Of a stretch of DNA of 50,909 nucleotides, positions 1 to 50,909 are shown one piece after another. Under the pieces are notes generated by a model. That model did not search any database, was not told where the DNA came from, and worked only from the letters and a program-made list of their open reading frames with translations. Source of the stretch: a virus; IMG/VR virus record IMGVR_UViG_3300048583_000161, positions 1-50,909 of that record. One strand, 5' to 3'. Each line of letters starts with the position of its first letter. The stretch's first letter is position 1. A program made the translations under genes and the position numbers.

Positions 1-30
1 GACTGTCAATGTAGAGTACGATGTTTGCAC
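1..30 (-). CDS. possible 5' end of a gene leaving the window
   Basis: An open frame begins with GTG at position 30 and runs leftwards off the window, reading V-Q-T-S-Y-S-T-L-T-V. A CGGAG stretch lies about 8 bases upstream of the GTG, and two promoters (105-133 and 199-227) point at it. Only ten codons are visible, so the product is unknown and the call is weak. Confidence 0.25.
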   Translation of the reverse strand, partial: MQTSYSTLTV

Positions 31-104
31 TTTACCGCTCCGAAAAGGTTGAACGTTTTGTTCGTTTTATTTATGGATTTGGGAAGATTCTTGATCAGAA
101 GAGT

Positions 105-133
105 ATTTTAACACAGAGAGCTATCAAAGTAAA
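105..133 (-). promoter_or_regulatory. sigma70-like promoter
   Basis: On the minus strand TTTACT (128-133) and TAAAAT (105-110) are 17 bases apart. It is the second of two tandem promoters reading out of the window to the left. Confidence 0.6.
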
Positions 134-198
134 CAGTAGATTTCCTTGATGCTCCGAGTGACTTTCTGAAGATTCCTCGTTTGTCCAGCTGATGAGTC

Positions 199-227
199 AT
201 TATACACTGTTCTGAGTCAGATGTAAA
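199..227 (-). promoter_or_regulatory. sigma70-like promoter
   Basis: TTTACA (222-227), 17-base spacer, TATAAT (199-204) on the minus strand. It sits just after the stop codon of the 235-618 gene, so it starts a new transcription unit running leftwards out of the window. Confidence 0.75.
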
Positions 228-234
228 CAGTAGA

Positions 235-618
235 TTACCACACGTCCGGCTTAGTCGTTTTACCCTTCGGGTGAACCGTGGGACGGAGCTTGAAAACTTC
301 TCCGTGCTCCATGAACATGGTCATCAGAGCGAGAATAACTTCAGAAGGAAAACCTTCTCGACCCTGAGTATCGCTCCAAAGCAAGTGAGCCATTCGATCA
401 TGGGCTTCTTGCGTACCCCACATCGATCGAATCTGGTATTGAATGCGTGGGAATTTCTCTTTGAGAATCTCCTCATGCTCAGCCAGCGATTTCTGCGGCG
501 CGAGTGGAATTACCTGAGCGCACTGACCCGGCCGATGAACGACGGTGTACGACTTTGGCCGTTCACCCTCACCTTCAGAAGATGGGGTGAACTCAAGTGG
601 TGGTAGATCGTCTTTCAT
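235..618 (-). CDS. hypothetical protein, 127 aa
   Basis: I do not recognise the family. The product is soluble and charged, with a proline-rich N-terminus (MKDDLPPLEFTP) and no membrane segment. Its ATG overlaps the stop codon of the upstream gene (615-944) by 4 bases, so the two are probably translationally coupled and expressed from the promoter at 977-1005. Coding status rests on length, overlap and operon position. Confidence 0.7.
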   Translation of the reverse strand: MKDDLPPLEFTPSSEGEGERPKSYTVVHRPGQCAQVIPLAPQKSLAEHEEILKEKFPRIQYQIRSMWGTQEAHDRMAHLLWSDTQGREGFPSEVILALMTMFMEHGEVFKLRPTVHPKGKTTKPDVW

Positions 619-944
619 TTATCGCCCGGCTTGAAGGTAAAATTGGATTCGTAGCTTTCGTTGTAGCCCGGCTTGTCGAAGGTAACCTTCCAACCGGCCT
701 TTCGAAACATGGGCTCAATGTCAAGCCACTTCTTTTCGTAGAAATGATTGTAGGATGGAGCATCGCTTCCGTTCTTCACGAACAGCTGCTGCGCAAGCTC
801 GATAATTTCAGAGCACTTGATGTTGATGCTTGAATCGAACCTGGCGGCAAGCAAGATATTTACTGCCGCGACAACCTCATTTGGTATGAGAGTGATTTTG
901 TTAGCCTGTGCCTCTTCAGGACTCAGCGGCTTTACTTCAGACAT
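615..944 (-). CDS. hypothetical protein, 109 aa
   Basis: First gene of a short operon behind the promoter at 977-1005; the leader is about 25 bases with an AGGAG ribosome site before the ATG. The protein is soluble, with a hydrophobic helix around residues 21-34 (LIPNEVVAAVNILLA) and a basic aromatic C-terminal half. No family recognised. Confidence 0.75.
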   Translation of the reverse strand: MSEVKPLSPEEAQANKITLIPNEVVAAVNILLAARFDSSINIKCSEIIELAQQLFVKNGSDAPSYNHFYEKKWLDIEPMFRKAGWKVTFDKPGYNESYESNFTFKPGDK

Positions 945-976
945 TTCAAAACTCCTAGTCAGGGCAGCGTAAGAAC

Positions 977-1005
977 ATTATAACCTGTTTCTAACCGGAA
1001 GTAAA
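977..1005 (-). promoter_or_regulatory. sigma70-like promoter
   Basis: TTTACT (1000-1005), 17-base spacer, TATAAT (977-982). It drives the 615-944 and 235-618 gene pair. Confidence 0.75.
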
Positions 1006-1016
1006 CTGATCGTTGG

Positions 1017-2252
1017 TCAAATTTCCTTGATGTCGCTAGCAGACTCGCCGTAACTGAGATACCGAACTCGACCAATTCGGTTGAGAAGGTCAATCAGCTG
1101 TTCATGCGTGACAGTCTCAGTCTCACAGCTGTAGTACATGTCGCTGTGACAGATGACGACTTCATCACCAATCTGATCGAGACATGTCAGCGCGATCTCA
1201 GGCTGGTTGATCTTGATGCGCAGCTTTTCAGCGAGGTCAATGCTGAGCTGCATGTCGGTGTTGATGATGCTGTGTAGCTTGAAGATGTCGAGCGGTGCGT
1301 AACGGAATTCACCCTGCCAATCACCCTTGACATTCGTCTTGTCGACGATTGTGTTCTTGCTGAACTTCATACCTTCATGAGGCAGAGGACCGGCACCGTG
1401 GCGGGTCTTGTATGCGCGAGTCACGTAGACAGGAGTAATCTCAGTCACGCCGAGATTTGCAGCAGCAATGAGTGCGCCCTGCAAACCAGTCTGCGAACGA
1501 GTGACATGCGGGAATGCGCCCATGAATTCGTCGAGCTCGAGACCTTGCGCGCCTTCAAAGATGAATGCGTCGTGACGACCATAGTTACCAGGGGCGTGCC
1601 TCTGTCCGAGCAAGCAAGACGCATTGTCCTGGAGGCTCTTGATGGCGACATCCAGGTTCCACAGAGTCATTAGCGATTCGACCTTCGACTGATCGGCATT
1701 CGCAAGACCGTCCTTTAGCTCGTCGTAGCGAGGAGTCCACCAGTTGGTGAGAACATCCCGCATCTGCTGTTCGAAGCCAGGCGAGTAGATGTCTTCGACG
1801 TTGATCCGATAACCAGCGCAACCGCGGGTAACCGTCTCATTGATACCGACGCCGCAGGAACCGTGGCGGTTATTTCCGCGTGAGAGTTCACGAAGTGCGT
1901 TGAGTACGATATCGAAAAGTGTGGTGACCGCACACGAAGGATGAACCTCAGTCCGAGGAAAGATGTTCATCTTGGACAGTTCACCGAGTTCCCGCTTCAT
2001 GATGAGCGGGTTGACAATGAAATTCGAAGAGAGGTAGGTAGACGCTCCAGCAAAACTGCCGGCTCCCACGTGACTGAAAACGTGTCGTCCCTGTTCGCTT
2101 ACTACGGTATGACCGGCCTGACCACCACCGTTAAACCGGACATTTACCGGTGGCCTGTCTGTGGTGAACTTGCGAACAAGGTAATCAGTCATGAGACCTT
2201 TGCCCTCGTCACCGTAGCCTGCACCAATTACTGCGTAAGCGATCTTGTTCAT
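1017..2252 (-). CDS. purA: adenylosuccinate synthetase (PurA-like)
   Basis: Joins IMP and aspartate with GTP to make adenylosuccinate, the committed step to AMP. The P-loop-like motif GDEGKG is at residues 14-19, with the catalytic-base Asp at 15, and AGHT carries the transition-state His at about 48. The segment CGVGINETVTRG near residue 133 matches the IMP-binding GTTGRGIGP loop. Length (411 aa) is close to the bacterial 430. The Asp matters: phage PurZ enzymes, which make 2-aminoadenine precursors, usually have Ser or Gly there, so this looks like true PurA chemistry although the sequence is divergent. GAGAGG lies before the ATG. No obvious promoter lies in the 55-base gap upstream; it may be read through from the vWA gene. 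Confidence 0.9.
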   Translation of the reverse strand: MNKIAYAVIGAGYGDEGKGLMTDYLVRKFTTDRPPVNVRFNGGGQAGHTVVSEQGRHVFSHVGAGSFAGASTYLSSNFIVNPLIMKRELGELSKMNIFPRTEVHPSCAVTTLFDIVLNALRELSRGNNRHGSCGVGINETVTRGCAGYRINVEDIYSPGFEQQMRDVLTNWWTPRYDELKDGLANADQSKVESLMTLWNLDVAIKSLQDNASCLLGQRHAPGNYGRHDAFIFEGAQGLELDEFMGAFPHVTRSQTGLQGALIAAANLGVTEITPVYVTRAYKTRHGAGPLPHEGMKFSKNTIVDKTNVKGDWQGEFRYAPLDIFKLHSIINTDMQLSIDLAEKLRIKINQPEIALTCLDQIGDEVVICHSDMYYSCETETVTHEQLIDLLNRIGRVRYLSYGESASDIKEI

Positions 2253-2307
2253 CTACCTATTCCTCTCATCGAGTTGAGCCAGCTGGGGAGCTGCTCAAAC
2301 TTTTACT

Positions 2308-3201
2308 TCAGGCTACCTGCAGCGCATTGCTGAAAGCGTATTCCAGTTCCTTCGGAATATCCGACTCAGCGATCACTTCGTTGATGTCAGCACCGTTGGC
2401 AATCTTCAGTGTGGCAGTGACGATGGCCGACAGGTGACGGTGATTGCGCATGAAGATCGCGTTGGCGCCCAGGAGTTCAGACCACTGTGCACGCACCGGG
2501 TTCAGACGGCTGCGGCAGTAGTTGCCTTCTTCAGCGATGATGTGGAACACGCTGAACTTCTTCTGGGCTTCGGCGAGCAGCTCATGCGTAGAGCCAGCGG
2601 AAACATGCTGACCTCGGCCGAAGGTCTTGCGAAGGCCGCTCTCGTCCAGGTCTTCCGGCGGCATTTCGTCGCCGATGGTGAAGAGGTAACCCTTCTTACC
2701 GCGCTTCTCGAAGGAGTCGGTCGACGTCTTGTGAGCAGCGAAGTACCACGGAAGGTTGTAGGACTCGGTGTTGTTACCACCGCCACCACCTTCGAGCCAC
2801 ATCGAGCGAAGCTGCTCGATCAGTGGAATGGCACCAGCTTCGAACTGCGAAGCCTGCAGGGGAGCCGAGTCGCTGTAGACATCGCCGATGCCCATGAACA
2901 TGACATGCGGGTCAGTGACAGGGAGCTCTTCGTAAATTGAGCCCATCAGCGCAGGCAGCTGCTCCTTGGCGATGGCTTCAGCAACGAAGCCCATGGAGCC
3001 GGTGACATCGAGACCGATGATAATCGGCGTCGACTTCGGATTGATGTCCGAGTCGCGCGATTCACGGATGACGATCTTGCTGGGGTCCAGAGCCGCGGGA
3101 ATACCGCGGCTCGTGAAGACTTCTTCTCGGCGAGCGGACTTCAGCTTGTGCGTGTCCGAATAACTCGAGTAGTCTGAGGAACTGAAACGTGAGTAACCCA
3201 T
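2308..3201 (-). CDS. von Willebrand factor A domain protein
   Basis: A 297-aa protein with a vWA fold. IIIGLDVTGSMG (about residues 60-71) is the MIDAS metal-binding motif DxTxS, with further acidic motifs (GIGDVYSD, TIGDEMPP) where the domain normally completes the site. Such domains mediate metal-dependent protein-protein contacts. The glycine run near residue 139 is a probable surface loop. An AAGGAG site precedes the ATG. It follows the Met/Gly-rich gene by 15 bases in one transcription unit, suggesting the two products work together. Role in the phage unknown. Confidence 0.85.
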   Translation of the reverse strand: MGYSRFSSSDYSSYSDTHKLKSARREEVFTSRGIPAALDPSKIVIRESRDSDINPKSTPIIIGLDVTGSMGFVAEAIAKEQLPALMGSIYEELPVTDPHVMFMGIGDVYSDSAPLQASQFEAGAIPLIEQLRSMWLEGGGGGNNTESYNLPWYFAAHKTSTDSFEKRGKKGYLFTIGDEMPPEDLDESGLRKTFGRGQHVSAGSTHELLAEAQKKFSVFHIIAEEGNYCRSRLNPVRAQWSELLGANAIFMRNHRHLSAIVTATLKIANGADINEVIAESDIPKELEYAFSNALQVA

Positions 3202-3216
3202 GGTCGTTCTCCTTGA

Positions 3217-3903
3217 TTAAGTGCGGAAGGGGCCGAGCTTGCTGCTGGAGCTGCCGCCACCGAAGAGACCGCCACCGTCGCCACCGAGCATCTTCGACAT
3301 CATCATCATCTGCATCATGCCGCCCATCGGATTGGCACCGGCAGTACCACCACCGACTCCACCCATCTGGCTCATGAGCATCAGAGGCATCATCTTTTCC
3401 ATGTCGAGGCTGTCGCCGCCCATCATGAGCATCGGCAGCATCATGCTCTGGAAGCCTGCGAGGCCGTCAGTGCCACCCGGCAGCATGGTGACCAGGCTGC
3501 GAACCACGAGTACACCACCATCCAGGCCGAACATCTGCACCTTCGGCGGTACCCAGCTGCTGACGTTGCCACCAGCGCGCATGATGCGGAAGGTCTTCTT
3601 GTCGGATGCCGAGTTCTTGATCTGAACGATCCAGCCAGGAGCGTCGCCGCTCGTGTAGATCAGATCACCGACCTTGACGGCATCGGCGGGGGTGGCCTGT
3701 GCGAAGGCCGGCAGAGCAACACCGAAGTCTTCGAACGGGTTGATCACGATGGTTGCGTCGTCGCCTTCACCTTCGATCGTGGCGATTTCGCCTTCGCGGG
3801 TACGGACGCCGAGCTTGCCGGACATCAGGTCCCAAACCACCGAGTCCACCTTGCGGAACATTCGGCCCATCAACTTATCTACTGACATGCTTGAACTTTT
3901 CAT
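3217..3903 (-). CDS. hypothetical protein with Met/Gly-rich tail, 228 aa
   Basis: The N-terminal ~140 residues look like a compact beta-rich domain. The last ~90 are low-complexity, rich in Met and Gly (MMLPMLMMGG, MMQMMMMSKM, LGGDGGGLFGGG), resembling a flexible or self-associating tail. It is first in the operon behind the promoter at 3943-3971, followed by the vWA gene. An internal Met at residue 6 is an alternative start. Family not recognised; a partner role with the vWA protein is inferred only from adjacency. Confidence 0.75.
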   Translation of the reverse strand: MKSSSMSVDKLMGRMFRKVDSVVWDLMSGKLGVRTREGEIATIEGEGDDATIVINPFEDFGVALPAFAQATPADAVKVGDLIYTSGDAPGWIVQIKNSASDKKTFRIMRAGGNVSSWVPPKVQMFGLDGGVLVVRSLVTMLPGGTDGLAGFQSMMLPMLMMGGDSLDMEKMMPLMLMSQMGGVGGGTAGANPMGGMMQMMMMSKMLGGDGGGLFGGGSSSSKLGPFRT

Positions 3904-3942
3904 TTTGTCTCTCCTGTGAAAGGGTTGTAAGGCTGACAGAAT

Positions 3943-3971
3943 ATTATACCCTGCCAGCCTCGTTAGTTAAA
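3943..3971 (-). promoter_or_regulatory. sigma70-like promoter
   Basis: TTTAAC (3966-3971), 17-base spacer, TATAAT (3943-3948). Its -35 overlaps the stop codon of the nicotinamide phosphoribosyltransferase gene. It drives the 3217-3903 and vWA genes. Confidence 0.7.
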
Positions 3972-5391
3972 CTGCACAGCGTGCGCGGACTTCAGCGAGG
4001 GTGGTCGGGTTATACAGGACGCCCTTGTCGTAGACCGTTACCATCAGGTCTTCGAACTCGGCATTCAGTTCGCCATTGCCAGTGAGAGTAAGAACTTCAC
4101 CAGTCATGCGGCTGCGTACCAGGGTCATGCGACCTTCCTTCGACTTCTTGCCAGGATCGGTAATCGGATCCTTCGAGATGCCAATCCAGCGCTCTTCATC
4201 TCCTTCCTTCACTCGAATAGCACTGGCCTTCTGCGCGAACTTGTAGGTGTCGCGATTCACCTTCTGGAGCAGAGCACCGCCACTACCAAACACGACGTTG
4301 TCTGCGGCATATCCCATGTCAGCGATCTTGTTCAGGAGCTTGCGAATTGCGTCATGATCGACGCCATCGCCCTGGAGGATGCCAACGTAGTTGACCTTCT
4401 TGAAGCCCATGGCGTTGACAGTGGTACCGAAAGTTGCAGCCTGCATCTCGAGGATGCGGATGACGGTCTCCATCATGTCGCCGCTGTCAGGGCGGAAAAC
4501 CAGCTTCACGCCGCTTTCGATGACTTCATCGCGGAGCGTGGTGCAGATTGCGGTAGCTGCGCGGTAGACATCGTAGCCATCGATGACGATCGAGACGATG
4601 CCGCCCTTGCGACCAAGGTTCTTGATGACGTGGCGGATGTATTCGATCTCTTCAGCCGGGCTGGCACCGAACGAGCATTCGACGCTGTGCTCGGTAGCCG
4701 GCACCGAGAAGGCCGCCATCGTTTCGCTGTAGTAGAAGTTTGCAGCGCGGACACCTTCGATGGTATCCGAACCCATGAAGTTGACCAGGTGGGCAGCACC
4801 ACCGATTTCAGCCTGCTCGCTGCTCGTGACACCGCGGCCGCCGAAGTCGTGCAGTGCAAAGGGCAGCATGTTGAGGTCTGCGCCAGTGCGGTCGTAGATG
4901 TCCTTGAGGTCGCGCTTGATCAGGTAGTCCATCGAGGCGATGGTGGTGGGATACCAGATACCGCGGAGAAGGGCCGTCTCGATGTAGCTCGTCAGCCAGA
5001 AGACTTCGTTGTCATCGCACTCGATGGTGACGATGGCGTTGCCACTGCGTACCGGAGTACCTTCACGCACTGCCCGAATCTTAAGGGGCAGATAGCCGTT
5101 GTACTTCTCGACGATGTACTCCCACTTGCTGCGATCGAACGGTTCGCCATGGAGAGCAGCGAAGGTTTCAGCTTCGTCGATGTGGGCAGTCGTGACCTGG
5201 ATGGTCAGGAACTTGCGGAGGAACATCTGCATGCCGAAGGGAACGATGATGTCGTTGCCCTTGGTGCGTGCTTCGATGTACGAGAACATGCCGGTGACCT
5301 TCTTCGGATATGCGAAGGCATGCGAGAGCTTGTAGCTGTCAACGGCGAGGATGGGATTGTAGCTGAGAACGTTGAGGTTGTTGCTGTTCAT
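3967..5391 (-). CDS. nadV: nicotinamide phosphoribosyltransferase (NadV/NAMPT)
   Basis: Converts nicotinamide and PRPP to NMN, the first step of NAD+ salvage from nicotinamide. At 474 aa it matches the family. Signature segments include LHDFGGRGVTSSEQAEIGG, the SVPATEHSV segment with the catalytic His, the PRPP-contacting RPDSGDM, and GSGGALLQKVNRDTYKFA. It is the second gene of an operon with the NMN adenylyltransferase (5449-6525). The 57-base gap between them has no clear promoter but holds the palindrome at 5420-5436. AAGGAG lies before the ATG. Together the two enzymes rebuild NAD+ from the nicotinamide released by NAD-cleaving defence systems. Confidence 0.95.
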   Translation of the reverse strand: MNSNNLNVLSYNPILAVDSYKLSHAFAYPKKVTGMFSYIEARTKGNDIIVPFGMQMFLRKFLTIQVTTAHIDEAETFAALHGEPFDRSKWEYIVEKYNGYLPLKIRAVREGTPVRSGNAIVTIECDDNEVFWLTSYIETALLRGIWYPTTIASMDYLIKRDLKDIYDRTGADLNMLPFALHDFGGRGVTSSEQAEIGGAAHLVNFMGSDTIEGVRAANFYYSETMAAFSVPATEHSVECSFGASPAEEIEYIRHVIKNLGRKGGIVSIVIDGYDVYRAATAICTTLRDEVIESGVKLVFRPDSGDMMETVIRILEMQAATFGTTVNAMGFKKVNYVGILQGDGVDHDAIRKLLNKIADMGYAADNVVFGSGGALLQKVNRDTYKFAQKASAIRVKEGDEERWIGISKDPITDPGKKSKEGRMTLVRSRMTGEVLTLTGNGELNAEFEDLMVTVYDKGVLYNPTTLAEVRARCAV

Positions 5392-5419
5392 GATAAGCTC
5401 CTTATCAAGTGAAGTTGAC

Positions 5420-5436
5420 CTAGGATCGATTCCTAG
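5420..5436 (-). promoter_or_regulatory. CTAGG palindrome, copy 1 (upstream of nadV)
   Basis: Minus-strand CTAGGAATCGATCCTAG lies 28 bases before the nadV ATG. It can form a 5-bp stem with a 7-base loop. A near-identical copy precedes nadM. It is either an operator or a 5'-UTR RNA element shared by the two NAD genes. Confidence 0.6.
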
Positions 5437-5448
5437 ATGTGTTGCGAT

Positions 5449-6525
5449 TTAAAGACGGGCGTACAGGGTGCTCAGAATCGAGTGGTGATCTTCGAACCAC
5501 TTTTCGGTTCTGTTGAGTGCTTCGTTGATCGGCAGCCACATGACCTTCTGGACTTCACCCTTTTGCGGCTTGGTCTTCGGCAGCGGCTTCGTGTCGTCGA
5601 GGCGGAGGAGGAAGCCGGTAGTGAGAGTGCGACCACGAAGGCTGCGATCTGGGTTGTCGAAGATTTCCTTGCTCTTGATCGAGCCATAAAGCTGAGCCTT
5701 CGACAGCTCGATTTGGGTTTCCTCGATGAGCTCACGAACAGCACCGTCAACGAGACGTTCATTCTGCTCCAGAAAGCCACCAGGAAGAGCCCACAGACCG
5801 CGACCAGGGAAGTTGTCGCGAACCACCACCAGCACATGACCAGACTGGATGACGCAAGCATCGACCGTGTTGAAGGTCACGGGATGCGGAGCGACCTTCC
5901 AGGCTTCTTTGTACGAAGCAATGAAGTCGTATTCATTGCAGAGATCGCCATACTCGGCAGTGTCCATGAAGTCCGTGAGGAATTCGATGGTGACGCCCGG
6001 CAGAAGGTCTGCCTGCGGGATGCGCTCCTCGCCGAAGTAGATGTCGCGAACCTTCGTGGCACTCATGTTGAGCGCTTCCTTGTTCGTGATGAGGTCCATC
6101 TTGAAGAAGGTGCCGAAGGTATTCAGGTAGTAGGTCGAGTGGTCGCGATTCGAACCGGTCAGATACACGGTAGGATTGAGGCCGATGCGATCGACCATGG
6201 CGAGCTTCGTGCGATCGACTGCATCCTGGACTTCACGAATCCATGCGGCCTCGTTGTAAGGCTGGTCGTGAAGGGGTTCGATCGCGAGGTTGTAACGGAG
6301 ACCCTGGCTTGCGGCGTACTCGATGACGAAGTTGCGAACGAGGTTCGCGCGTTCATCGTACGTGAAGGGGTTCTTGGTGGTGCGAGCCTGACCAGCCGAA
6401 CCAATCAGGATGAGGACAGCCTTCGAAGAGTGCAGCGCACGCTTCAGAACTTCTGCATGTCCGAGATGGAATGGCGAGAATCTGCCGATGAAGACCGTGA
6501 GGTCCTTTGTTACGTTCGTGTCCAT
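5449..6525 (-). CDS. nadM: bifunctional NMN adenylyltransferase / Nudix hydrolase (NadM-Nudix)
   Basis: Adenylates NMN to NAD+; the fused Nudix domain probably hydrolyses ADP-ribose or related nucleotides. The N-terminal Rossmann nucleotidyltransferase domain has the HxGH motif (HLGH, residues 20-23) and SATKVRD, the counterpart of ISSTxxR. The C-terminal half carries a Nudix box, GGFLEQNERLVDG followed by AVRELIEET, matching Gx5Ex7REUxEE. Length (358 aa) fits the NadM-Nudix architecture known in KVP40-like phages and in bacteria. It is first in the NAD operon, with a promoter at 6595-6623 and a palindrome in the leader. With NadV it makes the NARP2-type NAD+ reconstitution pathway. Confidence 0.93.
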   Translation of the reverse strand: MDTNVTKDLTVFIGRFSPFHLGHAEVLKRALHSSKAVLILIGSAGQARTTKNPFTYDERANLVRNFVIEYAASQGLRYNLAIEPLHDQPYNEAAWIREVQDAVDRTKLAMVDRIGLNPTVYLTGSNRDHSTYYLNTFGTFFKMDLITNKEALNMSATKVRDIYFGEERIPQADLLPGVTIEFLTDFMDTAEYGDLCNEYDFIASYKEAWKVAPHPVTFNTVDACVIQSGHVLVVVRDNFPGRGLWALPGGFLEQNERLVDGAVRELIEETQIELSKAQLYGSIKSKEIFDNPDRSLRGRTLTTGFLLRLDDTKPLPKTKPQKGEVQKVMWLPINEALNRTEKWFEDHHSILSTLYARL

Positions 6526-6558
6526 ACTGGCTCCCAGTAGGTTAGGTGATTAGACAGG

Positions 6559-6575
6559 CTAGGTTCGTTTCCTAG
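6559..6575 (-). promoter_or_regulatory. CTAGG palindrome, copy 2 (upstream of nadM)
   Basis: Minus-strand CTAGGAAACGAACCTAG, differing from the nadV copy at two of 17 positions. It lies 33 bases before the nadM ATG and about 12 bases after the predicted transcription start, inside the leader RNA. An extra G-C pair flanks the stem. Confidence 0.6.
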
Positions 6576-6587
6576 CTGTTCTGAAGT

Positions 6588-6595
6588 TATTTATA
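6588..6595 (-). promoter_or_regulatory. possible T4-type late promoter (TATAAATA)
   Basis: TATAAATA is the exact T4 late-promoter core and lies just downstream of the -10 of the sigma70-like promoter of nadM. The phage has T4-type clamp-loader genes, which fits clamp-dependent late transcription, but no gp55 or gp33 is in view and one octamer could be chance. Confidence 0.3.
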
Positions 6596-6623
6596 TTCTA
6601 GCATGGATCAGTGTGAAAGTAAA
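6595..6623 (-). promoter_or_regulatory. sigma70-like promoter of the NAD operon
   Basis: TTTACT (6618-6623), 17-base spacer, TAGAAT (6595-6600). It drives nadM then nadV. Confidence 0.7.
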
Positions 6624-6645
6624 CTGTTCTTTTCGGTGCTTAACC

Positions 6646-6665
6646 GAGGGGCTTCCGTTCCCCTC
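6646..6665 (-). terminator. probable terminator hairpin
   Basis: GAGGGG / CCCCTC 6-bp stem with an 8-base loop, directly after the 6678-7022 gene. The following T tract is weak (GGTTAAG), so efficiency is uncertain. Confidence 0.45.
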
Positions 6666-6677
6666 TGATTAGTTCTG

Positions 6678-7022
6678 TTAACGCTGGATGAGCTCGATTC
6701 CGCTCGTCTGAGACAGGTACTGAGTCGTAACCTGTTCTGAAGGATCGAAGATGCTGATGACGAACTCAGCAGGAATCTCCACCGTCTCAATCTCCGGGTT
6801 AGACAGAGTCCACGGCACGAATGCCAGACCAACTTGACCAGGCGCTACTGGCTGGAAGCGAAGAACATTCGGACGACGAAGCGTGTACGAAGTAGGCTTG
6901 CCCGCCGTATAGCTTGTAAGACCATTGTCGCGAGCAACGATTTCATCAAACTTTGTATCTACCAACGCGGCGACGACTTCTTCACCCGTGGTAAGCTTGA
7001 ACGCTTTTACTGCATCTACCAT
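6678..7022 (-). CDS. hypothetical protein, possible Sm-like fold, 114 aa
   Basis: The N-terminus VKAFKLTTGEEVVAALVD, followed by a beta-rich sequence, resembles the small Sm/Lsm-like proteins seen in T4-like and cyanophage genomes. That is a resemblance by eye only. No catalytic motif or membrane segment is visible. It is the last gene of the 7.0-7.5 kb pair and is followed by a hairpin at 6646-6665. Confidence 0.7.
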   Translation of the reverse strand: MVDAVKAFKLTTGEEVVAALVDTKFDEIVARDNGLTSYTAGKPTSYTLRRPNVLRFQPVAPGQVGLAFVPWTLSNPEIETVEIPAEFVISIFDPSEQVTTQYLSQTSGIELIQR

Positions 7023-7040
7023 TTGAATCTCCTATTGCGA

Positions 7041-7550
7041 TTATTTGAACAGCTTGATGTTGAGGAGTTGACCTCTGACCTTTAGGTCCGGCCATTCCCA
7101 TCTCTCATCCCATACTACATCGTCAACGAGCAAGACGTCTACTCGATGATCGGAATCTTTTAGCGACTTGCTGAAGCGGTGGCGCATGACCAATCTGAAT
7201 GCTTCACCCTTACCCCAGAATGCGCAAAGCTCTGCGAAGTCAACCGTCGAGGGTTGAATCTTCTTCACTTCACAGCAGATAGGCGTGACGTCATTGTCGA
7301 CAATGAAGACCTGATTGATCTTTCGACCAATCGCTTTCTCAACCATCTCGCGAACATGAATGTCGAAGAGCGTGAGCTCTCTTTCATTCCAAATTGCGAA
7401 GGAGAAGATATGGATTGCGTCGGGGTTGAACTGCTCGATGATGCGCTGAATCTTGTCGAGATTGATAATCTCAGCAGTATGCCAACCATCGACCACGGCG
7501 GTGATGATTGTTTCTTCGAGGTCCAAAAACAGATGTCGGAAAGTTGTCAT
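7041..7550 (-). CDS. hypothetical protein, possible HAD-like fold, 169 aa
   Basis: The N-terminal FLDLEETII and the late acidic LLVDDVVWDE are placed like motifs I and IV of haloacid-dehalogenase phosphatases. However, motif I has Glu where the general-acid Asp is expected (DLE instead of DxD). The central part, AIHIFSFAIWNE, would supply the motif II strand. If it is HAD-like, activity is doubtful. The next gene starts 18 bases downstream. Confidence 0.7.
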   Translation of the reverse strand: MTTFRHLFLDLEETIITAVVDGWHTAEIINLDKIQRIIEQFNPDAIHIFSFAIWNERELTLFDIHVREMVEKAIGRKINQVFIVDNDVTPICCEVKKIQPSTVDFAELCAFWGKGEAFRLVMRHRFSKSLKDSDHRVDVLLVDDVVWDERWEWPDLKVRGQLLNIKLFK

Positions 7551-7585
7551 GTTTTATCCTATCACGTTCTTCGCGTGATGTAAAC

Positions 7586-8065
7586 TTACGCAGACGATCC
7601 GGTGGGTGACTGTACGGGCACCTCGGGTAGTTCAAGCCCGCAGGTCGAAGCCAAAAGATGTTGCGCGACTATTGGAACCCTTCCGTTGAAGTATTCTGAA
7701 CCTTTGATCGTGGCGATATGCTGCATCGCAAAACCGAAAACTCTCTGCTCTTCAATGATGACGGAAGATTCAGCGCAATCGACAAGCAATTTGGTAAACG
7801 TCGTCTGTGCCGGGAGGGTTGATTCTGAAATAAACCACGATCGCTGATCTTCTCTGACCCATGCTGACAGCGTAGTGTCACTCATGTCAAGATAAGAGAT
7901 TTGAACAGAATGGTTGTTAAGCATTACAAGAGGACTGAACACTCCTGCTGGAACATGCGTTGCTGGAGTTGATGGGCGGATTACCATCATAGTACTGAAA
8001 CCCGCGGAAAAAGACAAGCAGCACATTGCCAAGATTTGTAGCCGTGTAAACTGGACGTGTTGCAT
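7586..8065 (-). CDS. hypothetical membrane-anchored protein, 159 aa
   Basis: One hydrophobic segment near residues 10-28 (LQILAMCCLSFSAGFSTMM) follows a short N-terminus, suggesting a signal anchor with the remaining ~130 residues outside the cytoplasm. The C-terminus is Pro/Ser-rich. No family recognised. Confidence 0.65.
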   Translation of the reverse strand: MQHVQFTRLQILAMCCLSFSAGFSTMMVIRPSTPATHVPAGVFSPLVMLNNHSVQISYLDMSDTTLSAWVREDQRSWFISESTLPAQTTFTKLLVDCAESSVIIEEQRVFGFAMQHIATIKGSEYFNGRVPIVAQHLLASTCGLELPEVPVQSPTGSSA

Positions 8066-8113
8066 TTTTCACCCGATAGAACTGCTGCGTTATGGGATTT
8101 ACGATAGGCTCGA

Positions 8114-8395
8114 TCACTGATTTTTAGGAGGGGGAGCTTCACGTCTTCGATTTGTACGTGGGGACTTAATAGCCTTGGTTAGTGCTGGCCGAATATCTGG
8201 AATTGCTCCAGCGTCCATGAGTGTGTCATAGTGCTTTTGCATGATGGTGAAAGGCTGGTCGGGGATAGCAACACCCAGCGTTTCTGCAGCGTAAGCACGT
8301 GCTGCGCTAACATCAACAACGCCAAATTGGTTTGAAAAAGTATAGAAGACGAATAGTACGTCGAGTTCTAGCTTGGTGACTTCCTGTCGAAACAT
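8114..8395 (-). CDS. hypothetical protein, 93 aa
   Basis: Small protein with a hydrophobic N-terminal helix (LDVLFVFYTFSNQFGVV) and a strongly basic, Pro-rich tail (RTNRRREAPPPKNQ), suggestive of nucleic-acid contact. It lies immediately downstream of the tmRNA terminator. No family recognised. Confidence 0.6.
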   Translation of the reverse strand: MFRQEVTKLELDVLFVFYTFSNQFGVVDVSAARAYAAETLGVAIPDQPFTIMQKHYDTLMDAGAIPDIRPALTKAIKSPRTNRRREAPPPKNQ

Positions 8396-8432
8396 TTAAC
8401 TATTGGCCCTTGATGATGTAAGACTAAAGAAA

Positions 8433-8454
8433 GGAGGGACCTTTCGATCCCTCC
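8433..8454 (-). terminator. terminator of the tmRNA gene
   Basis: A perfect 7-bp stem, GGAGGGA / TCCCTCC, with an 8-base loop is followed on the minus strand by TTTCTTT. It lies 40 bases after the tag stop codon and ends the tmRNA transcription unit. Confidence 0.8.
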
Positions 8455-8622
8455 CTCCGACCGTTCGGTTACAAGGTGGTTAGCCTCGTGAGGTTTACGC
8501 CGCTAGGCGAAGGTCCTCATATACGCTGTCGTTTGCAGGTATAGGTTTTCTGCTGCTTAGGGCAGTCAGCTGTCCCGTCGCGCCTATTCTCTCCGCAACC
8601 CTGTCGAAGCCTGGGCAGGCCC
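8455..8622 (-). ncRNA. tmRNA coding piece (5' tRNA half, pseudoknot region, tag frame)
   Basis: Starts GGGCCTG followed by CAGGCTTCGAC, matching the tmRNA D-arm region (GGATTCGAC in E. coli). Downstream GGGACAG / CTGCCC forms a hairpin, and ATAGG (near 8587) can pair with CCTAT just before the resume codon, consistent with a PK1-type fold. The resume codon GCA is at 8536-8534. The 3' end is uncertain and placed before the terminator. Confidence 0.88.
8495..8536 (-). other. tmRNA tag-peptide reading frame
   Basis: Fourteen codons GCA...TAA encode ANDSVYEDLRLAA. The start (AND) and end (LAA) match proteolysis tags recognised by ClpXP. The ending RLAA resembles rhizobial tags such as ANDNYAEARLAA (recalled, not searched). 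Confidence 0.92.
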
Positions 8623-8775
8623 ATCAAAAAGAAACTGGATTGAATCGAAAGGCTTTTCAAAAATCGCCTTCGGAATGTATGGGCAGTAGATGTACGACGT
8701 CATGTTTCCGTTTTCGTCATAGGTGACGGTAGGAACCATCTTGTCGTCAAACCAGCATGTGCCCATGTCAATCAT
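8584..8775 (-). CDS. small ORF inside the tmRNA intervening segment, 63 aa
   Basis: An ATG at 8775 lies 13 bases after the CCA end of the acceptor piece and has AAGGAAA in good ribosome-site position. The frame runs through the whole intervening segment, and its last ~13 codons overlap the 5' tRNA half of the coding piece. The first ~50 residues (DDKMVPTVTYDENGN, YIYCPYIPKAIFEKPFDSIQ) look like a folded domain rather than random translation. Translation and RNA processing would compete on the same transcript. No family recognised; it may be a passenger or spurious. Confidence 0.45.
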   Translation of the reverse strand: MIDMGTCWFDDKMVPTVTYDENGNMTSYIYCPYIPKAIFEKPFDSIQFLFDGPAQASTGLRRE

Positions 8776-8787
8776 TGAATTTCCTTT

Positions 8788-8851
8788 TGGTGGACCTGGC
8801 GGGAATCGAACCCGCGTCCAAGATCCATTGAGTTTAGTCGAATTACGACGA
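8788..8851 (-). ncRNA. tmRNA acceptor piece (3' tRNA half)
   Basis: About 64 bases from the predicted transcription start to an encoded CCA. It has a small hairpin, GTCG-TAATT-CGAC, then GGACGCGGG leading into the T arm (8815-8799), and the acceptor strand CAGGTCC plus ACCA. GGACGCGGGTTC is the same string as in the E. coli ssrA 3' end. Confidence 0.9.
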
Positions 8852-8857
8852 TATGAA

Positions 8858-8886
8858 ATTGTAACACGTAAACAGGAAAATGTAAA
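8858..8886 (-). promoter_or_regulatory. sigma70-like promoter of the tmRNA gene
   Basis: TTTACA (8881-8886), 17-base spacer, TACAAT (8858-8863). The predicted start near 8851 sets the 5' end of the precursor. Confidence 0.78.
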
Positions 8887-8897
8887 CTCGGTAGTAT

Positions 8898-9734
8898 TTA
8901 TTCCACTACATCGAGGATCAGCCGTTTCAGCCCACCCTTATTTGCGATCAGAGAAACGTCCACCTGAATTGGAGTCAAGCCGCAGTCGATTAGCGCATTT
9001 GCGGTTCGCTCGCTGATCAATGGCGTGACAATGAAGTCGCCAATTGGTAGGCTGCTACAGGCAATGCTTTGGAATGCTTCGTGAGAGTCTACATCGATTG
9101 TGTTGCCGCGATACGTGATGCGAATGAACTCCTGGCAATCTTCGCTAAATGCATCTGGATACCAAAGCAACCAACCATTCTGTAGTGGGCGGAAGCAAGT
9201 GTCGAGGTTTTGATAGAATGGATCGACAAGCTTCAGGTGAATGACATCAATGAAGGCGCCAGGAATAAACTCATCGAGCGTATCTTGGAATTCTGCGGAG
9301 CTGTGGAATCCGATACCGTACCACAAGATGTTTAGTTTGGAATCGTAGAGCGCATCTGCTTCACCATCAAAGCGATAAATCTCACGATCGAGCAATGTTT
9401 GCTGGTCTTCTATTGCAACGCCCGCACTCTTTAACCATGCTTTCAAGAACGAATATTGCCCCACATCAGAATCATCCTTGGATACGCTTGCAAGGAATTT
9501 ACCCCGAATTAGCAGTCCAGCTTTTGAAACAAAGCTTTGTGAATGCGAATCTAGATCGGCGGGGACAACGACCACATCTGCACCAGCAGAAGCACATGCA
9601 TTTCTCAGGTTGCTCCATTGCTGTGCAAGCTTGAAAATCGTCTGATCGCCCTTCTGAAGATCCTTCGTGAGCTCTAGCGGTGAAGTCATTAGGATCGTTT
9701 TGGTTGAACGGCGGAGTTCGGAATCGTTGGTCAT
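8898..9734 (-). CDS. pentein (amidinotransferase/DDAH)-like protein, catalytic residues altered
   Basis: The 278-aa reading begins at the ATG at 9734, with AAGGG 6 bases upstream; an upstream extension of the frame is antisense to the plus-strand gene at 9853. Family-like segments are ILMTSPLEL near the N-terminus, FVSKAGLLIRGKF, YRFDGEADALY, and LVDPFYQNLDTCFRPL, which matches the amidinotransferase FYHLDT region. The expected catalytic His reads Asn (NLDT for HLDT). The C-terminal GGxxxC nucleophile region reads GGLKRL without Cys. This suggests a pentein fold without hydrolase activity, perhaps a binding or decoy protein. Assignment is by eye. Confidence 0.65.
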   Translation of the reverse strand: MTNDSELRRSTKTILMTSPLELTKDLQKGDQTIFKLAQQWSNLRNACASAGADVVVVPADLDSHSQSFVSKAGLLIRGKFLASVSKDDSDVGQYSFLKAWLKSAGVAIEDQQTLLDREIYRFDGEADALYDSKLNILWYGIGFHSSAEFQDTLDEFIPGAFIDVIHLKLVDPFYQNLDTCFRPLQNGWLLWYPDAFSEDCQEFIRITYRGNTIDVDSHEAFQSIACSSLPIGDFIVTPLISERTANALIDCGLTPIQVDVSLIANKGGLKRLILDVVE

Positions 9735-9813
9735 TGTGCCCTTAGAAGTATCATTCTTCGACTCTGTATTTACGCATCGGACAATCAAGAAATGTCGTTT
9801 TAGCGCGATACCT

Positions 9814-9821
9814 GATAAATA
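9814..9821 (+). promoter_or_regulatory. possible T4-type late promoter (GATAAATA)
   Basis: GATAAATA differs by one base from the T4 late core and sits 32 bases before the ATG at 9853 of the plus-strand gene. No -35 is needed in the T4 late system. Weak evidence by itself. Confidence 0.35.
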
Positions 9822-9852
9822 AAACATGGAAAGCTTTGACACGGGAACACAA

Positions 9853-10206
9853 ATGAAACCTACCTTCAAACAGTTCAACGAGTACGTTAACCTCCGCGAT
9901 GAGGAGCTTACTGAGGAAAAACTGGACGAGATTTTTGGAAAGTTCTTCAACAAGGTTGCTGACGCAGTAACGAAGACGCCACAACAGAAGCGCGAAGAAG
10001 AGATCAAGAAAAAGCTTGCCGCTAAGCGCACAGATTTGAAGGGCAAGGAAGAAGAACTGAAGAAGCAGAAAGCATTTGCATCCGCTAAAGCGTCAGTTGA
10101 TATGGACAAGTTTGCTCGCAAGACAAGAAGTGATGCACACCCACGAAGCGCAGCAGGTGCTCGCGCCGCTGAACGTGACTGGGTTGCTGGACTAGCCGCA
10201 GAATAA
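9853..10206 (+). CDS. hypothetical charged protein with possible capsid-targeting N-terminus, 117 aa
   Basis: One of only two plus-strand genes. The N-terminus MKPTFKQFNEYVNLRDEE resembles the capsid-targeting sequences (MKTxxEFxxE type) of T4-like head proteins, which are later cleaved by the prohead protease. The rest is highly charged and helical, with a Lys/Glu-rich coiled stretch (about residues 45-75), as in scaffold or internal head proteins. An upstream in-frame ATG at 9826 would lie at or before the predicted late start site, so 9853 is preferred. A strong terminator follows at 10236-10260. Confidence 0.7.
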   Translation: MKPTFKQFNEYVNLRDEELTEEKLDEIFGKFFNKVADAVTKTPQQKREEEIKKKLAAKRTDLKGKEEELKKQKAFASAKASVDMDKFARKTRSDAHPRSAAGARAAERDWVAGLAAE

Positions 10207-10235
10207 TTTAGCCGACTGTCTAGTTTGAGATACAA

Positions 10236-10260
10236 GAAAGGGACCCAGTGGGTCCCTTTC
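10236..10260 (+). terminator. intrinsic terminator
   Basis: Perfect 11-bp stem GAAAGGGACCC / GGGTCCCTTTC with loop AGT, followed by TATTTG on the plus strand. It lies between convergent genes and could serve both strands. Confidence 0.75.
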
Positions 10261-10282
10261 TATTTGCTTGGGATTTGCCGAA

Positions 10283-10381
10283 TTACTTCAGCTGCACCAG
10301 CCACAGACGCAGCTCAAGGACCAGGATTTCCACACGAAGACCGAACGTTTCGAGATGAAGCTTGGCAATGGCTGCGTTCAT
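10283..10381 (-). CDS. possible small protein, 32 aa
   Basis: ATG at 10381 with AAGGA 9 bases upstream, directly behind the stop codon of the 10393-10887 gene. The product is a single hydrophobic, Leu-rich helix (LRVEILVLELRLWLVQL). It is too short to judge by composition; support comes from the ribosome site and position only. Confidence 0.35.
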   Translation of the reverse strand: MNAAIAKLHLETFGLRVEILVLELRLWLVQLK

Positions 10382-10392
10382 GGAAGATGTCC

Positions 10393-10887
10393 TTAGGCGG
10401 TTTCAGCCACCGGCTCGACCGGCTCCTGGATGTTGGCGGGCACTCGGCGGACCGAAGCCTTGTTCTGCTTGGACACCTTCGGTTCGGACGGCGTGGCCAC
10501 CGTCTCAGTGGACTGCTTGCGTCCTCGCGGCAGCTTGGTCACCGTGCCACCGATTTCCTTCAGGCGGGCACCCAGGATTTGGTTGAGTGCGATGAGCTGC
10601 TTCTTGAGCTGCTTCACGGTGATGTCGGGATTCGCAGTGCGAGCTGCGGTCATCAGCTTGTCTTCTGCCTTGCGGAAGAAGTCAGGATTGACGAAGTTGT
10701 AGTTGCGCGGGATGTCGAAGCCGGAAGCGCCGAGGTCAGTGCCGACCTGGATGCTCACACCCTTCCACGAATCGGCATGATCGGCAGGACGGGCATTGCG
10801 CCAGAAGCCGGTTGCGATTTCACCGAGAAGGACTTCGGAAAGTACTGCGGCCTGGACTGCAGTCGCGACGATGAGAATTTTGGACAT
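10393..10887 (-). CDS. hypothetical protein, 164 aa
   Basis: First gene behind the promoter at 10940-10968. The N-terminal ILIVATAVQAAVLSEVLLGE looks like a helix of an enzyme-like domain, followed by a mixed region; the last ~45 residues are Lys/Pro/Thr-rich and probably disordered. No family recognised. Confidence 0.72.
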   Translation of the reverse strand: MSKILIVATAVQAAVLSEVLLGEIATGFWRNARPADHADSWKGVSIQVGTDLGASGFDIPRNYNFVNPDFFRKAEDKLMTAARTANPDITVKQLKKQLIALNQILGARLKEIGGTVTKLPRGRKQSTETVATPSEPKVSKQNKASVRRVPANIQEPVEPVAETA

Positions 10888-10939
10888 GCTTAACTCCTAA
10901 AAGATTTTGGTTAGTCAGCCGTTCATCGACTGTGAGAAT

Positions 10940-10968
10940 ATTGTATCATGCCGGAACATGATTGTAAA
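10940..10968 (-). promoter_or_regulatory. sigma70-like promoter
   Basis: TTTACA (10963-10968), 17-base spacer, TACAAT (10940-10945), with TGA before the -10 giving an extended -10. Confidence 0.75.
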
Positions 10969-10999
10969 CTGGTCGTAATCGGGTTGATCGACCTGGGAT

Positions 11000-11446
11000 T
11001 TACTTCTTGTAGTTTTCGTCGAAGACGGTGGACCAGTCGTTCGGGCTTTCCAGGCTGATGCCGTAGGTTGCGGCGATCTCCTTCAGGTCCGCGAGGGCCT
11101 TGGCGTGCTTCGCGGCCGCCTTCTCGGTCGGAGCTTCGATCAGGATGAGCTTGGGTTCGAAGACCTTGTGGTAGGCCTTCATGCCGACAGGCTGGACGAT
11201 CAGCTGCATGTAGCTCAGGTAGGACTCACGGTCCGTGCGGCGCTTGAGCTTGCTGTCCAGCATGTAGCGAATGGTGTTGGTGAAGCGGAGGACGATCTTG
11301 GACCCATCGGGCAGGGTCACCGTGTGCAGGTAGGGCACCTTGCCGGGCGAGAACTTGCCGGTCAGAAGGGCCGTGATCTCGTCAGAGCGGAATTTGTTGA
11401 CGAAGTCAGGGGTGCGAATCGCGGTCTGAAGGTCCATCTCGTTCAT
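11000..11446 (-). CDS. hypothetical protein, 148 aa
   Basis: The start is the ATG at 11446 with GGAG 7 bases upstream; the frame extends four codons further only through a TTG. Last gene of the operon starting at 12163. It is soluble, with beta-strand-rich sequence in the first half (LHTVTLPDGSKIVLRF) and an Ala/Lys-rich helix near residues 108-130. No family recognised. Confidence 0.7.
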   Translation of the reverse strand: MNEMDLQTAIRTPDFVNKFRSDEITALLTGKFSPGKVPYLHTVTLPDGSKIVLRFTNTIRYMLDSKLKRRTDRESYLSYMQLIVQPVGMKAYHKVFEPKLILIEAPTEKAAAKHAKALADLKEIAATYGISLESPNDWSTVFDENYKK

Positions 11447-11485
11447 GCAAAGCTCCAAAATTAGAAAGGGAAAGTTGTGTTCGAA

Positions 11486-11875
11486 TTACTTGAAGACGTG
11501 GACGCCGGCCTTTTCGACCATGTTCTCGCCCATGACAGGCGGAACAGCGTAGGTGATCTCGACCTTGCCGCTATCCTTGTCGAGCTTGAAGCTGAGCTCG
11601 TTGAGGACAGTCCACTGGCCGATTTCGTTGCCAGTCTGATCATGGAAAACGGTCTTCACGGTGCCGATGGGAGCGTAGCTGCCACTGGCGCCAGCGATGA
11701 AGTGGAGCTGGCCATTGTCCTTGCGGCATACGACGACCGTACCGCTGTCCCAGACCGTGGTGAGCTCCTGCACGGTGACCTTGTTCTTTTCGAAGAGACA
11801 TTTCGTGGCGGGCAGAATGGCCCAGGCGCCGGTGCGGCTGTAGAGGTCGTAGCGAGAAAGACGATTGCGACGCAT
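11486..11875 (-). CDS. hypothetical protein, 129 aa
   Basis: Basic N-terminus (MRRNRLSRYDLYSR), then beta-rich sequence with several Val/Thr strands. Middle gene of the small operon reading from the promoter at 12197-12225. No family recognised. Confidence 0.7.
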   Translation of the reverse strand: MRRNRLSRYDLYSRTGAWAILPATKCLFEKNKVTVQELTTVWDSGTVVVCRKDNGQLHFIAGASGSYAPIGTVKTVFHDQTGNEIGQWTVLNELSFKLDKDSGKVEITYAVPPVMGENMVEKAGVHVFK

Positions 11876-11887
11876 AGGGTCCGCTCC

Positions 11888-12163
11888 TTACTTGTTCTTG
11901 TTCTTGAGTTCACGCTTGGCCGCCAGGGTGGCGGTACGCTTGGCGTTGCCGGCGGCGCGGCGCTCGGCCTTTTCAGCAGCGAGTCGAGCCTGCTTGGCGT
12001 CGTACTCGATCTGGTACTCGGGGGAGCGGTAGGTGGTGGTCACGGTCGAAGGCTTGCGCTGCTTGGCGTGACGATCTTTGACCCGCCAGGCGGCCTTATG
12101 CAGGAGCTGCTGGCGTTCAGAAAGGACGGGGAGGGTACCAGCAATGAACATCGAAGAACTCAT
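11888..12163 (-). CDS. hypothetical basic helical protein, 91 aa
   Basis: The C-terminal half is an Ala/Arg/Lys/Glu-rich helix (KQARLAAEKAERRAAGNAKR) ending in KNKNK, typical of nucleic-acid-binding or coiled-coil proteins. First gene behind a strong promoter with the GAAAATAAC upstream element. Confidence 0.68.
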   Translation of the reverse strand: MSSSMFIAGTLPVLSERQQLLHKAAWRVKDRHAKQRKPSTVTTTYRSPEYQIEYDAKQARLAAEKAERRAAGNAKRTATLAAKRELKNKNK

Positions 12164-12196
12164 CGGGGATTATCCTTTGTGGTTGTTTACAAGGCT

Positions 12197-12225
12197 ATTA
12201 TACCATGCCTCCAGCAGGATGTACA
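12197..12225 (-). promoter_or_regulatory. TGTACA-class promoter with upstream A-tract
   Basis: TGTACA (12220-12225), 17-base spacer, TATAAT (12197-12202). Upstream, CTGAAAATAA occurs twice in tandem. Related upstream tracts precede the promoters at 24232, 28570 and, less exactly, 44345. Confidence 0.78.
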
Positions 12226-12275
12226 CAGTTATTTTCAGTTATTTTCAGTGTGAAAGCAGCATTGGATGGGCTAGA

Positions 12276-12367
12276 TTTAACACGGTTTTAACATTCATTT
12301 AACACGGTTTTAACAAGGGCAGGTACGAGCTGCATCAGGTCCTGCAGACTTTAACACCGTTTTAACA
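12276..12367 (-). repeat. three direct repeats TTTAACACSGTTTTAACA
   Basis: Copies at 12276-12293, 12298-12315 (both with GG at the centre) and 12350-12367 (CG). The first two start 22 bases apart, about two helical turns. They fill most of the 308-base gap between the flotillin-like gene and the 12163 operon, upstream of its promoter; the rest of the gap has only that promoter and a terminator. Candidate operator or iteron. Confidence 0.7.
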
Positions 12368-12424
12368 TCTGGGTCACCAAGCACTCTGGGCCTTCTCGGA
12401 TTTGGTAATCCTTGGGAAAAGGAA

Positions 12425-12455
12425 AAGCCCGCTCCTATCTATAAGGAGCGGGCTT
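12425..12455 (-). terminator. intrinsic terminator of the flotillin-like gene
   Basis: An 11-bp stem, AAGCCCGCTCC / GGAGCGGGCTT, with a 9-base loop is followed on the minus strand by TTTTCCTTTTCC. Confidence 0.82.
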
Positions 12456-12471
12456 CCGTCAAACGTGTTGC

Positions 12472-13869
12472 TTAGTTCTTAGTACGACCGCTTGCCTTGG
12501 TGGTAACAGGAGCGGCAACCTCTTCAACGACCGCAGCAGCCTTCACTGCATCTTTCGGCTGACTCACACCAAGGGTGTTCAGGAGCGAGCGACCCTGGTC
12601 AGTGTTGGCCAGACCTTCAAGCAGCGAGCCAATCTTGGTGCCACCACGAGGGGTGAAGAGTTCACCAATGCTGTTGACGCCATCGCTGACAGTACCGCCA
12701 GTGGCGATGACCTTGATGCCAGCAGCCTTGAGCGCATCGGCCTGTGCAACACCGACAGTAACGCCAGCCTTGACCTCTTCGAGACGTACGAGGTAAGTCT
12801 GGTAACCCTGGTTCTCACCAATTTCCTTAGCGAGAACGATCTGAGCTTCGACAGGTGCAAGCTGCATCAGCTTCTCAGCCGTAGCCTTAGCTTCACCCTG
12901 CGCCTTGACACCTTGGGCTTCAAGCTCAGTAGACTTGAGCTCACCTTCGGACTTGATGACCATGACTCGAGCGACTTCTTCTGCGTTGACGATGGCGGTG
13001 TCACGCTTGATTTCAGCTGCCTTAACCGTCTCGACTCGCTTAACTTCTGCAGAGCGAGCTGCGGTAGTTGCGGCTTCGGTCTGAACTTGCTGCGTCGTCT
13101 GTTCGTTTGCGATACCAACTTCACGCTCAACTTCGGCGCGGCGGATACCGACCTGCTGGGTGGCCTGCTGCTTGCTCAGCTCAACTTCACGAGCTGCTTC
13201 AATTTCAGCAACCTCGGCCGCTCGCTTGTTGGCAGCAACTTCGATTCGGCTTTCCTTCTCGATTTCAGACTTCTTCTTTTCCATGATGTTCGCGATGACC
13301 AGAGACTTCTGAGCATCTCGAATGTCCATGAGCTCGAGGTTCTTGACGGTGGTAACACCCCAAGCCTTAAGCTGTTCGTTGACTTCAGCCGTGAACTTTT
13401 CACCGAAGGCGGCACGAGCAGAAAGAATTGTCTCGATGTCTTCAGATGCGAGGATGGTACGAACTGCACCCTGCAGAATTGCCTTTAGCTGAGACAGTAG
13501 CTCGCTGAAGGAAGACACTCGCTGTGCGGCGAGGTTGGAGTTCTCGATGCGGAAGAACGCCTTGATGTCAAGCGTGAAAGGCAGGCGGCCCTTGTCGTAC
13601 GCTTCGTAGGAATCAAGGTCGCAAGAGAAGACCGAGACAGGAAGCTTGATGACAACGACACCCAACTTAGGTACCCAGGAAGGCCAGGCGTAGTAGGTGT
13701 TGCCACCTTCCATATCCTTACCGTACGAGGTAGCAGTCTTGGACGACTGGACGATGTGCACTTCATTCGTCGCGACAACTCGGCGGAGAATGACCATCAC
13801 GAGGACGGCAAGACCCACAACGACGACTACTGCACCAGCGGTAATGCCGAGCGTAACCAGATCAAACAT
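12472..13869 (-). CDS. flotillin-like SPFH-domain membrane protein
   Basis: A 465-aa protein: one membrane helix at residues 9-31, a basic RR after it, an SPFH/band-7 domain to about residue 200, then a long Glu/Ala-rich coiled coil (EVELSKQQATQQVG, AAEIKRDTAIVNAEE) as in the YqiK/flotillin family, and a low-complexity C-terminus. Flotillins form oligomeric scaffolds in membrane microdomains. Next upstream in the same direction are a small gene, a LemA-like gene and a large membrane protein, together a membrane island. A second SPFH protein is encoded at 25395-26297. What the phage uses it for is unknown. Confidence 0.85.
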   Translation of the reverse strand: MFDLVTLGITAGAVVVVVGLAVLVMVILRRVVATNEVHIVQSSKTATSYGKDMEGGNTYYAWPSWVPKLGVVVIKLPVSVFSCDLDSYEAYDKGRLPFTLDIKAFFRIENSNLAAQRVSSFSELLSQLKAILQGAVRTILASEDIETILSARAAFGEKFTAEVNEQLKAWGVTTVKNLELMDIRDAQKSLVIANIMEKKKSEIEKESRIEVAANKRAAEVAEIEAAREVELSKQQATQQVGIRRAEVEREVGIANEQTTQQVQTEAATTAARSAEVKRVETVKAAEIKRDTAIVNAEEVARVMVIKSEGELKSTELEAQGVKAQGEAKATAEKLMQLAPVEAQIVLAKEIGENQGYQTYLVRLEEVKAGVTVGVAQADALKAAGIKVIATGGTVSDGVNSIGELFTPRGGTKIGSLLEGLANTDQGRSLLNTLGVSQPKDAVKAAAVVEEVAAPVTTKASGRTKN

Positions 13870-13932
13870 GTGAATGTTCCTTTTGTGTTTAGAAGTTGGG
13901 AGAGTAGCCGCTCTCCCATCGGTTTTTGAAGC

Positions 13933-14172
13933 TTATGGGGTCCAGCGCTGAGTCCAGCTCTTGTTATTCAGTGCGTCTTGCGCTTCAGCAGCCGTCGCGA
14001 AGTATTCGCTGTCGCGAGAACCAGGCTCGGTAAACGTGTAGTCATCTTCGACGCTGCGGTGTTCGGTGCCAATGTAATAACCGGCTGCGGACTTCATCAC
14101 CTTGAGATGACTGTAGTTTACCTTCTCCTCTTCAGGAATGTAGTCGGCATTTGTAATCATCGGCGACTTCAT
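13933..14172 (-). CDS. hypothetical protein, 79 aa
   Basis: Small soluble protein with GYYIGTEHRS and PGSRDSEYFATAAEAQDAL, a pattern I associate with short phage proteins of unknown role. Separated from the LemA-like gene by 3 bases, hence cotranscribed. Confidence 0.65.
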   Translation of the reverse strand: MKSPMITNADYIPEEEKVNYSHLKVMKSAAGYYIGTEHRSVEDDYTFTEPGSRDSEYFATAAEAQDALNNKSWTQRWTP

Positions 14173-14175
14173 GGC

Positions 14176-14784
14176 TTACTCCTCGGTCTTGTCTTCAGCG
14201 CGCAGCTGAATCGGGCCGTCTTCCTTCTTGGTGCGGAAGGCTTCGTCTGCACGACCAGTCGAGACGATGTCGAAGTCAGAGAGTGTGACCTTCGGGTAGC
14301 CAGCAAACTTCAGCCACATGCCCTGCCAGAAGGAGCCGAGAGCGGTCTCGTACTGACGACGAATGTCGATCTGACGACGCTGACCATTCTCGAAGTTGTT
14401 TCGGCCCGCTTCGATGATCTGCTGAATCTTCGCATAGAGGCTCGGGTCAAGCGTAGGATTCTGTTCCTGCAGCCACTGGAACATGGCCTGAGAACCGTCC
14501 TTGCCGTAGCGACCCTGGATTGCAGCCTCAGTCACACGCTGCACATCATCAGCGTACATGGTCGGAACCTGAGCAGCTTCCATGACCTTCTGACCGTACT
14601 GAGCCAGGATGTTTCGGTTGTCAGTCTGAACGGCCTTGAGCTGGTTTTCCATGTTGTTGCCGTAGTTGTACGCAGAGACGTAGGACCCGAAGATCACCGC
14701 TCCAATGCCAATCACGAACACCAGGGCAAGGAGACCGACCAGAAGGCCAGTAGAGATTGCACCGCGCTGCTTGTTCTTCATCAT
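14176..14784 (-). CDS. LemA-like membrane protein, 202 aa
   Basis: One membrane helix (residues 12-34, LLVGLLALVFVIGIGAVIFG), then YNYGNNMENQLKAVQTDN and an extended helical bundle ending in a polar tail. This layout (an N-terminal anchor, a YN motif, long helices) matches LemA-family proteins. In bacteria lemA often neighbours TPM-domain genes, and the next upstream gene here (14805-15992) may carry a TPM-like domain. Assignment is by architecture. Confidence 0.6.
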   Translation of the reverse strand: MMKNKQRGAISTGLLVGLLALVFVIGIGAVIFGSYVSAYNYGNNMENQLKAVQTDNRNILAQYGQKVMEAAQVPTMYADDVQRVTEAAIQGRYGKDGSQAMFQWLQEQNPTLDPSLYAKIQQIIEAGRNNFENGQRRQIDIRRQYETALGSFWQGMWLKFAGYPKVTLSDFDIVSTGRADEAFRTKKEDGPIQLRAEDKTEE

Positions 14785-14804
14785 TTTACTTCTCCTTAGT
14801 TGAA

Positions 14805-15992
14805 TTAACGATAGCCACGAAAGATGTCGCGCATGTGCGGCTGACCAAATCGGCCGTACGTACCAGTGTCACGATGTGTGAAGATGAAAATCCAGAATCC
14901 GATGTAAGCACCAAAGTTCAAGATCATACAGAGAACCATGACCCAAGTAGGTGGATCGATTTCAGCTTCGAGGTACTTGAATTCACTCATCTCACGACGT
15001 TGAAATGTCGTTCTGATTTCAGTGGAGATTTCACCAACCACCGCATCAACAGTCAGGGCATCGAGAGCAAGTAGACGATCTCGAAGCTTGACCTGGAAGA
15101 TGTTGTCCTTTGTGAGTGACATGATGTTGACCCACCCAGCCTTTCCAGGGAACTGCGGGGCACTGATGACAACGATCACGTCATTCTTCTTGCCGTTCAG
15201 CCATGCATCCTGTAGAGCATAGAAGTAATTCGGGTCTTCGATGTTCGTGATGACGATGACGATGTTGGCCTGCTTAAGAGGACCCAGCACCGTCAGTGCT
15301 TGGCTTACTTTCTCATTCCATTCCTTGAGGTTTGGAATGGTGACACCGACCGGTATAACTCGATTGATGCGGTAGATGTCGAAGATGTCGTCGGGGTAAG
15401 CAGGAATCTGGCCAGCGTACTGCAGGCGAAGTTGTTCCTGTGCTGGACGGAAGATCGTCTCAGGCACCGCCTTGATGTAGTTGGTGTAGCCATGGGTGCG
15501 GGAAACAGGGTCACCATTCTTGATGATCGTGTATCGCTCCGGGTCGGGGGTGTTGTAGACGCTGCGCGAAGTCGTATCGAGATGCTCGATCTGGAATGAC
15601 CCGATGGTCGAGTCGCAAGACCAAGTAACCGTGTAGCGATCTTCGTAGCAGGTATCGCATTCGCGGCGAGAGTAGCAGGAGCGATTCGAACCGCTACCCG
15701 AGCAACTCTGCACATAGCGGCAGCGGCATTCGTAGGGGCGAAGGTAGAAACCGTGATCTCGTTCTTTGGAGACGACAGCGCCATTGAGCACTTCGACATC
15801 CGAAGTCTTCGAGCCGGTGCCCAAGTAGAACATGCCAGCCGTCAGACTGGCCGAAATGAGAAGACCAATGGCAGTCGAGCCAATGATCTGAAGAAGGGTG
15901 AGGTCCTTGACCCACTTGCGAACAAGAACAACCGTCACGCAAGACAGGAAGAGAGGCACAAGCAAGTACCACAACAGCGCGACGTTAATCAT
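14805..15992 (-). CDS. membrane protein with Cys-rich loop, possibly TPM-like, 395 aa
   Basis: Two N-terminal membrane helices (about 5-24 and 34-57), a large middle domain, and a C-terminal helix (about 353-373). Six cysteines cluster at residues 89, 91, 97, 106, 112 and 115, suggesting disulfides or a metal site in a non-cytoplasmic loop. The later segment (NIVIVITNIEDPNYF, DVIVVISAPQFPGK) has alternating strands like a TPM domain. Its ATG overlaps the stop of the upstream 67-aa gene. Family not certain. Confidence 0.65.
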   Translation of the reverse strand: MINVALLWYLLVPLFLSCVTVVLVRKWVKDLTLLQIIGSTAIGLLISASLTAGMFYLGTGSKTSDVEVLNGAVVSKERDHGFYLRPYECRCRYVQSCSGSGSNRSCYSRRECDTCYEDRYTVTWSCDSTIGSFQIEHLDTTSRSVYNTPDPERYTIIKNGDPVSRTHGYTNYIKAVPETIFRPAQEQLRLQYAGQIPAYPDDIFDIYRINRVIPVGVTIPNLKEWNEKVSQALTVLGPLKQANIVIVITNIEDPNYFYALQDAWLNGKKNDVIVVISAPQFPGKAGWVNIMSLTKDNIFQVKLRDRLLALDALTVDAVVGEISTEIRTTFQRREMSEFKYLEAEIDPPTWVMVLCMILNFGAYIGFWIFIFTHRDTGTYGRFGQPHMRDIFRGYR

Positions 15993-16192
15993 CCGATTGC
16001 CACCACGTGAGTAGAGGTGAAGTTGCCAGGGGTCTGGTTGGGTGCGCGAGTGTCCACGTACTCTTCGAGATGGACATCATGTTCACCTACGTCATGTAGG
16101 ATGAACGGCTGATTTGGGTCAGCGATTTTGACCTGAAGGTCGGGGTCAAACTGAGCAAGATGCTCAATCAGTTGGCGAACTGTGATGTTCAC
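15989..16192 (-). CDS. hypothetical small protein, 67 aa
   Basis: MNITVRQLIEHLAQFDPDL is a common opening in small phage and bacterial proteins of the type V(K/R)xLIxxLxxFDPD. First gene of the membrane-island operon, behind the promoter at 16233-16261. Function unknown. Confidence 0.72.
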   Translation of the reverse strand: MNITVRQLIEHLAQFDPDLQVKIADPNQPFILHDVGEHDVHLEEYVDTRAPNQTPGNFTSTHVVAIG

Positions 16193-16209
16193 GGCGGCTC
16201 CATTCCAGT

Positions 16210-16224
16210 GCTAGACGTTCTAGC
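16210..16224 (-). promoter_or_regulatory. CTAG hairpin in a leader, copy 3 (divergent)
   Basis: Minus-strand GCTAGAACGTCTAGC makes a 5-bp stem and lies a few bases after the predicted transcription start. It shares the CTAG-AACG-CTAG pattern with the elements before nadM and nadV but is shorter. It could be a 5'-end mRNA stabiliser. Confidence 0.4.
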
Positions 16225-16232
16225 TCTTGAAT

Positions 16233-16261
16233 ATTGTATCACGTCGCAAATCAGGTGTAAA
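16233..16261 (-). promoter_or_regulatory. sigma70-like promoter
   Basis: TTTACA (16256-16261), 17-base spacer, TACAAT (16233-16238) with extended -10 TGA. It drives the 16192 gene, the TPM-like and LemA-like genes, and possibly the flotillin-like gene. Confidence 0.78.
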
Positions 16262-16282
16262 CAGTTTCTTCAATAAGAAACG

Positions 16283-16311
16283 ATCTGGGTCTCCTTGCAA
16301 GAGACCCAGAT
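16283..16311 (-). terminator. intrinsic terminator of the lipoprotein gene
   Basis: An 11-bp stem, ATCTGGGTCTC / GAGACCCAGAT, with a 7-base loop; the minus strand continues CGTTTCTTATT. Confidence 0.75.
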
Positions 16312-16317
16312 TTCTGT

Positions 16318-16605
16318 TTACTGTTCAGTTGCAACGCAGGCAGCTGTCGTGCGGATGTATTTGCCAGTCGTGCCTGATTTGAAGCGTACGACTCCACCTG
16401 TACCAAACTTCACATACTCATTGGTGGTGTCATCCACCACTACGAATCCACCGCTCCAGCATCTCACGGTAGTTGTGGTGGTTACAGAATTGTCTGTGCC
16501 ATCCACATTTACTCTTGATGCCAGTGAGATTTCATTGGTGCAGGAAGCAGCAACAGCAATTGCCAGACCGAGGGTGAGAGCAGCGAGCACTTTATTCAAC
16601 TTCAT
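16318..16605 (-). CDS. small lipoprotein, 95 aa
   Basis: Signal peptide with a lipobox: MKLNKVLAALTLGLAIAVAA then SC, so Cys22 would become the lipidated N-terminus. The mature part is short and beta-rich with many Thr, and has two more cysteines that could pair. Phage lipoproteins often act in superinfection exclusion or lysis; neither can be shown here. Confidence 0.75.
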   Translation of the reverse strand: MKLNKVLAALTLGLAIAVAASCTNEISLASRVNVDGTDNSVTTTTTVRCWSGGFVVVDDTTNEYVKFGTGGVVRFKSGTTGKYIRTTAACVATEQ

Positions 16606-16623
16606 CGGGGTAACCTCTCGAGA

Positions 16624-16893
16624 TTATCGGGTGCCAGCAGCTCGCTGAATGCGGCGATGCGGGCGGAATGGTTCCGAAACTACAACTTGAACCTTGGACA
16701 GATCCACGGTCAGCTCAACAAGCGTCTCTTCGGGGCGAAGCTTGATGTCGTACTTGTTGGTGAACTTCTTGGCGTTGATGGGCTCACTAACGAATGTTGC
16801 TTTGTTTTGTGCTGAGTCGAACCCCGCAAAGAAGTGCCCATTCGAGCTCTTCACGACGTACAGAGAAACGACTGCTGCATTTTCGATGTTCAT
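16624..16893 (-). CDS. hypothetical protein, 89 aa
   Basis: Beta-rich first part (AAVVSLYVVKSSNGHFFAGF), acidic middle, and a basic tail (FRPHRRIQRAAGTR). Sits between the lipoprotein gene and the 16919-17398 gene. No family recognised. Confidence 0.65.
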   Translation of the reverse strand: MNIENAAVVSLYVVKSSNGHFFAGFDSAQNKATFVSEPINAKKFTNKYDIKLRPEETLVELTVDLSKVQVVVSEPFRPHRRIQRAAGTR

Positions 16894-16918
16894 TTTTAGC
16901 GGATACTCCTATCCATTG

Positions 16919-17398
16919 TTAAGATCGTCCAAGGGTTTTCATTACATTTTCGAAACTAACGTACAGCACCACATTCAGTGCGCGCGCCATCGATTCACTT
17001 GCCATGTCTGGCGGCGTACTGAAAATCTCTTTCTCTCTGTGGAAGGCAACGAGCCATCCAATTTTGTTGTTGGGCGTGCAGCCAGGGAAGAACACAGCAA
17101 GCTTCATGTTCAGCTTCTGCTCGACCGACGCGATGACGTTCAGATCGTTGACGTAGTCGCTAGACTTGGGCCCACGAGCGAATGCGGGAATCTTCTTTGC
17201 GATGTATTCCGACAGACGGTTGTTTACAGCAGCCTTCTGCCATTCGCTCACAACTTCATCGGTGACATCCATGAAGATGTCGTGGGTCGTAAGCATGCGC
17301 GAGACATGAGCCTGATTGGCCTGACCCTTAGTGCGCTTGGGCTTGTCTTCGGTTTCGACTGCGCCTTTACGCTTAAACTGGATGATGTCTGCGGTCAA
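16919..17398 (-). CDS. hypothetical protein, 159 aa (TTG start)
   Basis: The start codon is TTG, inside the TTTTGA that ends the metallophosphoesterase gene; the two overlap by 4 bases, so translation is probably coupled. Basic N-terminus (FKRKGAVETEDKPKRTKG), then a soluble domain. No family recognised. Confidence 0.7.
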   Translation of the reverse strand: MTADIIQFKRKGAVETEDKPKRTKGQANQAHVSRMLTTHDIFMDVTDEVVSEWQKAAVNNRLSEYIAKKIPAFARGPKSSDYVNDLNVIASVEQKLNMKLAVFFPGCTPNNKIGWLVAFHREKEIFSTPPDMASESMARALNVVLYVSFENVMKTLGRS

Positions 17399-18252
17399 AA
17401 GATTAGCCTTGCAATTGGGTCGTAGATGCCGGTGCGAGCATTGCCTTCCTTCGGATAACCCAGAGGATTGCAGAACAGCTGCGTCTTACCGATCTTTCCA
17501 CGGTATTGGGTGTGCGTGTGACCGAACGTCCAAGCTGCGGGCTGGTGCTTCAGGATGAAGTCATCCAGGTTGGATGCGAACGCGTGGTTCAGCAGCAGCG
17601 TAGTGCGGTCACCCTTGGCGTACATTGGGTGAACAGCCTGAAAACTCGGCATGTGGTGGGTGCACACGATGGTCTTGCTGTTATCGCGGCCCTCCATCCA
17701 CTCCCCGAACTTCGCCACTGTCACTTCATGAATCTTTGCAAGGTCACACGGGTAGTATGGCGCGCCATCAGGCTTGGTGATGAGCCTGTGGTCGGTGATG
17801 TAGGTGCTGATGAGCGAACTGATTTCGCGAGCATCATCAAGGTGGGTGCCGTAATCGGTCCACAGCGTTCCGCAAAGGAAGCGGTAGTCATCGATGTTGA
17901 TGACTGCTGGGTTGTTGCCGACTACAGAGAGATTGGCAGTAGGACCAATGTGAGTAGCGATCGCCTCATGGAGGATCGTCATCGAATCGTCCATGACGAC
18001 ACCGTAGTGTTCATGGTTGCCGAGGACGTAGATGACGTACTTGAAACGAGGAATCACCATCTTCAGAAGAGTGATGATGCGATACACACGGCGAATCGTT
18101 GCGATGTCGCCGCCGATCACGAGCACGCTTTCACTGTCTTCCGGTAGCGGAGGCAGGATTTCAAGCAGCTTAGCTAGAGCGCCTGGAGTGGGTGCATCGA
18201 ATAGATCGTAGTGATGTTCGAGGTGTAGATCTGAAACTTCTCGGATAATCAT
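17395..18252 (-). CDS. calcineurin-like metallophosphoesterase
   Basis: A 285-aa protein with the full two-metal set: D8-L-H10 (SDLHL), GGD, GNHEH, THHMPS and GHTHTQY. The family hydrolyses phosphomono- or diesters, including cyclic nucleotides and nucleic acids; the substrate cannot be read. The hydrophobic stretch VIPRFKYVIYVLGNHE is the strand before the GNHE motif, not a membrane helix. A promoter lies at 18278-18306. Its TGA overlaps the TTG start of the next gene. Confidence 0.9.
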   Translation of the reverse strand: MIIREVSDLHLEHHYDLFDAPTPGALAKLLEILPPLPEDSESVLVIGGDIATIRRVYRIITLLKMVIPRFKYVIYVLGNHEHYGVVMDDSMTILHEAIATHIGPTANLSVVGNNPAVINIDDYRFLCGTLWTDYGTHLDDAREISSLISTYITDHRLITKPDGAPYYPCDLAKIHEVTVAKFGEWMEGRDNSKTIVCTHHMPSFQAVHPMYAKGDRTTLLLNHAFASNLDDFILKHQPAAWTFGHTHTQYRGKIGKTQLFCNPLGYPKEGNARTGIYDPIARLIF

Positions 18253-18277
18253 CTTGAGTTCTCATCTGTAGAGATTC

Positions 18278-18306
18278 ATTATATGCCATATCGCGGAGCA
18301 AAGAAA
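18278..18306 (-). promoter_or_regulatory. sigma70-like promoter
   Basis: TTTCTT (18301-18306), 17-base spacer, TATAAT (18278-18283). The -35 is weak. It lies just after the stop of the 50-aa gene and drives the metallophosphoesterase. Confidence 0.55.
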
Positions 18307-18459
18307 CTAGCGATTGGAACGCTTGAGCCACTCCTTGAAACACATCTTCATCTCTTTGGCACTTCCCACAGAAGACTGCAATGCAAGCTGCCCAACCCTT
18401 TCCTCCAACCGCTTGATCTCTTTTCGAGCTCGATAGGGTTGTAGGTCGATGACTTTCAT
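18307..18459 (-). CDS. small hypothetical protein, 50 aa
   Basis: ATG at 18459, stop at 18307. The product is helical, with a coiled-coil-like first half (RKEIKRLEERVGQLALQ) and a basic end (FKEWLKRSNR). The ribosome site is weak (ACGAG). It fills what would otherwise be a 237-base gap; AATAAATA at 18487-18494 might be a late promoter. Moderate support. Confidence 0.5.
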   Translation of the reverse strand: MKVIDLQPYRARKEIKRLEERVGQLALQSSVGSAKEMKMCFKEWLKRSNR

Positions 18460-18489
18460 GACTCGTTGGTTAAGTTGGACACGAGCTAT

Positions 18490-18747
18490 TTATTCCGTTC
18501 TGTTCTTGATTGGTACGGATTTTAGCTTCTTCGGTCCCATCACCCGCACCGTAAAGGTTTGGTTCTGTGACACAATGCTTCGAGCTTTGGTGTTGGTTTC
18601 TATCAGCTCGACACTGCCCTCATTCTGATCAGCAACAAGGTAGAGACCCTGCTTGCGGAACTTCTTCACGCGGGTGAGAGCACGCTTCAGATCGGCCCAC
18701 GACATGTTGTAGCGGACCGAGTAGCAGACGTCGGCGGGTTCGTTCAT
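18490..18747 (-). CDS. hypothetical basic protein, 85 aa
   Basis: The start is the ATG at 18747 (MNEPADVCYSV), which overlaps the TGA of the upstream membrane-protein gene as ATGA. A longer frame reaching 18999 is antisensical: its N-terminal part is the wrong-frame reading of that gene. The protein is basic and helical (WADLKRALTRVKKFRKQ). No family recognised. Confidence 0.7.
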   Translation of the reverse strand: MNEPADVCYSVRYNMSWADLKRALTRVKKFRKQGLYLVADQNEGSVELIETNTKARSIVSQNQTFTVRVMGPKKLKSVPIKNRTE

Positions 18748-18920
18748 CGCGGCATCACGTAGATTGCGCCGATGCTGGTTGCGTAGTACGAACCCAGAAG
18801 AATCGACAGCCGCGTGTTTGAGGTGTACCATGGAGCGCCCGGGTATTTCATGTCGAACACGTAGACAGCGTAGACTGCCGCGTACATACCCAGAAAGGCT
18901 GCGATCAATGAAGATTGCAT
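18744..18920 (-). CDS. small membrane protein, 58 aa
   Basis: ATG at 18920 with AAAGGA 8 bases upstream, ending in TGA that overlaps the next ATG. Two hydrophobic segments, about residues 4-22 (SLIAAFLGMYAAVYAVYVF) and 38-55 (LSILLGSYYATSIGAIYV), make a two-helix membrane protein. Function unknown; size and topology are compatible with a holin-like or exclusion protein, but nothing specific supports that. Confidence 0.65.
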   Translation of the reverse strand: MQSSLIAAFLGMYAAVYAVYVFDMKYPGAPWYTSNTRLSILLGSYYATSIGAIYVMPR

Positions 18921-18935
18921 CGTGAAGTCCTTTGA

Positions 18936-19205
18936 TTACTTTTCGTAGTGGATGAGGTCGGATGCCCTGCGAAGATTTTCGCGAGACACCAGATACCACT
19001 TCTTCGGGCGATGATCGTATGGCTGACTCATTGCGATCACTTCGCCCTGTTCGAAACCGACCATGGCAGCAGTAAAGCCGCCATTGTCGACGAGGCAGAC
19101 AGGCAGGAAGGTTTCATCGATGGGGCCTGGACCATTGGTTGGCACACCATACTCGCGGAGGAACTCTTCCTTGGTACGATCAGTCGGATTTACGTAGCAA
19201 CCCAT
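18936..19205 (-). CDS. hypothetical protein, 89 aa
   Basis: The start is the ATG at 19205 (MGCYVNPTDRTKEEFLREYG) with a strong GGAGGTG site; a longer frame to 19322 would overlap the ligase gene. The N-terminus MGCYVNPxDxTKEEFL is a pattern I recall from small phage proteins of unknown function. Follows the ligase by one base, so cotranscribed. Confidence 0.78.
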   Translation of the reverse strand: MGCYVNPTDRTKEEFLREYGVPTNGPGPIDETFLPVCLVDNGGFTAAMVGFEQGEVIAMSQPYDHRPKKWYLVSRENLRRASDLIHYEK

Positions 19206-19206
19206 C

Positions 19207-20502
19207 TTACACCTCCACAATTTTGTCGTCGCGAGCATGCTCGTAAGTGCAGAAGCGGAGCGATGCAACCGGCTTGCTCTTCGAGCGGGAGACTTCCTGG
19301 TACTTGATGACGTGGACCGCATCGAGCCACTTCTTCGGGTTCGCCTTCATGTCTGCACGCTGCTTGTCGTTGAAGCCGGAGCCGACATTGAACTCGACGC
19401 GTTCGCCGCTCTCGAGGAAGGCAACGCAGTTGACGCCGCCAACAGTGTTTTCCAGACGGGTCTTCTTGCGGCCAGGGTAGAAGCCGACGATGCGAGCGTC
19501 CACGTCGTAGAAGCGCTTGACCTTCGTCCATACGAAGGTGCGATCCCAGTTGTAAACGGCATCCCATTCCTTCAGGATGAGACCTTCGACGGCGTGCTTG
19601 TCGATGGCGTCGTTGCAGTAGGCAACCATGTCCTGGTAGTCCGTGACTTCACGACCTTCCGAGATGACGATCTTCTGGCAGTTCAGCTCGGCGAGCAGAT
19701 CGATAAGCATGGCGCGTGCGCGGCGCATGGTGATGTCAGTCTTCTGGGCGACCCAGTCGGTCAGCGGCATCAGGAAGAAGGCGCGGAAGCGGAGGTTCTT
19801 CTTCGCTTCGTCATTGCCAGACTTCTTCGCATTCACCGTCTCGGTGAAGTTGGAAGCATAGCGCTCACCGTCGAGGATGAAGTCGTAGCCGAGTACCGCG
19901 CGAATCTTGTTGAGCTCTTCATCGAAGAGGCCCGCAACGTGAGTCGCTTCCTTGCCGGAGCGGCTGTAGTAGACGATGCCGTCGGACTTGACCATCGCGA
20001 TGGTGCGCTCGCCGTCGTACTTGAAGTCAGCCTGGCACGGGAAGGAGACGTACTTCTCGAAGTCTTCGGTGTCGTCGACCTTGTCGGCGAGCATCACTTC
20101 GAAAGTCGGGATTGGGTTCTTCTTGTGGACCTTGTTGAAGGTGTCAGCAGAGAAGCCGGCCTTGAGGTCCTTGTCGATGAGGCGAGCCAGATATTCCTGG
20201 GTCTCGTAGGTGAAGCGCGAGAGCATCTCGGTCACGGCTTCCTGGGCTGCACCACCGGTCAGTTCACGGTTGGCCAGCTTGTCCAGAGTCTCGAAGACGA
20301 TGGCATGATCGGAGTCGGCTTCAGCAGCGTTGGCCGGAGCAGCGTACTTGCGAACGCCATACACGCGGAACGGGTTCATCGCATAGTGGATGAGCTTCTG
20401 CGCAGTGGGGTCAGCTTTGGAAAGTGCAGCCTTGATGGCGTCCTTGGTACCAGCACCACCAGCGTTTTCACACGCCTTGATAACTTCAACGAAATTGGTC
20501 AC
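19207..20502 (-). CDS. ATP-dependent DNA ligase
   Basis: Seals nicks during phage DNA replication and repair. The nucleotidyltransferase motif I is KYDGER at residues 161-166, with Lys161 as the AMP-accepting nucleophile. Later motifs include FILDGERYA (motif III), VEGLILKEWDAVY (IV) and WTKVKR (V), followed by an OB-fold region (KTRLENTVGGVNC). At 431 aa with a helical N-terminal domain it resembles T4 gp30-type ligases. Promoter at 20545-20573; AAGGAG lies before the ATG. Confidence 0.93.
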   Translation of the reverse strand: MTNFVEVIKACENAGGAGTKDAIKAALSKADPTAQKLIHYAMNPFRVYGVRKYAAPANAAEADSDHAIVFETLDKLANRELTGGAAQEAVTEMLSRFTYETQEYLARLIDKDLKAGFSADTFNKVHKKNPIPTFEVMLADKVDDTEDFEKYVSFPCQADFKYDGERTIAMVKSDGIVYYSRSGKEATHVAGLFDEELNKIRAVLGYDFILDGERYASNFTETVNAKKSGNDEAKKNLRFRAFFLMPLTDWVAQKTDITMRRARAMLIDLLAELNCQKIVISEGREVTDYQDMVAYCNDAIDKHAVEGLILKEWDAVYNWDRTFVWTKVKRFYDVDARIVGFYPGRKKTRLENTVGGVNCVAFLESGERVEFNVGSGFNDKQRADMKANPKKWLDAVHVIKYQEVSRSKSKPVASLRFCTYEHARDDKIVEV

Positions 20503-20544
20503 AGAGAGCTCCTTACGAGATTGATTGATCGCTGCTTATGAGTC

Positions 20545-20573
20545 ATTATATCATGAACCTGAGCAGAAGTAAA
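20545..20573 (-). promoter_or_regulatory. sigma70-like promoter of the ligase gene
   Basis: TTTACT (20568-20573), 17-base spacer, TATAAT (20545-20550). The leader is about 36 bases. Confidence 0.75.
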
Positions 20574-20587
20574 CAGAAGATTAGCGA

Positions 20588-21376
20588 TTAGGGAAGACCC
20601 GCGGCATCACAGATTTCATCGACCAGGGGTCGAACCTTTTCTGCGAATTCGACCATCCATGCCCTCGGCAGACCATGCTCTCGCGAGCGGTCCAGACCAA
20701 ATGACGATGCATCGAATTCAGTTTCAAAGTTGCGAACGACCTTCTTGTTGATAAACGGCTGGAGCGTTCCTTCGAACGTGTCGACGAGACCATCGTGAAC
20801 ATGGAACGTTACAACTGGACGGGTACCATCTTCACCACCCTCGCCATCCATGAGCGTAACCCAAACATTCAGGAACGGCCAACGGGCAGCGATCCGCGAC
20901 CACTCAGTCGCAATCTCCAGCACAGACGGATACTTACCCACGTTGTCGATGAACGCGATGTTGCCGTCCGGATGCATCCACCCACCCGGCCCAAAGATGA
21001 ATGCGCTGATCGCCCACGAATTGCGAACGTATTCGGTGCGCAGGAAGTTTGCACGAGTTTCGAATTCTGATGCAGCGTCCCAGCACTTTTGCAGAAGCTC
21101 ACGTGCCTTGATGCGCTCTTCTTCGCTGAGCGCATCACTGTTGAAGTAAGGAGTCTTCAGATCGAAACGCGAGTAGTGCGTAAGCCCCATGAACCACGCT
21201 TCATACTGACGATCATTGCCGCACCCGCCATACGTAGACGTCAGCGCAGAGTCGGTTGCGAAGATGATTTCCTTTGCCTGCTCCGGAGTAACAGGAGTGC
21301 CGGTGACCAGCATCTGCGGCCACTTGGGAAGACCTCGATTGTAAGCATCTTCTTTTTCGATTGGGGTAAGATTCAT
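20588..21376 (-). CDS. hypothetical protein, 262 aa
   Basis: Soluble protein with many aromatic residues. Features include YGGCGNDRQYEAWFMGL, a Gly-rich FGPGGWMHPDGN, and VTFHVHDGLVDTFEG near the C-terminus. No catalytic motif I can assign. Its ATG overlaps the stop of the 78-aa Cys-rich gene by 4 bases. Confidence 0.75.
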   Translation of the reverse strand: MNLTPIEKEDAYNRGLPKWPQMLVTGTPVTPEQAKEIIFATDSALTSTYGGCGNDRQYEAWFMGLTHYSRFDLKTPYFNSDALSEEERIKARELLQKCWDAASEFETRANFLRTEYVRNSWAISAFIFGPGGWMHPDGNIAFIDNVGKYPSVLEIATEWSRIAARWPFLNVWVTLMDGEGGEDGTRPVVTFHVHDGLVDTFEGTLQPFINKKVVRNFETEFDASSFGLDRSREHGLPRAWMVEFAEKVRPLVDEICDAAGLP

Positions 21377-21609
21377 GTAGCGTTCCAGTCATTTGAAAGG
21401 TAGACGTACGCCTTCTGACCAGGCGTCATTGATGCCCACCATGCCTCAGCTCTCTGGTCAGAACCAGGATTCATTTGTAGGCAGGTGCACATTTCGCACT
21501 TGTATTCGGGAAGAACTTCGCCGCTTGCTACGGGGCAATCCTCGTCACCGTACTTACACGATGAAGTGCAGCAGTGGGTGACATGGACACCGTAGTTATC
21601 GACTTGCAT
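21373..21609 (-). CDS. hypothetical Cys-rich protein, 78 aa
   Basis: The preferred start is the ATG at 21609, with GAGGG 6 bases upstream; an ATG at 21621 is the alternative. Cysteines form CC-x4-C-x6-C and C-x2-C-x-C groups (HCCTSSCKYGDEDC, CEMCTC), suggesting a small zinc-binding fold. Located between the SprT-like protease and the 262-aa gene in one operon. Confidence 0.68.
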   Translation of the reverse strand: MQVDNYGVHVTHCCTSSCKYGDEDCPVASGEVLPEYKCEMCTCLQMNPGSDQRAEAWWASMTPGQKAYVYLSNDWNAT

Positions 21610-22132
21610 CGTATCCCTCATTCAAGCGGTAGAGCTCTTCATGCGTGAGGCGCGCGATCTGCTTCAGGATGCGGGTGACGCGGTCGACCTTCACACGAGC
21701 CTTGCGCTTCGCAAACCGCTGGATGGAGGTGCAGTCGTAGTAGTGCTTGACCTCGGGAACAACCTCGAGGACACCCATGACTTCCTTCCAGAGCTTGCCA
21801 TGCGGCATCAGCTTCTTCTTGTTCGGGGTCTTGTCCTGCTGCCACACCTTGTAGGCGATGAGGTGGGCGACCTCGTGCGGCACGGTGTTCTTGATGTAGT
21901 CTTCCTCGTTCTCGACGAGGAGGATGAGGTTGTAGCGAATCAGGTTCAGCTGATAGAACGCCAGACCGCCGACACGGGACTTGATGTCGTATCGAACCTC
22001 GGGGAACTCGAACTTCAGATTGTAGTGCTTGGTCGCGATCTCGTAACACGCCTTCATCTTGGCCTCGACCTTTTTCTGAAGGTCTTCGGTCAGCAGAAGC
22101 GTCTGCGGCTTCAGCAACTTCTTCTTACTCAT
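21596..22132 (-). CDS. SprT-like zinc metalloprotease
   Basis: 178 aa from the ATG at 22132; a longer frame to 22318 is the wrong-frame reading of the upstream gene. It has HEVAH at residues 86-90 (zinc ligands His86 and His90, catalytic Glu87) and a third ligand in HGKLWKEVM (His111), the SprT layout. The basic C-terminus (AKRKARVKVDRVTR) lacks the Cys4 zinc ribbon of some SprT proteins. Cellular relatives (SPRTN, Wss1) cut proteins crosslinked to DNA; here it is encoded in the ligase region, but its substrate is unknown. It overlaps the upstream gene by 8 bases. Confidence 0.85.
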   Translation of the reverse strand: MSKKKLLKPQTLLLTEDLQKKVEAKMKACYEIATKHYNLKFEFPEVRYDIKSRVGGLAFYQLNLIRYNLILLVENEEDYIKNTVPHEVAHLIAYKVWQQDKTPNKKKLMPHGKLWKEVMGVLEVVPEVKHYYDCTSIQRFAKRKARVKVDRVTRILKQIARLTHEELYRLNEGYDASR

Positions 22133-22505
22133 GGCAAACCTCCACGGTCTTGAATTCGGAAAATTCGTTGTCACGATACAACACAGAGTATTCCGACTTG
22201 CCGTCTCGGCCGCGGATGAGATACTCCAGGTCAGAGATGTAGAACTTCTGGTTGCCGTACTGCTTGTTGATGTCGTCACCGCAGATCGGCGTAAGCTCGA
22301 TCTTGTAGTTGTCGGCAAGCGGGTAGTTCTTCTCGGTCACGATGCACTCGACGATGTCAGTCGGGGTGCTTGAGCTTTCGAACGCGAAGCCTGGGAAGAA
22401 CCCGACGTACTGGAGTCGGCGCATCGGAATCCTGAAGCGGACGTTATCGATGCCGTGATGCAGAATCGCCTGGGCGAGATTGACGCTGGGCTGCTGGGCG
22501 CTCAT
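22125..22505 (-). CDS. hypothetical protein, 126 aa
   Basis: Soluble, mixed alpha/beta, acidic in the second half (PICGDDINKQYGNQKFYISD). Part of a chain of overlapping genes: its ATG overlaps the previous stop by 4 bases and its stop overlaps the SprT-like start by 8. No family recognised. Confidence 0.72.
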   Translation of the reverse strand: MSAQQPSVNLAQAILHHGIDNVRFRIPMRRLQYVGFFPGFAFESSSTPTDIVECIVTEKNYPLADNYKIELTPICGDDINKQYGNQKFYISDLEYLIRGRDGKSEYSVLYRDNEFSEFKTVEVCHE

Positions 22506-22741
22506 ACATTGCCTCCCAGCTGGGAGCTCAGGAGTCGCGAATCGGTTTCAGCGGAGTCGATGTCGAGGGACTCGCTGCGGCCGTACGTTGCGTACTGACC
22601 ACCCGACGTGATGTAGCAGAACCCCGCTGACGTGATCAGATCCGGGGAAGCGAGGCTGTTGGCGACGTCTTTGTGGGTGAGGACACCAGAGAAGACGACG
22701 GGAACCCTGCCGTCGATCACGATGTATTTCGCGTAGTTCAT
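22502..22741 (-). CDS. hypothetical protein, 79 aa
   Basis: First gene behind the promoter at 22779-22807. The sequence (YIVIDGRVPVVFSGVLTHKD, ITSAGFCYI) looks like a small beta-rich fold with a Ser-rich tail. The same opening pattern is frequent in short phage proteins, but function is unknown. Confidence 0.7.
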   Translation of the reverse strand: MNYAKYIVIDGRVPVVFSGVLTHKDVANSLASPDLITSAGFCYITSGGQYATYGRSESLDIDSAETDSRLLSSQLGGNV

Positions 22742-22778
22742 CAGGTTGCTCCGTTCAGAGGAGTGGTCATCAGAGATT

Positions 22779-22807
22779 ATTGTACACTGAACCCGTCAGG
22801 CTGTAAA
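22779..22807 (-). promoter_or_regulatory. sigma70-like promoter with overlapping inverted repeat
   Basis: TTTACA (22802-22807), 17-base spacer, TACAAT (22779-22784). A perfect inverted repeat, ACTGAACCC / GGGTTCAGT (22786-22794 and 22810-22818), flanks the -35 and could be an operator. Confidence 0.72.
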
Positions 22808-22813
22808 CTGGGT

Positions 22814-23005
22814 TCAGTCTTCCTCGTCCATTTCGTTTTCCATGTCCATCGCGGACTGCGTAACTCGAGCGAGACCGCCGGGCTTCATGCCGTCGTTGTA
22901 GACCCAGTCAGAACCGCCGCCAGGAAAATGCAGCTTCATCTCGGAGACTCGGGTGGACAGGTAGTCGAAGAGCTCGGCCTTCTGTTCGATCGTGAGCTCA
23001 CTCAT
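22814..23005 (-). CDS. hypothetical protein, 63 aa
   Basis: The start is the ATG at 23005 (MSELTIEQKAELFDYLSTRV), overlapping the previous gene by 8 bases; an earlier ATG at 23065 would lie deep in that gene. Acidic C-terminus (MENEMDEED). No family recognised. Confidence 0.7.
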   Translation of the reverse strand: MSELTIEQKAELFDYLSTRVSEMKLHFPGGGSDWVYNDGMKPGGLARVTQSAMDMENEMDEED

Positions 23006-23255
23006 GGTCTTCGTCCGAATCAGCATCGCGGAGTTCCACGATGGCATCGTACAGGGCATCTTCATAGCTGTGGTCGCTGCAGGTGACGAAGATTTCGCTG
23101 ATGTAGCTCATCTCCTCTTCGCACTTGCCGGTGATGTCGTCGATGAGCTCATCGGTCGTCTCGCCAGTGGCGAGGATGTTGAAGTGATCACCGCTTTCGG
23201 AGATGAGATGGACGGCTGCGAAAACGATGCCGTCAGTGATGCGGGGAGAAGACAT
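22998..23255 (-). CDS. hypothetical acidic protein, 85 aa
   Basis: Very acidic (DADSDEDHE tail) alpha/beta protein with three Cys. Cotranscribed with its neighbours (3 bases to the upstream gene, 8-base overlap downstream). No family recognised; the charge would be compatible with a DNA-mimic or inhibitor, but nothing specific supports it. Confidence 0.68.
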   Translation of the reverse strand: MSSPRITDGIVFAAVHLISESGDHFNILATGETTDELIDDITGKCEEEMSYISEIFVTCSDHSYEDALYDAIVELRDADSDEDHE

Positions 23256-23258
23256 GGA

Positions 23259-23495
23259 TTATTCCTTTTCAGTTACACGAAGGTTGATGTCGGCAACGCA
23301 GTAGCCTTCCGGCTTATCTCCGTCACATTCGACGAGCATTTCGGCGAGCTGACTGCGGGTCAGACCACCAGTACCCGGGATGTCTTGGCCGAGCCCGGTA
23401 ACCAGCATGATGAGAATCAGCAAGCTGGCGCCGATGACGCCTGCCGCGACCTGCTTACCAATGAATTTGCATTTGGTCATGGAGATATCAGACAT
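23259..23495 (-). CDS. small single-pass membrane protein, 78 aa
   Basis: The start is the ATG at 23495 with AAGGAG upstream; a longer frame to 23696 is the wrong-frame reading of the next gene. One membrane helix, about residues 15-35 (QVAAGVIGASLLILIMLVTGL), then a soluble tail with two Cys (VECDGDKPEGYC). No family recognised. Confidence 0.68.
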   Translation of the reverse strand: MSDISMTKCKFIGKQVAAGVIGASLLILIMLVTGLGQDIPGTGGLTRSQLAEMLVECDGDKPEGYCVADINLRVTEKE

Positions 23496-23512
23496 GTGGT
23501 GCTCCTTGGGAA

Positions 23513-23857
23513 TTAGCGCTTGACGGTCTTCTTGACCAGGCGGTAGCCGAGCTTTTCGGCGGCTTCGCGAAGGATGGGGAGTGCGACCTCGTTGTCGGAC
23601 CGGTTGTTGTCTCCGTAGCCCCAGTGGTTGCTGGCCAAGTGGACACCACGATACGAGTCCAGCATCACGAGGGTTCGAGTATCCCCATGGACGCATTCCA
23701 GGACTTGACCAGTTCCGAAGTCCGGCCTTCCATAGGCGGGGTTGGTCATGGGGTAAGCGAAGTTGGCAGCGTGGGAGATTTTCTGACCGAGCTTGGGGTC
23801 ATTCGCCCACTCGCTGGCCTGGTCGTTGTAGAGGATGACGACGGTCCGGTATCCCAT
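23513..23857 (-). CDS. hypothetical protein, 114 aa
   Basis: Starts MGYRTVVILYNDQASEWANDP, an opening I recall in short phage proteins of unknown role. A conserved-looking central part is SYRGVHLASNHWGYGDNN. It has no membrane segment and sits 4 bases after the 23862-24194 gene. Confidence 0.72.
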   Translation of the reverse strand: MGYRTVVILYNDQASEWANDPKLGQKISHAANFAYPMTNPAYGRPDFGTGQVLECVHGDTRTLVMLDSYRGVHLASNHWGYGDNNRSDNEVALPILREAAEKLGYRLVKKTVKR

Positions 23858-23861
23858 GGTC

Positions 23862-24194
23862 TTAGCCCACCAGCTTCAGGGATTCGGTGGAGACGGCGAC
23901 CGTCCACTTGAGCGGGAAGGGATGGATGACACCATCGCGGGTGCAGGACTTGCCGACGATGGCGGTGCCGGCACGGTTGTAGCCGCTGATCTTGATGTAG
24001 TGGGTGCCGGCGTTGCGACCACGGCCCGGCTTGAAGAAGGTAACCACCTGGCCGACGTTGAACTTGCTGATCTTGACCACCGCTTCGCTCTGGCGCTTCA
24101 GCCGGATTTTGGCGCAGAGGGCCTTATTCAGCTCCAGCATCTCGGAGACGGTGAGCGTGTTCAGGATGTTGTACGCGGCGGTCAAGTTGCTCAT
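23862..24194 (-). CDS. hypothetical protein, 110 aa, possible KOW/SH3-like barrel
   Basis: First gene behind the promoter at 24232-24259. The second half (KISKFNVGQVVTFFKPGRGR, HYIKISGYNRAGTAIVG) has the alternating strands of a small SH3/KOW-like barrel, often a nucleic-acid-binding module. The N-terminal helices are LTVSEMLELNKAL. Assignment is by pattern only. Confidence 0.7.
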   Translation of the reverse strand: MSNLTAAYNILNTLTVSEMLELNKALCAKIRLKRQSEAVVKISKFNVGQVVTFFKPGRGRNAGTHYIKISGYNRAGTAIVGKSCTRDGVIHPFPLKWTVAVSTESLKLVG

Positions 24195-24231
24195 CGGGAT
24201 GTTCCTCGTTGTTTGTTTGGTCTACAGTGCT

Positions 24232-24259
24232 ATTCTATCATAGCTGCGCAGGTTGTACA
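24232..24259 (-). promoter_or_regulatory. TGTACA-class promoter next to repeat cluster 1
   Basis: TGTACA (24254-24259), 16-base spacer, TAGAAT (24232-24237), preceded by GAAAATAACTG. The 23-bp repeats begin 14 bases upstream of the -35. Confidence 0.72.
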
Positions 24260-24272
24260 CAGTTATTTTCAT

Positions 24273-24410
24273 CCCTAAGTGATTGATCCGTATAGGCTTT
24301 CTGGAGACGTTCCCTAAGTGATTGATCCGTATAGACATTTATTTTCACATTCTAAGTGATTGAACCGTATAGACTTCCTAGAAATGCATAGCAGAATCAA
24401 TCACTTAGGG
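24273..24410 (+). repeat. iteron-like repeat cluster 1
   Basis: Copies of CCTAAGTGATTGATCCGTAT (core of a 23-bp unit) at 24273-24295 and 24312-24334, a variant at 24350-24372 (GAACC for GATCC, TCT at the start), and an inverted partial copy at 24394-24410. Starts are 39 and 38 bases apart. It occupies the divergent gap between a minus-strand promoter and the plus-strand gene at 24441. The same unit recurs inverted at 44395-44534. Confidence 0.88.
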
Positions 24411-24440
24411 TCCTGACTCAGGTCCGCAGCAGGTGTAAAT

Positions 24441-24929
24441 ATGTCAGACCTTTCCATCCTATCTTATACGGAGCGTTTCCAAGTGGCGAAAAAGAAAATC
24501 CCAGAGCTCAATGTCGAGCAAGTAAACGACAGAGCAAACATGCTGTTCATTTCGCTGCTTGAATATCGACGTGAAGAATACCTGTGCATCATCGACAACA
24601 TCACCTCAGCTGAAATTGGCGCGTACGTCCTAGACTACGTCGATCAGGAAGGTATCCCCGCGGATCAATTCCTGAGTGTAGCCATCGAATGGTTTTACAG
24701 CAAGTCCGACAAGCATCCTCTTAGCGTCGAAATTGCAAGACGAGGGCTCACGCAGGTTATCGCACCAATCTACCGAACTTTCGACACGAGCTACGTTTCG
24801 AGAATCATTGGACAAGCGTTCACTTACGACAGCATGACCAAGACAAAGGTTCGACGTCGCAGAGTGAATGCAATTCCAGAAGGCATTCCAATTCGCTTCA
24901 AGAAAACCGTCGCGCCAGTTACAGCTTAA
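24441..24929 (+). CDS. hypothetical protein, 162 aa
   Basis: Second plus-strand gene. Mostly helical, with a basic C-terminus (TKTKVRRRRVNAIPEG, RFKKT) suggesting nucleic-acid contact. It starts 30 bases after repeat cluster 1, with no clear sigma70 promoter, so transcription may depend on the repeats. A bidirectional terminator follows at 24956-24971. No family recognised; a role as a repeat-binding regulator or replication factor is only a guess from position. Confidence 0.75.
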   Translation: MSDLSILSYTERFQVAKKKIPELNVEQVNDRANMLFISLLEYRREEYLCIIDNITSAEIGAYVLDYVDQEGIPADQFLSVAIEWFYSKSDKHPLSVEIARRGLTQVIAPIYRTFDTSYVSRIIGQAFTYDSMTKTKVRRRRVNAIPEGIPIRFKKTVAPVTA

Positions 24930-24955
24930 GTCCTTCAAACTTCGCGCGCTAAAAA

Positions 24956-24971
24956 GGGGCCTTTCGGCCCC
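24956..24971. terminator. bidirectional intrinsic terminator
   Basis: GGGGCC-TTTC-GGCCCC flanked by AAAAA and TTTT, between convergent genes ending at 24929 (+) and 24997 (-). Confidence 0.85.
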
Positions 24972-24996
24972 TTTTGCTTGCTTCTAAATTGACGAC

Positions 24997-25344
24997 TTAT
25001 TCGGACTCAGGCTCGGCAGCAGCTTCCTGTTTGCCCTGCTCAACCTTGTCTTTCCAATCAAGACCGTCGTCGAGACGCTTGTCATGCTCTTCTTCAGTTC
25101 GAGCAACGCGCAGACGATTTTCAACCGTGGCATCGCTCTCTTCAAACGCGGGCAATGCGGTTTTGTGCACTGTGCCCTTCGGCATGTAGGACGGAGCGAA
25201 TGCGCTGTAGCCCATCGCCAATGCGACTGACACTACGAACGAAACACCAGCGCCCGCGGCCTTACCTTTCCTGATGAAGCTGAAGGTGATGAGTCCACCC
25301 ACAATCAAGATAAACACCGGCAAATAGTTCAACAAAAAGACCAT
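24997..25344 (-). CDS. membrane protein with charged tail, 115 aa
   Basis: Two hydrophobic segments (about residues 3-23 and 31-50) are followed by a strongly charged, Glu-rich cytoplasmic or periplasmic tail (EEEHDKRLDDGLDWKDKVEQ). AGGAG precedes the ATG. It lies downstream of the SPFH lipoprotein gene, separated by a terminator, so read-through may set its level. No family recognised. Confidence 0.72.
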   Translation of the reverse strand: MVFLLNYLPVFILIVGGLITFSFIRKGKAAGAGVSFVVSVALAMGYSAFAPSYMPKGTVHKTALPAFEESDATVENRLRVARTEEEHDKRLDDGLDWKDKVEQGKQEAAAEPESE

Positions 25345-25359
25345 GTCATTCTCCTAAAA

Positions 25360-25388
25360 CGATAGAGGGGCTTAGCGCCCCTCTATCG
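25360..25388 (-). terminator. intrinsic terminator of the SPFH lipoprotein gene
   Basis: A perfect 12-bp stem, CGATAGAGGGGC / GCCCCTCTATCG, with a 5-base loop, followed on the minus strand by TTTTAGG. Confidence 0.78.
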
Positions 25389-25394
25389 TGTGGT

Positions 25395-26297
25395 TTACTT
25401 TTCCTGAGGAATCTGCAACAGCAAGTTGTTGCCGTCGTTCTCACCGCTCGTGATCATCGTGGTAGGTACTCGACCGTTCCACTTCTTAATCCACTCGGCT
25501 TCGTTCTGCAGACGACGCAGTTCAAGAACTCGGTCATCCACAACTTCACGCTGGATTCGCTGAGCATGTGCTTCAGCTTCAGCCTTCTCAACGTCGATCT
25601 GACGCTGGAGCTGGGCTTCCTTCAGCTGACGCTGCAGTTCCACCTGGCTGATTTCGAGCTGAGCTTCTTCCTGCTGAATTCGCTCACGACGTTCGGCTGC
25701 ATTTTCCTGCGCCTTGACGATGATGTCGGGGTACTTGATGTGCGTGATGCCGACATAGCGAACGGTAAACGGAGTGCGCTCTTGCAGACGAGCTTCCAGT
25801 GCCTTACGCAAATCAGAGTTCACCTTCTCGAGCGAAGACGCGATCTCAGCGATGGAATACTGGCTGAGGTACTCACGGGTTTCGGTGAGGATGATCTGCT
25901 GGGCGTAGGTGTTGTAAATCTGGTCCCACGAGATTAGCGAGACGCGGCTGTTGTCAGTGCCCTCTGAACGAATGGAGTTAAACAGCGGCTCCACTTCATT
26001 GGTGGCTAGCGACAGGGTAACCTGTACACCAACGTCCACATTCAGCTTGTCTTCAGGAATGAAGACCGTTAGTGGCTCACGCTTCGTCTTGTCAGAGACG
26101 TCGAGTAGAACCAGATTGTCGCAGTACGACCAGCACCACGGCAGACGGAACTTCGAGGTTGGGATGACGCCTTCCTGGTAGCCGTCCTTCGTCATGATCT
26201 TGCCGACAGTGGCAGGCGGGACTTCAACACGTTCACCACAAGCCGCGAGGAACGCGACCAACATCAGTGCAACGAAAATCTTCAAAACGTTCTTCAT
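25395..26297 (-). CDS. prohibitin/SPFH-domain lipoprotein, 300 aa
   Basis: The start is the ATG at 26297 with AAGGAG; the frame extends to 26372 without support. A lipoprotein signal (MKNVLKIFVALMLVAFLAA then C20) is followed by a band-7/SPFH domain (VEVPPATVGKIMTKDGY ... FTVRYVGITHIKYPD) and a Glu/Gln/Arg-rich coiled coil to about residue 265. The lipobox implies export and lipid anchoring outside the inner membrane leaflet, unlike cytosol-facing HflK/C. With the flotillin-like gene (12472-13869) it makes two SPFH proteins in one phage. Confidence 0.82.
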   Translation of the reverse strand: MKNVLKIFVALMLVAFLAACGERVEVPPATVGKIMTKDGYQEGVIPTSKFRLPWCWSYCDNLVLLDVSDKTKREPLTVFIPEDKLNVDVGVQVTLSLATNEVEPLFNSIRSEGTDNSRVSLISWDQIYNTYAQQIILTETREYLSQYSIAEIASSLEKVNSDLRKALEARLQERTPFTVRYVGITHIKYPDIIVKAQENAAERRERIQQEEAQLEISQVELQRQLKEAQLQRQIDVEKAEAEAHAQRIQREVVDDRVLELRRLQNEAEWIKKWNGRVPTTMITSGENDGNNLLLQIPQEK

Positions 26298-26338
26298 TTG
26301 ATCTCCTTGGTTGAAGTACGTACAGCAGTTACAGCTAA

Positions 26339-26344
26339 ATTGTA
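26339..26344 (-). promoter_or_regulatory. extended -10 promoter
   Basis: ATGATACAAT on the minus strand matches the TGnTACAAT extended -10 seen at other promoters here. No good -35 is present; the upstream bases belong to a terminator stem. Confidence 0.45.
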
Positions 26345-26359
26345 TCATGCTTGAAACAG

Positions 26360-26396
26360 AAAAGCACTGCAACCTGGAAAAGATTGCAGTGCTTTT
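26360..26396 (-). terminator. intrinsic terminator of the nucleotidyltransferase gene
   Basis: A perfect 13-bp stem, AAAAGCACTGCAA / TTGCAGTGCTTTT, with an 11-base loop; it ends in TTTTCTGTTTC on the minus strand. Confidence 0.85.
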
Positions 26397-26399
26397 GTT

Positions 26400-27446
26400 T
26401 TACAGACCGTAGATTGCGTAGAGCTTCTCCAGCTTCCACTTCCGGAACTGAGCTTCCAGTTCAGGCGTCTTTTCCTGAAGAACCGAAGCAGATACCGCTT
26501 CATCGACCTTGGCGAATGCTTCGTTGAGGTATGCAGTCGCCTCGTCGAGAGGCAGTTCGCCGTTCTTTACTGCCAGTAGGAACTTCGCGTTCGGACGAGG
26601 GAAGGTGAGCTTTCCTTCGAAGCCGAGTTCCAGAACCTGTTCAGTGATTCTGATGGCGTGGCTGAGAGCCTTCCAGTCCACACCCTCGCCTTCGAACTCA
26701 TGCACCCGGCTGCCGTACTTGTCGAGAGTCGTTTTCAGGCTGTGAAGAACGGTCGACCACTTGTTGGTCATGGGATAGCTCTTGCCGCAGATATCGAGAG
26801 CAGGAGCGTCTTCCAAACCGCCACGAGCATTCTTGAGAGTAGTCTCCTTCACATGCTCGAAGGCAAGTAGCCCTTCACATACGGTCTTGGTGTCTGCGAG
26901 TGTCAAGTTCTCACTCACGATTCCAAGAGCACCGCGCATCTCAAGCATTCCCTCGACAGTGAGAACCACCTTCTTAAGATTCGCGTAGCGCTCAGTCTTC
27001 AGCCCATAGAGCTTGCTCTGAGACACGGCATAGCCAACCATTTTCTTCACGTTGCGAGTCAGGAACTTGTCGAGCATTTCCTGCATCAGCACACGGAAGA
27101 ACTGATGTTGCACGAGCGGAGCTTCCGCATCTTCAGCGACTTCATGGAGACCCTGCGCGGCTGCGAAAGCAACTTCGAGCGCGTAGGTCTGACCGCTGAA
27201 GAAGTCGTCGAAGAAAACCTGCAGTGGCAGGTACTCAGACTCCGTCTCACCCGCGAGCATCTTGTCGCCAGCACCAACACCCTCGGGCTTTTCCTTTCGG
27301 TTGACGAGCTTCGTATTCAACAGAAGCTCGTCAAGACCGGGCAGACACACCGCCTTGTAGTCGAAGTCGCTCGCTGGGGTATCGGTACCGTACAGGCGAG
27401 AACCTGTCAGCACGCGAAACAGCATTGTCTCTTTGCTCATTTTCAT
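26400..27446 (-). CDS. predicted nucleotidyltransferase (pol beta superfamily, RlaP-like)
   Basis: A 348-aa protein with the minimal nucleotidyltransferase motif GSRLYGTDTPASDFDYK (residues 15-31): GS at 15-16 and metal-binding Asp at 27 and 29. The rest is helical. The layout matches the predicted nucleotidyltransferases (PF10127, RlaP) sometimes linked to RNA ligases in phages. The substrate is unknown, but it is next to a CCA-adding enzyme operon, supporting an RNA-modifying role. GAGGT precedes the ATG. Confidence 0.8.
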   Translation of the reverse strand: MKMSKETMLFRVLTGSRLYGTDTPASDFDYKAVCLPGLDELLLNTKLVNRKEKPEGVGAGDKMLAGETESEYLPLQVFFDDFFSGQTYALEVAFAAAQGLHEVAEDAEAPLVQHQFFRVLMQEMLDKFLTRNVKKMVGYAVSQSKLYGLKTERYANLKKVVLTVEGMLEMRGALGIVSENLTLADTKTVCEGLLAFEHVKETTLKNARGGLEDAPALDICGKSYPMTNKWSTVLHSLKTTLDKYGSRVHEFEGEGVDWKALSHAIRITEQVLELGFEGKLTFPRPNAKFLLAVKNGELPLDEATAYLNEAFAKVDEAVSASVLQEKTPELEAQFRKWKLEKLYAIYGL

Positions 27447-27452
27447 TTCGAA

Positions 27453-27839
27453 TTACCTCTTCAGTACTTTTTCGATTGCTTCCACTCGCTCAGTGGCCAG
27501 CGCCATACCGATCGCCTTGCCATCACCCAGCTCCGGCTTTGCAACGGGAACCATTGCGGCTTCGCGAGCGGTGCGCAGCAGTGAAGCTGACACGGGGAAA
27601 GGGTAGCCAGCTGCCTCAGAAGTATCCATCGCCAGCAGTAGATCGTCCACTTGACCGTTGTGCTTGTCAAAGCCACGCATATCGCGCAGCAGCTTGAACA
27701 CGCCGAATGCAGTGCCACTCGTTGCACCCAGACGCAGAAGATTCTGCTTCAGCGTCTTCACTCGAGAAGGTATCGCAACAGACGACATTGCGCCATTGCG
27801 AGATACCAGAGCCACCATCACCATCAGCTTCTCGTTCAC
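27453..27839 (-). CDS. hypothetical protein, 128 aa
   Basis: Helical, Ala/Leu/Val-rich soluble protein with a basic middle ([15 protein letters not shown]). Sandwiched between the CCA-adding enzyme (4-base overlap) and the nucleotidyltransferase (6-base gap), so it belongs to the same operon. No family recognised. Confidence 0.7.
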
Positions 27840-28540
27840 TTCAAAAACTCCTGTGCGATGTGGACTTGGTCCAGGTGGATGCGATCATCACGAGTCATTT
27901 CGCCGAAGACGTCCTTGAAGAACTTGACCTTCTGCATCACGCCGAATTCCCAGAGGACCATGAAGAAGCGATGAGCGTTGCCACCTTGCTCGTACATCTT
28001 TTCCATTTCCGCCCAGAAGCGTTCGTCGCTCAGGGTGTCGAGCTCTCCAGAATCCACCAGCTCCTTGGCCAGGGTCCAGGTCTCGGGAGCGATCGTGAAA
28101 CCCTTCCAGCGTGCGAAGAAGCGAGCCAGACGAATCACTCGCAGCGGGTCTTCCGAAAAAGCCGGAGACACATGACGCAGCACCTTGGCTTCCAAATCGG
28201 CGCGACCGTTGAAGGGGTCAACCAGCTCCAGAGTGTTGACGTCCACCGCCATCGCGTTGATCGTCAGATCGCGGCGCGACAGATCGTCTTCCAGGGTAAC
28301 CGACTGATCGAACTCGACGTCGAAGCCCAGGTAACCAGAACCGTTCTTGCGCTCCTTACGAGCCAGCGCCCACTCATTGCCTTCCTCGTCCAGGAAGACT
28401 GGGAAATGTGCACCAACTTGGGTCATGCCGCGGGCGAGCATATCCGCTTCGGTCGCTCCAACAACCACGAAGTCACGATCGTGGCTAGGACGACCCAGCA
28501 GACCATCTCGAACTGCACCGCCAACCAGGTAGGTTTTCAT
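27836..28540 (-). CDS. cca: CCA-adding enzyme / poly(A) polymerase-type tRNA nucleotidyltransferase
   Basis: Adds or repairs the CCA end of tRNAs. Motif A is [18 protein letters not shown] with catalytic Asp21 and Asp23; motif B is [12 protein letters not shown] (89-100); motif D-like [12 protein letters not shown] (130-141). These fit class II enzymes. At 234 aa it is much shorter than the usual ~400: the head and neck are present, but most of the body/tail that grips tRNA is missing, so it may act on a reduced substrate or be specialised. Promoter at 28570-28598. Confidence 0.9.
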
Positions 28541-28569
28541 GAGTCTTCCAATTGCTCGATTATGAGACC

Positions 28570-28598
28570 ATTATACCACAGGTCAGGTTAGATGTACA
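28570..28598 (-). promoter_or_regulatory. TGTACA-class promoter of the cca operon
   Basis: TGTACA (28593-28598), 17-base spacer, TATAAT (28570-28575), preceded by GAAAATAACAG. Confidence 0.78.
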
Positions 28599-28632
28599 CT
28601 GTTATTTTCGGAGGTGTCGGCTAAGCATGCAA

Positions 28633-28663
28633 CTCGGCCTCAGATTTGAGGTCTGAGGCCGAG
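28633..28663 (-). terminator. hairpin, terminator-like without T tract
   Basis: Perfect 12-bp stem CTCGGCCTCAGA / TCTGAGGCCGAG with a 7-base loop, between the end of the 28684 gene and the cca promoter. The downstream bases are not T-rich, so it may be a processing or mRNA-stabilising hairpin. Confidence 0.55.
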
Positions 28664-28683
28664 AGGAAACCGCGTGGGTTTTG

Positions 28684-28956
28684 TTACTCTGTTTCTTCCT
28701 CGTCTTCATCCGTCTCAGCCGCGCCAATGCTGAAAGCAAAGACGCTGTTGCTGATTAGATTCTGCGGGAAGGTGATCTCGCGGGTATCTTGGAACCCATC
28801 TTTGTGGTAGATGGTCAGATGCGAGAGTGTATGGATGCTGTTTTGGATAGCATCGCGTACCTTCACGAGCTCCTCTTCAGTGCAAGGAACTCCATTGACG
28901 GCGCCGTTGAAGACGCCGACAGGGGTGTAAACCGTTACGTAGAGATTGAGGTTCAC
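28684..28956 (-). CDS. hypothetical protein, 90 aa
   Basis: Beta-rich start (LNLYVTVYTPVGVFNGAVNG) and a very acidic tail (TDEDEEETE). Overlaps the upstream gene by 4 bases. No family recognised. Confidence 0.68.
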   Translation of the reverse strand: MNLNLYVTVYTPVGVFNGAVNGVPCTEEELVKVRDAIQNSIHTLSHLTIYHKDGFQDTREITFPQNLISNSVFAFSIGAAETDEDEEETE

Positions 28957-29465
28957 AGCCAGGTAACGCCGTTGGCAACGACAGCCGAATCAACGCGGAG
29001 TGCGATGAACTTCACGCCGGGGTTGTTGCGAGCAAGGCGCTCGATCTCACCCTTCCACGAAGCAGCCGTGGTGTGAATCTTCGGGTCAGAACCGAACACC
29101 AGACGCTCATTGACCACCGAGCAGATCACGACGCCTCGCTGCTTGATGCCATTGTCGATGCTGGTGGCGTAGCTGCGATCTGTCGGCGAACCGGCCAGAG
29201 CAGGCGCCGAAACCTGCGGAGCACCGAGGGTGGCCTTCGTTTCTGCGTAGAAACGAGTACCCACCGCGGAATTCTTGATGGACGTACCGCTGTAGGTCTG
29301 GCCGTTCAGCGTGTAGTACTTGCCCGAAGCGGTCGCCGAACCCAACATCGGCTTGATCTTGCCGCTCTTGTTGGAGAAGATGTTGCCGCTCGCGTCCATG
29401 AAATAGCCCTTGAATGCGGCGCGAACAAGGCTCAGGTCAAACAGGTTACGGCCTTCGATCAGCAT
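28953..29465 (-). CDS. hypothetical protein, 170 aa
   Basis: Contains a region (GYFMDASGNIFSNKSGKIKPM) resembling the short repeated units of phage proteins that read 'D.nG.iyS.k.G', followed by ALAGSPTDRSYATSIDN and a folded C-terminal domain. First gene behind the promoter at 29508-29536. Function unknown. Confidence 0.72.
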   Translation of the reverse strand: MLIEGRNLFDLSLVRAAFKGYFMDASGNIFSNKSGKIKPMLGSATASGKYYTLNGQTYSGTSIKNSAVGTRFYAETKATLGAPQVSAPALAGSPTDRSYATSIDNGIKQRGVVICSVVNERLVFGSDPKIHTTAASWKGEIERLARNNPGVKFIALRVDSAVVANGVTWL

Positions 29466-29507
29466 GGGTGTAGTCCTCGTGGTTGGTTAATTGGTTAGTA
29501 GATGAAC

Positions 29508-29536
29508 ATTATAGACCAAACCAATCAGAAAGTAAA
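29508..29536 (-). promoter_or_regulatory. sigma70-like promoter
   Basis: TTTACT (29531-29536), 17-base spacer, TATAAT (29508-29513). Confidence 0.75.
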
Positions 29537-29547
29537 CTGCAGCGTTA

Positions 29548-30126
29548 TCAGAGAACTCCAGCATCAATCAGATGCAACTGCAGAACGATGACCATTGCGT
29601 AGGCGATTGCGTGAGACTTCTTGAACGAGTATCCGCTCTCATCTTTCGCGTAAAGGATTCGGCGAGTCGCGGCTTTCTGAGCGTTGTACATTTTCACGTA
29701 CTGCTTTTTACCTGGTCGAATAAGAGCGAGAACGTCTGCGAGCTCTTCGATAGTCTTCGGCTTGATGGCTGACAAAATCTCGCCATGATTGGAAAGCTGG
29801 AAGAGTTTCTTCTGCTCTTCTGGGATGGTGAGTAGACCCCAATCCGGTTCGATCTCAATGAGTGCTTCGATCTCTTCGCGAGATTTGAAATGATCGTAGA
29901 CTGTCAGATGCAGGAAGTCGAGCTTGATGTACCCAAGGTCTTCAGCCTCTTTGTACGGGATTGATGCAAGACCCGTCAGATGATCTGTTGGGATTCGCTG
30001 AGGATACACTCCACACGGGTGGGGCGAGAGCTCTCCATTCTTTACAAGCGCAGCACGAGGCCAAGGAAATAGCTTCCTTGGGTTAAAGTCTGTTCGAAGA
30101 TCGATGTCGACGTCTGCGCTAAACAC
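29548..30126 (-). CDS. DNA polymerase III alpha-like, C-terminal fragment (catalytic Asp residues)
   Basis: 192 aa, starting with GTG directly after the upstream TAA, with AAGGAG before it. It opens with ADVDIDL (Asp7, Asp9), matching the catalytic DFDxDF of family C polymerases, then HPCGVYPQRIPTDHL (like HAGGVVIAPTKITDF), GYIKLDFLHL (Asp70, like VKFDFLGL), IKPKTIEELADVLALIRPG, and the KKSHAIAYAMVIVLQLHL block. Some 90-100 residues normally between the second and third Asp are missing, and nothing follows the KSHAIAYA block. The matching N-terminal part is a separate gene at 37101-37634. Confidence 0.82.
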   Translation of the reverse strand: MFSADVDIDLRTDFNPRKLFPWPRAALVKNGELSPHPCGVYPQRIPTDHLTGLASIPYKEAEDLGYIKLDFLHLTVYDHFKSREEIEALIEIEPDWGLLTIPEEQKKLFQLSNHGEILSAIKPKTIEELADVLALIRPGKKQYVKMYNAQKAATRRILYAKDESGYSFKKSHAIAYAMVIVLQLHLIDAGVL

Positions 30127-30294
30127 TTACGCGCTCCTTGAAGTAATGATGTCTTGCAATTCATGCTGACAGCACTCGCACTCGCCGCAAACCTTCATGG
30201 CGTCTCGCAGCTCATCGAGTGATTTCACCCCATGATACTCCACAACATGAATGACTTCCTTGTCACTCACGTTATGACAGACGCAGACGATCAC
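30127..30294 (-). CDS. Bfd-like [2Fe-2S] ferredoxin, 55 aa
   Basis: A GTG start overlaps the TGA of the upstream gene (GTGA). The sequence begins VIVCVCHNVSDKEVIHVV and continues to CGECECCQHEL. Cysteines at 4, 6, 36 and 39 give CxC plus CxxC, the cluster-binding pattern of BFD domains (bacterioferritin-associated ferredoxin and similar modules). Two more Cys at 41-42 are unusual. BFD proteins carry electrons or scaffold Fe-S clusters. Immediately downstream, with no gap, is the polymerase fragment at 29548-30126. Confidence 0.8.
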   Translation of the reverse strand: MIVCVCHNVSDKEVIHVVEYHGVKSLDELRDAMKVCGECECCQHELQDIITSRSA

Positions 30295-31031
30295 AGGCCG
30301 ATTTCCTTTACGATCATCTTGATTTGTTCTACAGCAGCACGCTCAGTTTGGAACTTGCCACCCCAGTAATTGGAGTTGACGACTGCATCGAACGACTTGA
30401 GGTGCGCGCGATCGAGAGTCTTGAGTACTTTACCGAAGGACGCAGAGCAGAATAGGAACCATGGTGACAAACGACGCTGGCGAATTAGTGAAAGAATTCG
30501 CTGTACGCCAAGATGCTCGAAGATGTTCTCAAGCTTGACATCTTCCTTCTCACAGATGTCGATGAGGTGGTTGATAGACTCAGAAACCTGCTCGAGCGGA
30601 TCGTGCAGAGAATCGAACCACGCCGTGTAGAGGTTGTACGCACCAGAAGAACACCAAAGCGCTGGCTGAATTTCACCTTCAACCATCAGCTCCATGTACT
30701 TGTCTGGGCGCGAGATGTTTGCGTCGATGACGAGCTGAGTAAAGTTGATGAACGAACGGTAGAACTTGGACTCGAGGAATGCGGGAGCTCCAGGCTGACC
30801 GAATTTCCGCATCTTCATCCAGTCTCGGTAGAATGCGTACGCGCCCTGACCAAGAGGACTGACGAGGGTTTCTGCTCTGCGCTTCGGCTCACAGTGATGC
30901 TTCATGAATCGCGTCTCACCCTGGAAACGCTGATTGCAATAGTTACACGCCCAGTTGCCGTGCTTCGCCTGTTCGATTTGCGCATCTTCTAGAGGCACAC
31001 GTCGAGCAGCGATCTGCTCCTTATTCAGCAA
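30291..31031 (-). CDS. hypothetical protein with C2H2-type zinc finger, 246 aa
   Basis: Residues CNYCNQRFQGETRFMKHHC form a CxxC-x12-H-x-C type zinc finger near the N-terminus; the remainder is a helical domain with several Trp and Phe. The start is uncertain: a TTG at 31031 with GAGGT 5-6 bases upstream is preferred because it gives a short overlap with the previous gene, while an ATG at 31076 gives a 56-base overlap. No family recognised beyond the finger. Confidence 0.7.
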   Translation of the reverse strand: MLNKEQIAARRVPLEDAQIEQAKHGNWACNYCNQRFQGETRFMKHHCEPKRRAETLVSPLGQGAYAFYRDWMKMRKFGQPGAPAFLESKFYRSFINFTQLVIDANISRPDKYMELMVEGEIQPALWCSSGAYNLYTAWFDSLHDPLEQVSESINHLIDICEKEDVKLENIFEHLGVQRILSLIRQRRLSPWFLFCSASFGKVLKTLDRAHLKSFDAVVNSNYWGGKFQTERAAVEQIKMIVKEIGL

Positions 31032-31686
31032 CTTTACCTCGTTTGAATCGTCTTGGGACAACTGCGACCTCCTCATCTTCCCACTCCCAACCTGCTTTGA
31101 CGGGCTCGCCGAGCGAGCGGAAGTGTTCAATGAATTCTCTAATACTGTGCTCATCGATGTACGCTCTATTTACCGTTGCGTGAACCCCCACTGCGACCTT
31201 GCCGTAATCAGCGATTAGGATGCGAGGAGCGATTTTGTATTCGAGCTCGAGATACTGGTCTCGAAGCTTGGTGGTTAGCGCGTAACGTCTATCGTCGTCT
31301 GGGGTGTTGTTAAAGCGCCAGAGCTTTCCGTAATGTGGGTGTGTGCCGTCACGAACGAATAGTGGAACGGAGAAGTCTTTTGGAATGGCTTCGTAAGCTT
31401 CGTCGATGGCTCGATTGTCTGCCTGCTCGTAAGCTGCGTACTCTGCGGTGACCATTGCGACTGCAAAGTAACGCTTCAGCTTGGAGTGGAAGAAGGTGAA
31501 GTCAACCCACACCCATGGGTCAGTAGGGTCGAAGACGTGATTGCAGTAGAACTCGCCGTAGCTGCAACCATCTTCGCGCATTCTGTTCTTGGCACGAATC
31601 CAGCGAAGCTTCTCCTGCTTGCGATTCTTTTCGACTCGCTTGTGCTTGCGTCTTACTGGTTCTGCTTTGCCGATTTTGTCTATCAT
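31021..31686 (-). CDS. hypothetical protein, 221 aa
   Basis: A very basic N-terminus (VRRKHKRVEKNRKQEKLRW) is followed by a mixed domain with many aromatic residues (WVWVDFTFFHSKLKRYFAVAM) and a basic C-terminus. The composition suggests nucleic-acid binding. It overlaps the neighbouring DUF4031 gene by 4 bases. No family recognised. Confidence 0.7.
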   Translation of the reverse strand: MIDKIGKAEPVRRKHKRVEKNRKQEKLRWIRAKNRMREDGCSYGEFYCNHVFDPTDPWVWVDFTFFHSKLKRYFAVAMVTAEYAAYEQADNRAIDEAYEAIPKDFSVPLFVRDGTHPHYGKLWRFNNTPDDDRRYALTTKLRDQYLELEYKIAPRILIADYGKVAVGVHATVNRAYIDEHSIREFIEHFRSLGEPVKAGWEWEDEEVAVVPRRFKRGKVAE

Positions 31687-31925
31687 GTGATTCTCCGTGT
31701 GGCATAGTCTTTGACGATCCGAACGATCTCTCGTGGGTCAACAACTTCGCACTTGCTCTGTATTTCTGCGATTCGCTTCTTTGGGATATCGTAGTGCGGA
31801 TACCGCGCATTGTGGAACCAGCAGCGATTGATGTTCAAGTCCACAGCCATGGCGTGCAGCCCTTCAATACTGTAGGGTACACAGATGAGGTGGCGCATGT
31901 CATCACATAGGTATCTCATGATCAT
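31683..31925 (-). CDS. DUF4031-type protein, 80 aa
   Basis: RHLICVPYSIEGLHAMAVDL followed by NINRCWFHNARYPHYDIPKKR matches the DUF4031 pattern (RHxxxxxxSxxxLHxxAxxLGxxRxWFHxxPHYDL). The family is small, widespread and of unknown function; the conserved His and Asp residues suggest metal binding. Part of a chain of 4-base-overlapping genes. Confidence 0.8.
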   Translation of the reverse strand: MIMRYLCDDMRHLICVPYSIEGLHAMAVDLNINRCWFHNARYPHYDIPKKRIAEIQSKCEVVDPREIVRIVKDYATRRIT

Positions 31926-32101
31926 CCCGTAAATGACTTTCTTCTTTGCTTGGCTTCGGCTATCTCTTTCTTGATGAGCGTGATGCTGGTGCGGAGGTCT
32001 TTTGAGTACTGTTCAGGAAGCCAGATGCCAACACCATCGTTAGTAGACTGCGCTCTCTCGAGCGTCCATAGGAGAAGCTCCAACTGCTCAAGAGTCATCA
32101 T
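31922..32101 (-). CDS. small hypothetical protein, 59 aa
   Basis: Starts at the ATG at 32101 (MMTLEQLELLLWTLERAQ) and ends in a TGA overlapping the next ATG. Both ends overlap neighbours by 4 bases, typical of this operon. A helical pair: an amphipathic first helix, then KDLRTSITLIKKEIAEAKQR. No family recognised. Confidence 0.68.
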   Translation of the reverse strand: MMTLEQLELLLWTLERAQSTNDGVGIWLPEQYSKDLRTSITLIKKEIAEAKQRRKSFTG

Positions 32102-32451
32102 GCCACTATGCCCAGCAATTCGAAAGCTTCTTCTCGCTTAAGCGGAATAATCTTGAAGCCAGCAGACTCAGCTTTTTCCACCAATCCATTTAGTACTGAG
32201 CGGCCGTAACTTGTAGCGTCGTACGAAGCGGGGTGCTTGCCCACATTGTAGATGCTGCCGCTGAAGTTGCTGATGCTGATGAACCTCTGTCCATCCTCAA
32301 TTTTCTGGGTTTTGTCAAAGCCAGAACTCAGCTTCCAGGAATCACCATCTAGGTAACCGCCAGACCAAGTGCCGAAGACCTTGTAGAAGTCCCCGTTCTT
32401 TTCGTCAATGATCTTGACAACAATCCAGCGGTCTGGAGAATACGTGCTCAT
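32098..32451 (-). CDS. hypothetical protein, 117 aa
   Basis: Beta-rich N-terminal part with conserved-looking FGTWSGGYLDGDSWKLSSG and a helical C-terminal end. Overlaps both neighbours by 4 bases. No family recognised. Confidence 0.7.
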   Translation of the reverse strand: MSTYSPDRWIVVKIIDEKNGDFYKVFGTWSGGYLDGDSWKLSSGFDKTQKIEDGQRFISISNFSGSIYNVGKHPASYDATSYGRSVLNGLVEKAESAGFKIIPLKREEAFELLGIVA

Positions 32452-32903
32452 GCTTTCATTTCCTTCTGCAATTTTGCGATGTCATCCTTCTGCCATCCGA
32501 TGGATTCGGCCATAGCAAGAACTTCATCTTGTGGTGGGAATGGCGAGAGAGTGCGAACTTCGCGAAGCGACATACCGAAGAACTCAGCAACGACTTTCAT
32601 TGCTTCGACATTCTTCTTCTTGCTCTTGATGCCAATCCATTGGTAACGCTTGCTCGTCTTAGAAGAGCTTGCCTGGAGAAGCTGCATCAGAAGATGCGGA
32701 TGCTTGCCGAGAGTGAAGACATGCGGGTTAGTGAACTCATTGAGCAACATGATCTGCTGTTCGTCAGAGGTACCAGACATCCAGCGCATAACAACGAGAG
32801 GCGCGAAACCCTTGCGCTCTTCATCGCTGAGTTTGGCGTAGATGTCACCACTCTTTGAGCTGTTGAGCTTGCCAAGTAGGTCGAAGATGTCAAGCTTAAA
32901 CGC
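32448..32903 (-). CDS. possible clamp-loader small subunit (gp62-like), 151 aa
   Basis: The start is the ATG at 32903 (MAFKLDIFDLLGKLNSS) with AAGGA upstream. The sequence FAPLVVMRWMSGTSDEQQI and YQWIGIKSKKK resembles the small clamp-loader subunit of T4-related phages, and the large subunit (gp44-like) is encoded 1.2 kb upstream in the same direction. If right, it completes the sliding-clamp loading machine. Evidence is a recalled pattern plus context. Confidence 0.55.
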   Translation of the reverse strand, partial: AFKLDIFDLLGKLNSSKSGDIYAKLSDEERKGFAPLVVMRWMSGTSDEQQIMLLNEFTNPHVFTLGKHPHLLMQLLQASSSKTSKRYQWIGIKSKKKNVEAMKVVAEFFGMSLREVRTLSPFPPQDEVLAMAESIGWQKDDIAKLQKEMKA

Positions 32904-33108
32904 CATCAGGATTTTCCTTCTTAACCCAGAGCAAACCATGCCCACTCACGGGCTCGTAGCCATTTTCTTTGAGCCATTCAGTGCTCTTACCGGCTTCCAT
33001 TAGTGCCCTGATGTCAACGTCCATGGGCTGAACGCTGAGCAGGTCTTTCACGATGGTGTCTGTGAACCACTTGCGCGCTTCAGCTAGAAGCTGTGCTTTG
33101 TCAGTCAT
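32896..33108 (-). CDS. hypothetical protein, 70 aa
   Basis: Helical small protein (LLAEARKWFTDTIVKDLLS). The ATG is six bases after the -10 of the promoter at 33114-33142, so its mRNA would be leaderless or nearly so. It overlaps the gp62-like gene by 8 bases. No family recognised. Confidence 0.68.
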   Translation of the reverse strand: MTDKAQLLAEARKWFTDTIVKDLLSVQPMDVDIRALMEAGKSTEWLKENGYEPVSGHGLLWVKKENPDGV

Positions 33109-33113
33109 GGTCT

Positions 33114-33142
33114 ATTATACCCTGTTTGGAATCAGAATTAAA
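33114..33142 (-). promoter_or_regulatory. sigma70-like promoter giving a leaderless transcript
   Basis: TTTAAT (33137-33142), 17-base spacer, TATAAT (33114-33119), then AGACC and the ATG. The predicted start is at or next to the A of the ATG at 33108. Confidence 0.7.
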
Positions 33143-33674
33143 GTGTCTTTTGCTTGCCGACTTTCCACTTCAAAGCATTCAGGACAATTGACGGAACGTA
33201 TGGACCAACCATTTGCTCCCAACCGTCTAGACCGGCCAGTCCCTTAACAGTCGAGGAGCTAACCTCGATAAGAGAACGCGGAGGAATCAGATAGACGGTG
33301 CTGATTTTGTCGTTGATTCGGCTGTTGATGAGGTTGAGCTGGTGCTCGTACTCGAAGTCAGTCGTGTTTCGAATGCCACGAATGATGTGGGTGGCACCAC
33401 AGCGCTGCGCAAATCCAACTGTGGTTTCTGTGGGCTCAAGAATGTTGACGTTGACTTTCTTTGCACGTTCCGCATCGATATTGATCTCGGGGAGAAAGAC
33501 CGATGCAAAGGCAAGATCAAACCGTTCGCTGACAGTGAAGAGATTTTTCTTCGCTGGATTAGAAGCGATAACGATTTCGATGCTGTCGAACAGCGCAAGC
33601 CCTTCCTTGATAACCCACAGGTGGCCGAGGGTGATGGGGTCAAAAGACCCGGCGATAACGGCTTTATTTGTCAT
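33138..33674 (-). CDS. coaD: phosphopantetheine adenylyltransferase (CoaD-like)
   Basis: Adenylates 4'-phosphopantetheine to dephospho-CoA, the penultimate step of CoA synthesis. AGSFDPITLGH contains the (T/H)xGH motif (TLGH, residues 15-18); IIRGIRNTTDFEYEHQL matches the CoaD RGLRAxxDFEYE signature; EVSSSTVK is the ISSTxVR motif. At 178 aa it is slightly longer than bacterial CoaD (~160). Finding CoaD next to clamp-loader genes in a phage is unusual. An alternative nucleotidyl substrate is possible, but the RGxRNxxDFEYE block is specific to CoaD. Confidence 0.88.
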   Translation of the reverse strand: MTNKAVIAGSFDPITLGHLWVIKEGLALFDSIEIVIASNPAKKNLFTVSERFDLAFASVFLPEINIDAERAKKVNVNILEPTETTVGFAQRCGATHIIRGIRNTTDFEYEHQLNLINSRINDKISTVYLIPPRSLIEVSSSTVKGLAGLDGWEQMVGPYVPSIVLNALKWKVGKQKTL

Positions 33675-34101
33675 TTCGATCCTTTAGACGTTGTTCGCGA
33701 ATGGCTTCACGCTGTGCCCGGTATTCTGCATCAAGGCGAGCATTCTCAATACGTTCTGCTTTGTAATCGACGGGCGGCACATCCTCTGGGGTGTCGTCCA
33801 TGATGCAGCGATCTGCGATAAAATCGGCATACGCATGTAGCAGCTTGCGAATGCTATCGCGGCTCATGTACTCGTTGTTGCAGATCAAATCCTTAGTGTC
33901 TGGGTCTACCTCAACTTGTAGCTGCCCAAAGCCGCAACCCTTCCAGCTCCAATCGATGTAGAGGCTTGACCAATGAATGCCCGAAATCTTTGGCGGATTT
34001 TCTTCGCGTTCTTTCTCACGCGCAGCAATCCTGTCGAGTGCTGTTTGGAAGTCCACCTCAACTGGCTTGAAGTCTTTTGGAAGCGTTGGCTTGTGCATCA
34101 C
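33664..34101 (-). CDS. hypothetical protein, 145 aa
   Basis: Contains YIDWSWKGCGFGQLQVEVD and a Pro-rich acidic linker, ending in a long charged helix (RLDAEYRAQREAIREQRLKD). Overlaps coaD by 11 bases. No family recognised. Confidence 0.7.
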   Translation of the reverse strand: MMHKPTLPKDFKPVEVDFQTALDRIAAREKEREENPPKISGIHWSSLYIDWSWKGCGFGQLQVEVDPDTKDLICNNEYMSRDSIRKLLHAYADFIADRCIMDDTPEDVPPVDYKAERIENARLDAEYRAQREAIREQRLKDRNDK

Positions 34102-34110
34102 AGATTTCCT

Positions 34111-35022
34111 TTACACTTTGCTTAGGCTGATGAATAGCGATGCGAGGTTGATCTCGGTGTCAGCGACAATGGAGTGCTTGTAGAGATGTTCAGCAATCGT
34201 GATGACCGCGGCATCCCTGTCACTCACATCCATCTTCTCGATGTTGTCGTAGAGGAAGCGGAAGACGTCTTCATGCTCTTCACGAGTAGCGGATTCGCAG
34301 ACCAGCTTACGAGCCTTTTTGAAGTCGCCACTACCGATCGCATCGAGCAAGCCGAATTTCCAATCAGAATCGCCAGCCGAGACATCCTTCGGGCTGAGCA
34401 GCTTACCCTTCGAGCTGTTGCCCTGAAGAAGCTGAATGGTCTTGCGAATGTCGGGATAACCGACATCGATGTAGGTGAGGACGTCTTCAGGATCGAAGTC
34501 AACCTTCTCCATCTCAAGGATATCGACCATGCGAAGAGCGATCTTTTCCTTGTCAGGAGCCTTGAAGTAGAACTCCTGGAAGCGCGACTTTACGGGTGGG
34601 ATGATCTTGTTGAGGTAGTTGCAGGTAGCAATGAATCGGCAGTTGCCAGCAGAGTCTTCGATGAGACCGCGAAGGAGTGCCTGACCATCGAGCGAAAGGT
34701 AATCGAACTCCTCGAGCTGAACCACCTTGAACTTGCCGAGTGGCAGCGTCATTGCGAAGGTCGAGACCTTGTTGCGGAGAGCATCGATTTTTTCGTCCGA
34801 GCAGTTGACTCGAAGAACGTCAGATCGATCGATGCCAAGGTCGTTGATGAGAGCCTTGGAGATGGTGGTCTTGCCGGTACCTTGAACACCCGACAGAAGT
34901 AGATTGGGAATGTCACCATCATCTACGAAATTCTTGAATGCTTTTTCCTGACGTGCGTCTTGGAAGATGACGTCGCTGAGCGACTTGGGGCGGTACTTCT
35001 CAACCCAAATGGAGGTCTTCAT
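34111..35022 (-). CDS. sliding-clamp loader large subunit (T4 gp44-like AAA+ ATPase)
   Basis: Loads the polymerase clamp onto DNA. The opening WVEKYRPKSLSDVI is the box II signature of clamp loaders; Walker A is SGVQGTGKTT (about residues 44-53), the Walker B region VVQLEEFDYLS, sensor 1 IATCN, and the arginine-finger region VKSRFQEF replaces the usual SRC. At 303 aa it is close to T4 gp44 (319). Its ATG overlaps the stop of the small upstream gene. Confidence 0.93.
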   Translation of the reverse strand: MKTSIWVEKYRPKSLSDVIFQDARQEKAFKNFVDDGDIPNLLLSGVQGTGKTTISKALINDLGIDRSDVLRVNCSDEKIDALRNKVSTFAMTLPLGKFKVVQLEEFDYLSLDGQALLRGLIEDSAGNCRFIATCNYLNKIIPPVKSRFQEFYFKAPDKEKIALRMVDILEMEKVDFDPEDVLTYIDVGYPDIRKTIQLLQGNSSKGKLLSPKDVSAGDSDWKFGLLDAIGSGDFKKARKLVCESATREEHEDVFRFLYDNIEKMDVSDRDAAVITIAEHLYKHSIVADTEINLASLFISLSKV

Positions 35023-35243
35023 GCTTTGGTTTTCTCGCTAAGGATTTCGATGAGGATAGGATTTGGCGGACTTGTTTCGCCCGCAATTTCGATTAGACGA
35101 TTGAAATCGATAGAGGCAACGATCTTCGCAAACTCCCTGAACCCTTCTCGTATCTCACGATTGAGCCAATCATTCTTCCAATGTCGATACCAAATCAGAG
35201 CGAAGAACGCAGGTACCGCGAGGATTACGAAGAGCTGATGCAT
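35019..35243 (-). CDS. small membrane-anchored protein, 74 aa
   Basis: The start is placed at the ATG at 35243 because earlier in-frame starts (35312, 35279) lie upstream of the predicted transcription start. One N-terminal membrane helix (LFVILAVPAFFALIWY), then a basic amphipathic soluble part. Overlaps the clamp-loader gene by 4 bases. No family recognised. Confidence 0.65.
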   Translation of the reverse strand: MHQLFVILAVPAFFALIWYRHWKNDWLNREIREGFREFAKIVASIDFNRLIEIAGETSPPNPILIEILSEKTKA

Positions 35244-35277
35244 AGAGAAATGGTTCCGATGTTTGACTATCGAAACC

Positions 35278-35306
35278 ATTTTATCACGCTCTACATTGGA
35301 AGTAAA
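35278..35306 (-). promoter_or_regulatory. sigma70-like promoter of the clamp-loader operon
   Basis: TTTACT (35301-35306), 17-base spacer, TAAAAT (35278-35283). Confidence 0.7.
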
Positions 35307-35312
35307 CGTCAA

Positions 35313-36398
35313 TCAGCCGCGGTAGATACCTGAGAAGTCAGTTGACATCCTGCGATTGTCATCTTCAGGGAAGACATCAGCCTTTGCGCTGATACCGTCG
35401 AACGCAGACTTAGAAGGGTAGCTTACGAGGCGCTCACGGGTAATGACTTCGCGCTCGTGCTCCGGCGTTATCTCTTCTGGCATTGGCTCAACAATTTCCG
35501 GTGCTGGCTCGTCGATCTCTGCGACTGACCCACCGAATTCATTGTGCCACTGTTCGGCATCGTAATCGTTTTCGGAATCGTCTACGACTTCAGCCGTTGC
35601 GCCCGCTGGCCGCTCATCGACCATTTCTTCAACAACCGGCACCGTCGCTGGAGCGACGTTCCAATCTGGCGACATCTGATCTGCGATAGAAGGCTTCACT
35701 GGAGCTGGGCCTTCCTTCTCTTTCTGTCTCTGTACAAGCAGGAAGTTGCCGGCAATGAGTAGCGCAATTGCGAGTGGGTCAAAGACGAAGATGATCGTCA
35801 TGATGATGTACTTGACAGCTAGCTCTGGCGTCGTGTTGAATGCTTCAGCGATGTACATGATCGGACCGACTTCGACTTCCTTCTTGATGCTGTCCAGCTT
35901 GAGAGGTGGCAGCTCAGTGTCAATCACGATGAGGCGAGCATTGATTCGCTCCACTTCATCCTTGAAGGCTTCGATAGCCTGACGTCGACCAGTAATGAAG
36001 TCTGGCGGAATTGCAGCAATCTGGGAATCGATCTCAACCTTACGAGCTTGGAGACGGGTCTTCTCGTCTTCCATAGCTTCAACGAGGACGGTGTTTTCGC
36101 TCGTGCCTTGAATAGCTTTCTGGAATTCAGCAGAGAGATAGCCGAAGACACCCGCAGACGTAATGAGTATCAGCGTCAGAGCCGCGATGGTCATGTACGA
36201 CTTCATGATGAGGTTAACCTTCTTCCAGTTGCGGTAGAGGAAGGAAACGGTTACGACCTTACCGACGTCCAGAGCGATGGCCATCACGATGATGACAGGG
36301 TTGGATGCAAATAGGGCAGCTAGACCGATAACCGACATGTAGGTGCCGATACCTTCAATCATCAATGCCGCCAGCAAAACTAAAAGAATGAAAGCCAT
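35313..36398 (-). CDS. polytopic membrane protein, 361 aa
   Basis: Four hydrophobic segments: about 3-25, 33-52, 70-90 and, after a helical ~100-residue loop, 195-225 (YIIMTIIFVFDPLAIALLIA). The C-terminal ~130 residues are acidic and disordered, rich in Pro and Glu. The central loop (QARKVEIDSQIAAIPPDFI) looks like a coiled coil. I recall similar membrane proteins in T4-like phages, without known function. Confidence 0.75.
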   Translation of the reverse strand: MAFILLVLLAALMIEGIGTYMSVIGLAALFASNPVIIVMAIALDVGKVVTVSFLYRNWKKVNLIMKSYMTIAALTLILITSAGVFGYLSAEFQKAIQGTSENTVLVEAMEDEKTRLQARKVEIDSQIAAIPPDFITGRRQAIEAFKDEVERINARLIVIDTELPPLKLDSIKKEVEVGPIMYIAEAFNTTPELAVKYIIMTIIFVFDPLAIALLIAGNFLLVQRQKEKEGPAPVKPSIADQMSPDWNVAPATVPVVEEMVDERPAGATAEVVDDSENDYDAEQWHNEFGGSVAEIDEPAPEIVEPMPEEITPEHEREVITRERLVSYPSKSAFDGISAKADVFPEDDNRRMSTDFSGIYRG

Positions 36399-36404
36399 GA
36401 GTCG

Positions 36405-36734
36405 TTAATCCTTTGTGGCATAGTCGTACGCCATGGACTCTTCGCCGATAGCGAGAACCCATTCGTCGTCTGACTTCCAATATTTGATTTCTTCGTGAGT
36501 GAAGCCGGTGGTCCACTTACCAGGACTGATGAGAGCGATGTCTCCGACCTTGCAGTTCTTTACACTCTCACCAACGGCTTCAATGCGTACCCAGCGGGCG
36601 TACTTGCCCTGCGTGTCTAGCTCGGGTCTCGCGATTATGATGCGGCCCTTGTTCTTGTCGATAAATTGTCCCGCAGAAGTCTCATTGAGAAACTGGAACA
36701 AAATCCCGTTATGTAGCGGCTTGAGAACCGACAT
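36405..36734 (-). CDS. possible GroES-like co-chaperonin, 109 aa
   Basis: VLKPLHNGILFQF, GRIIIARPE, ARWVRIEAVGESV and VGDIALISPGKWTTGFTHE line up with the beta-barrel strands and G-D turn of GroES/gp31-type proteins (VRPLxDxVLVxx ... VxAVGxGxxxxVKVGDxVLxxxY). A T4-like phage would use such a protein to fold its capsid protein with host GroEL. The mobile-loop region is not clear, so the call is tentative. Confidence 0.5.
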   Translation of the reverse strand: MSVLKPLHNGILFQFLNETSAGQFIDKNKGRIIIARPELDTQGKYARWVRIEAVGESVKNCKVGDIALISPGKWTTGFTHEEIKYWKSDDEWVLAIGEESMAYDYATKD

Positions 36735-36764
36735 ACCGTGTCTCCTAAATTGTGATGTGATTTG

Positions 36765-37010
36765 TTATTTTGCTGCAGCAGATTTCTTGAGCGAAGCAGT
36801 AGCAACGTCAAGTGGGCCTGGTTCGTTGGCCTGAACGGTGGTCGTTGCTGCCGTGAACATTTCACGGGTCTTCACGCCATCTTTTTCGTCGATGAACTTG
36901 CGGCGCTGGTCAACCGCGACTGGTACTGGGGTGGTGGCAAGCTGCTGCTTAATCGCCAAGAGGTCGAAGTCGACCAGTTCACCACGGGCGCTTCGTGCTT
37001 TCTTCGTCAT
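36765..37010 (-). CDS. hypothetical protein, 81 aa
   Basis: Basic N-terminus (MTKKARSARGELVDFDLLA), then Ala/Thr/Val-rich sequence, probably partly disordered, ending SLKKSAAAK. No membrane segment or motif. AATAAATA near 37070 on the minus strand might be a late promoter for it. Confidence 0.65.
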   Translation of the reverse strand: MTKKARSARGELVDFDLLAIKQQLATTPVPVAVDQRRKFIDEKDGVKTREMFTAATTTVQANEPGPLDVATASLKKSAAAK

Positions 37011-37100
37011 GCAATGTCTCCGAGAAGTTAAGGTATCTGATAAATATGGTTTGCTACTCTAGCAGGACTATTTATTGCCTGCCCGGCGCAAAGCGACCTA

Positions 37101-37634
37101 TCAGTCGTGGAAGAACTCGGATAGAGGTATTCCGTACTTAATCGGGTCGACTGCATGCAAACCGATCAGATGTAGCACAAGCGATGCACATGAAGAACCT
37201 CGGCCGACGCCCCATACGGTTCCCGCAGCCTTGAACGAACCCACTACGTAAATCAGAGTCTTGAAAAGCGGCTCGATGTTGCGCGACCTGATTTCGTGCA
37301 GCTCGGCTGTTACTCGGTTGATGTATTTGACCTGAAGTTCTTCTGGCTTGCCCTTGATAAAATCCTGGAGAAGGCTTGCGATGTATTCGCAAAGGTCCAT
37401 TTCCATGTATTGGGCCGGAACATTCCAAGACAGGTCGAGCGGATCATTCTCAATCTTCTTGCTGAGAATCTGCTCATCATTGATCAGATTGAACTGGATG
37501 ACGTCGTCATTGTCAACAGTCACGACGATTCGATTGAGTGGAACTTCCGCAAGCAAAAGCTCTGGGACGAGCTCGGCCGAAACCTCACTCGTCCCATCGA
37601 ACCAAAGCGCTCTGTTATTGAGCTCAGTTTTCAC
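37101..37634 (-). CDS. DNA polymerase III alpha-like, N-terminal fragment
   Basis: 177 aa with a GTG start at 37634 (VKTELNNRALWFDG), CGGAG upstream, overlapping the previous gene's stop. The C-terminal part GTVWGVGRGSSCASLVLHL, then VDPIKYGIPLSEFF, matches the family C palm segment GVPVGPGRGSGAGSLVAYA ... LDPLEFDLLFERFLN. The gene stops (TGA TAG) just before the position of the catalytic DFDxDF, which opens the separate gene at 29548-30126. The PHP exonuclease domain expected before this region is absent. Together the two fragments make only ~370 aa of palm and finger core. Confidence 0.8.
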   Translation of the reverse strand: MKTELNNRALWFDGTSEVSAELVPELLLAEVPLNRIVVTVDNDDVIQFNLINDEQILSKKIENDPLDLSWNVPAQYMEMDLCEYIASLLQDFIKGKPEELQVKYINRVTAELHEIRSRNIEPLFKTLIYVVGSFKAAGTVWGVGRGSSCASLVLHLIGLHAVDPIKYGIPLSEFFHD

Positions 37635-38262
37635 CAATGCTCCGAGACATGATGTTGCGGGTGATGCGCCCGAAGGTAGCATCGAAGATTTCAGCTGCGA
37701 TCTTGCCGATGCGCTCGATGAGCTCATCAGTCAGCAGATTGAAAGCAACGAGCGGCCAGAGAACAACCCACCAGCTGATGCGATAAGCATTCTTGGTTGC
37801 AAGTGGCGTGATTTCGCGGAGAAGATCTTCACGCGACGTGATGTTGTGCTTGAAAAGCCTGACGCCAAGCTTAGACAGCCGAGGCTCGGCCGCCAGCGCG
37901 CGATCAAACTGATGGATAAACTCAGCCCGCTTTTCTTCAACGTCGGCAGAAAAGTTCTTGACGTTAGCCTTGGCATCCCTAACCATCGAGCCGAAGTCAG
38001 CGACCTGCTTAATCCAGTTAAGGAAAGCAATTGCTGCGCCAATGCCAATCCAGCTGGGAACGTAGACTAGAAGCAATCGCGTGTAATCAATGGACTGAAG
38101 GAACGCGGTAACTTCTTCTTGACGAAAGGCGTAGATGGTGGCCAGGCCCACCACAAAGATTGCCACGCTTGTGAAATACCGCTCATTCAGAACAAGCAGC
38201 GAGAAGATGATGAAGGCGATCAACGCCACCAAACCCAAACCAATGATGCCGAGAATTTCCAT
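37624..38262 (-). CDS. membrane protein, 212 aa
   Basis: Three or four hydrophobic segments: about 3-25, 30-45, 63-85 and, near residue 165, WWVVLWPLVAFNLLTD, with a helical charged region between. Overlaps the polymerase N-fragment gene by 11 bases, so the two are coexpressed. No family recognised. Confidence 0.72.
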   Translation of the reverse strand: MEILGIIGLGLVALIAFIIFSLLVLNERYFTSVAIFVVGLATIYAFRQEEVTAFLQSIDYTRLLLVYVPSWIGIGAAIAFLNWIKQVADFGSMVRDAKANVKNFSADVEEKRAEFIHQFDRALAAEPRLSKLGVRLFKHNITSREDLLREITPLATKNAYRISWWVVLWPLVAFNLLTDELIERIGKIAAEIFDATFGRITRNIMSRSIGEN

Positions 38263-38273
38263 GTTGAGTCCTC

Positions 38274-38486
38274 TTAGTTAGAATCGATTGTGATGAGACC
38301 GCATTCTTTCTCAAGCTCGTAGATTGCGAACTTGTAGCTGACCATTTCGGGCACTGAAGAGAACTGTGGTTCGCAGATGAACTGCACCTTGCCCCAACGC
38401 TTCGTAGTCAGGAACGTGTAGTAGCTGCCCCGATGTTCAATATTGCTGGGATCGAAGGTAACGCGATTGAGGGAAGGGTTGATCAT
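38274..38486 (-). CDS. hypothetical protein, 70 aa
   Basis: Small beta-rich protein (YYTFLTTKRWGKVQFICEPQ) with an acidic helix at the end. It overlaps the upstream gene by 4 bases. No family recognised. Confidence 0.68.
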   Translation of the reverse strand: MINPSLNRVTFDPSNIEHRGSYYTFLTTKRWGKVQFICEPQFSSVPEMVSYKFAIYELEKECGLITIDSN

Positions 38487-38776
38487 CGTTCATCCTTAAT
38501 TTTGTCAACGAGGGCTCGGAACCATTTTACGGTCTGAATGGCTTTGATCTGCTCTTCGGTGGGTTCAGCAATCTGAACCACATCTTCATCCCATGAATGT
38601 GACGTGTGGTACGTGACATTTTCTGCGATGCGACCCTTATCATCCACGAAGCTGTTGATATTCAGCCGAGTATCAACTACCTTGAGCGCCTTGTTGGCAA
38701 GCTCAACGAAGATGTCTCGAGGATGGACGGAGATTTCCACCGTCTTACGTTCCGTCTGAGTGCCCTTGATAATCAT
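38483..38776 (-). CDS. hypothetical protein, 97 aa
   Basis: Alpha/beta protein beginning MIIKGTQTERKTVEISVHPRD with a C-terminal helix (EEQIKAIQTVKWFRALVD). Overlaps neighbours on both sides by 4 bases. No family recognised. Confidence 0.68.
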   Translation of the reverse strand: MIIKGTQTERKTVEISVHPRDIFVELANKALKVVDTRLNINSFVDDKGRIAENVTYHTSHSWDEDVVQIAEPTEEQIKAIQTVKWFRALVDKIKDER

Positions 38777-39285
38777 GCTTCATCTCCTGGAAGTTGCACA
38801 ACATTGACACCACGCTTAAGTAGGAACGTGATGCCGTCGGTGACTCGATACCTTTCGCGATAGACCACGTTTGCAATGCCAGCCTGCTTGATCATCTTTG
38901 CGCACTCGAAGCAGGGAGACATTGTCACGTAGAGAGTTGCACCTTCACAGCCAACACCACCATTCTTGGAGATTTTGGCGAGCGCATTCGACTCAGCGTG
39001 CAGCACCTCGGGCTTGGTGATGAGTGTGAACCCAATACCATGCTCGTGTGGGTCGAGAGGGTTGTAGTTCTCGGTGTACATTTCGCATACGTCGTCGACT
39101 TCACCTGCGGGCATGCCATTGTAGCCATCGCTGATGATCTGGCGATCCTTTACGATGAGCGCACCAACTTGCTTGCGATTGGCTTTCGATCGCTTTGCCC
39201 AAACTTCCGCCATCTGCATGTAAGCTTCATCGAGCTCAATGCGGTTGGAGTTAATGGACAGTGGGGTCGGACTTGGGGACGACAT
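38773..39285 (-). CDS. deoxycytidylate deaminase (dCMP deaminase)
   Basis: Converts dCMP to dUMP to feed dTTP synthesis. Zinc site: HAE at residues 96-98 (LHAESNAL) and PCFEC at 124-128 (Cys125 and Cys128). RKQVGALIVKDRQIISDGYNG is the usual N-terminal strand pair. The insertion DVCEMYTENYNPLDPHEHG resembles the extra metal-binding loop of T4-type dCMP deaminases. Works with the ribonucleotide reductase at the right edge. Confidence 0.93.
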   Translation of the reverse strand: MSSPSPTPLSINSNRIELDEAYMQMAEVWAKRSKANRKQVGALIVKDRQIISDGYNGMPAGEVDDVCEMYTENYNPLDPHEHGIGFTLITKPEVLHAESNALAKISKNGGVGCEGATLYVTMSPCFECAKMIKQAGIANVVYRERYRVTDGITFLLKRGVNVVQLPGDEA

Positions 39286-39673
39286 AGAGTTTTGCCTTTT
39301 GCTTTTTGGCGGTCGGTGGGTTCAAAAGATCGACCTTGTAGTCGTCTTGTAGATCGTGAATCACTTCAGCGAGTAGGGAGACAAAGCTGAAGTCTCCAGC
39401 TTCAATGTGACTCGCGAGCTCTGCATAGAGGCCTTCCGCGATCACTTCATTGCGCCCAGCGATGTTGATGAACGTGCTGACATCGGGATCGTTATCGCCA
39501 TCCAGGGAATCTTCGACCTTTACGCCGATGACCATAAGCGCGAGTAACGGGTTGGCTTCAACGGAATCAGCAAAGGGGTTAACTGCTTCTGCCAACTTCT
39601 GTAGATCGATATCAGGACCAGTGTCGATGGTGTTTCTCCTATCTTGTGATACAGCTAACGGTGATACGATCAT
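39251..39673 (-). CDS. hypothetical protein, up to 140 aa
   Basis: Soluble acidic protein, with the main body from about residue 15 (NTIDTGPDIDLQKLAEAVNP). The ATG at 39673 lies in the loop of a 15-bp hairpin and inside a candidate -10, so the true start is uncertain. AGGAG at about 39637 would fit a start near the codon ATC at about 39627. It overlaps dCMP deaminase by 35 bases. No family recognised. Confidence 0.6.
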   Translation of the reverse strand: MIVSPLAVSQDRRNTIDTGPDIDLQKLAEAVNPFADSVEANPLLALMVIGVKVEDSLDGDNDPDVSTFINIAGRNEVIAEGLYAELASHIEAGDFSFVSLLAEVIHDLQDDYKVDLLNPPTAKKQKAKLYVVPKSDPTVH

Positions 39674-39689
39674 TGTATCACCGTTAGCT
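39653..39689 (-). promoter_or_regulatory. long palindrome overlapping a promoter
   Basis: Perfect 15-bp arms AGCTAACGGTGATAC / GTATCACCGTTAGCT with a 7-base loop. On the minus strand TTTTCA, 17 bases and TACAAT (39672-39677) read as a promoter whose -10 lies in the centre. No T tract follows, so it is an operator or translational switch rather than a terminator. Confidence 0.6.
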
Positions 39690-39706
39690 CGTGATGAAAA
39701 CTTGAA

Positions 39707-40195
39707 TCAGGCGTTCGACTTCGTCTGCTCGTCCATGTAAGCCAGGCTGCCATCGACGTACGTGATCAGACGATTCGCAAACTGCTTGTGGAACGTGAAC
39801 ATCGCGTCATTGCAGATGTCCCACCAGAAGTCATTGCGGAAAGCTTCATCGTACGGCTTGTAGTCCTCGTTGAACTGCGTTGCTTCCTTGGTGCGAATCT
39901 TGCGATCAGAACCACGAAGCGTCTTGAGGATGACCGAGTACTCGGCGAATTCTTCATCAGTCATCGTGCTCAGCACTCGCAGCTGCAGTTCCCCGAACTT
40001 GATCCCCTCGACCTTGCGCAGCTTCAGAAGCGAACGCTTTGCCTGGATTCGGCGGAAGGACTTGGGCAGCGCACCGAATTCAAACTCGGCCGAGCCCATG
40101 TAGTCGAAGCGAACCGCATTCGAAAGACGTTCACCTTCCTTAGTGAGGGGCGAAATGATTCTGGCACGCTGAATGAGATACGGTTCGATGATCAC
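39707..40195 (-). CDS. hypothetical phage protein, 162 aa
   Basis: Contains VRFDYMGSAEFEFGALPKSF, a motif I recall as typical of a widespread phage protein family of unknown function. The C-terminal half is aromatic and acidic (RNDFWWDICNDAMFTFHKQF). Overlaps the upstream gene by 4 bases. Confidence 0.78.
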   Translation of the reverse strand: MIIEPYLIQRARIISPLTKEGERLSNAVRFDYMGSAEFEFGALPKSFRRIQAKRSLLKLRKVEGIKFGELQLRVLSTMTDEEFAEYSVILKTLRGSDRKIRTKEATQFNEDYKPYDEAFRNDFWWDICNDAMFTFHKQFANRLITYVDGSLAYMDEQTKSNA

Positions 40196-40470
40196 AGTTC
40201 TACTCCTGTCTTTGGCATTTCGATGTAGCGACAGAAATGCAGGTTTTCCGGCTCTATATCAGCAGCCTGCATTCCCGTAATAGGATCGATGATGATGTCG
40301 TCCTTCACGTAAACGTATTCTCCGTGAAGATCATACGCGTAACCAGAAGCGCCATCATTGATCGATGTCACGAGGAACATGGGGACCTTTCCTTTCGGAG
40401 TGTCCTTGATGATGCTGTCGATCGGTATTGGCATCATCTCGCCTAGGATGAACGTGCAATTGCCCTTCAT
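40192..40470 (-). CDS. hypothetical protein, 92 aa
   Basis: Beta-rich small protein (GKVPMFLVTSINDGASGYAY, GEYVYVKDDIIIDPITG), with a Cys near each end. Lies 9 bases after the PEP-swivel protein gene. No family recognised. Confidence 0.68.
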   Translation of the reverse strand: MKGNCTFILGEMMPIPIDSIIKDTPKGKVPMFLVTSINDGASGYAYDLHGEYVYVKDDIIIDPITGMQAADIEPENLHFCRYIEMPKTGVEL

Positions 40471-40479
40471 TTCGGTTCC

Positions 40480-42099
40480 TTAGTAAACGCTGCTGGTGAT
40501 TTTCATGGTTTCGAAGTCGACGAAGAGCGTATCGCCGGGTCGGTACTTCTTGAGAGCACCAGGTACCAGTAGCACCGTGCACTTCTGCTCTCGACCAACC
40601 ACCGCGAGGTGAGCGAGCTTACCGCCAGTTTCACAGATGAGCAGACCTTCACGATGCCATTCGCCCGGCTTGCAGGCACTCACCATGGCATGGTAGTAGT
40701 CGGGACCGGCATTCGGCACAACTGCCACGCTGCCAGCTTCGACTGCCTGGTTCTTCTTGGGATGGACGACCTTGCCGCCAACCCACTTGTCCTTGCCCTT
40801 CGAGAGGATGGAGAACTCGACACCAGTCCATTCCTTGGTGATCTCATTCTTGGCATCGAAGGATGCACTGCGAACTCGAGCAGCAAGGGGCTGCTGACCG
40901 ACTTCATCCTCACCACCGCGCTCATAGGTTTCATCGAGCGGGATGCCGGCTCCCAGCATCCAGTCAGTGTGCCAAGGATCGTCGCCCATCATCTTCCAGC
41001 CCTGACCAGCAACGCACTTCCACTCGGGTCGTTCCTTACCGTAATCTTCGAAGCGGAAGCCGCGAAGAGCCCAGAGCAGGAATGCATTCTTCGGCACTCG
41101 AATGAAAGCCGGTGAGTAGTCCGGGCAGCGGTCGGTAGCAAGCTTCAGCTCGTACCAGCCGCCGCACTCGTCAGCCTGGGCACGTACCTTGTCAGCCATG
41201 ATCTTTTCAGAAGCGGCTCGCGAAAGCTTGTGGGCTTCCGACTTGCGGTCCCATTCATCGCTCGGCACCGCCCGCCCGTTGAGGTCCTCGAATTCCTGTT
41301 CATACTTGCGTTCGACTTCCCGCAGCCCTTCAACCGTAGTAGCAGCCGCCAGATCAGCGAGGAACCGATTGGTCAGCTCGACAGCATGCTCAGCGTTGAC
41401 AACGCGGTCGAGACTAGTGATCGGCTCCGGCTCTTCACGGGCAGCCTTCTTCTTTTCGGTAGGAGCGTCACGAATGGCACCGCGCATACCCAGCATCAGC
41501 TTGCCTTCTTCGTTGCGCTTCTTCAGAAATTCGATCGGCTCGTTCGTCGGAACATTGAACCAGATCGGCGGCATCTTCGTCTGCTCGCAGAGCACGTCGG
41601 TAATGGAGAATGGATTGTCACCGATGATGACGAGCATATCACGTTCAGGAGTCGTGGCGTAGTAGAGACTGCGCAGACCTTCCTTTTTACGCGAGACACC
41701 GCCGAAGATGGTGCGAGGACCATCATAGGAGACAGCGAATTCCTGGTCGGCTTCATCCCAGCCGGACACCGAAGCGTAGGGCTTCCAGTAAGCGTCCTTG
41801 TACTTGAAGACGTTGCCGTACAGGTAGTCGAGACGTTCAGTCATCGCCTTGGCAACCTTGCCATTCGGAGACAGCGTCTTCCAGCCGAGACCGCTTTCAG
41901 GGTTGCCGATTTCAGCAATGCCGGTGAGGGTTGCTTCGCCCTTCAGAATCTGAATGGCTTGCTCATGGGTCATGCCGCAGTCTTCGACCAGCATCTTGAG
42001 CGCATGTTCCCATGCACCCTCGCTGACGCGAGTGCGAGCGAAGTCCGCAAGCCAGTCACCGTGGACGGAGAAATAAAGCTTCTTGACGACCTTGCTCAT
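40480..42099 (-). CDS. large protein with C-terminal PEP-utilising swivel-like domain, 539 aa
   Basis: The last ~60 residues (GLLICETGGKLAHLAVVGRE, then VLLVPGALKKYRPGDTLFVD) match the phosphohistidine swivel domain of PEP-utilising enzymes, where GG.xSHaAIvARE carries the phosphorylated His; here His is at about 497. The upstream ~480 residues are not recognisable as PEP synthase or PPDK: they contain many Trp/Tyr segments, a Lys/Glu-rich stretch near residue 215, and a helical middle. The swivel His may shuttle a phosphoryl group between unknown sites. Overlaps the upstream gene by 4 bases. Confidence 0.75.
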   Translation of the reverse strand: MSKVVKKLYFSVHGDWLADFARTRVSEGAWEHALKMLVEDCGMTHEQAIQILKGEATLTGIAEIGNPESGLGWKTLSPNGKVAKAMTERLDYLYGNVFKYKDAYWKPYASVSGWDEADQEFAVSYDGPRTIFGGVSRKKEGLRSLYYATTPERDMLVIIGDNPFSITDVLCEQTKMPPIWFNVPTNEPIEFLKKRNEEGKLMLGMRGAIRDAPTEKKKAAREEPEPITSLDRVVNAEHAVELTNRFLADLAAATTVEGLREVERKYEQEFEDLNGRAVPSDEWDRKSEAHKLSRAASEKIMADKVRAQADECGGWYELKLATDRCPDYSPAFIRVPKNAFLLWALRGFRFEDYGKERPEWKCVAGQGWKMMGDDPWHTDWMLGAGIPLDETYERGGEDEVGQQPLAARVRSASFDAKNEITKEWTGVEFSILSKGKDKWVGGKVVHPKKNQAVEAGSVAVVPNAGPDYYHAMVSACKPGEWHREGLLICETGGKLAHLAVVGREQKCTVLLVPGALKKYRPGDTLFVDFETMKITSSVY

Positions 42100-42305
42100 G
42101 ACTGATAGCTTCCCAGGTATTCGATGATTCCATCATCGAAGGTGTTAAGATCGTTGAAGGCGGCAGAACATTCGATCATGTCCTCAAGGTACTTGATACC
42201 TTCTTCCTCGCCTTCGATGTTTACCGTGTCAGCAGCGAACTGGCGCCCACGAGCTTTTTCACGCTCATCGCGCTGAATCCGGCGGTTTCTGAAATATGCG
42301 AACAT
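42096..42305 (-). CDS. hypothetical acidic protein, 69 aa
   Basis: Basic first 20 residues (MFAYFRNRRIQRDEREKARG), acidic remainder. ATG overlaps nothing upstream, but its stop overlaps the next ATG by 4 bases. No family recognised. Confidence 0.65.
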   Translation of the reverse strand: MFAYFRNRRIQRDEREKARGRQFAADTVNIEGEEEGIKYLEDMIECSAAFNDLNTFDDGIIEYLGSYQS

Positions 42306-42315
42306 TTGGAACTCC

Positions 42316-42756
42316 TTAGATAGACGGTGCGCCGAAGGCGTTGATAATCCGCTGCCAACCTACATGACGAACCAACTTATGAAGCGTAATTCGGTTGAGG
42401 AAGGTGCTGTAGTATTCGAACGCCTGCTTTACACGTTCGCCACCACGGTCAGAGTTGCACTTGGCGCAAGCCAAGACGATGGCTGAGGCGCTGTCGTCCT
42501 TCTTACCATGGACGAAAATATCGATCAGGTGCTCGAAGGTCGCATAATTGGGAGCAACTTTCCCATCGCTGGCAGACTGCAGCGTCATCGTCGTCTTGCA
42601 GTAGTGGCAGCACATTACCTGCCTGATGGCGAGGTACATGCGAAACTTCTTCTTCCTCTTGTTCGACATGCTCGCGAGGCGGCACTCGAACTTGTCCTCA
42701 AGGAAGTCATCACTCATGAGAACCTTGAAGAGCCTATTGCTGTTGGCGACAGTCAT
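42316..42756 (-). CDS. HNH endonuclease
   Basis: Zinc-stabilised HNH fold: CHYC (Cys50, Cys53), FEHLIDI with the catalytic His76, and CAKCNSDRGG (Cys97, Cys100, Asn101). 146 aa. Free-standing HNH nucleases in phages are often homing endonucleases, and some act in packaging; it lies beside the helicase gene, far from packaging genes, so homing or host-DNA cutting is likelier. The basic N-terminus (SNKRKKKFRM) fits DNA binding. Confidence 0.87.
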   Translation of the reverse strand: MTVANSNRLFKVLMSDDFLEDKFECRLASMSNKRKKKFRMYLAIRQVMCCHYCKTTMTLQSASDGKVAPNYATFEHLIDIFVHGKKDDSASAIVLACAKCNSDRGGERVKQAFEYYSTFLNRITLHKLVRHVGWQRIINAFGAPSI

Positions 42757-42766
42757 TTAGAACCCC

Positions 42767-44314
42767 TTACAGCTCGTTAACCATGATGAGCTCCTTGAGC
42801 GCGCGGGTAACCGCGACATACTCGAGGTTGCGCTCCTGCTCCATCTGCCAGTCCTTCTTGGCGTACGGAGACGGCATGTACTTGTAGCGACCGAGGATGT
42901 AGACTCGCTTCCACTCACGACCCTTGGACTTGTGAACCGTCGAGAGGGTGAGCACGGCGGGCTGCTGACCTTCCGGCGTGTTGCCGAACATGGTCTCGAT
43001 TTCCTCGACCATGCTGTCGATGGTGGTCTTCTTCAGCAGCAGGCAACGGTCGATGATGATGCGAACGCAGTCAAGCTGGTCGCGGAGACGCTCGAGCTTG
43101 TCCTGCTGGTCCTTGGCGGCGAACTTGGCCGTCTGACGCTCTTCGAATTCCTGCAGCTTGTCAAGCAGCTGGGCGAGGGTCTTGATCTTCCAGCGACGAG
43201 CCAGCTTGATCAGGCCCATGCCGATGTCGCGCCCTTCCACCCGGCAAGCGAGACCCTTGGCGAGCAGCAGATAGGCAGTCTTGACCAGGGGAGCCGTGTT
43301 GCGGCAGAGGATTGCGTCGTCCTTGTTGAGACCTTCGACGAGGAGACCTTCGAACTCGATCTCACGGATGACACCCTCTTCAGCACCCTCCCAGGCCTTG
43401 AAGTCCGGCACCAGCTTCTGGGCTTCCTCGACGATCTTGAGAGGGCAGCGGCGGGTCACGTTCAGCGGCAGGGTGGTAGCGTTGGTGGCGGCCTTGAGCT
43501 GGTTCATCGAGTCGCTGTCGGCACCCGTGAAGCCGTAGATCGCCTGGGCAGGGTCACCGACGAAGATCATGCGGCCCGTGCGGGGCTTCAGCATGGCAAG
43601 CGCGAGGGCGCGGCGAGCAGGGTTGGTGTCCTGAGACTCGTCGAGGAGCACCCAATCCTTCGGCCAGAAGCGGGCCTTGAAGTAGAGGGGAGCCAAGATC
43701 ATGTCGTCGAAGTCGATGACGTCCCGGCACTGCGCGAGCGAGATGCGGTAGACGTTCTGAGCGGCGTTGATGACCTCGTACATGTCGACGTCTTCGGTGA
43801 CGTCGTTCTCGATGTCGAAGTGGTCCCAGATGGAGAGCCACTCGTTGGTGTCTTCGATGCGGCCGAGGTGGCCGATACCGCGCTGCTTGGCGAGCGAGCA
43901 GAGCTTCTGGATTGCGTTGGCGCAGGTGACGTAGGCGGCGCCGTTCTGGCGGTAGGATTCCTGCGAGATGATCTCGAAGAGCTTCTTGTCGTTGATCTGC
44001 ACGCGAGGAGCAACCTTGCGCCAGGCGGAGAAGCCGAAGGAGTGGACCGTGCCGGCCTGGGCGGTACGCCAGTCGTAACCAGCAGCCTCGAGCTTGGCCT
44101 TGAGCTCGTCGGCGATCTTCTTGTTGTACGCCATGAGAGCGACATCGCCAAGCTTGGCGGAAACGATCGCATCGACGACCTTCATCAGGGAGTAGGTCTT
44201 GCCGCAACCAGCGCGAGCAAGGAGTTCCAGGGAACCCTTACCTTCAAGAACCCAGCGGATGACGTCCTGCTGTTGCTCAGTAAGGTCGGACCAGCGGGTC
44301 GGATCGAATTTCAT
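42767..44314 (-). CDS. UvrD/Rep-like SF1A DNA helicase, 515 aa
   Basis: Start at the ATG at 44314, with GAGG 7 bases upstream. Motifs in order: Q-motif region LTEQQQDVIRW, Walker A LARAGCGKTYSL, VHSFGFSA (Ia/Ib), LLDESQDTNPARR (II), FVGDPAQAIYGFTGAD (III), LTLSTVHKSKGREWKRVYIL (V), YVAVTRALKELIMV (VI). At 515 aa it is shorter than UvrD (720), lacking much of the 2B insertion, closer to T4 Dda-size phage helicases. Probable role in replication or repair. Promoter at 44345-44372 next to repeat cluster 2. Confidence 0.92.
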   Translation of the reverse strand: MKFDPTRWSDLTEQQQDVIRWVLEGKGSLELLARAGCGKTYSLMKVVDAIVSAKLGDVALMAYNKKIADELKAKLEAAGYDWRTAQAGTVHSFGFSAWRKVAPRVQINDKKLFEIISQESYRQNGAAYVTCANAIQKLCSLAKQRGIGHLGRIEDTNEWLSIWDHFDIENDVTEDVDMYEVINAAQNVYRISLAQCRDVIDFDDMILAPLYFKARFWPKDWVLLDESQDTNPARRALALAMLKPRTGRMIFVGDPAQAIYGFTGADSDSMNQLKAATNATTLPLNVTRRCPLKIVEEAQKLVPDFKAWEGAEEGVIREIEFEGLLVEGLNKDDAILCRNTAPLVKTAYLLLAKGLACRVEGRDIGMGLIKLARRWKIKTLAQLLDKLQEFEERQTAKFAAKDQQDKLERLRDQLDCVRIIIDRCLLLKKTTIDSMVEEIETMFGNTPEGQQPAVLTLSTVHKSKGREWKRVYILGRYKYMPSPYAKKDWQMEQERNLEYVAVTRALKELIMVNEL

Positions 44315-44344
44315 CAGAAACCTCATCAGCTCTACTATGAGACT

Positions 44345-44372
44345 ATTGTATCACAACCTGACAGGATGTACA
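44345..44372 (-). promoter_or_regulatory. TGTACA-class promoter next to repeat cluster 2
   Basis: TGTACA (44367-44372), 16-base spacer, TACAAT (44345-44350) with extended -10 TGA. An A-rich tract lies upstream, then the iteron cluster begins 22 bases before the -35. Confidence 0.75.
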
Positions 44373-44394
44373 CAGTTTTGCGAAAATAGTTTTC

Positions 44395-44534
44395 CTTTAC
44401 AGATCAATCACTTAGGACCCTCAGACAAGAAAGTCTATACGGATCAATCACTTATAGACTGAAAATAAAAGCCTTTACGGATCAATCACTTAGGGATATG
44501 CTTCAGAAAGCATATACGGATCAATCACTTAGGC
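44395..44534 (-). repeat. iteron-like repeat cluster 2
   Basis: Four copies, on the minus strand, of the unit with core CCTAAGTGATTGATCCGTAT: 44395-44417, 44435-44457, 44473-44495 and 44512-44534. Starts are 40, 38 and 39 bases apart. Spacers contain small inverted repeats (AGTCTATA/TATAGACT and ATGCTT/AAGCAT). All copies face the helicase promoter; cluster 1 has the opposite orientation. Confidence 0.9.
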
Positions 44535-44575
44535 CGGCAGCCTTCAAGCAGAAGGCGCTATAATAAGGATAGGAC

Positions 44576-44767
44576 TCAGACGTTGACGAGCAACGCAGCA
44601 ACCGTGTTTCCGCGACCTACCATTTTACCGTTGCGGTCATAGGTCATGTCGGTTTTGCTGTTGTAGTATCCTAGGAAAATACCATTCCTATCCATGAGGC
44701 GCAGATGATCGCCATTCTGCTTGAGTTGGCCGATCATCTTACCATTTCGATCACGTAGATATTGCAT
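44576..44767 (-). CDS. small internal-repeat protein, 63 aa
   Basis: Built from repeats of the type DRNGKMIG: RDRNGKMIGQLKQNGDHLRL, MDRNGIFLGYYNSKTDMTY, DRNGKMVGRGN. Each would form a beta hairpin, giving a short repeat fold of the kind seen in some phage proteins. Function unknown. Confidence 0.72.
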   Translation of the reverse strand: MQYLRDRNGKMIGQLKQNGDHLRLMDRNGIFLGYYNSKTDMTYDRNGKMVGRGNTVAALLVNV

Positions 44768-44771
44768 GATG

Positions 44772-45254
44772 TTATTTATTCAACTCCGTTCCGTAGATGT
44801 AAGTTCCGGAGTAGAACTTCGACGGGATAAATCCGTTTTGATTCGTCCAACCCTCGTAAATTGCTTCGCCACTCCGACAATCGAAGCAAAGATAGATCAC
44901 ATCATGACCCAACTTCGGCACCATGCTGCTCTCCCAGCCAGTCTGAGAATACGTCTTAGCATCGGGCTTGAAGATGCCCTTTACATCAGCGTAGATGGTT
45001 TCGCCGAAATAGTTGATGATGAGGTCGTATTCTTTCTTCGTGGCTTCAGCGACAAGATTTCCCTTCTGAATCAGGTAGTCCTGCACTGCATACTGCAAAG
45101 CGTAACCATTAGAGCAGTCGCGTAGCTTCTGCTCCACAGTGCGGCCATTCAGCTTGCCGCTAGCAGCGACACGAGTGGCTTCTGACACCACTCGATTGTC
45201 GAGGTAGAGGCTCTGAAAAGGAATGCGCTCGCCGATGTTCAGCAGACCATTCAT
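44772..45254 (-). CDS. possible PD-(D/E)XK nuclease-fold protein, 160 aa
   Basis: EYDLIINYFGETIYADVKGIF has the spacing of a PD-(D/E)xK core: Asp77 on one strand, then Asp90-Val-Lys92 on the next. The N-terminal helix KLRDCSNGYALQYAVQDYL would supply an acidic residue. Many phage resolvases, host-nucleases and anti-restriction proteins share this fold. Overlaps the Thg1-like gene by 4 bases. Confidence 0.6.
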   Translation of the reverse strand: MNGLLNIGERIPFQSLYLDNRVVSEATRVAASGKLNGRTVEQKLRDCSNGYALQYAVQDYLIQKGNLVAEATKKEYDLIINYFGETIYADVKGIFKPDAKTYSQTGWESSMVPKLGHDVIYLCFDCRSGEAIYEGWTNQNGFIPSKFYSGTYIYGTELNK

Positions 45255-46042
45255 GAGAACAGCCTGTCATGCGCATTCTGTTCGTTTCGAATGTACTCGA
45301 AGTTCATTCGCTTGACGACGTTGCGAGGCACTGGACCGTCTGGACGGTGCTGCACAGGAATCTTGGCAAGCTGCTCTTCAGTCAGCGCGATCATCTCTAC
45401 GTGACGACGATAGAACGAACCCCACTTGAAGAACTCAGGCTCTCCTTCCCATGCGCAGCCAGCATTGTCCAGCATCTTCTTCTTGGCTTCACTGCCAACG
45501 CCGTGCAGTTCCCTGTGACTGAACATTGCCTGAGCGGCCATCGAGATGCTGTTCTTGATTGCATCGTCTTGACGCCATACGAAGTTGTCGAACACTTCAT
45601 CTACGCTGTCGACATTCCATACACGACAGTCGAAGTGAGGAAGTGCATCAGCCTTTTCAGGAATGTACTTAGGCAGATTGCGAGCGAAGAATGCAGACGC
45701 GAGACCTGCGAGCACTGACGTGATTTTCTGGAACTTACCATCGAAGAGGTATTCCGATTCCAGACTCTCTTCACGGTTGATCCAAGTGAGAGTGATCTCA
45801 TCAGACTGCGTGTAGCCAACCACCGCATTCGTCTGCTCAATGAGGAACGCAGTAGTGGCCTGCATGAGTTCGGAAAAGCGATGATCGTAAGGACGGCGAA
45901 GACCACGCGTGAAGGTATGGAACGCACGACCATCCAGACGGGCCATGAGCGGCTTCAGATTGTCAGCCTTACGACCCGCCTCAACACGCTCTTGCGCCTT
46001 CAGACGATCGCCCAGGGAATCCTTTGGAGTTTCAGTTGCCAT
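45251..46042 (-). CDS. tRNA(His) guanylyltransferase / Thg1-like 3'-5' polymerase
   Basis: 263 aa. MARLDGRAFHTFTRGLRRPYDHRF (Asp37) and GYTQSDEITLTW (Ser80-Asp81-Glu82) are the metal-binding motifs of Thg1, a polymerase that adds nucleotides in the 3'-5' direction to tRNA 5' ends. KWGSFYRRHVE near residue 206 matches a further family block. Eukaryotic Thg1 adds G-1 to tRNA-His; bacterial and viral Thg1-like proteins repair truncated 5' ends templated by the opposite strand. The phage also encodes a CCA-adding enzyme and a tmRNA, so tRNA-end repair is a plausible role. Confidence 0.9.
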   Translation of the reverse strand: MATETPKDSLGDRLKAQERVEAGRKADNLKPLMARLDGRAFHTFTRGLRRPYDHRFSELMQATTAFLIEQTNAVVGYTQSDEITLTWINREESLESEYLFDGKFQKITSVLAGLASAFFARNLPKYIPEKADALPHFDCRVWNVDSVDEVFDNFVWRQDDAIKNSISMAAQAMFSHRELHGVGSEAKKKMLDNAGCAWEGEPEFFKWGSFYRRHVEMIALTEEQLAKIPVQHRPDGPVPRNVVKRMNFEYIRNEQNAHDRLFS

Positions 46043-46059
46043 GTTGCTTCCTTATTTGA

Positions 46060-46455
46060 TTAGCCGCCAAGCTCTTCGATCTTGGCTTTAACTTGCTTGA
46101 TCCAATCCTTGCGAGGGATAGACCTATTTTCGTAGTAGTGCTGGATGGCATCGACTATCTCTGACGAGAGAGCGTGTGAGACGTTGATATCGATCAGCCC
46201 GTATTCTGGGTACTCGAACCATGCGAGTGGCGATGCGTAGACTTGTTCGAGCAGTTCGTCGACGGTGATTACTGGGCCAACAAGCTGCGCTTTGTAATCA
46301 GCCAAGACGCGTAGTGCATACTCGCGCATCTGACGCTTCGTGTAGCCGCCGGTCTTCACCAGCCAGCCATCATCGCCGAGGGCGGTGTGCTTTGGCTTGT
46401 GGAGCTTTGGTAGCTTCAGCAGCGCCTTGTTGTGTTCAGTTGGGTCCAGTTTCAT
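46060..46455 (-). CDS. hypothetical protein, 131 aa
   Basis: Basic, soluble protein (KLHKPKHTALGDDGWLVKTG, TKRQMREYALRVLADYKAQ). The start overlaps the stop of the upstream membrane protein by one base (TAATG). No family recognised. Confidence 0.7.
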   Translation of the reverse strand: MKLDPTEHNKALLKLPKLHKPKHTALGDDGWLVKTGGYTKRQMREYALRVLADYKAQLVGPVITVDELLEQVYASPLAWFEYPEYGLIDINVSHALSSEIVDAIQHYYENRSIPRKDWIKQVKAKIEELGG

Positions 46456-46868
46456 TAGTGCACCACGAGCCAGACCAGACCGAGGTAGGTTAGCGAGTGA
46501 AGCAGCTGGTCAACACCCAGAAGAATCCAGAATTCAGCATGAGTCGTAGGACCCCAACCCATCTTCTTCTGCATGTTCATCTTCACCCAGTCGATATGGT
46601 AGTGGACGAATGCGTCAACTAGTGCCAGGTAAAGTGACACCCACACCGTCACAATGCTCAAATGCGAGACAGCCTGGAAAAGGAAAAAGAAGCAGAGGAA
46701 CGTGGCGATGCCGTGAAGACCTGAATGCAGGATTCCACCGAAGTGGCCGTAGGTTCCCTTGTTCTCGTACTGGTAAGACCAGACCTGAAGCGGGAAGTCG
46801 ACGATGAAGTGCTTCACGAAAAGCAGCGTGAGCGCCAGCAGAACAAACATCGCATCAAAGATTACCAT
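46455..46868 (-). CDS. DUF3307-like membrane protein, 137 aa
   Basis: Four hydrophobic segments and the pattern KHFIVDFPLQVWSYQYENKG followed by GHFGGILHSGLHGIATFLCF, which matches DUF3307 proteins (KHFxxDFxLQ ... KGxxGHxxGxLxHxxxHG). The conserved His and Asp in the membrane suggest metal or lipid interaction. Function unknown. Confidence 0.78.
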   Translation of the reverse strand: MVIFDAMFVLLALTLLFVKHFIVDFPLQVWSYQYENKGTYGHFGGILHSGLHGIATFLCFFFLFQAVSHLSIVTVWVSLYLALVDAFVHYHIDWVKMNMQKKMGWGPTTHAEFWILLGVDQLLHSLTYLGLVWLVVH

Positions 46869-46879
46869 CGTAGTGTCCT

Positions 46880-47338
46880 TTAGTCAGCGCGAATATTGCG
46901 GATGTCTTCACTGTATTCCAGGCCGAGCTTCAGATCGAAGTCCGGCGGCGGAAGATGTGAAAGTGCGAGGGTCTTGAAGTCGTAGGCGAGAGTGACGTGA
47001 GGTCGGAACTTCGCATGATCGAAAGTCGCACCATGCTCACGCATCAACTGCTCGTGGCGGTTGACCACTCCAGGAGATTTCAGCTTCATCACCAGAACGT
47101 CTGTCTTTCCAGTCTGACCGGTGAACAGATCAAACCCGTCGAACGAAGCAGAATAAATCTTGCTCGGGTCGGGCGACAGCTCAGGGCAGTGAACTCGACT
47201 GTAGATGAGGGTCACATGAAGACGACGTTCCCAAACAGAACGGGGATTGATGTCGATGTGAATGCTCTTGCAGTATTCTGCAAGCTTGACGGCGGACTGT
47301 GGCAGAACCCTCAGACCTACGTAAGTACCAGTACTCAT
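46880..47338 (-). CDS. acb1: 2H phosphoesterase, Acb1-like anti-CBASS protein
   Basis: 152 aa with two HxT motifs: LHVTLIYSR (His41, Thr43) and FRPHVTLAYDF (His114, Thr116). The opening GTYVGLRVLPQSAVKLAEY and the whole layout match T4 gp57B, renamed Acb1, which hydrolyses the cyclic di- and trinucleotides that activate CBASS effectors; its catalytic His/Thr positions (near 44/46 and 113/115) are almost the same. RNA 2'-5' ligase activity is the other possibility, but the size and N-terminus favour Acb1. Own promoter at 47367-47395. Confidence 0.85.
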   Translation of the reverse strand: MSTGTYVGLRVLPQSAVKLAEYCKSIHIDINPRSVWERRLHVTLIYSRVHCPELSPDPSKIYSASFDGFDLFTGQTGKTDVLVMKLKSPGVVNRHEQLMREHGATFDHAKFRPHVTLAYDFKTLALSHLPPPDFDLKLGLEYSEDIRNIRAD

Positions 47339-47366
47339 TATCTGACCTGTGTGATAGCTTGAATCT

Positions 47367-47395
47367 ATTCTATCACACCGGGCTGATTAAGTAAA
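47367..47395 (-). promoter_or_regulatory. sigma70-like promoter of acb1
   Basis: TTTACT (47390-47395), 17-base spacer, TAGAAT (47367-47372). The leader is about 22 bases. Confidence 0.72.
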
Positions 47396-47396
47396 C

Positions 47397-47990
47397 TCAA
47401 TCGTCCTTGTCGATTGGCTTCGGTGGCGGCAGGTCAGGATCGGCTGGGTCTGTGTAATCAGGTTCACCGCGGCCAGGTTGACCGTCCTGATGTCCATGAT
47501 CGTAGGAATGTCCTCTATCTGGGCCGCGATAACCACCTCGACCGTACCCACCACCGTATCCGGACCCGTAGTCTTGACCTCTATACTGACTATCTCCGCG
47601 ATCTCCATTGCCCTGTACGCCGTACTTAGCGATCATGAACTTAGAGAAGCCTTCGATCGAAGCTACGTACGCAAGGTAAGTTGCGAAGATTTCGAATTCG
47701 ATGTTGTTCTGAAGTGTCAGCTTGATGACGATGAAGGTGCTCGTGATGCCACCAACGATCTGAAGAATTTTGGTTACGGAAGCTTTGCGCTTTCCGGTAG
47801 CCTGGTCAGTAGACGTGAAGAGGTCTGCCCAATCGAAGTCGGACGTAGGGTCTTTCTGTGCTCGTCTAATTGCATACAACACCACTAGGATGAGTGTTGC
47901 GATAAGAACTGCGTAGATATTGAATGTGATGCCGAATAGTGTGATCATTGATTGCTCGCTCAAGAGCTGGGCTTTTGCTGCTTCGTCCAT
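47397..47990 (-). CDS. membrane protein with Gly/Tyr/Asp-rich tail, possible holin-like, 197 aa
   Basis: Three hydrophobic segments: about 17-40 (LFGITFNIYAVLIATLILVV), 75-92 and 97-115, then a disordered tail of ~80 residues rich in Gly, Tyr, Arg and Asp (QDYGSGYGGGYGRGGYRG). I recall similar small membrane proteins annotated as holins in large phages, but no lysin gene is nearby, so the role is open. Confidence 0.68.
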   Translation of the reverse strand: MDEAAKAQLLSEQSMITLFGITFNIYAVLIATLILVVLYAIRRAQKDPTSDFDWADLFTSTDQATGKRKASVTKILQIVGGITSTFIVIKLTLQNNIEFEIFATYLAYVASIEGFSKFMIAKYGVQGNGDRGDSQYRGQDYGSGYGGGYGRGGYRGPDRGHSYDHGHQDGQPGRGEPDYTDPADPDLPPPKPIDKDD

Positions 47991-48065
47991 ATGTTTTCTC
48001 TCTTATTTGATATGGGTGAGTCTCGGCAGCATCGCTCATTGCGAACTGTCACCAGATAGAAAAAC

Positions 48066-48092
48066 ACCTCGGAGTCTTTCGACTGCCGAGGT
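48066..48092 (-). terminator. intrinsic terminator after the glutaredoxin gene
   Basis: ACCTCGG-(C)-AGTC-GAAA-GACT-CCGAGGT: an 11-bp stem with one bulge and a GAAA tetraloop, followed by GTTTTT on the minus strand. It ends the nrdA-nrdB-glutaredoxin unit. Confidence 0.85.
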
Positions 48093-48121
48093 ATTTATCG
48101 TGAAAGGTCTTACTGGGTGAT

Positions 48122-48379
48122 TTAAGCGAGGTGCCTCTTGAGAGCTTCCCAGCCACCAATAAGAACCGCTTCATCACCAGTCTTCTGGAAAATCTGAGGA
48201 ACAGTGCGAGCACCTGGAACGAGCTGCTGAAGCTGGTCAACCGTAAAGTACTTAACGCTTGCATCCTTAACCTGGCCAACATCAAGCTGGTGTTCTACAA
48301 AGTCAAGACCTTTGGATTGCAGCAGCGCCTTAGCTTGATCGCAGTTGGTGCATGCTGGCTTTGAGTAGATTTCAAACAT
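48122..48379 (-). CDS. glutaredoxin
   Basis: 85 aa. The redox motif CTNC at residues 10-13, cis-proline loop TVPQIF, and GG-W-E-A-L at the glutathione-binding end (IGGWEALKRHL). It supplies electrons to the ribonucleotide reductase encoded directly upstream, as T4 NrdC does. Confidence 0.92.
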   Translation of the reverse strand: MFEIYSKPACTNCDQAKALLQSKGLDFVEHQLDVGQVKDASVKYFTVDQLQQLVPGARTVPQIFQKTGDEAVLIGGWEALKRHLA

Positions 48380-48391
48380 GTGGATTCTCCG

Positions 48392-49507
48392 TTACATTTC
48401 TGGTAGTTCGTCGTACTCGACGTCTGAGGTCATTGACCCGATGACGTACGATACGCTTTCGTTTTCCTGAAGAGCGGTCTGCTTCTTCGAGGTGTTGAGA
48501 TGTTTGTTGAACCATGGGCACGGTGAAGACTTGACGCCACCATCGTACTTGATGCCGATCGTCTTGAGACGTTCCTGAGAACGGAAGTCGACTTCATCGC
48601 ACATGACCTTCTCGTTAAGACCGATGACCGGCCCCTTCTTGAAGAGGTAGCGGGCCCACGTCTTTTCTTCCTCGATGACTTCCATGTACATCGCGTAGAC
48701 CTCTTCCTTGCAGCGCTCTTTTGCTGCAGCGAAACGAGCATCGTCCTTGACAACTCGGTTGATGATCTGAGCTGTCCAGTCCATGTGGAGCAGCTCGTCT
48801 TGCATGATGAGCGCAATCTCGTTACCGTTACCGATGAAGATTTTGTTCTCAACCATGCCCAAGCTTGTGACGAACGAGACCATGAAGCGAATAGCTTCGA
48901 GAGCATACGACGCATTTAGCGCGAGCCAAATGGCATCGATGTGCTCTGTCTCGGTAACTGCAAGCTCTGGATATTCGTGCTGCAGCTCTACACGGCAATT
49001 GAGCTTATGAAGCTGCTCATAATAGCGGCCAATGTGAGCCGCCATGCCGATGATCTCAGCAGTATCGTGGATGCGGTTGAACTCATCCGTTGGAACGTTG
49101 TAGATGTTGCTGATGATGTGGCTGTACGCTTCGCTGTGAATCTGTTCGAAAGCGGACCACCACTGTACGAGGGCTTCAAGTTCGGGGATTGAGCAAACTG
49201 GCTTGAAGACCTGTTCCGGTGCTCTACCCTGGATGCTGTCAAGAGCCGTCTGGCGAAGCAGATTGCTCGTGAAGATGTGGCGAACAGCTTCGCTCGCATT
49301 CTTGAAGTCAATCTTGTCCTTAACGAGAGTGATCTCTTCAGGAACCCAGAAGGAACCCTTCTGAGTCTGGACAAACTTACGAATGAACGGATAAGCGAAT
49401 TCGTCGTAGCGCTGGATAGTAACTGGACCAGCAGGGTCCAGGAACATCTGACGCTTGCCGTAATCCGGCTGCGTGCTAAAATCGTATGTGGATATTGCCT
49501 TGCTCAT
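48392..49507 (-). CDS. nrdB: ribonucleotide reductase class Ia beta subunit
   Basis: 371 aa. Holds the di-iron tyrosyl-radical cofactor needed by NrdA. Iron-ligand helices are visible as QWWSAFEQIHSEAYSHI (Glu and His) and MQDELLHMDWTAQ (Glu, His), with radical-site region VELQHEYPEL upstream. Length is close to T4 NrdB (388). Follows nrdA by 16 bases and precedes glutaredoxin by 12. The unit makes dNTPs for phage DNA. Confidence 0.95.
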   Translation of the reverse strand: MSKAISTYDFSTQPDYGKRQMFLDPAGPVTIQRYDEFAYPFIRKFVQTQKGSFWVPEEITLVKDKIDFKNASEAVRHIFTSNLLRQTALDSIQGRAPEQVFKPVCSIPELEALVQWWSAFEQIHSEAYSHIISNIYNVPTDEFNRIHDTAEIIGMAAHIGRYYEQLHKLNCRVELQHEYPELAVTETEHIDAIWLALNASYALEAIRFMVSFVTSLGMVENKIFIGNGNEIALIMQDELLHMDWTAQIINRVVKDDARFAAAKERCKEEVYAMYMEVIEEEKTWARYLFKKGPVIGLNEKVMCDEVDFRSQERLKTIGIKYDGGVKSSPCPWFNKHLNTSKKQTALQENESVSYVIGSMTSDVEYDELPEM

Positions 49508-49523
49508 CTAATCTTTCCCTTGT

Positions 49524-50909
49524 TTAAAGTACGCACGTTTGGCAGTATGCATCTTCGATAATTTCACCAACTTCGATTGGCGGCGCTTCATCAACAGCTT
49601 GAGTCATTTCACGAGCCGCCTGTTTTTCAACGAGGTGGTAGTAGTGGCTCTTGAGCCCCCAACGATGCGCGTTCATCAGATTCTTTACGACGAGTGTCAT
49701 TGGAATCTTGCCATCCAGCTTCGGATCTTCTGAGCGGAAGTGCTTGCCCGAGTAGAACGTGTCTGACGAAATACCCTGGTCAACATACGCCTGAAGTACG
49801 GCGACAGTCTTGATGTACTCGACCGGGTCTGGCTGATCAAACATCAGCTGGTAGTGCTTCTTGAGTCGACGGTATTCTGGTGCGACTTGAACGAAGATGC
49901 CTGCCTTGCTCTCCTTAATGACGATAAGCTGCTTGAGCAAGTTGACGCCATTGGTGCTGTCGAGAACTACTGAAGAGCTTTCAACTGGAGCAATGGCCAT
50001 CGTCGTGGAGTTGCGAACACCATACTTGATCATGTTCTCGCGCAGACCTTCCCAATTCAGATCTTCGTTAGGAGTGAAGTCGGTCAGTTCGTTGACAGCC
50101 TTAGCTCTGCGCTCCCATGGGAAGATGCCCTTACCGTAGAAGGTGTTGTGGCTCTCTGTGCATGGCCCCTTTTCCTTGGCGATCTCAACGCTCATCTCAG
50201 TGAGGTAGAATGCTTGGTGTTCCATCCAACGCTTTACTTCAGCAAGTGAATCGGCTTCACCATACTTCATCTTACGACGAGCATGCCAGTAAGCAAGGTT
50301 CGTTACGCCAATACCGAGTGGCTCGAATTCCTTGTTGTGCAGCTCGGACTGAACCGTAAGGAAGTCCTGGTACTGCAGGAGGTTGTGTAGGCAGCGGTGA
50401 AGCAGACGCAGAGGACGGCGCATTTCTTCTGGGTTGCGGAATTTGCCCCAGTTAGAAGAGCCGAGCGTGCACAGAGCAATTCGACCATTGGCGTCATCTA
50501 CCGTCTGGAATGGACGGGTGTGCAGGAAGATTTCAGTGCAGAGGTTGGTCTGGTAGATCGGGTGAATCTTAGGATCGTATGGACCCTGATTCATTACGTT
50601 GTCGATGTTGACCATGTAGTAGCGACCCGTATCGGAGCGCTCCTTCATGAACATCAAGTTAAAGATTTTCTCAGCAGACTCGGTCTTTGTTCGAAGGTCA
50701 GTACGCTTCTCGTATTGAGCGTAGAGCTTTTCGAATTTAGCATTGTCGCTGTAGAATGCTTCGTAAAGCTCTGGCACTTCATTTGGATCGAAGAAGGTAA
50801 TGTTCTCTTTGCGCTTGTAGCGGCGCCAGAACATTGCGTTCAGCAATACGCAGTAGTCAAGCTGACGAACGCGCGTCTCATCTGTACCCTGGTTGTTCTT
50901 GAGGACGAT
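49524..50909 (-). CDS. nrdA: ribonucleotide reductase class Ia alpha subunit, 3' part
   Basis: Reduces ribonucleoside diphosphates. The frame is open to the right edge (reading IVLKNNQGTDETRVRQLDYC at the edge), so only the C-terminal ~461 codons of a ~750-aa protein are present; a TTG at 50846 is internal, not the start. Visible are NLCTEIFLH with a conserved active-site Cys, ALCTLGSSNWG, a large barrel-forming region, and the C-terminal redox pair CQTC (residues at the very end, EDAYCQTCVL). Confidence 0.95.
   Translation of the reverse strand: MVLKNNQGTDETRVRQLDYCVLLNAMFWRRYKRKENITFFDPNEVPELYEAFYSDNAKFEKLYAQYEKRTDLRTKTESAEKIFNLMFMKERSDTGRYYMVNIDNVMNQGPYDPKIHPIYQTNLCTEIFLHTRPFQTVDDANGRIALCTLGSSNWGKFRNPEEMRRPLRLLHRCLHNLLQYQDFLTVQSELHNKEFEPLGIGVTNLAYWHARRKMKYGEADSLAEVKRWMEHQAFYLTEMSVEIAKEKGPCTESHNTFYGKGIFPWERRAKAVNELTDFTPNEDLNWEGLRENMIKYGVRNSTTMAIAPVESSSVVLDSTNGVNLLKQLIVIKESKAGIFVQVAPEYRRLKKHYQLMFDQPDPVEYIKTVAVLQAYVDQGISSDTFYSGKHFRSEDPKLDGKIPMTLVVKNLMNAHRWGLKSHYYHLVEKQAAREMTQAVDEAPPIEVGEIIEDAYCQTCVL

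Follow-up and report, generated by a model that had tools for sequence, protein, structure and literature searches.

The DNA analysed here, a 50.9 kb stretch from an IMG/VR virus record (hereafter the window), carries on its minus strand two NAD genes, nadM and, after a gap of 57 bases, nadV. The former (5449..6525, ATG at 6525) encodes a 358-aa NMN adenylyltransferase fused to a Nudix domain (Pfam CTP_transf_like and NUDIX), and the latter (3967..5391, ATG at 5391) a 474-aa nicotinamide phosphoribosyltransferase (Pfam NAMPT_N/NAPRTase). An initial annotation had pointed to a similar 17-bp palindrome in front of each gene, CTAGGAATCGATCCTAG in the nadV leader (5420-5436, minus strand) and CTAGGAAACGAACCTAG in the nadM leader (6559-6575, minus strand), and we found both as described, identical at 15 of 17 positions and lying 28 and 33 bases upstream of the respective start codons. 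These are the only two matches to the pattern CTAGGAANCGANCCTAG in the window; searched exactly in IMG/VR, the same pattern matched at least 120 stretches and was uninformative on the element. The promoter that had been assigned to nadM is weakly supported, the candidate being a single extended -10-like match (TTTACT-17-TAGAAT with TG, 6623-6595, minus strand), no more than chance expects.

Each palindrome corresponds to an RNA hairpin, so that the initial annotation had recognised the first half of the structure; the functional unit, however, consists of two hairpins, and the second, which bears the Shine-Dalgarno sequence, had been overlooked. In the nadV leader, hairpin 1 (AUCUAGGA-AUCGA-UCCUAGGU, 5418..5438, minus strand, pentaloop AUCGA) lies within the 57-nt gap between the two genes and folds alone with a predicted energy of -8.2 kcal/mol, while hairpin 2 (UGAUAA-GGAGC-UUAUCA, 5391..5407, minus strand, -4.2 kcal/mol) presents the Shine-Dalgarno sequence in its loop (5397-5401) and uses the A of the AUG as the last base of its 3' arm. 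The nadM leader repeats this arrangement: hairpin 1 (GCUAGG-AAACGAA-CCUAGC, 6558..6576, minus strand, -8.3 kcal/mol) has an AACGA core with an A.A apposition at the closing position, and hairpin 2 (UACUG-GGAGC-CAGUA, 6525..6539, minus strand, -5.2 kcal/mol) again carries the Shine-Dalgarno sequence in its loop (6530-6534). All four hairpins fold independently, and the two hairpins 2 are the longest Shine-Dalgarno hairpins (at least 4 bp, before an ATG) in the window. The window holds 38 copies of the tetranucleotide CTAG where 114 are expected, about a three-fold depletion, yet four of these copies fall in the two hairpins 1. A further CTAG hairpin, reported at 16210-16224, does exist but is not the same element, as its minus-strand loop, AACGT, misfits and no Shine-Dalgarno hairpin follows it. 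The window also contains a permuted, two-piece tmRNA gene (8404-8880, minus strand, tag ANDSVYEDLRLAA) matching the Rfam families tmRNA_permuted and beta_tmRNA; one related contig (L008) has a permuted tmRNA as well, at 1797-2143, and another (L018) a one-piece tmRNA.

Relatives of NadV in IMG/VR mostly have nadM just upstream, and their leaders show the same two-hairpin architecture with entirely different stem letters. What is conserved is thus a two-hairpin RNA, and the CTAGG letters that had been taken for the element are incidental to this phage. Examples of hairpin 1 in the relatives are CUAGAG-AUAGA-CUCUAG, GGUUGAG-AACGA-CUCAACC and GCCGAAC-ACCGA-GUUCGGC, and of hairpin 2 GAUAA-GGAGC-UUAUC, UACGA-GGAGC-UCGUA and AUAGG-GGAUU-CCUAU. 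From 144 non-redundant copies, collected with a descriptor that demanded A, G and A at positions 1, 4 and 5 of loop 1, this loop has the composition A (100%), U (81%), A (94%), G (100%), A (100%), that is, an A-N-A/C-G-A (ANMGA) pentaloop, closed by a G-C pair in 88% of the copies on a stem that covaries freely. Hairpin 2 follows about 11 nt downstream, abuts the start codon and holds the Shine-Dalgarno sequence in a pentaloop of its own, which reads G, G, A (97%), G (75%), Y over the same 144 copies (types GGAGC, GGAGU and GGAUU) and is closed by an A-U or a G-C pair. The two loops lie 18-31 nt apart, mostly 20-26, the spacer between the hairpins is poor in G (10%), and hairpin 2 by itself is marginally stable (median predicted fold energy about -3 kcal/mol).

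The initial annotation had proposed shared control by an RNA hairpin or by an operator, and had suggested comparing the leaders of related phages for covariation. In that comparison the element is present, paired and covarying: both sides change in 10 of 11 pairs, with a score of 1.167, compared with 0.23 after shuffling and no more than 0.17 when the partners were slid. As this alignment had been chosen for good stems, a test without stem selection weighs more, and here the flanks of the loop heptamer GANMGAC pair in nad leaders at frequencies of 0.94, 0.92, 0.69, 0.67 and 0.75 (n=226, stems unselected) and elsewhere at about 0.39 (n=1,383). These data bear directly on the operator half of the proposal, a DNA palindrome recognised by a transcription factor (of NrtR or NadR type, for example). 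The two copies in the window do share their palindromic letters, but across the 144 copies the pairing is kept while the letters drift (100 distinct 5-nt stem arms), the conserved part is an asymmetric loop whose orientation to the gene is always the same, and the nadV copy is itself part of the transcript, separated by a few bases from the Shine-Dalgarno sequence. A DNA operator is therefore not supported, and we regard it as very improbable; the RNA half of the proposal is strongly supported by covariation, gene specificity and spread through phages and bacteria. A chance palindrome or a duplication within this genome, as the 15 of 17 identical positions in the window might suggest, is refuted by the relatives, since the same architecture in different letters occurs in 167 distinct leaders and in only 1 of 9,740 shuffled ones.

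The element is tied to a defined set of genes. In 2.14 Mb of the relatives' contigs, which are jumbo-phage DNA, a strict descriptor gave 16 matches, all 16 before nadM or nadV. A looser descriptor applied to the fetched loci matched 204 of 489 nad leaders (a redundant set) against 35 of 5,900 other ORFs, with the single match among 9,740 shuffled leaders given above. Inspection showed most of these 35 to be mis-framed nadV or nadM; the genuine other genes included nadA, two pnuC genes, a 152-aa gene, five genes immediately upstream of nadM and a 98-aa gene whose end lies just before nadM. A pattern survey of the whole of IMG/VR returned 124 matches, 90 of them with a paired hairpin 1; 82 of the 90 precede nadV or nadM, and four more precede families seen directly upstream of nadM or genes just before nadM. 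In whole bacterial genomes the clear covariance-model matches (E below about 0.02) all lay at the nadM-nadV locus, in 11 of 18 genomes, and the weak ones (E 0.6-4.8) mostly had no gene behind them, among those inspected. Counted by itself, the Shine-Dalgarno hairpin 2 precedes 270 of 407 nad genes in a non-redundant set, compared with 63 of the 2,967 other ORFs. We found two phage nadA genes, both with hairpin 2 and one with a clear hairpin 1; pnuC genes closely related to the element-bearing ones have the element or a variant, and more distantly related phage pnuC genes have no element. These genes also lie near nadM: NadA (quinolinate synthase) is encoded at L394:2414-3304 and in L561, and PnuC (NMN/NR transporter) at L398:379-1086 and L434:417-1070, with the element in the nadA or pnuC leaders of L394, L398 and L434. 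With its covarying structure and its attachment to genes of one function, the element qualifies as a conserved cis-regulatory RNA.

Three phage protein families of unknown function are encoded directly upstream of nadM, often behind a two-hairpin leader: phrog_12218 (L571, L576, L594, L289 and L401), phrog_33851 (L435, L581, L669 and L647) and phrog_1843 (L375, L399 and probably L591). Their genomic position makes these proteins likely candidates for NAD-related functions. In another record (L380; G370:C1:14829-17342) nadV is split in two at about residue 239/240, and the two parts are separated by some 1.1 kb, the pattern that an intron, an intein or a homing-endonuclease insertion would produce.

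A single uniform descriptor identified 167 distinct elements, of which 107 are from IMG/VR, 4 from GenBank phages and 56 from bacterial chromosomes, alignment-based searches having contributed about 160 phage and 80 bacterial loci. The bacterial carriers include Burkholderia, Paraburkholderia, Xanthomonas, Stenotrophomonas, Lysobacter, Dyella, Caulobacter, Methyloversatilis, Thiothrix and Thiolinea, together with an Oleibacter MAG and a Xenococcaceae cyanobacterium MAG. Among cultured phages, Xanthomonas phage LucasX and Synechococcus phages B23 and BUCT-ZZ01 have the element, and Ochrobactrum phage OC has a loop variant of it. A covariance search of 299 Pseudomonadota found it in the query genome only, which is partly explained by strict filters that score few candidates, and a search of IMG/VR with the NadM protein alone gave no matches. 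The presence of the element in bacterial chromosomes ruled out one candidate explanation, a target for a GGAG nuclease like RegB of T4.

Many nad leaders have hairpin 2 without a recognised hairpin 1, and in those lacking the ANMGA hairpin a variant loop often occupies its position (AGUGA, GUAGU, GCAGU, GUAGA, GGAGA, GGAGU or GGGGU). Several of these, GGAGA and GGAGU among them, are identical to loop-2 types, which points to a common module behind the two hairpins. Four further loci (L472, L498, L500 and L514, from Aestuariispira, Rhodospirillales, a Proteobacteria MAG and Variovorax) have nad leaders in which hairpin 2 is accompanied by a different upstream hairpin, with loop GGAUC or GUUGA, common to the nadM and nadV leaders; these are possibly further variants of the element. 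Leaders with hairpin 2 alone would also fit a constitutive device, in which part of the structure acts by itself to set a fixed low rate of initiation or to protect the message, with no sensing. We consider this unlikely, as a device lacking a specific effector would hardly account for the conserved ANMGA loop or for an occurrence confined to NAD genes in several phyla.

How the two hairpins might be read is constrained by what they lack. Kissing between the loops could involve at most 2 nt of complementarity, which is not above chance, and pseudoknot pairing between spacer and loops was the same as with shuffled spacers. An intrinsic terminator was also sought, and a T-run follows hairpin 1 in just 2 of the 144 copies. 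Since the nadV copy lies between co-oriented genes with no terminator U-run, we infer that control is exerted at the initiation of translation. The products of nadV, nadM, pnuC and nadA converge on NAD(+), which makes feedback by the end product the simplest signal. On these grounds the element is best read as a leader RNA through which NAD feeds back on translation, most likely an OFF-riboswitch of a new NAD(+) class, a proposal to which we give slightly better than even weight, and one that probably lowers protein production when NAD is plentiful. In this scheme, abundant NAD(+) or a related nicotinamide nucleotide would bind the hairpin pair and lock hairpin 2, so that the Shine-Dalgarno sequence would be masked; a drop in NAD(+), such as an NAD-depleting host defence would cause, would let hairpin 2 open and NadM and NadV be made. 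The low predicted stability of hairpin 2 would be weak enough for such switching. The main weaknesses of the riboswitch model are the few conserved unpaired bases and the missing pseudoknot pairing: about 3-5 such bases are found in loop 1, and loop 2 doubles as the Shine-Dalgarno sequence, which seems little for an aptamer recognising a dinucleotide.

NadV (autogenously), NadM or another RNA-binding protein might bind both hairpins, repress translation and read the level of NAD, an alternative that we judge less probable than not. Proteins that bind hairpins typically do so at sites with very variable stems and a short loop that is conserved, the two loops look like one module (both have G at position 4, and GGAGA and GGAGU occur in both), and a dimer gripping two similar pentaloop hairpins would account for the tandem design. 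Nearly all element-bearing genomes also encode NadV, which is present in every element-bearing phage record above 65 kb tested, the exceptions being fragments of 65 kb and smaller; this co-occurrence leaves room for autogenous control by NadV, a metabolic enzyme with no RNA-binding role to our knowledge. NadM fares less well as the regulator, as the nadV copy is intact in Lysobacter pythonis, in whose draft genome no fusion was found, and in Xanthomonas albilineans, which retains only a Nudix remnant of NadM. CsrA/RsmA sites resemble the element in that a hairpin loop containing GGA covers the Shine-Dalgarno sequence and that two sites are closely spaced, but GGA occurs in none of the 144 loops of hairpin 1, and of 11 bacteria with the element 5 have no CsrA, including Burkholderia, Caulobacter, Methyloversatilis and the cyanobacterium. 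Both NadM autoregulation and CsrA are thus disfavoured. The unrelated hosts, the absences of CsrA and the persistence of nadV copies without an intact NadM lead us to favour direct sensing by the RNA over a dedicated protein.

Three known riboswitches invite comparison with the element. In the NAD(+)-I riboswitch (nadA motif), two similar domains stand in tandem before an NAD gene and the second includes the ribosome-binding site (PMC7297122, PMC7708056). The element shares this tandem layout, and its targets include nadA; however, the NAD(+)-I domains are bulged stem-loops with ACANCCCC, whereas the element consists of simple pentaloop hairpins, and the ACANCCCC bulge occurs in none of the 144 copies. 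The NAD(+)-II riboswitch (pnuC motif), whose description comes from Streptococcus pnuC, contains a pseudoknot (PMC7749635, PMC10085692). Like the element, it exerts translational control over an NAD-precursor gene with the ribosome-binding site in the fold, and pnuC is among the targets of the element, which differs in having no loop or spacer pseudoknot pairing and in occurring in other taxa and at other genes. The element's gene set of nadM, nadV, nadA and pnuC therefore includes the targets of both known NAD(+) riboswitches. Guanidine-II (mini-ykkC), for which a kissing interaction between P1 and P2 has been proposed (PMC7544219), is similar in scale, with two small hairpins joined by a short linker before a start codon, but its genes are not those of NAD metabolism and the ANMGA and GGAGY loops of the element cannot kiss by base pairing. 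Its ACGR loops are likewise not found in both hairpins here, NACGR being present in 8 of 144 copies of loop 1 and loop 2 being GGRNN. The covariance models of Rfam 15, among them that of NAD(+)-I and, if the library includes it, that of NAD(+)-II, gave no match over the nad leaders of the window, the phages or the bacteria up to E 5-10. The open-access literature on NAD riboswitches, orphan riboswitches and nadV/nadM motifs yielded NAD(+)-I and NAD(+)-II only, and a survey of viral NAD systems, in which phage NadV and NadM counter NAD(+) depletion, makes no mention of riboswitches, UTRs or translational control. With neither an Rfam match nor a description in the open-access literature, the element apparently represents an undescribed family of regulatory RNAs in the leaders of NAD genes, in phages and bacteria alike.

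We see an even chance that this family is a third class of NAD(+)-sensing riboswitch, common to bacteria and phages, in which one small pentaloop-hairpin module occurs twice and its second loop carries the Shine-Dalgarno sequence; in phages it would turn the NAD-rebuilding pathway on when host defence drains NAD(+). Through the element, uncharacterised small phage proteins encoded in the same operon are marked out as probably NAD-related, and control of nadV and nadM becomes directly testable in a short reporter construct. If the RNA does sense NAD(+), it would be a third and very small class of NAD riboswitch, and a possible sensor coupling a phage counter-defence pathway to NAD depletion.
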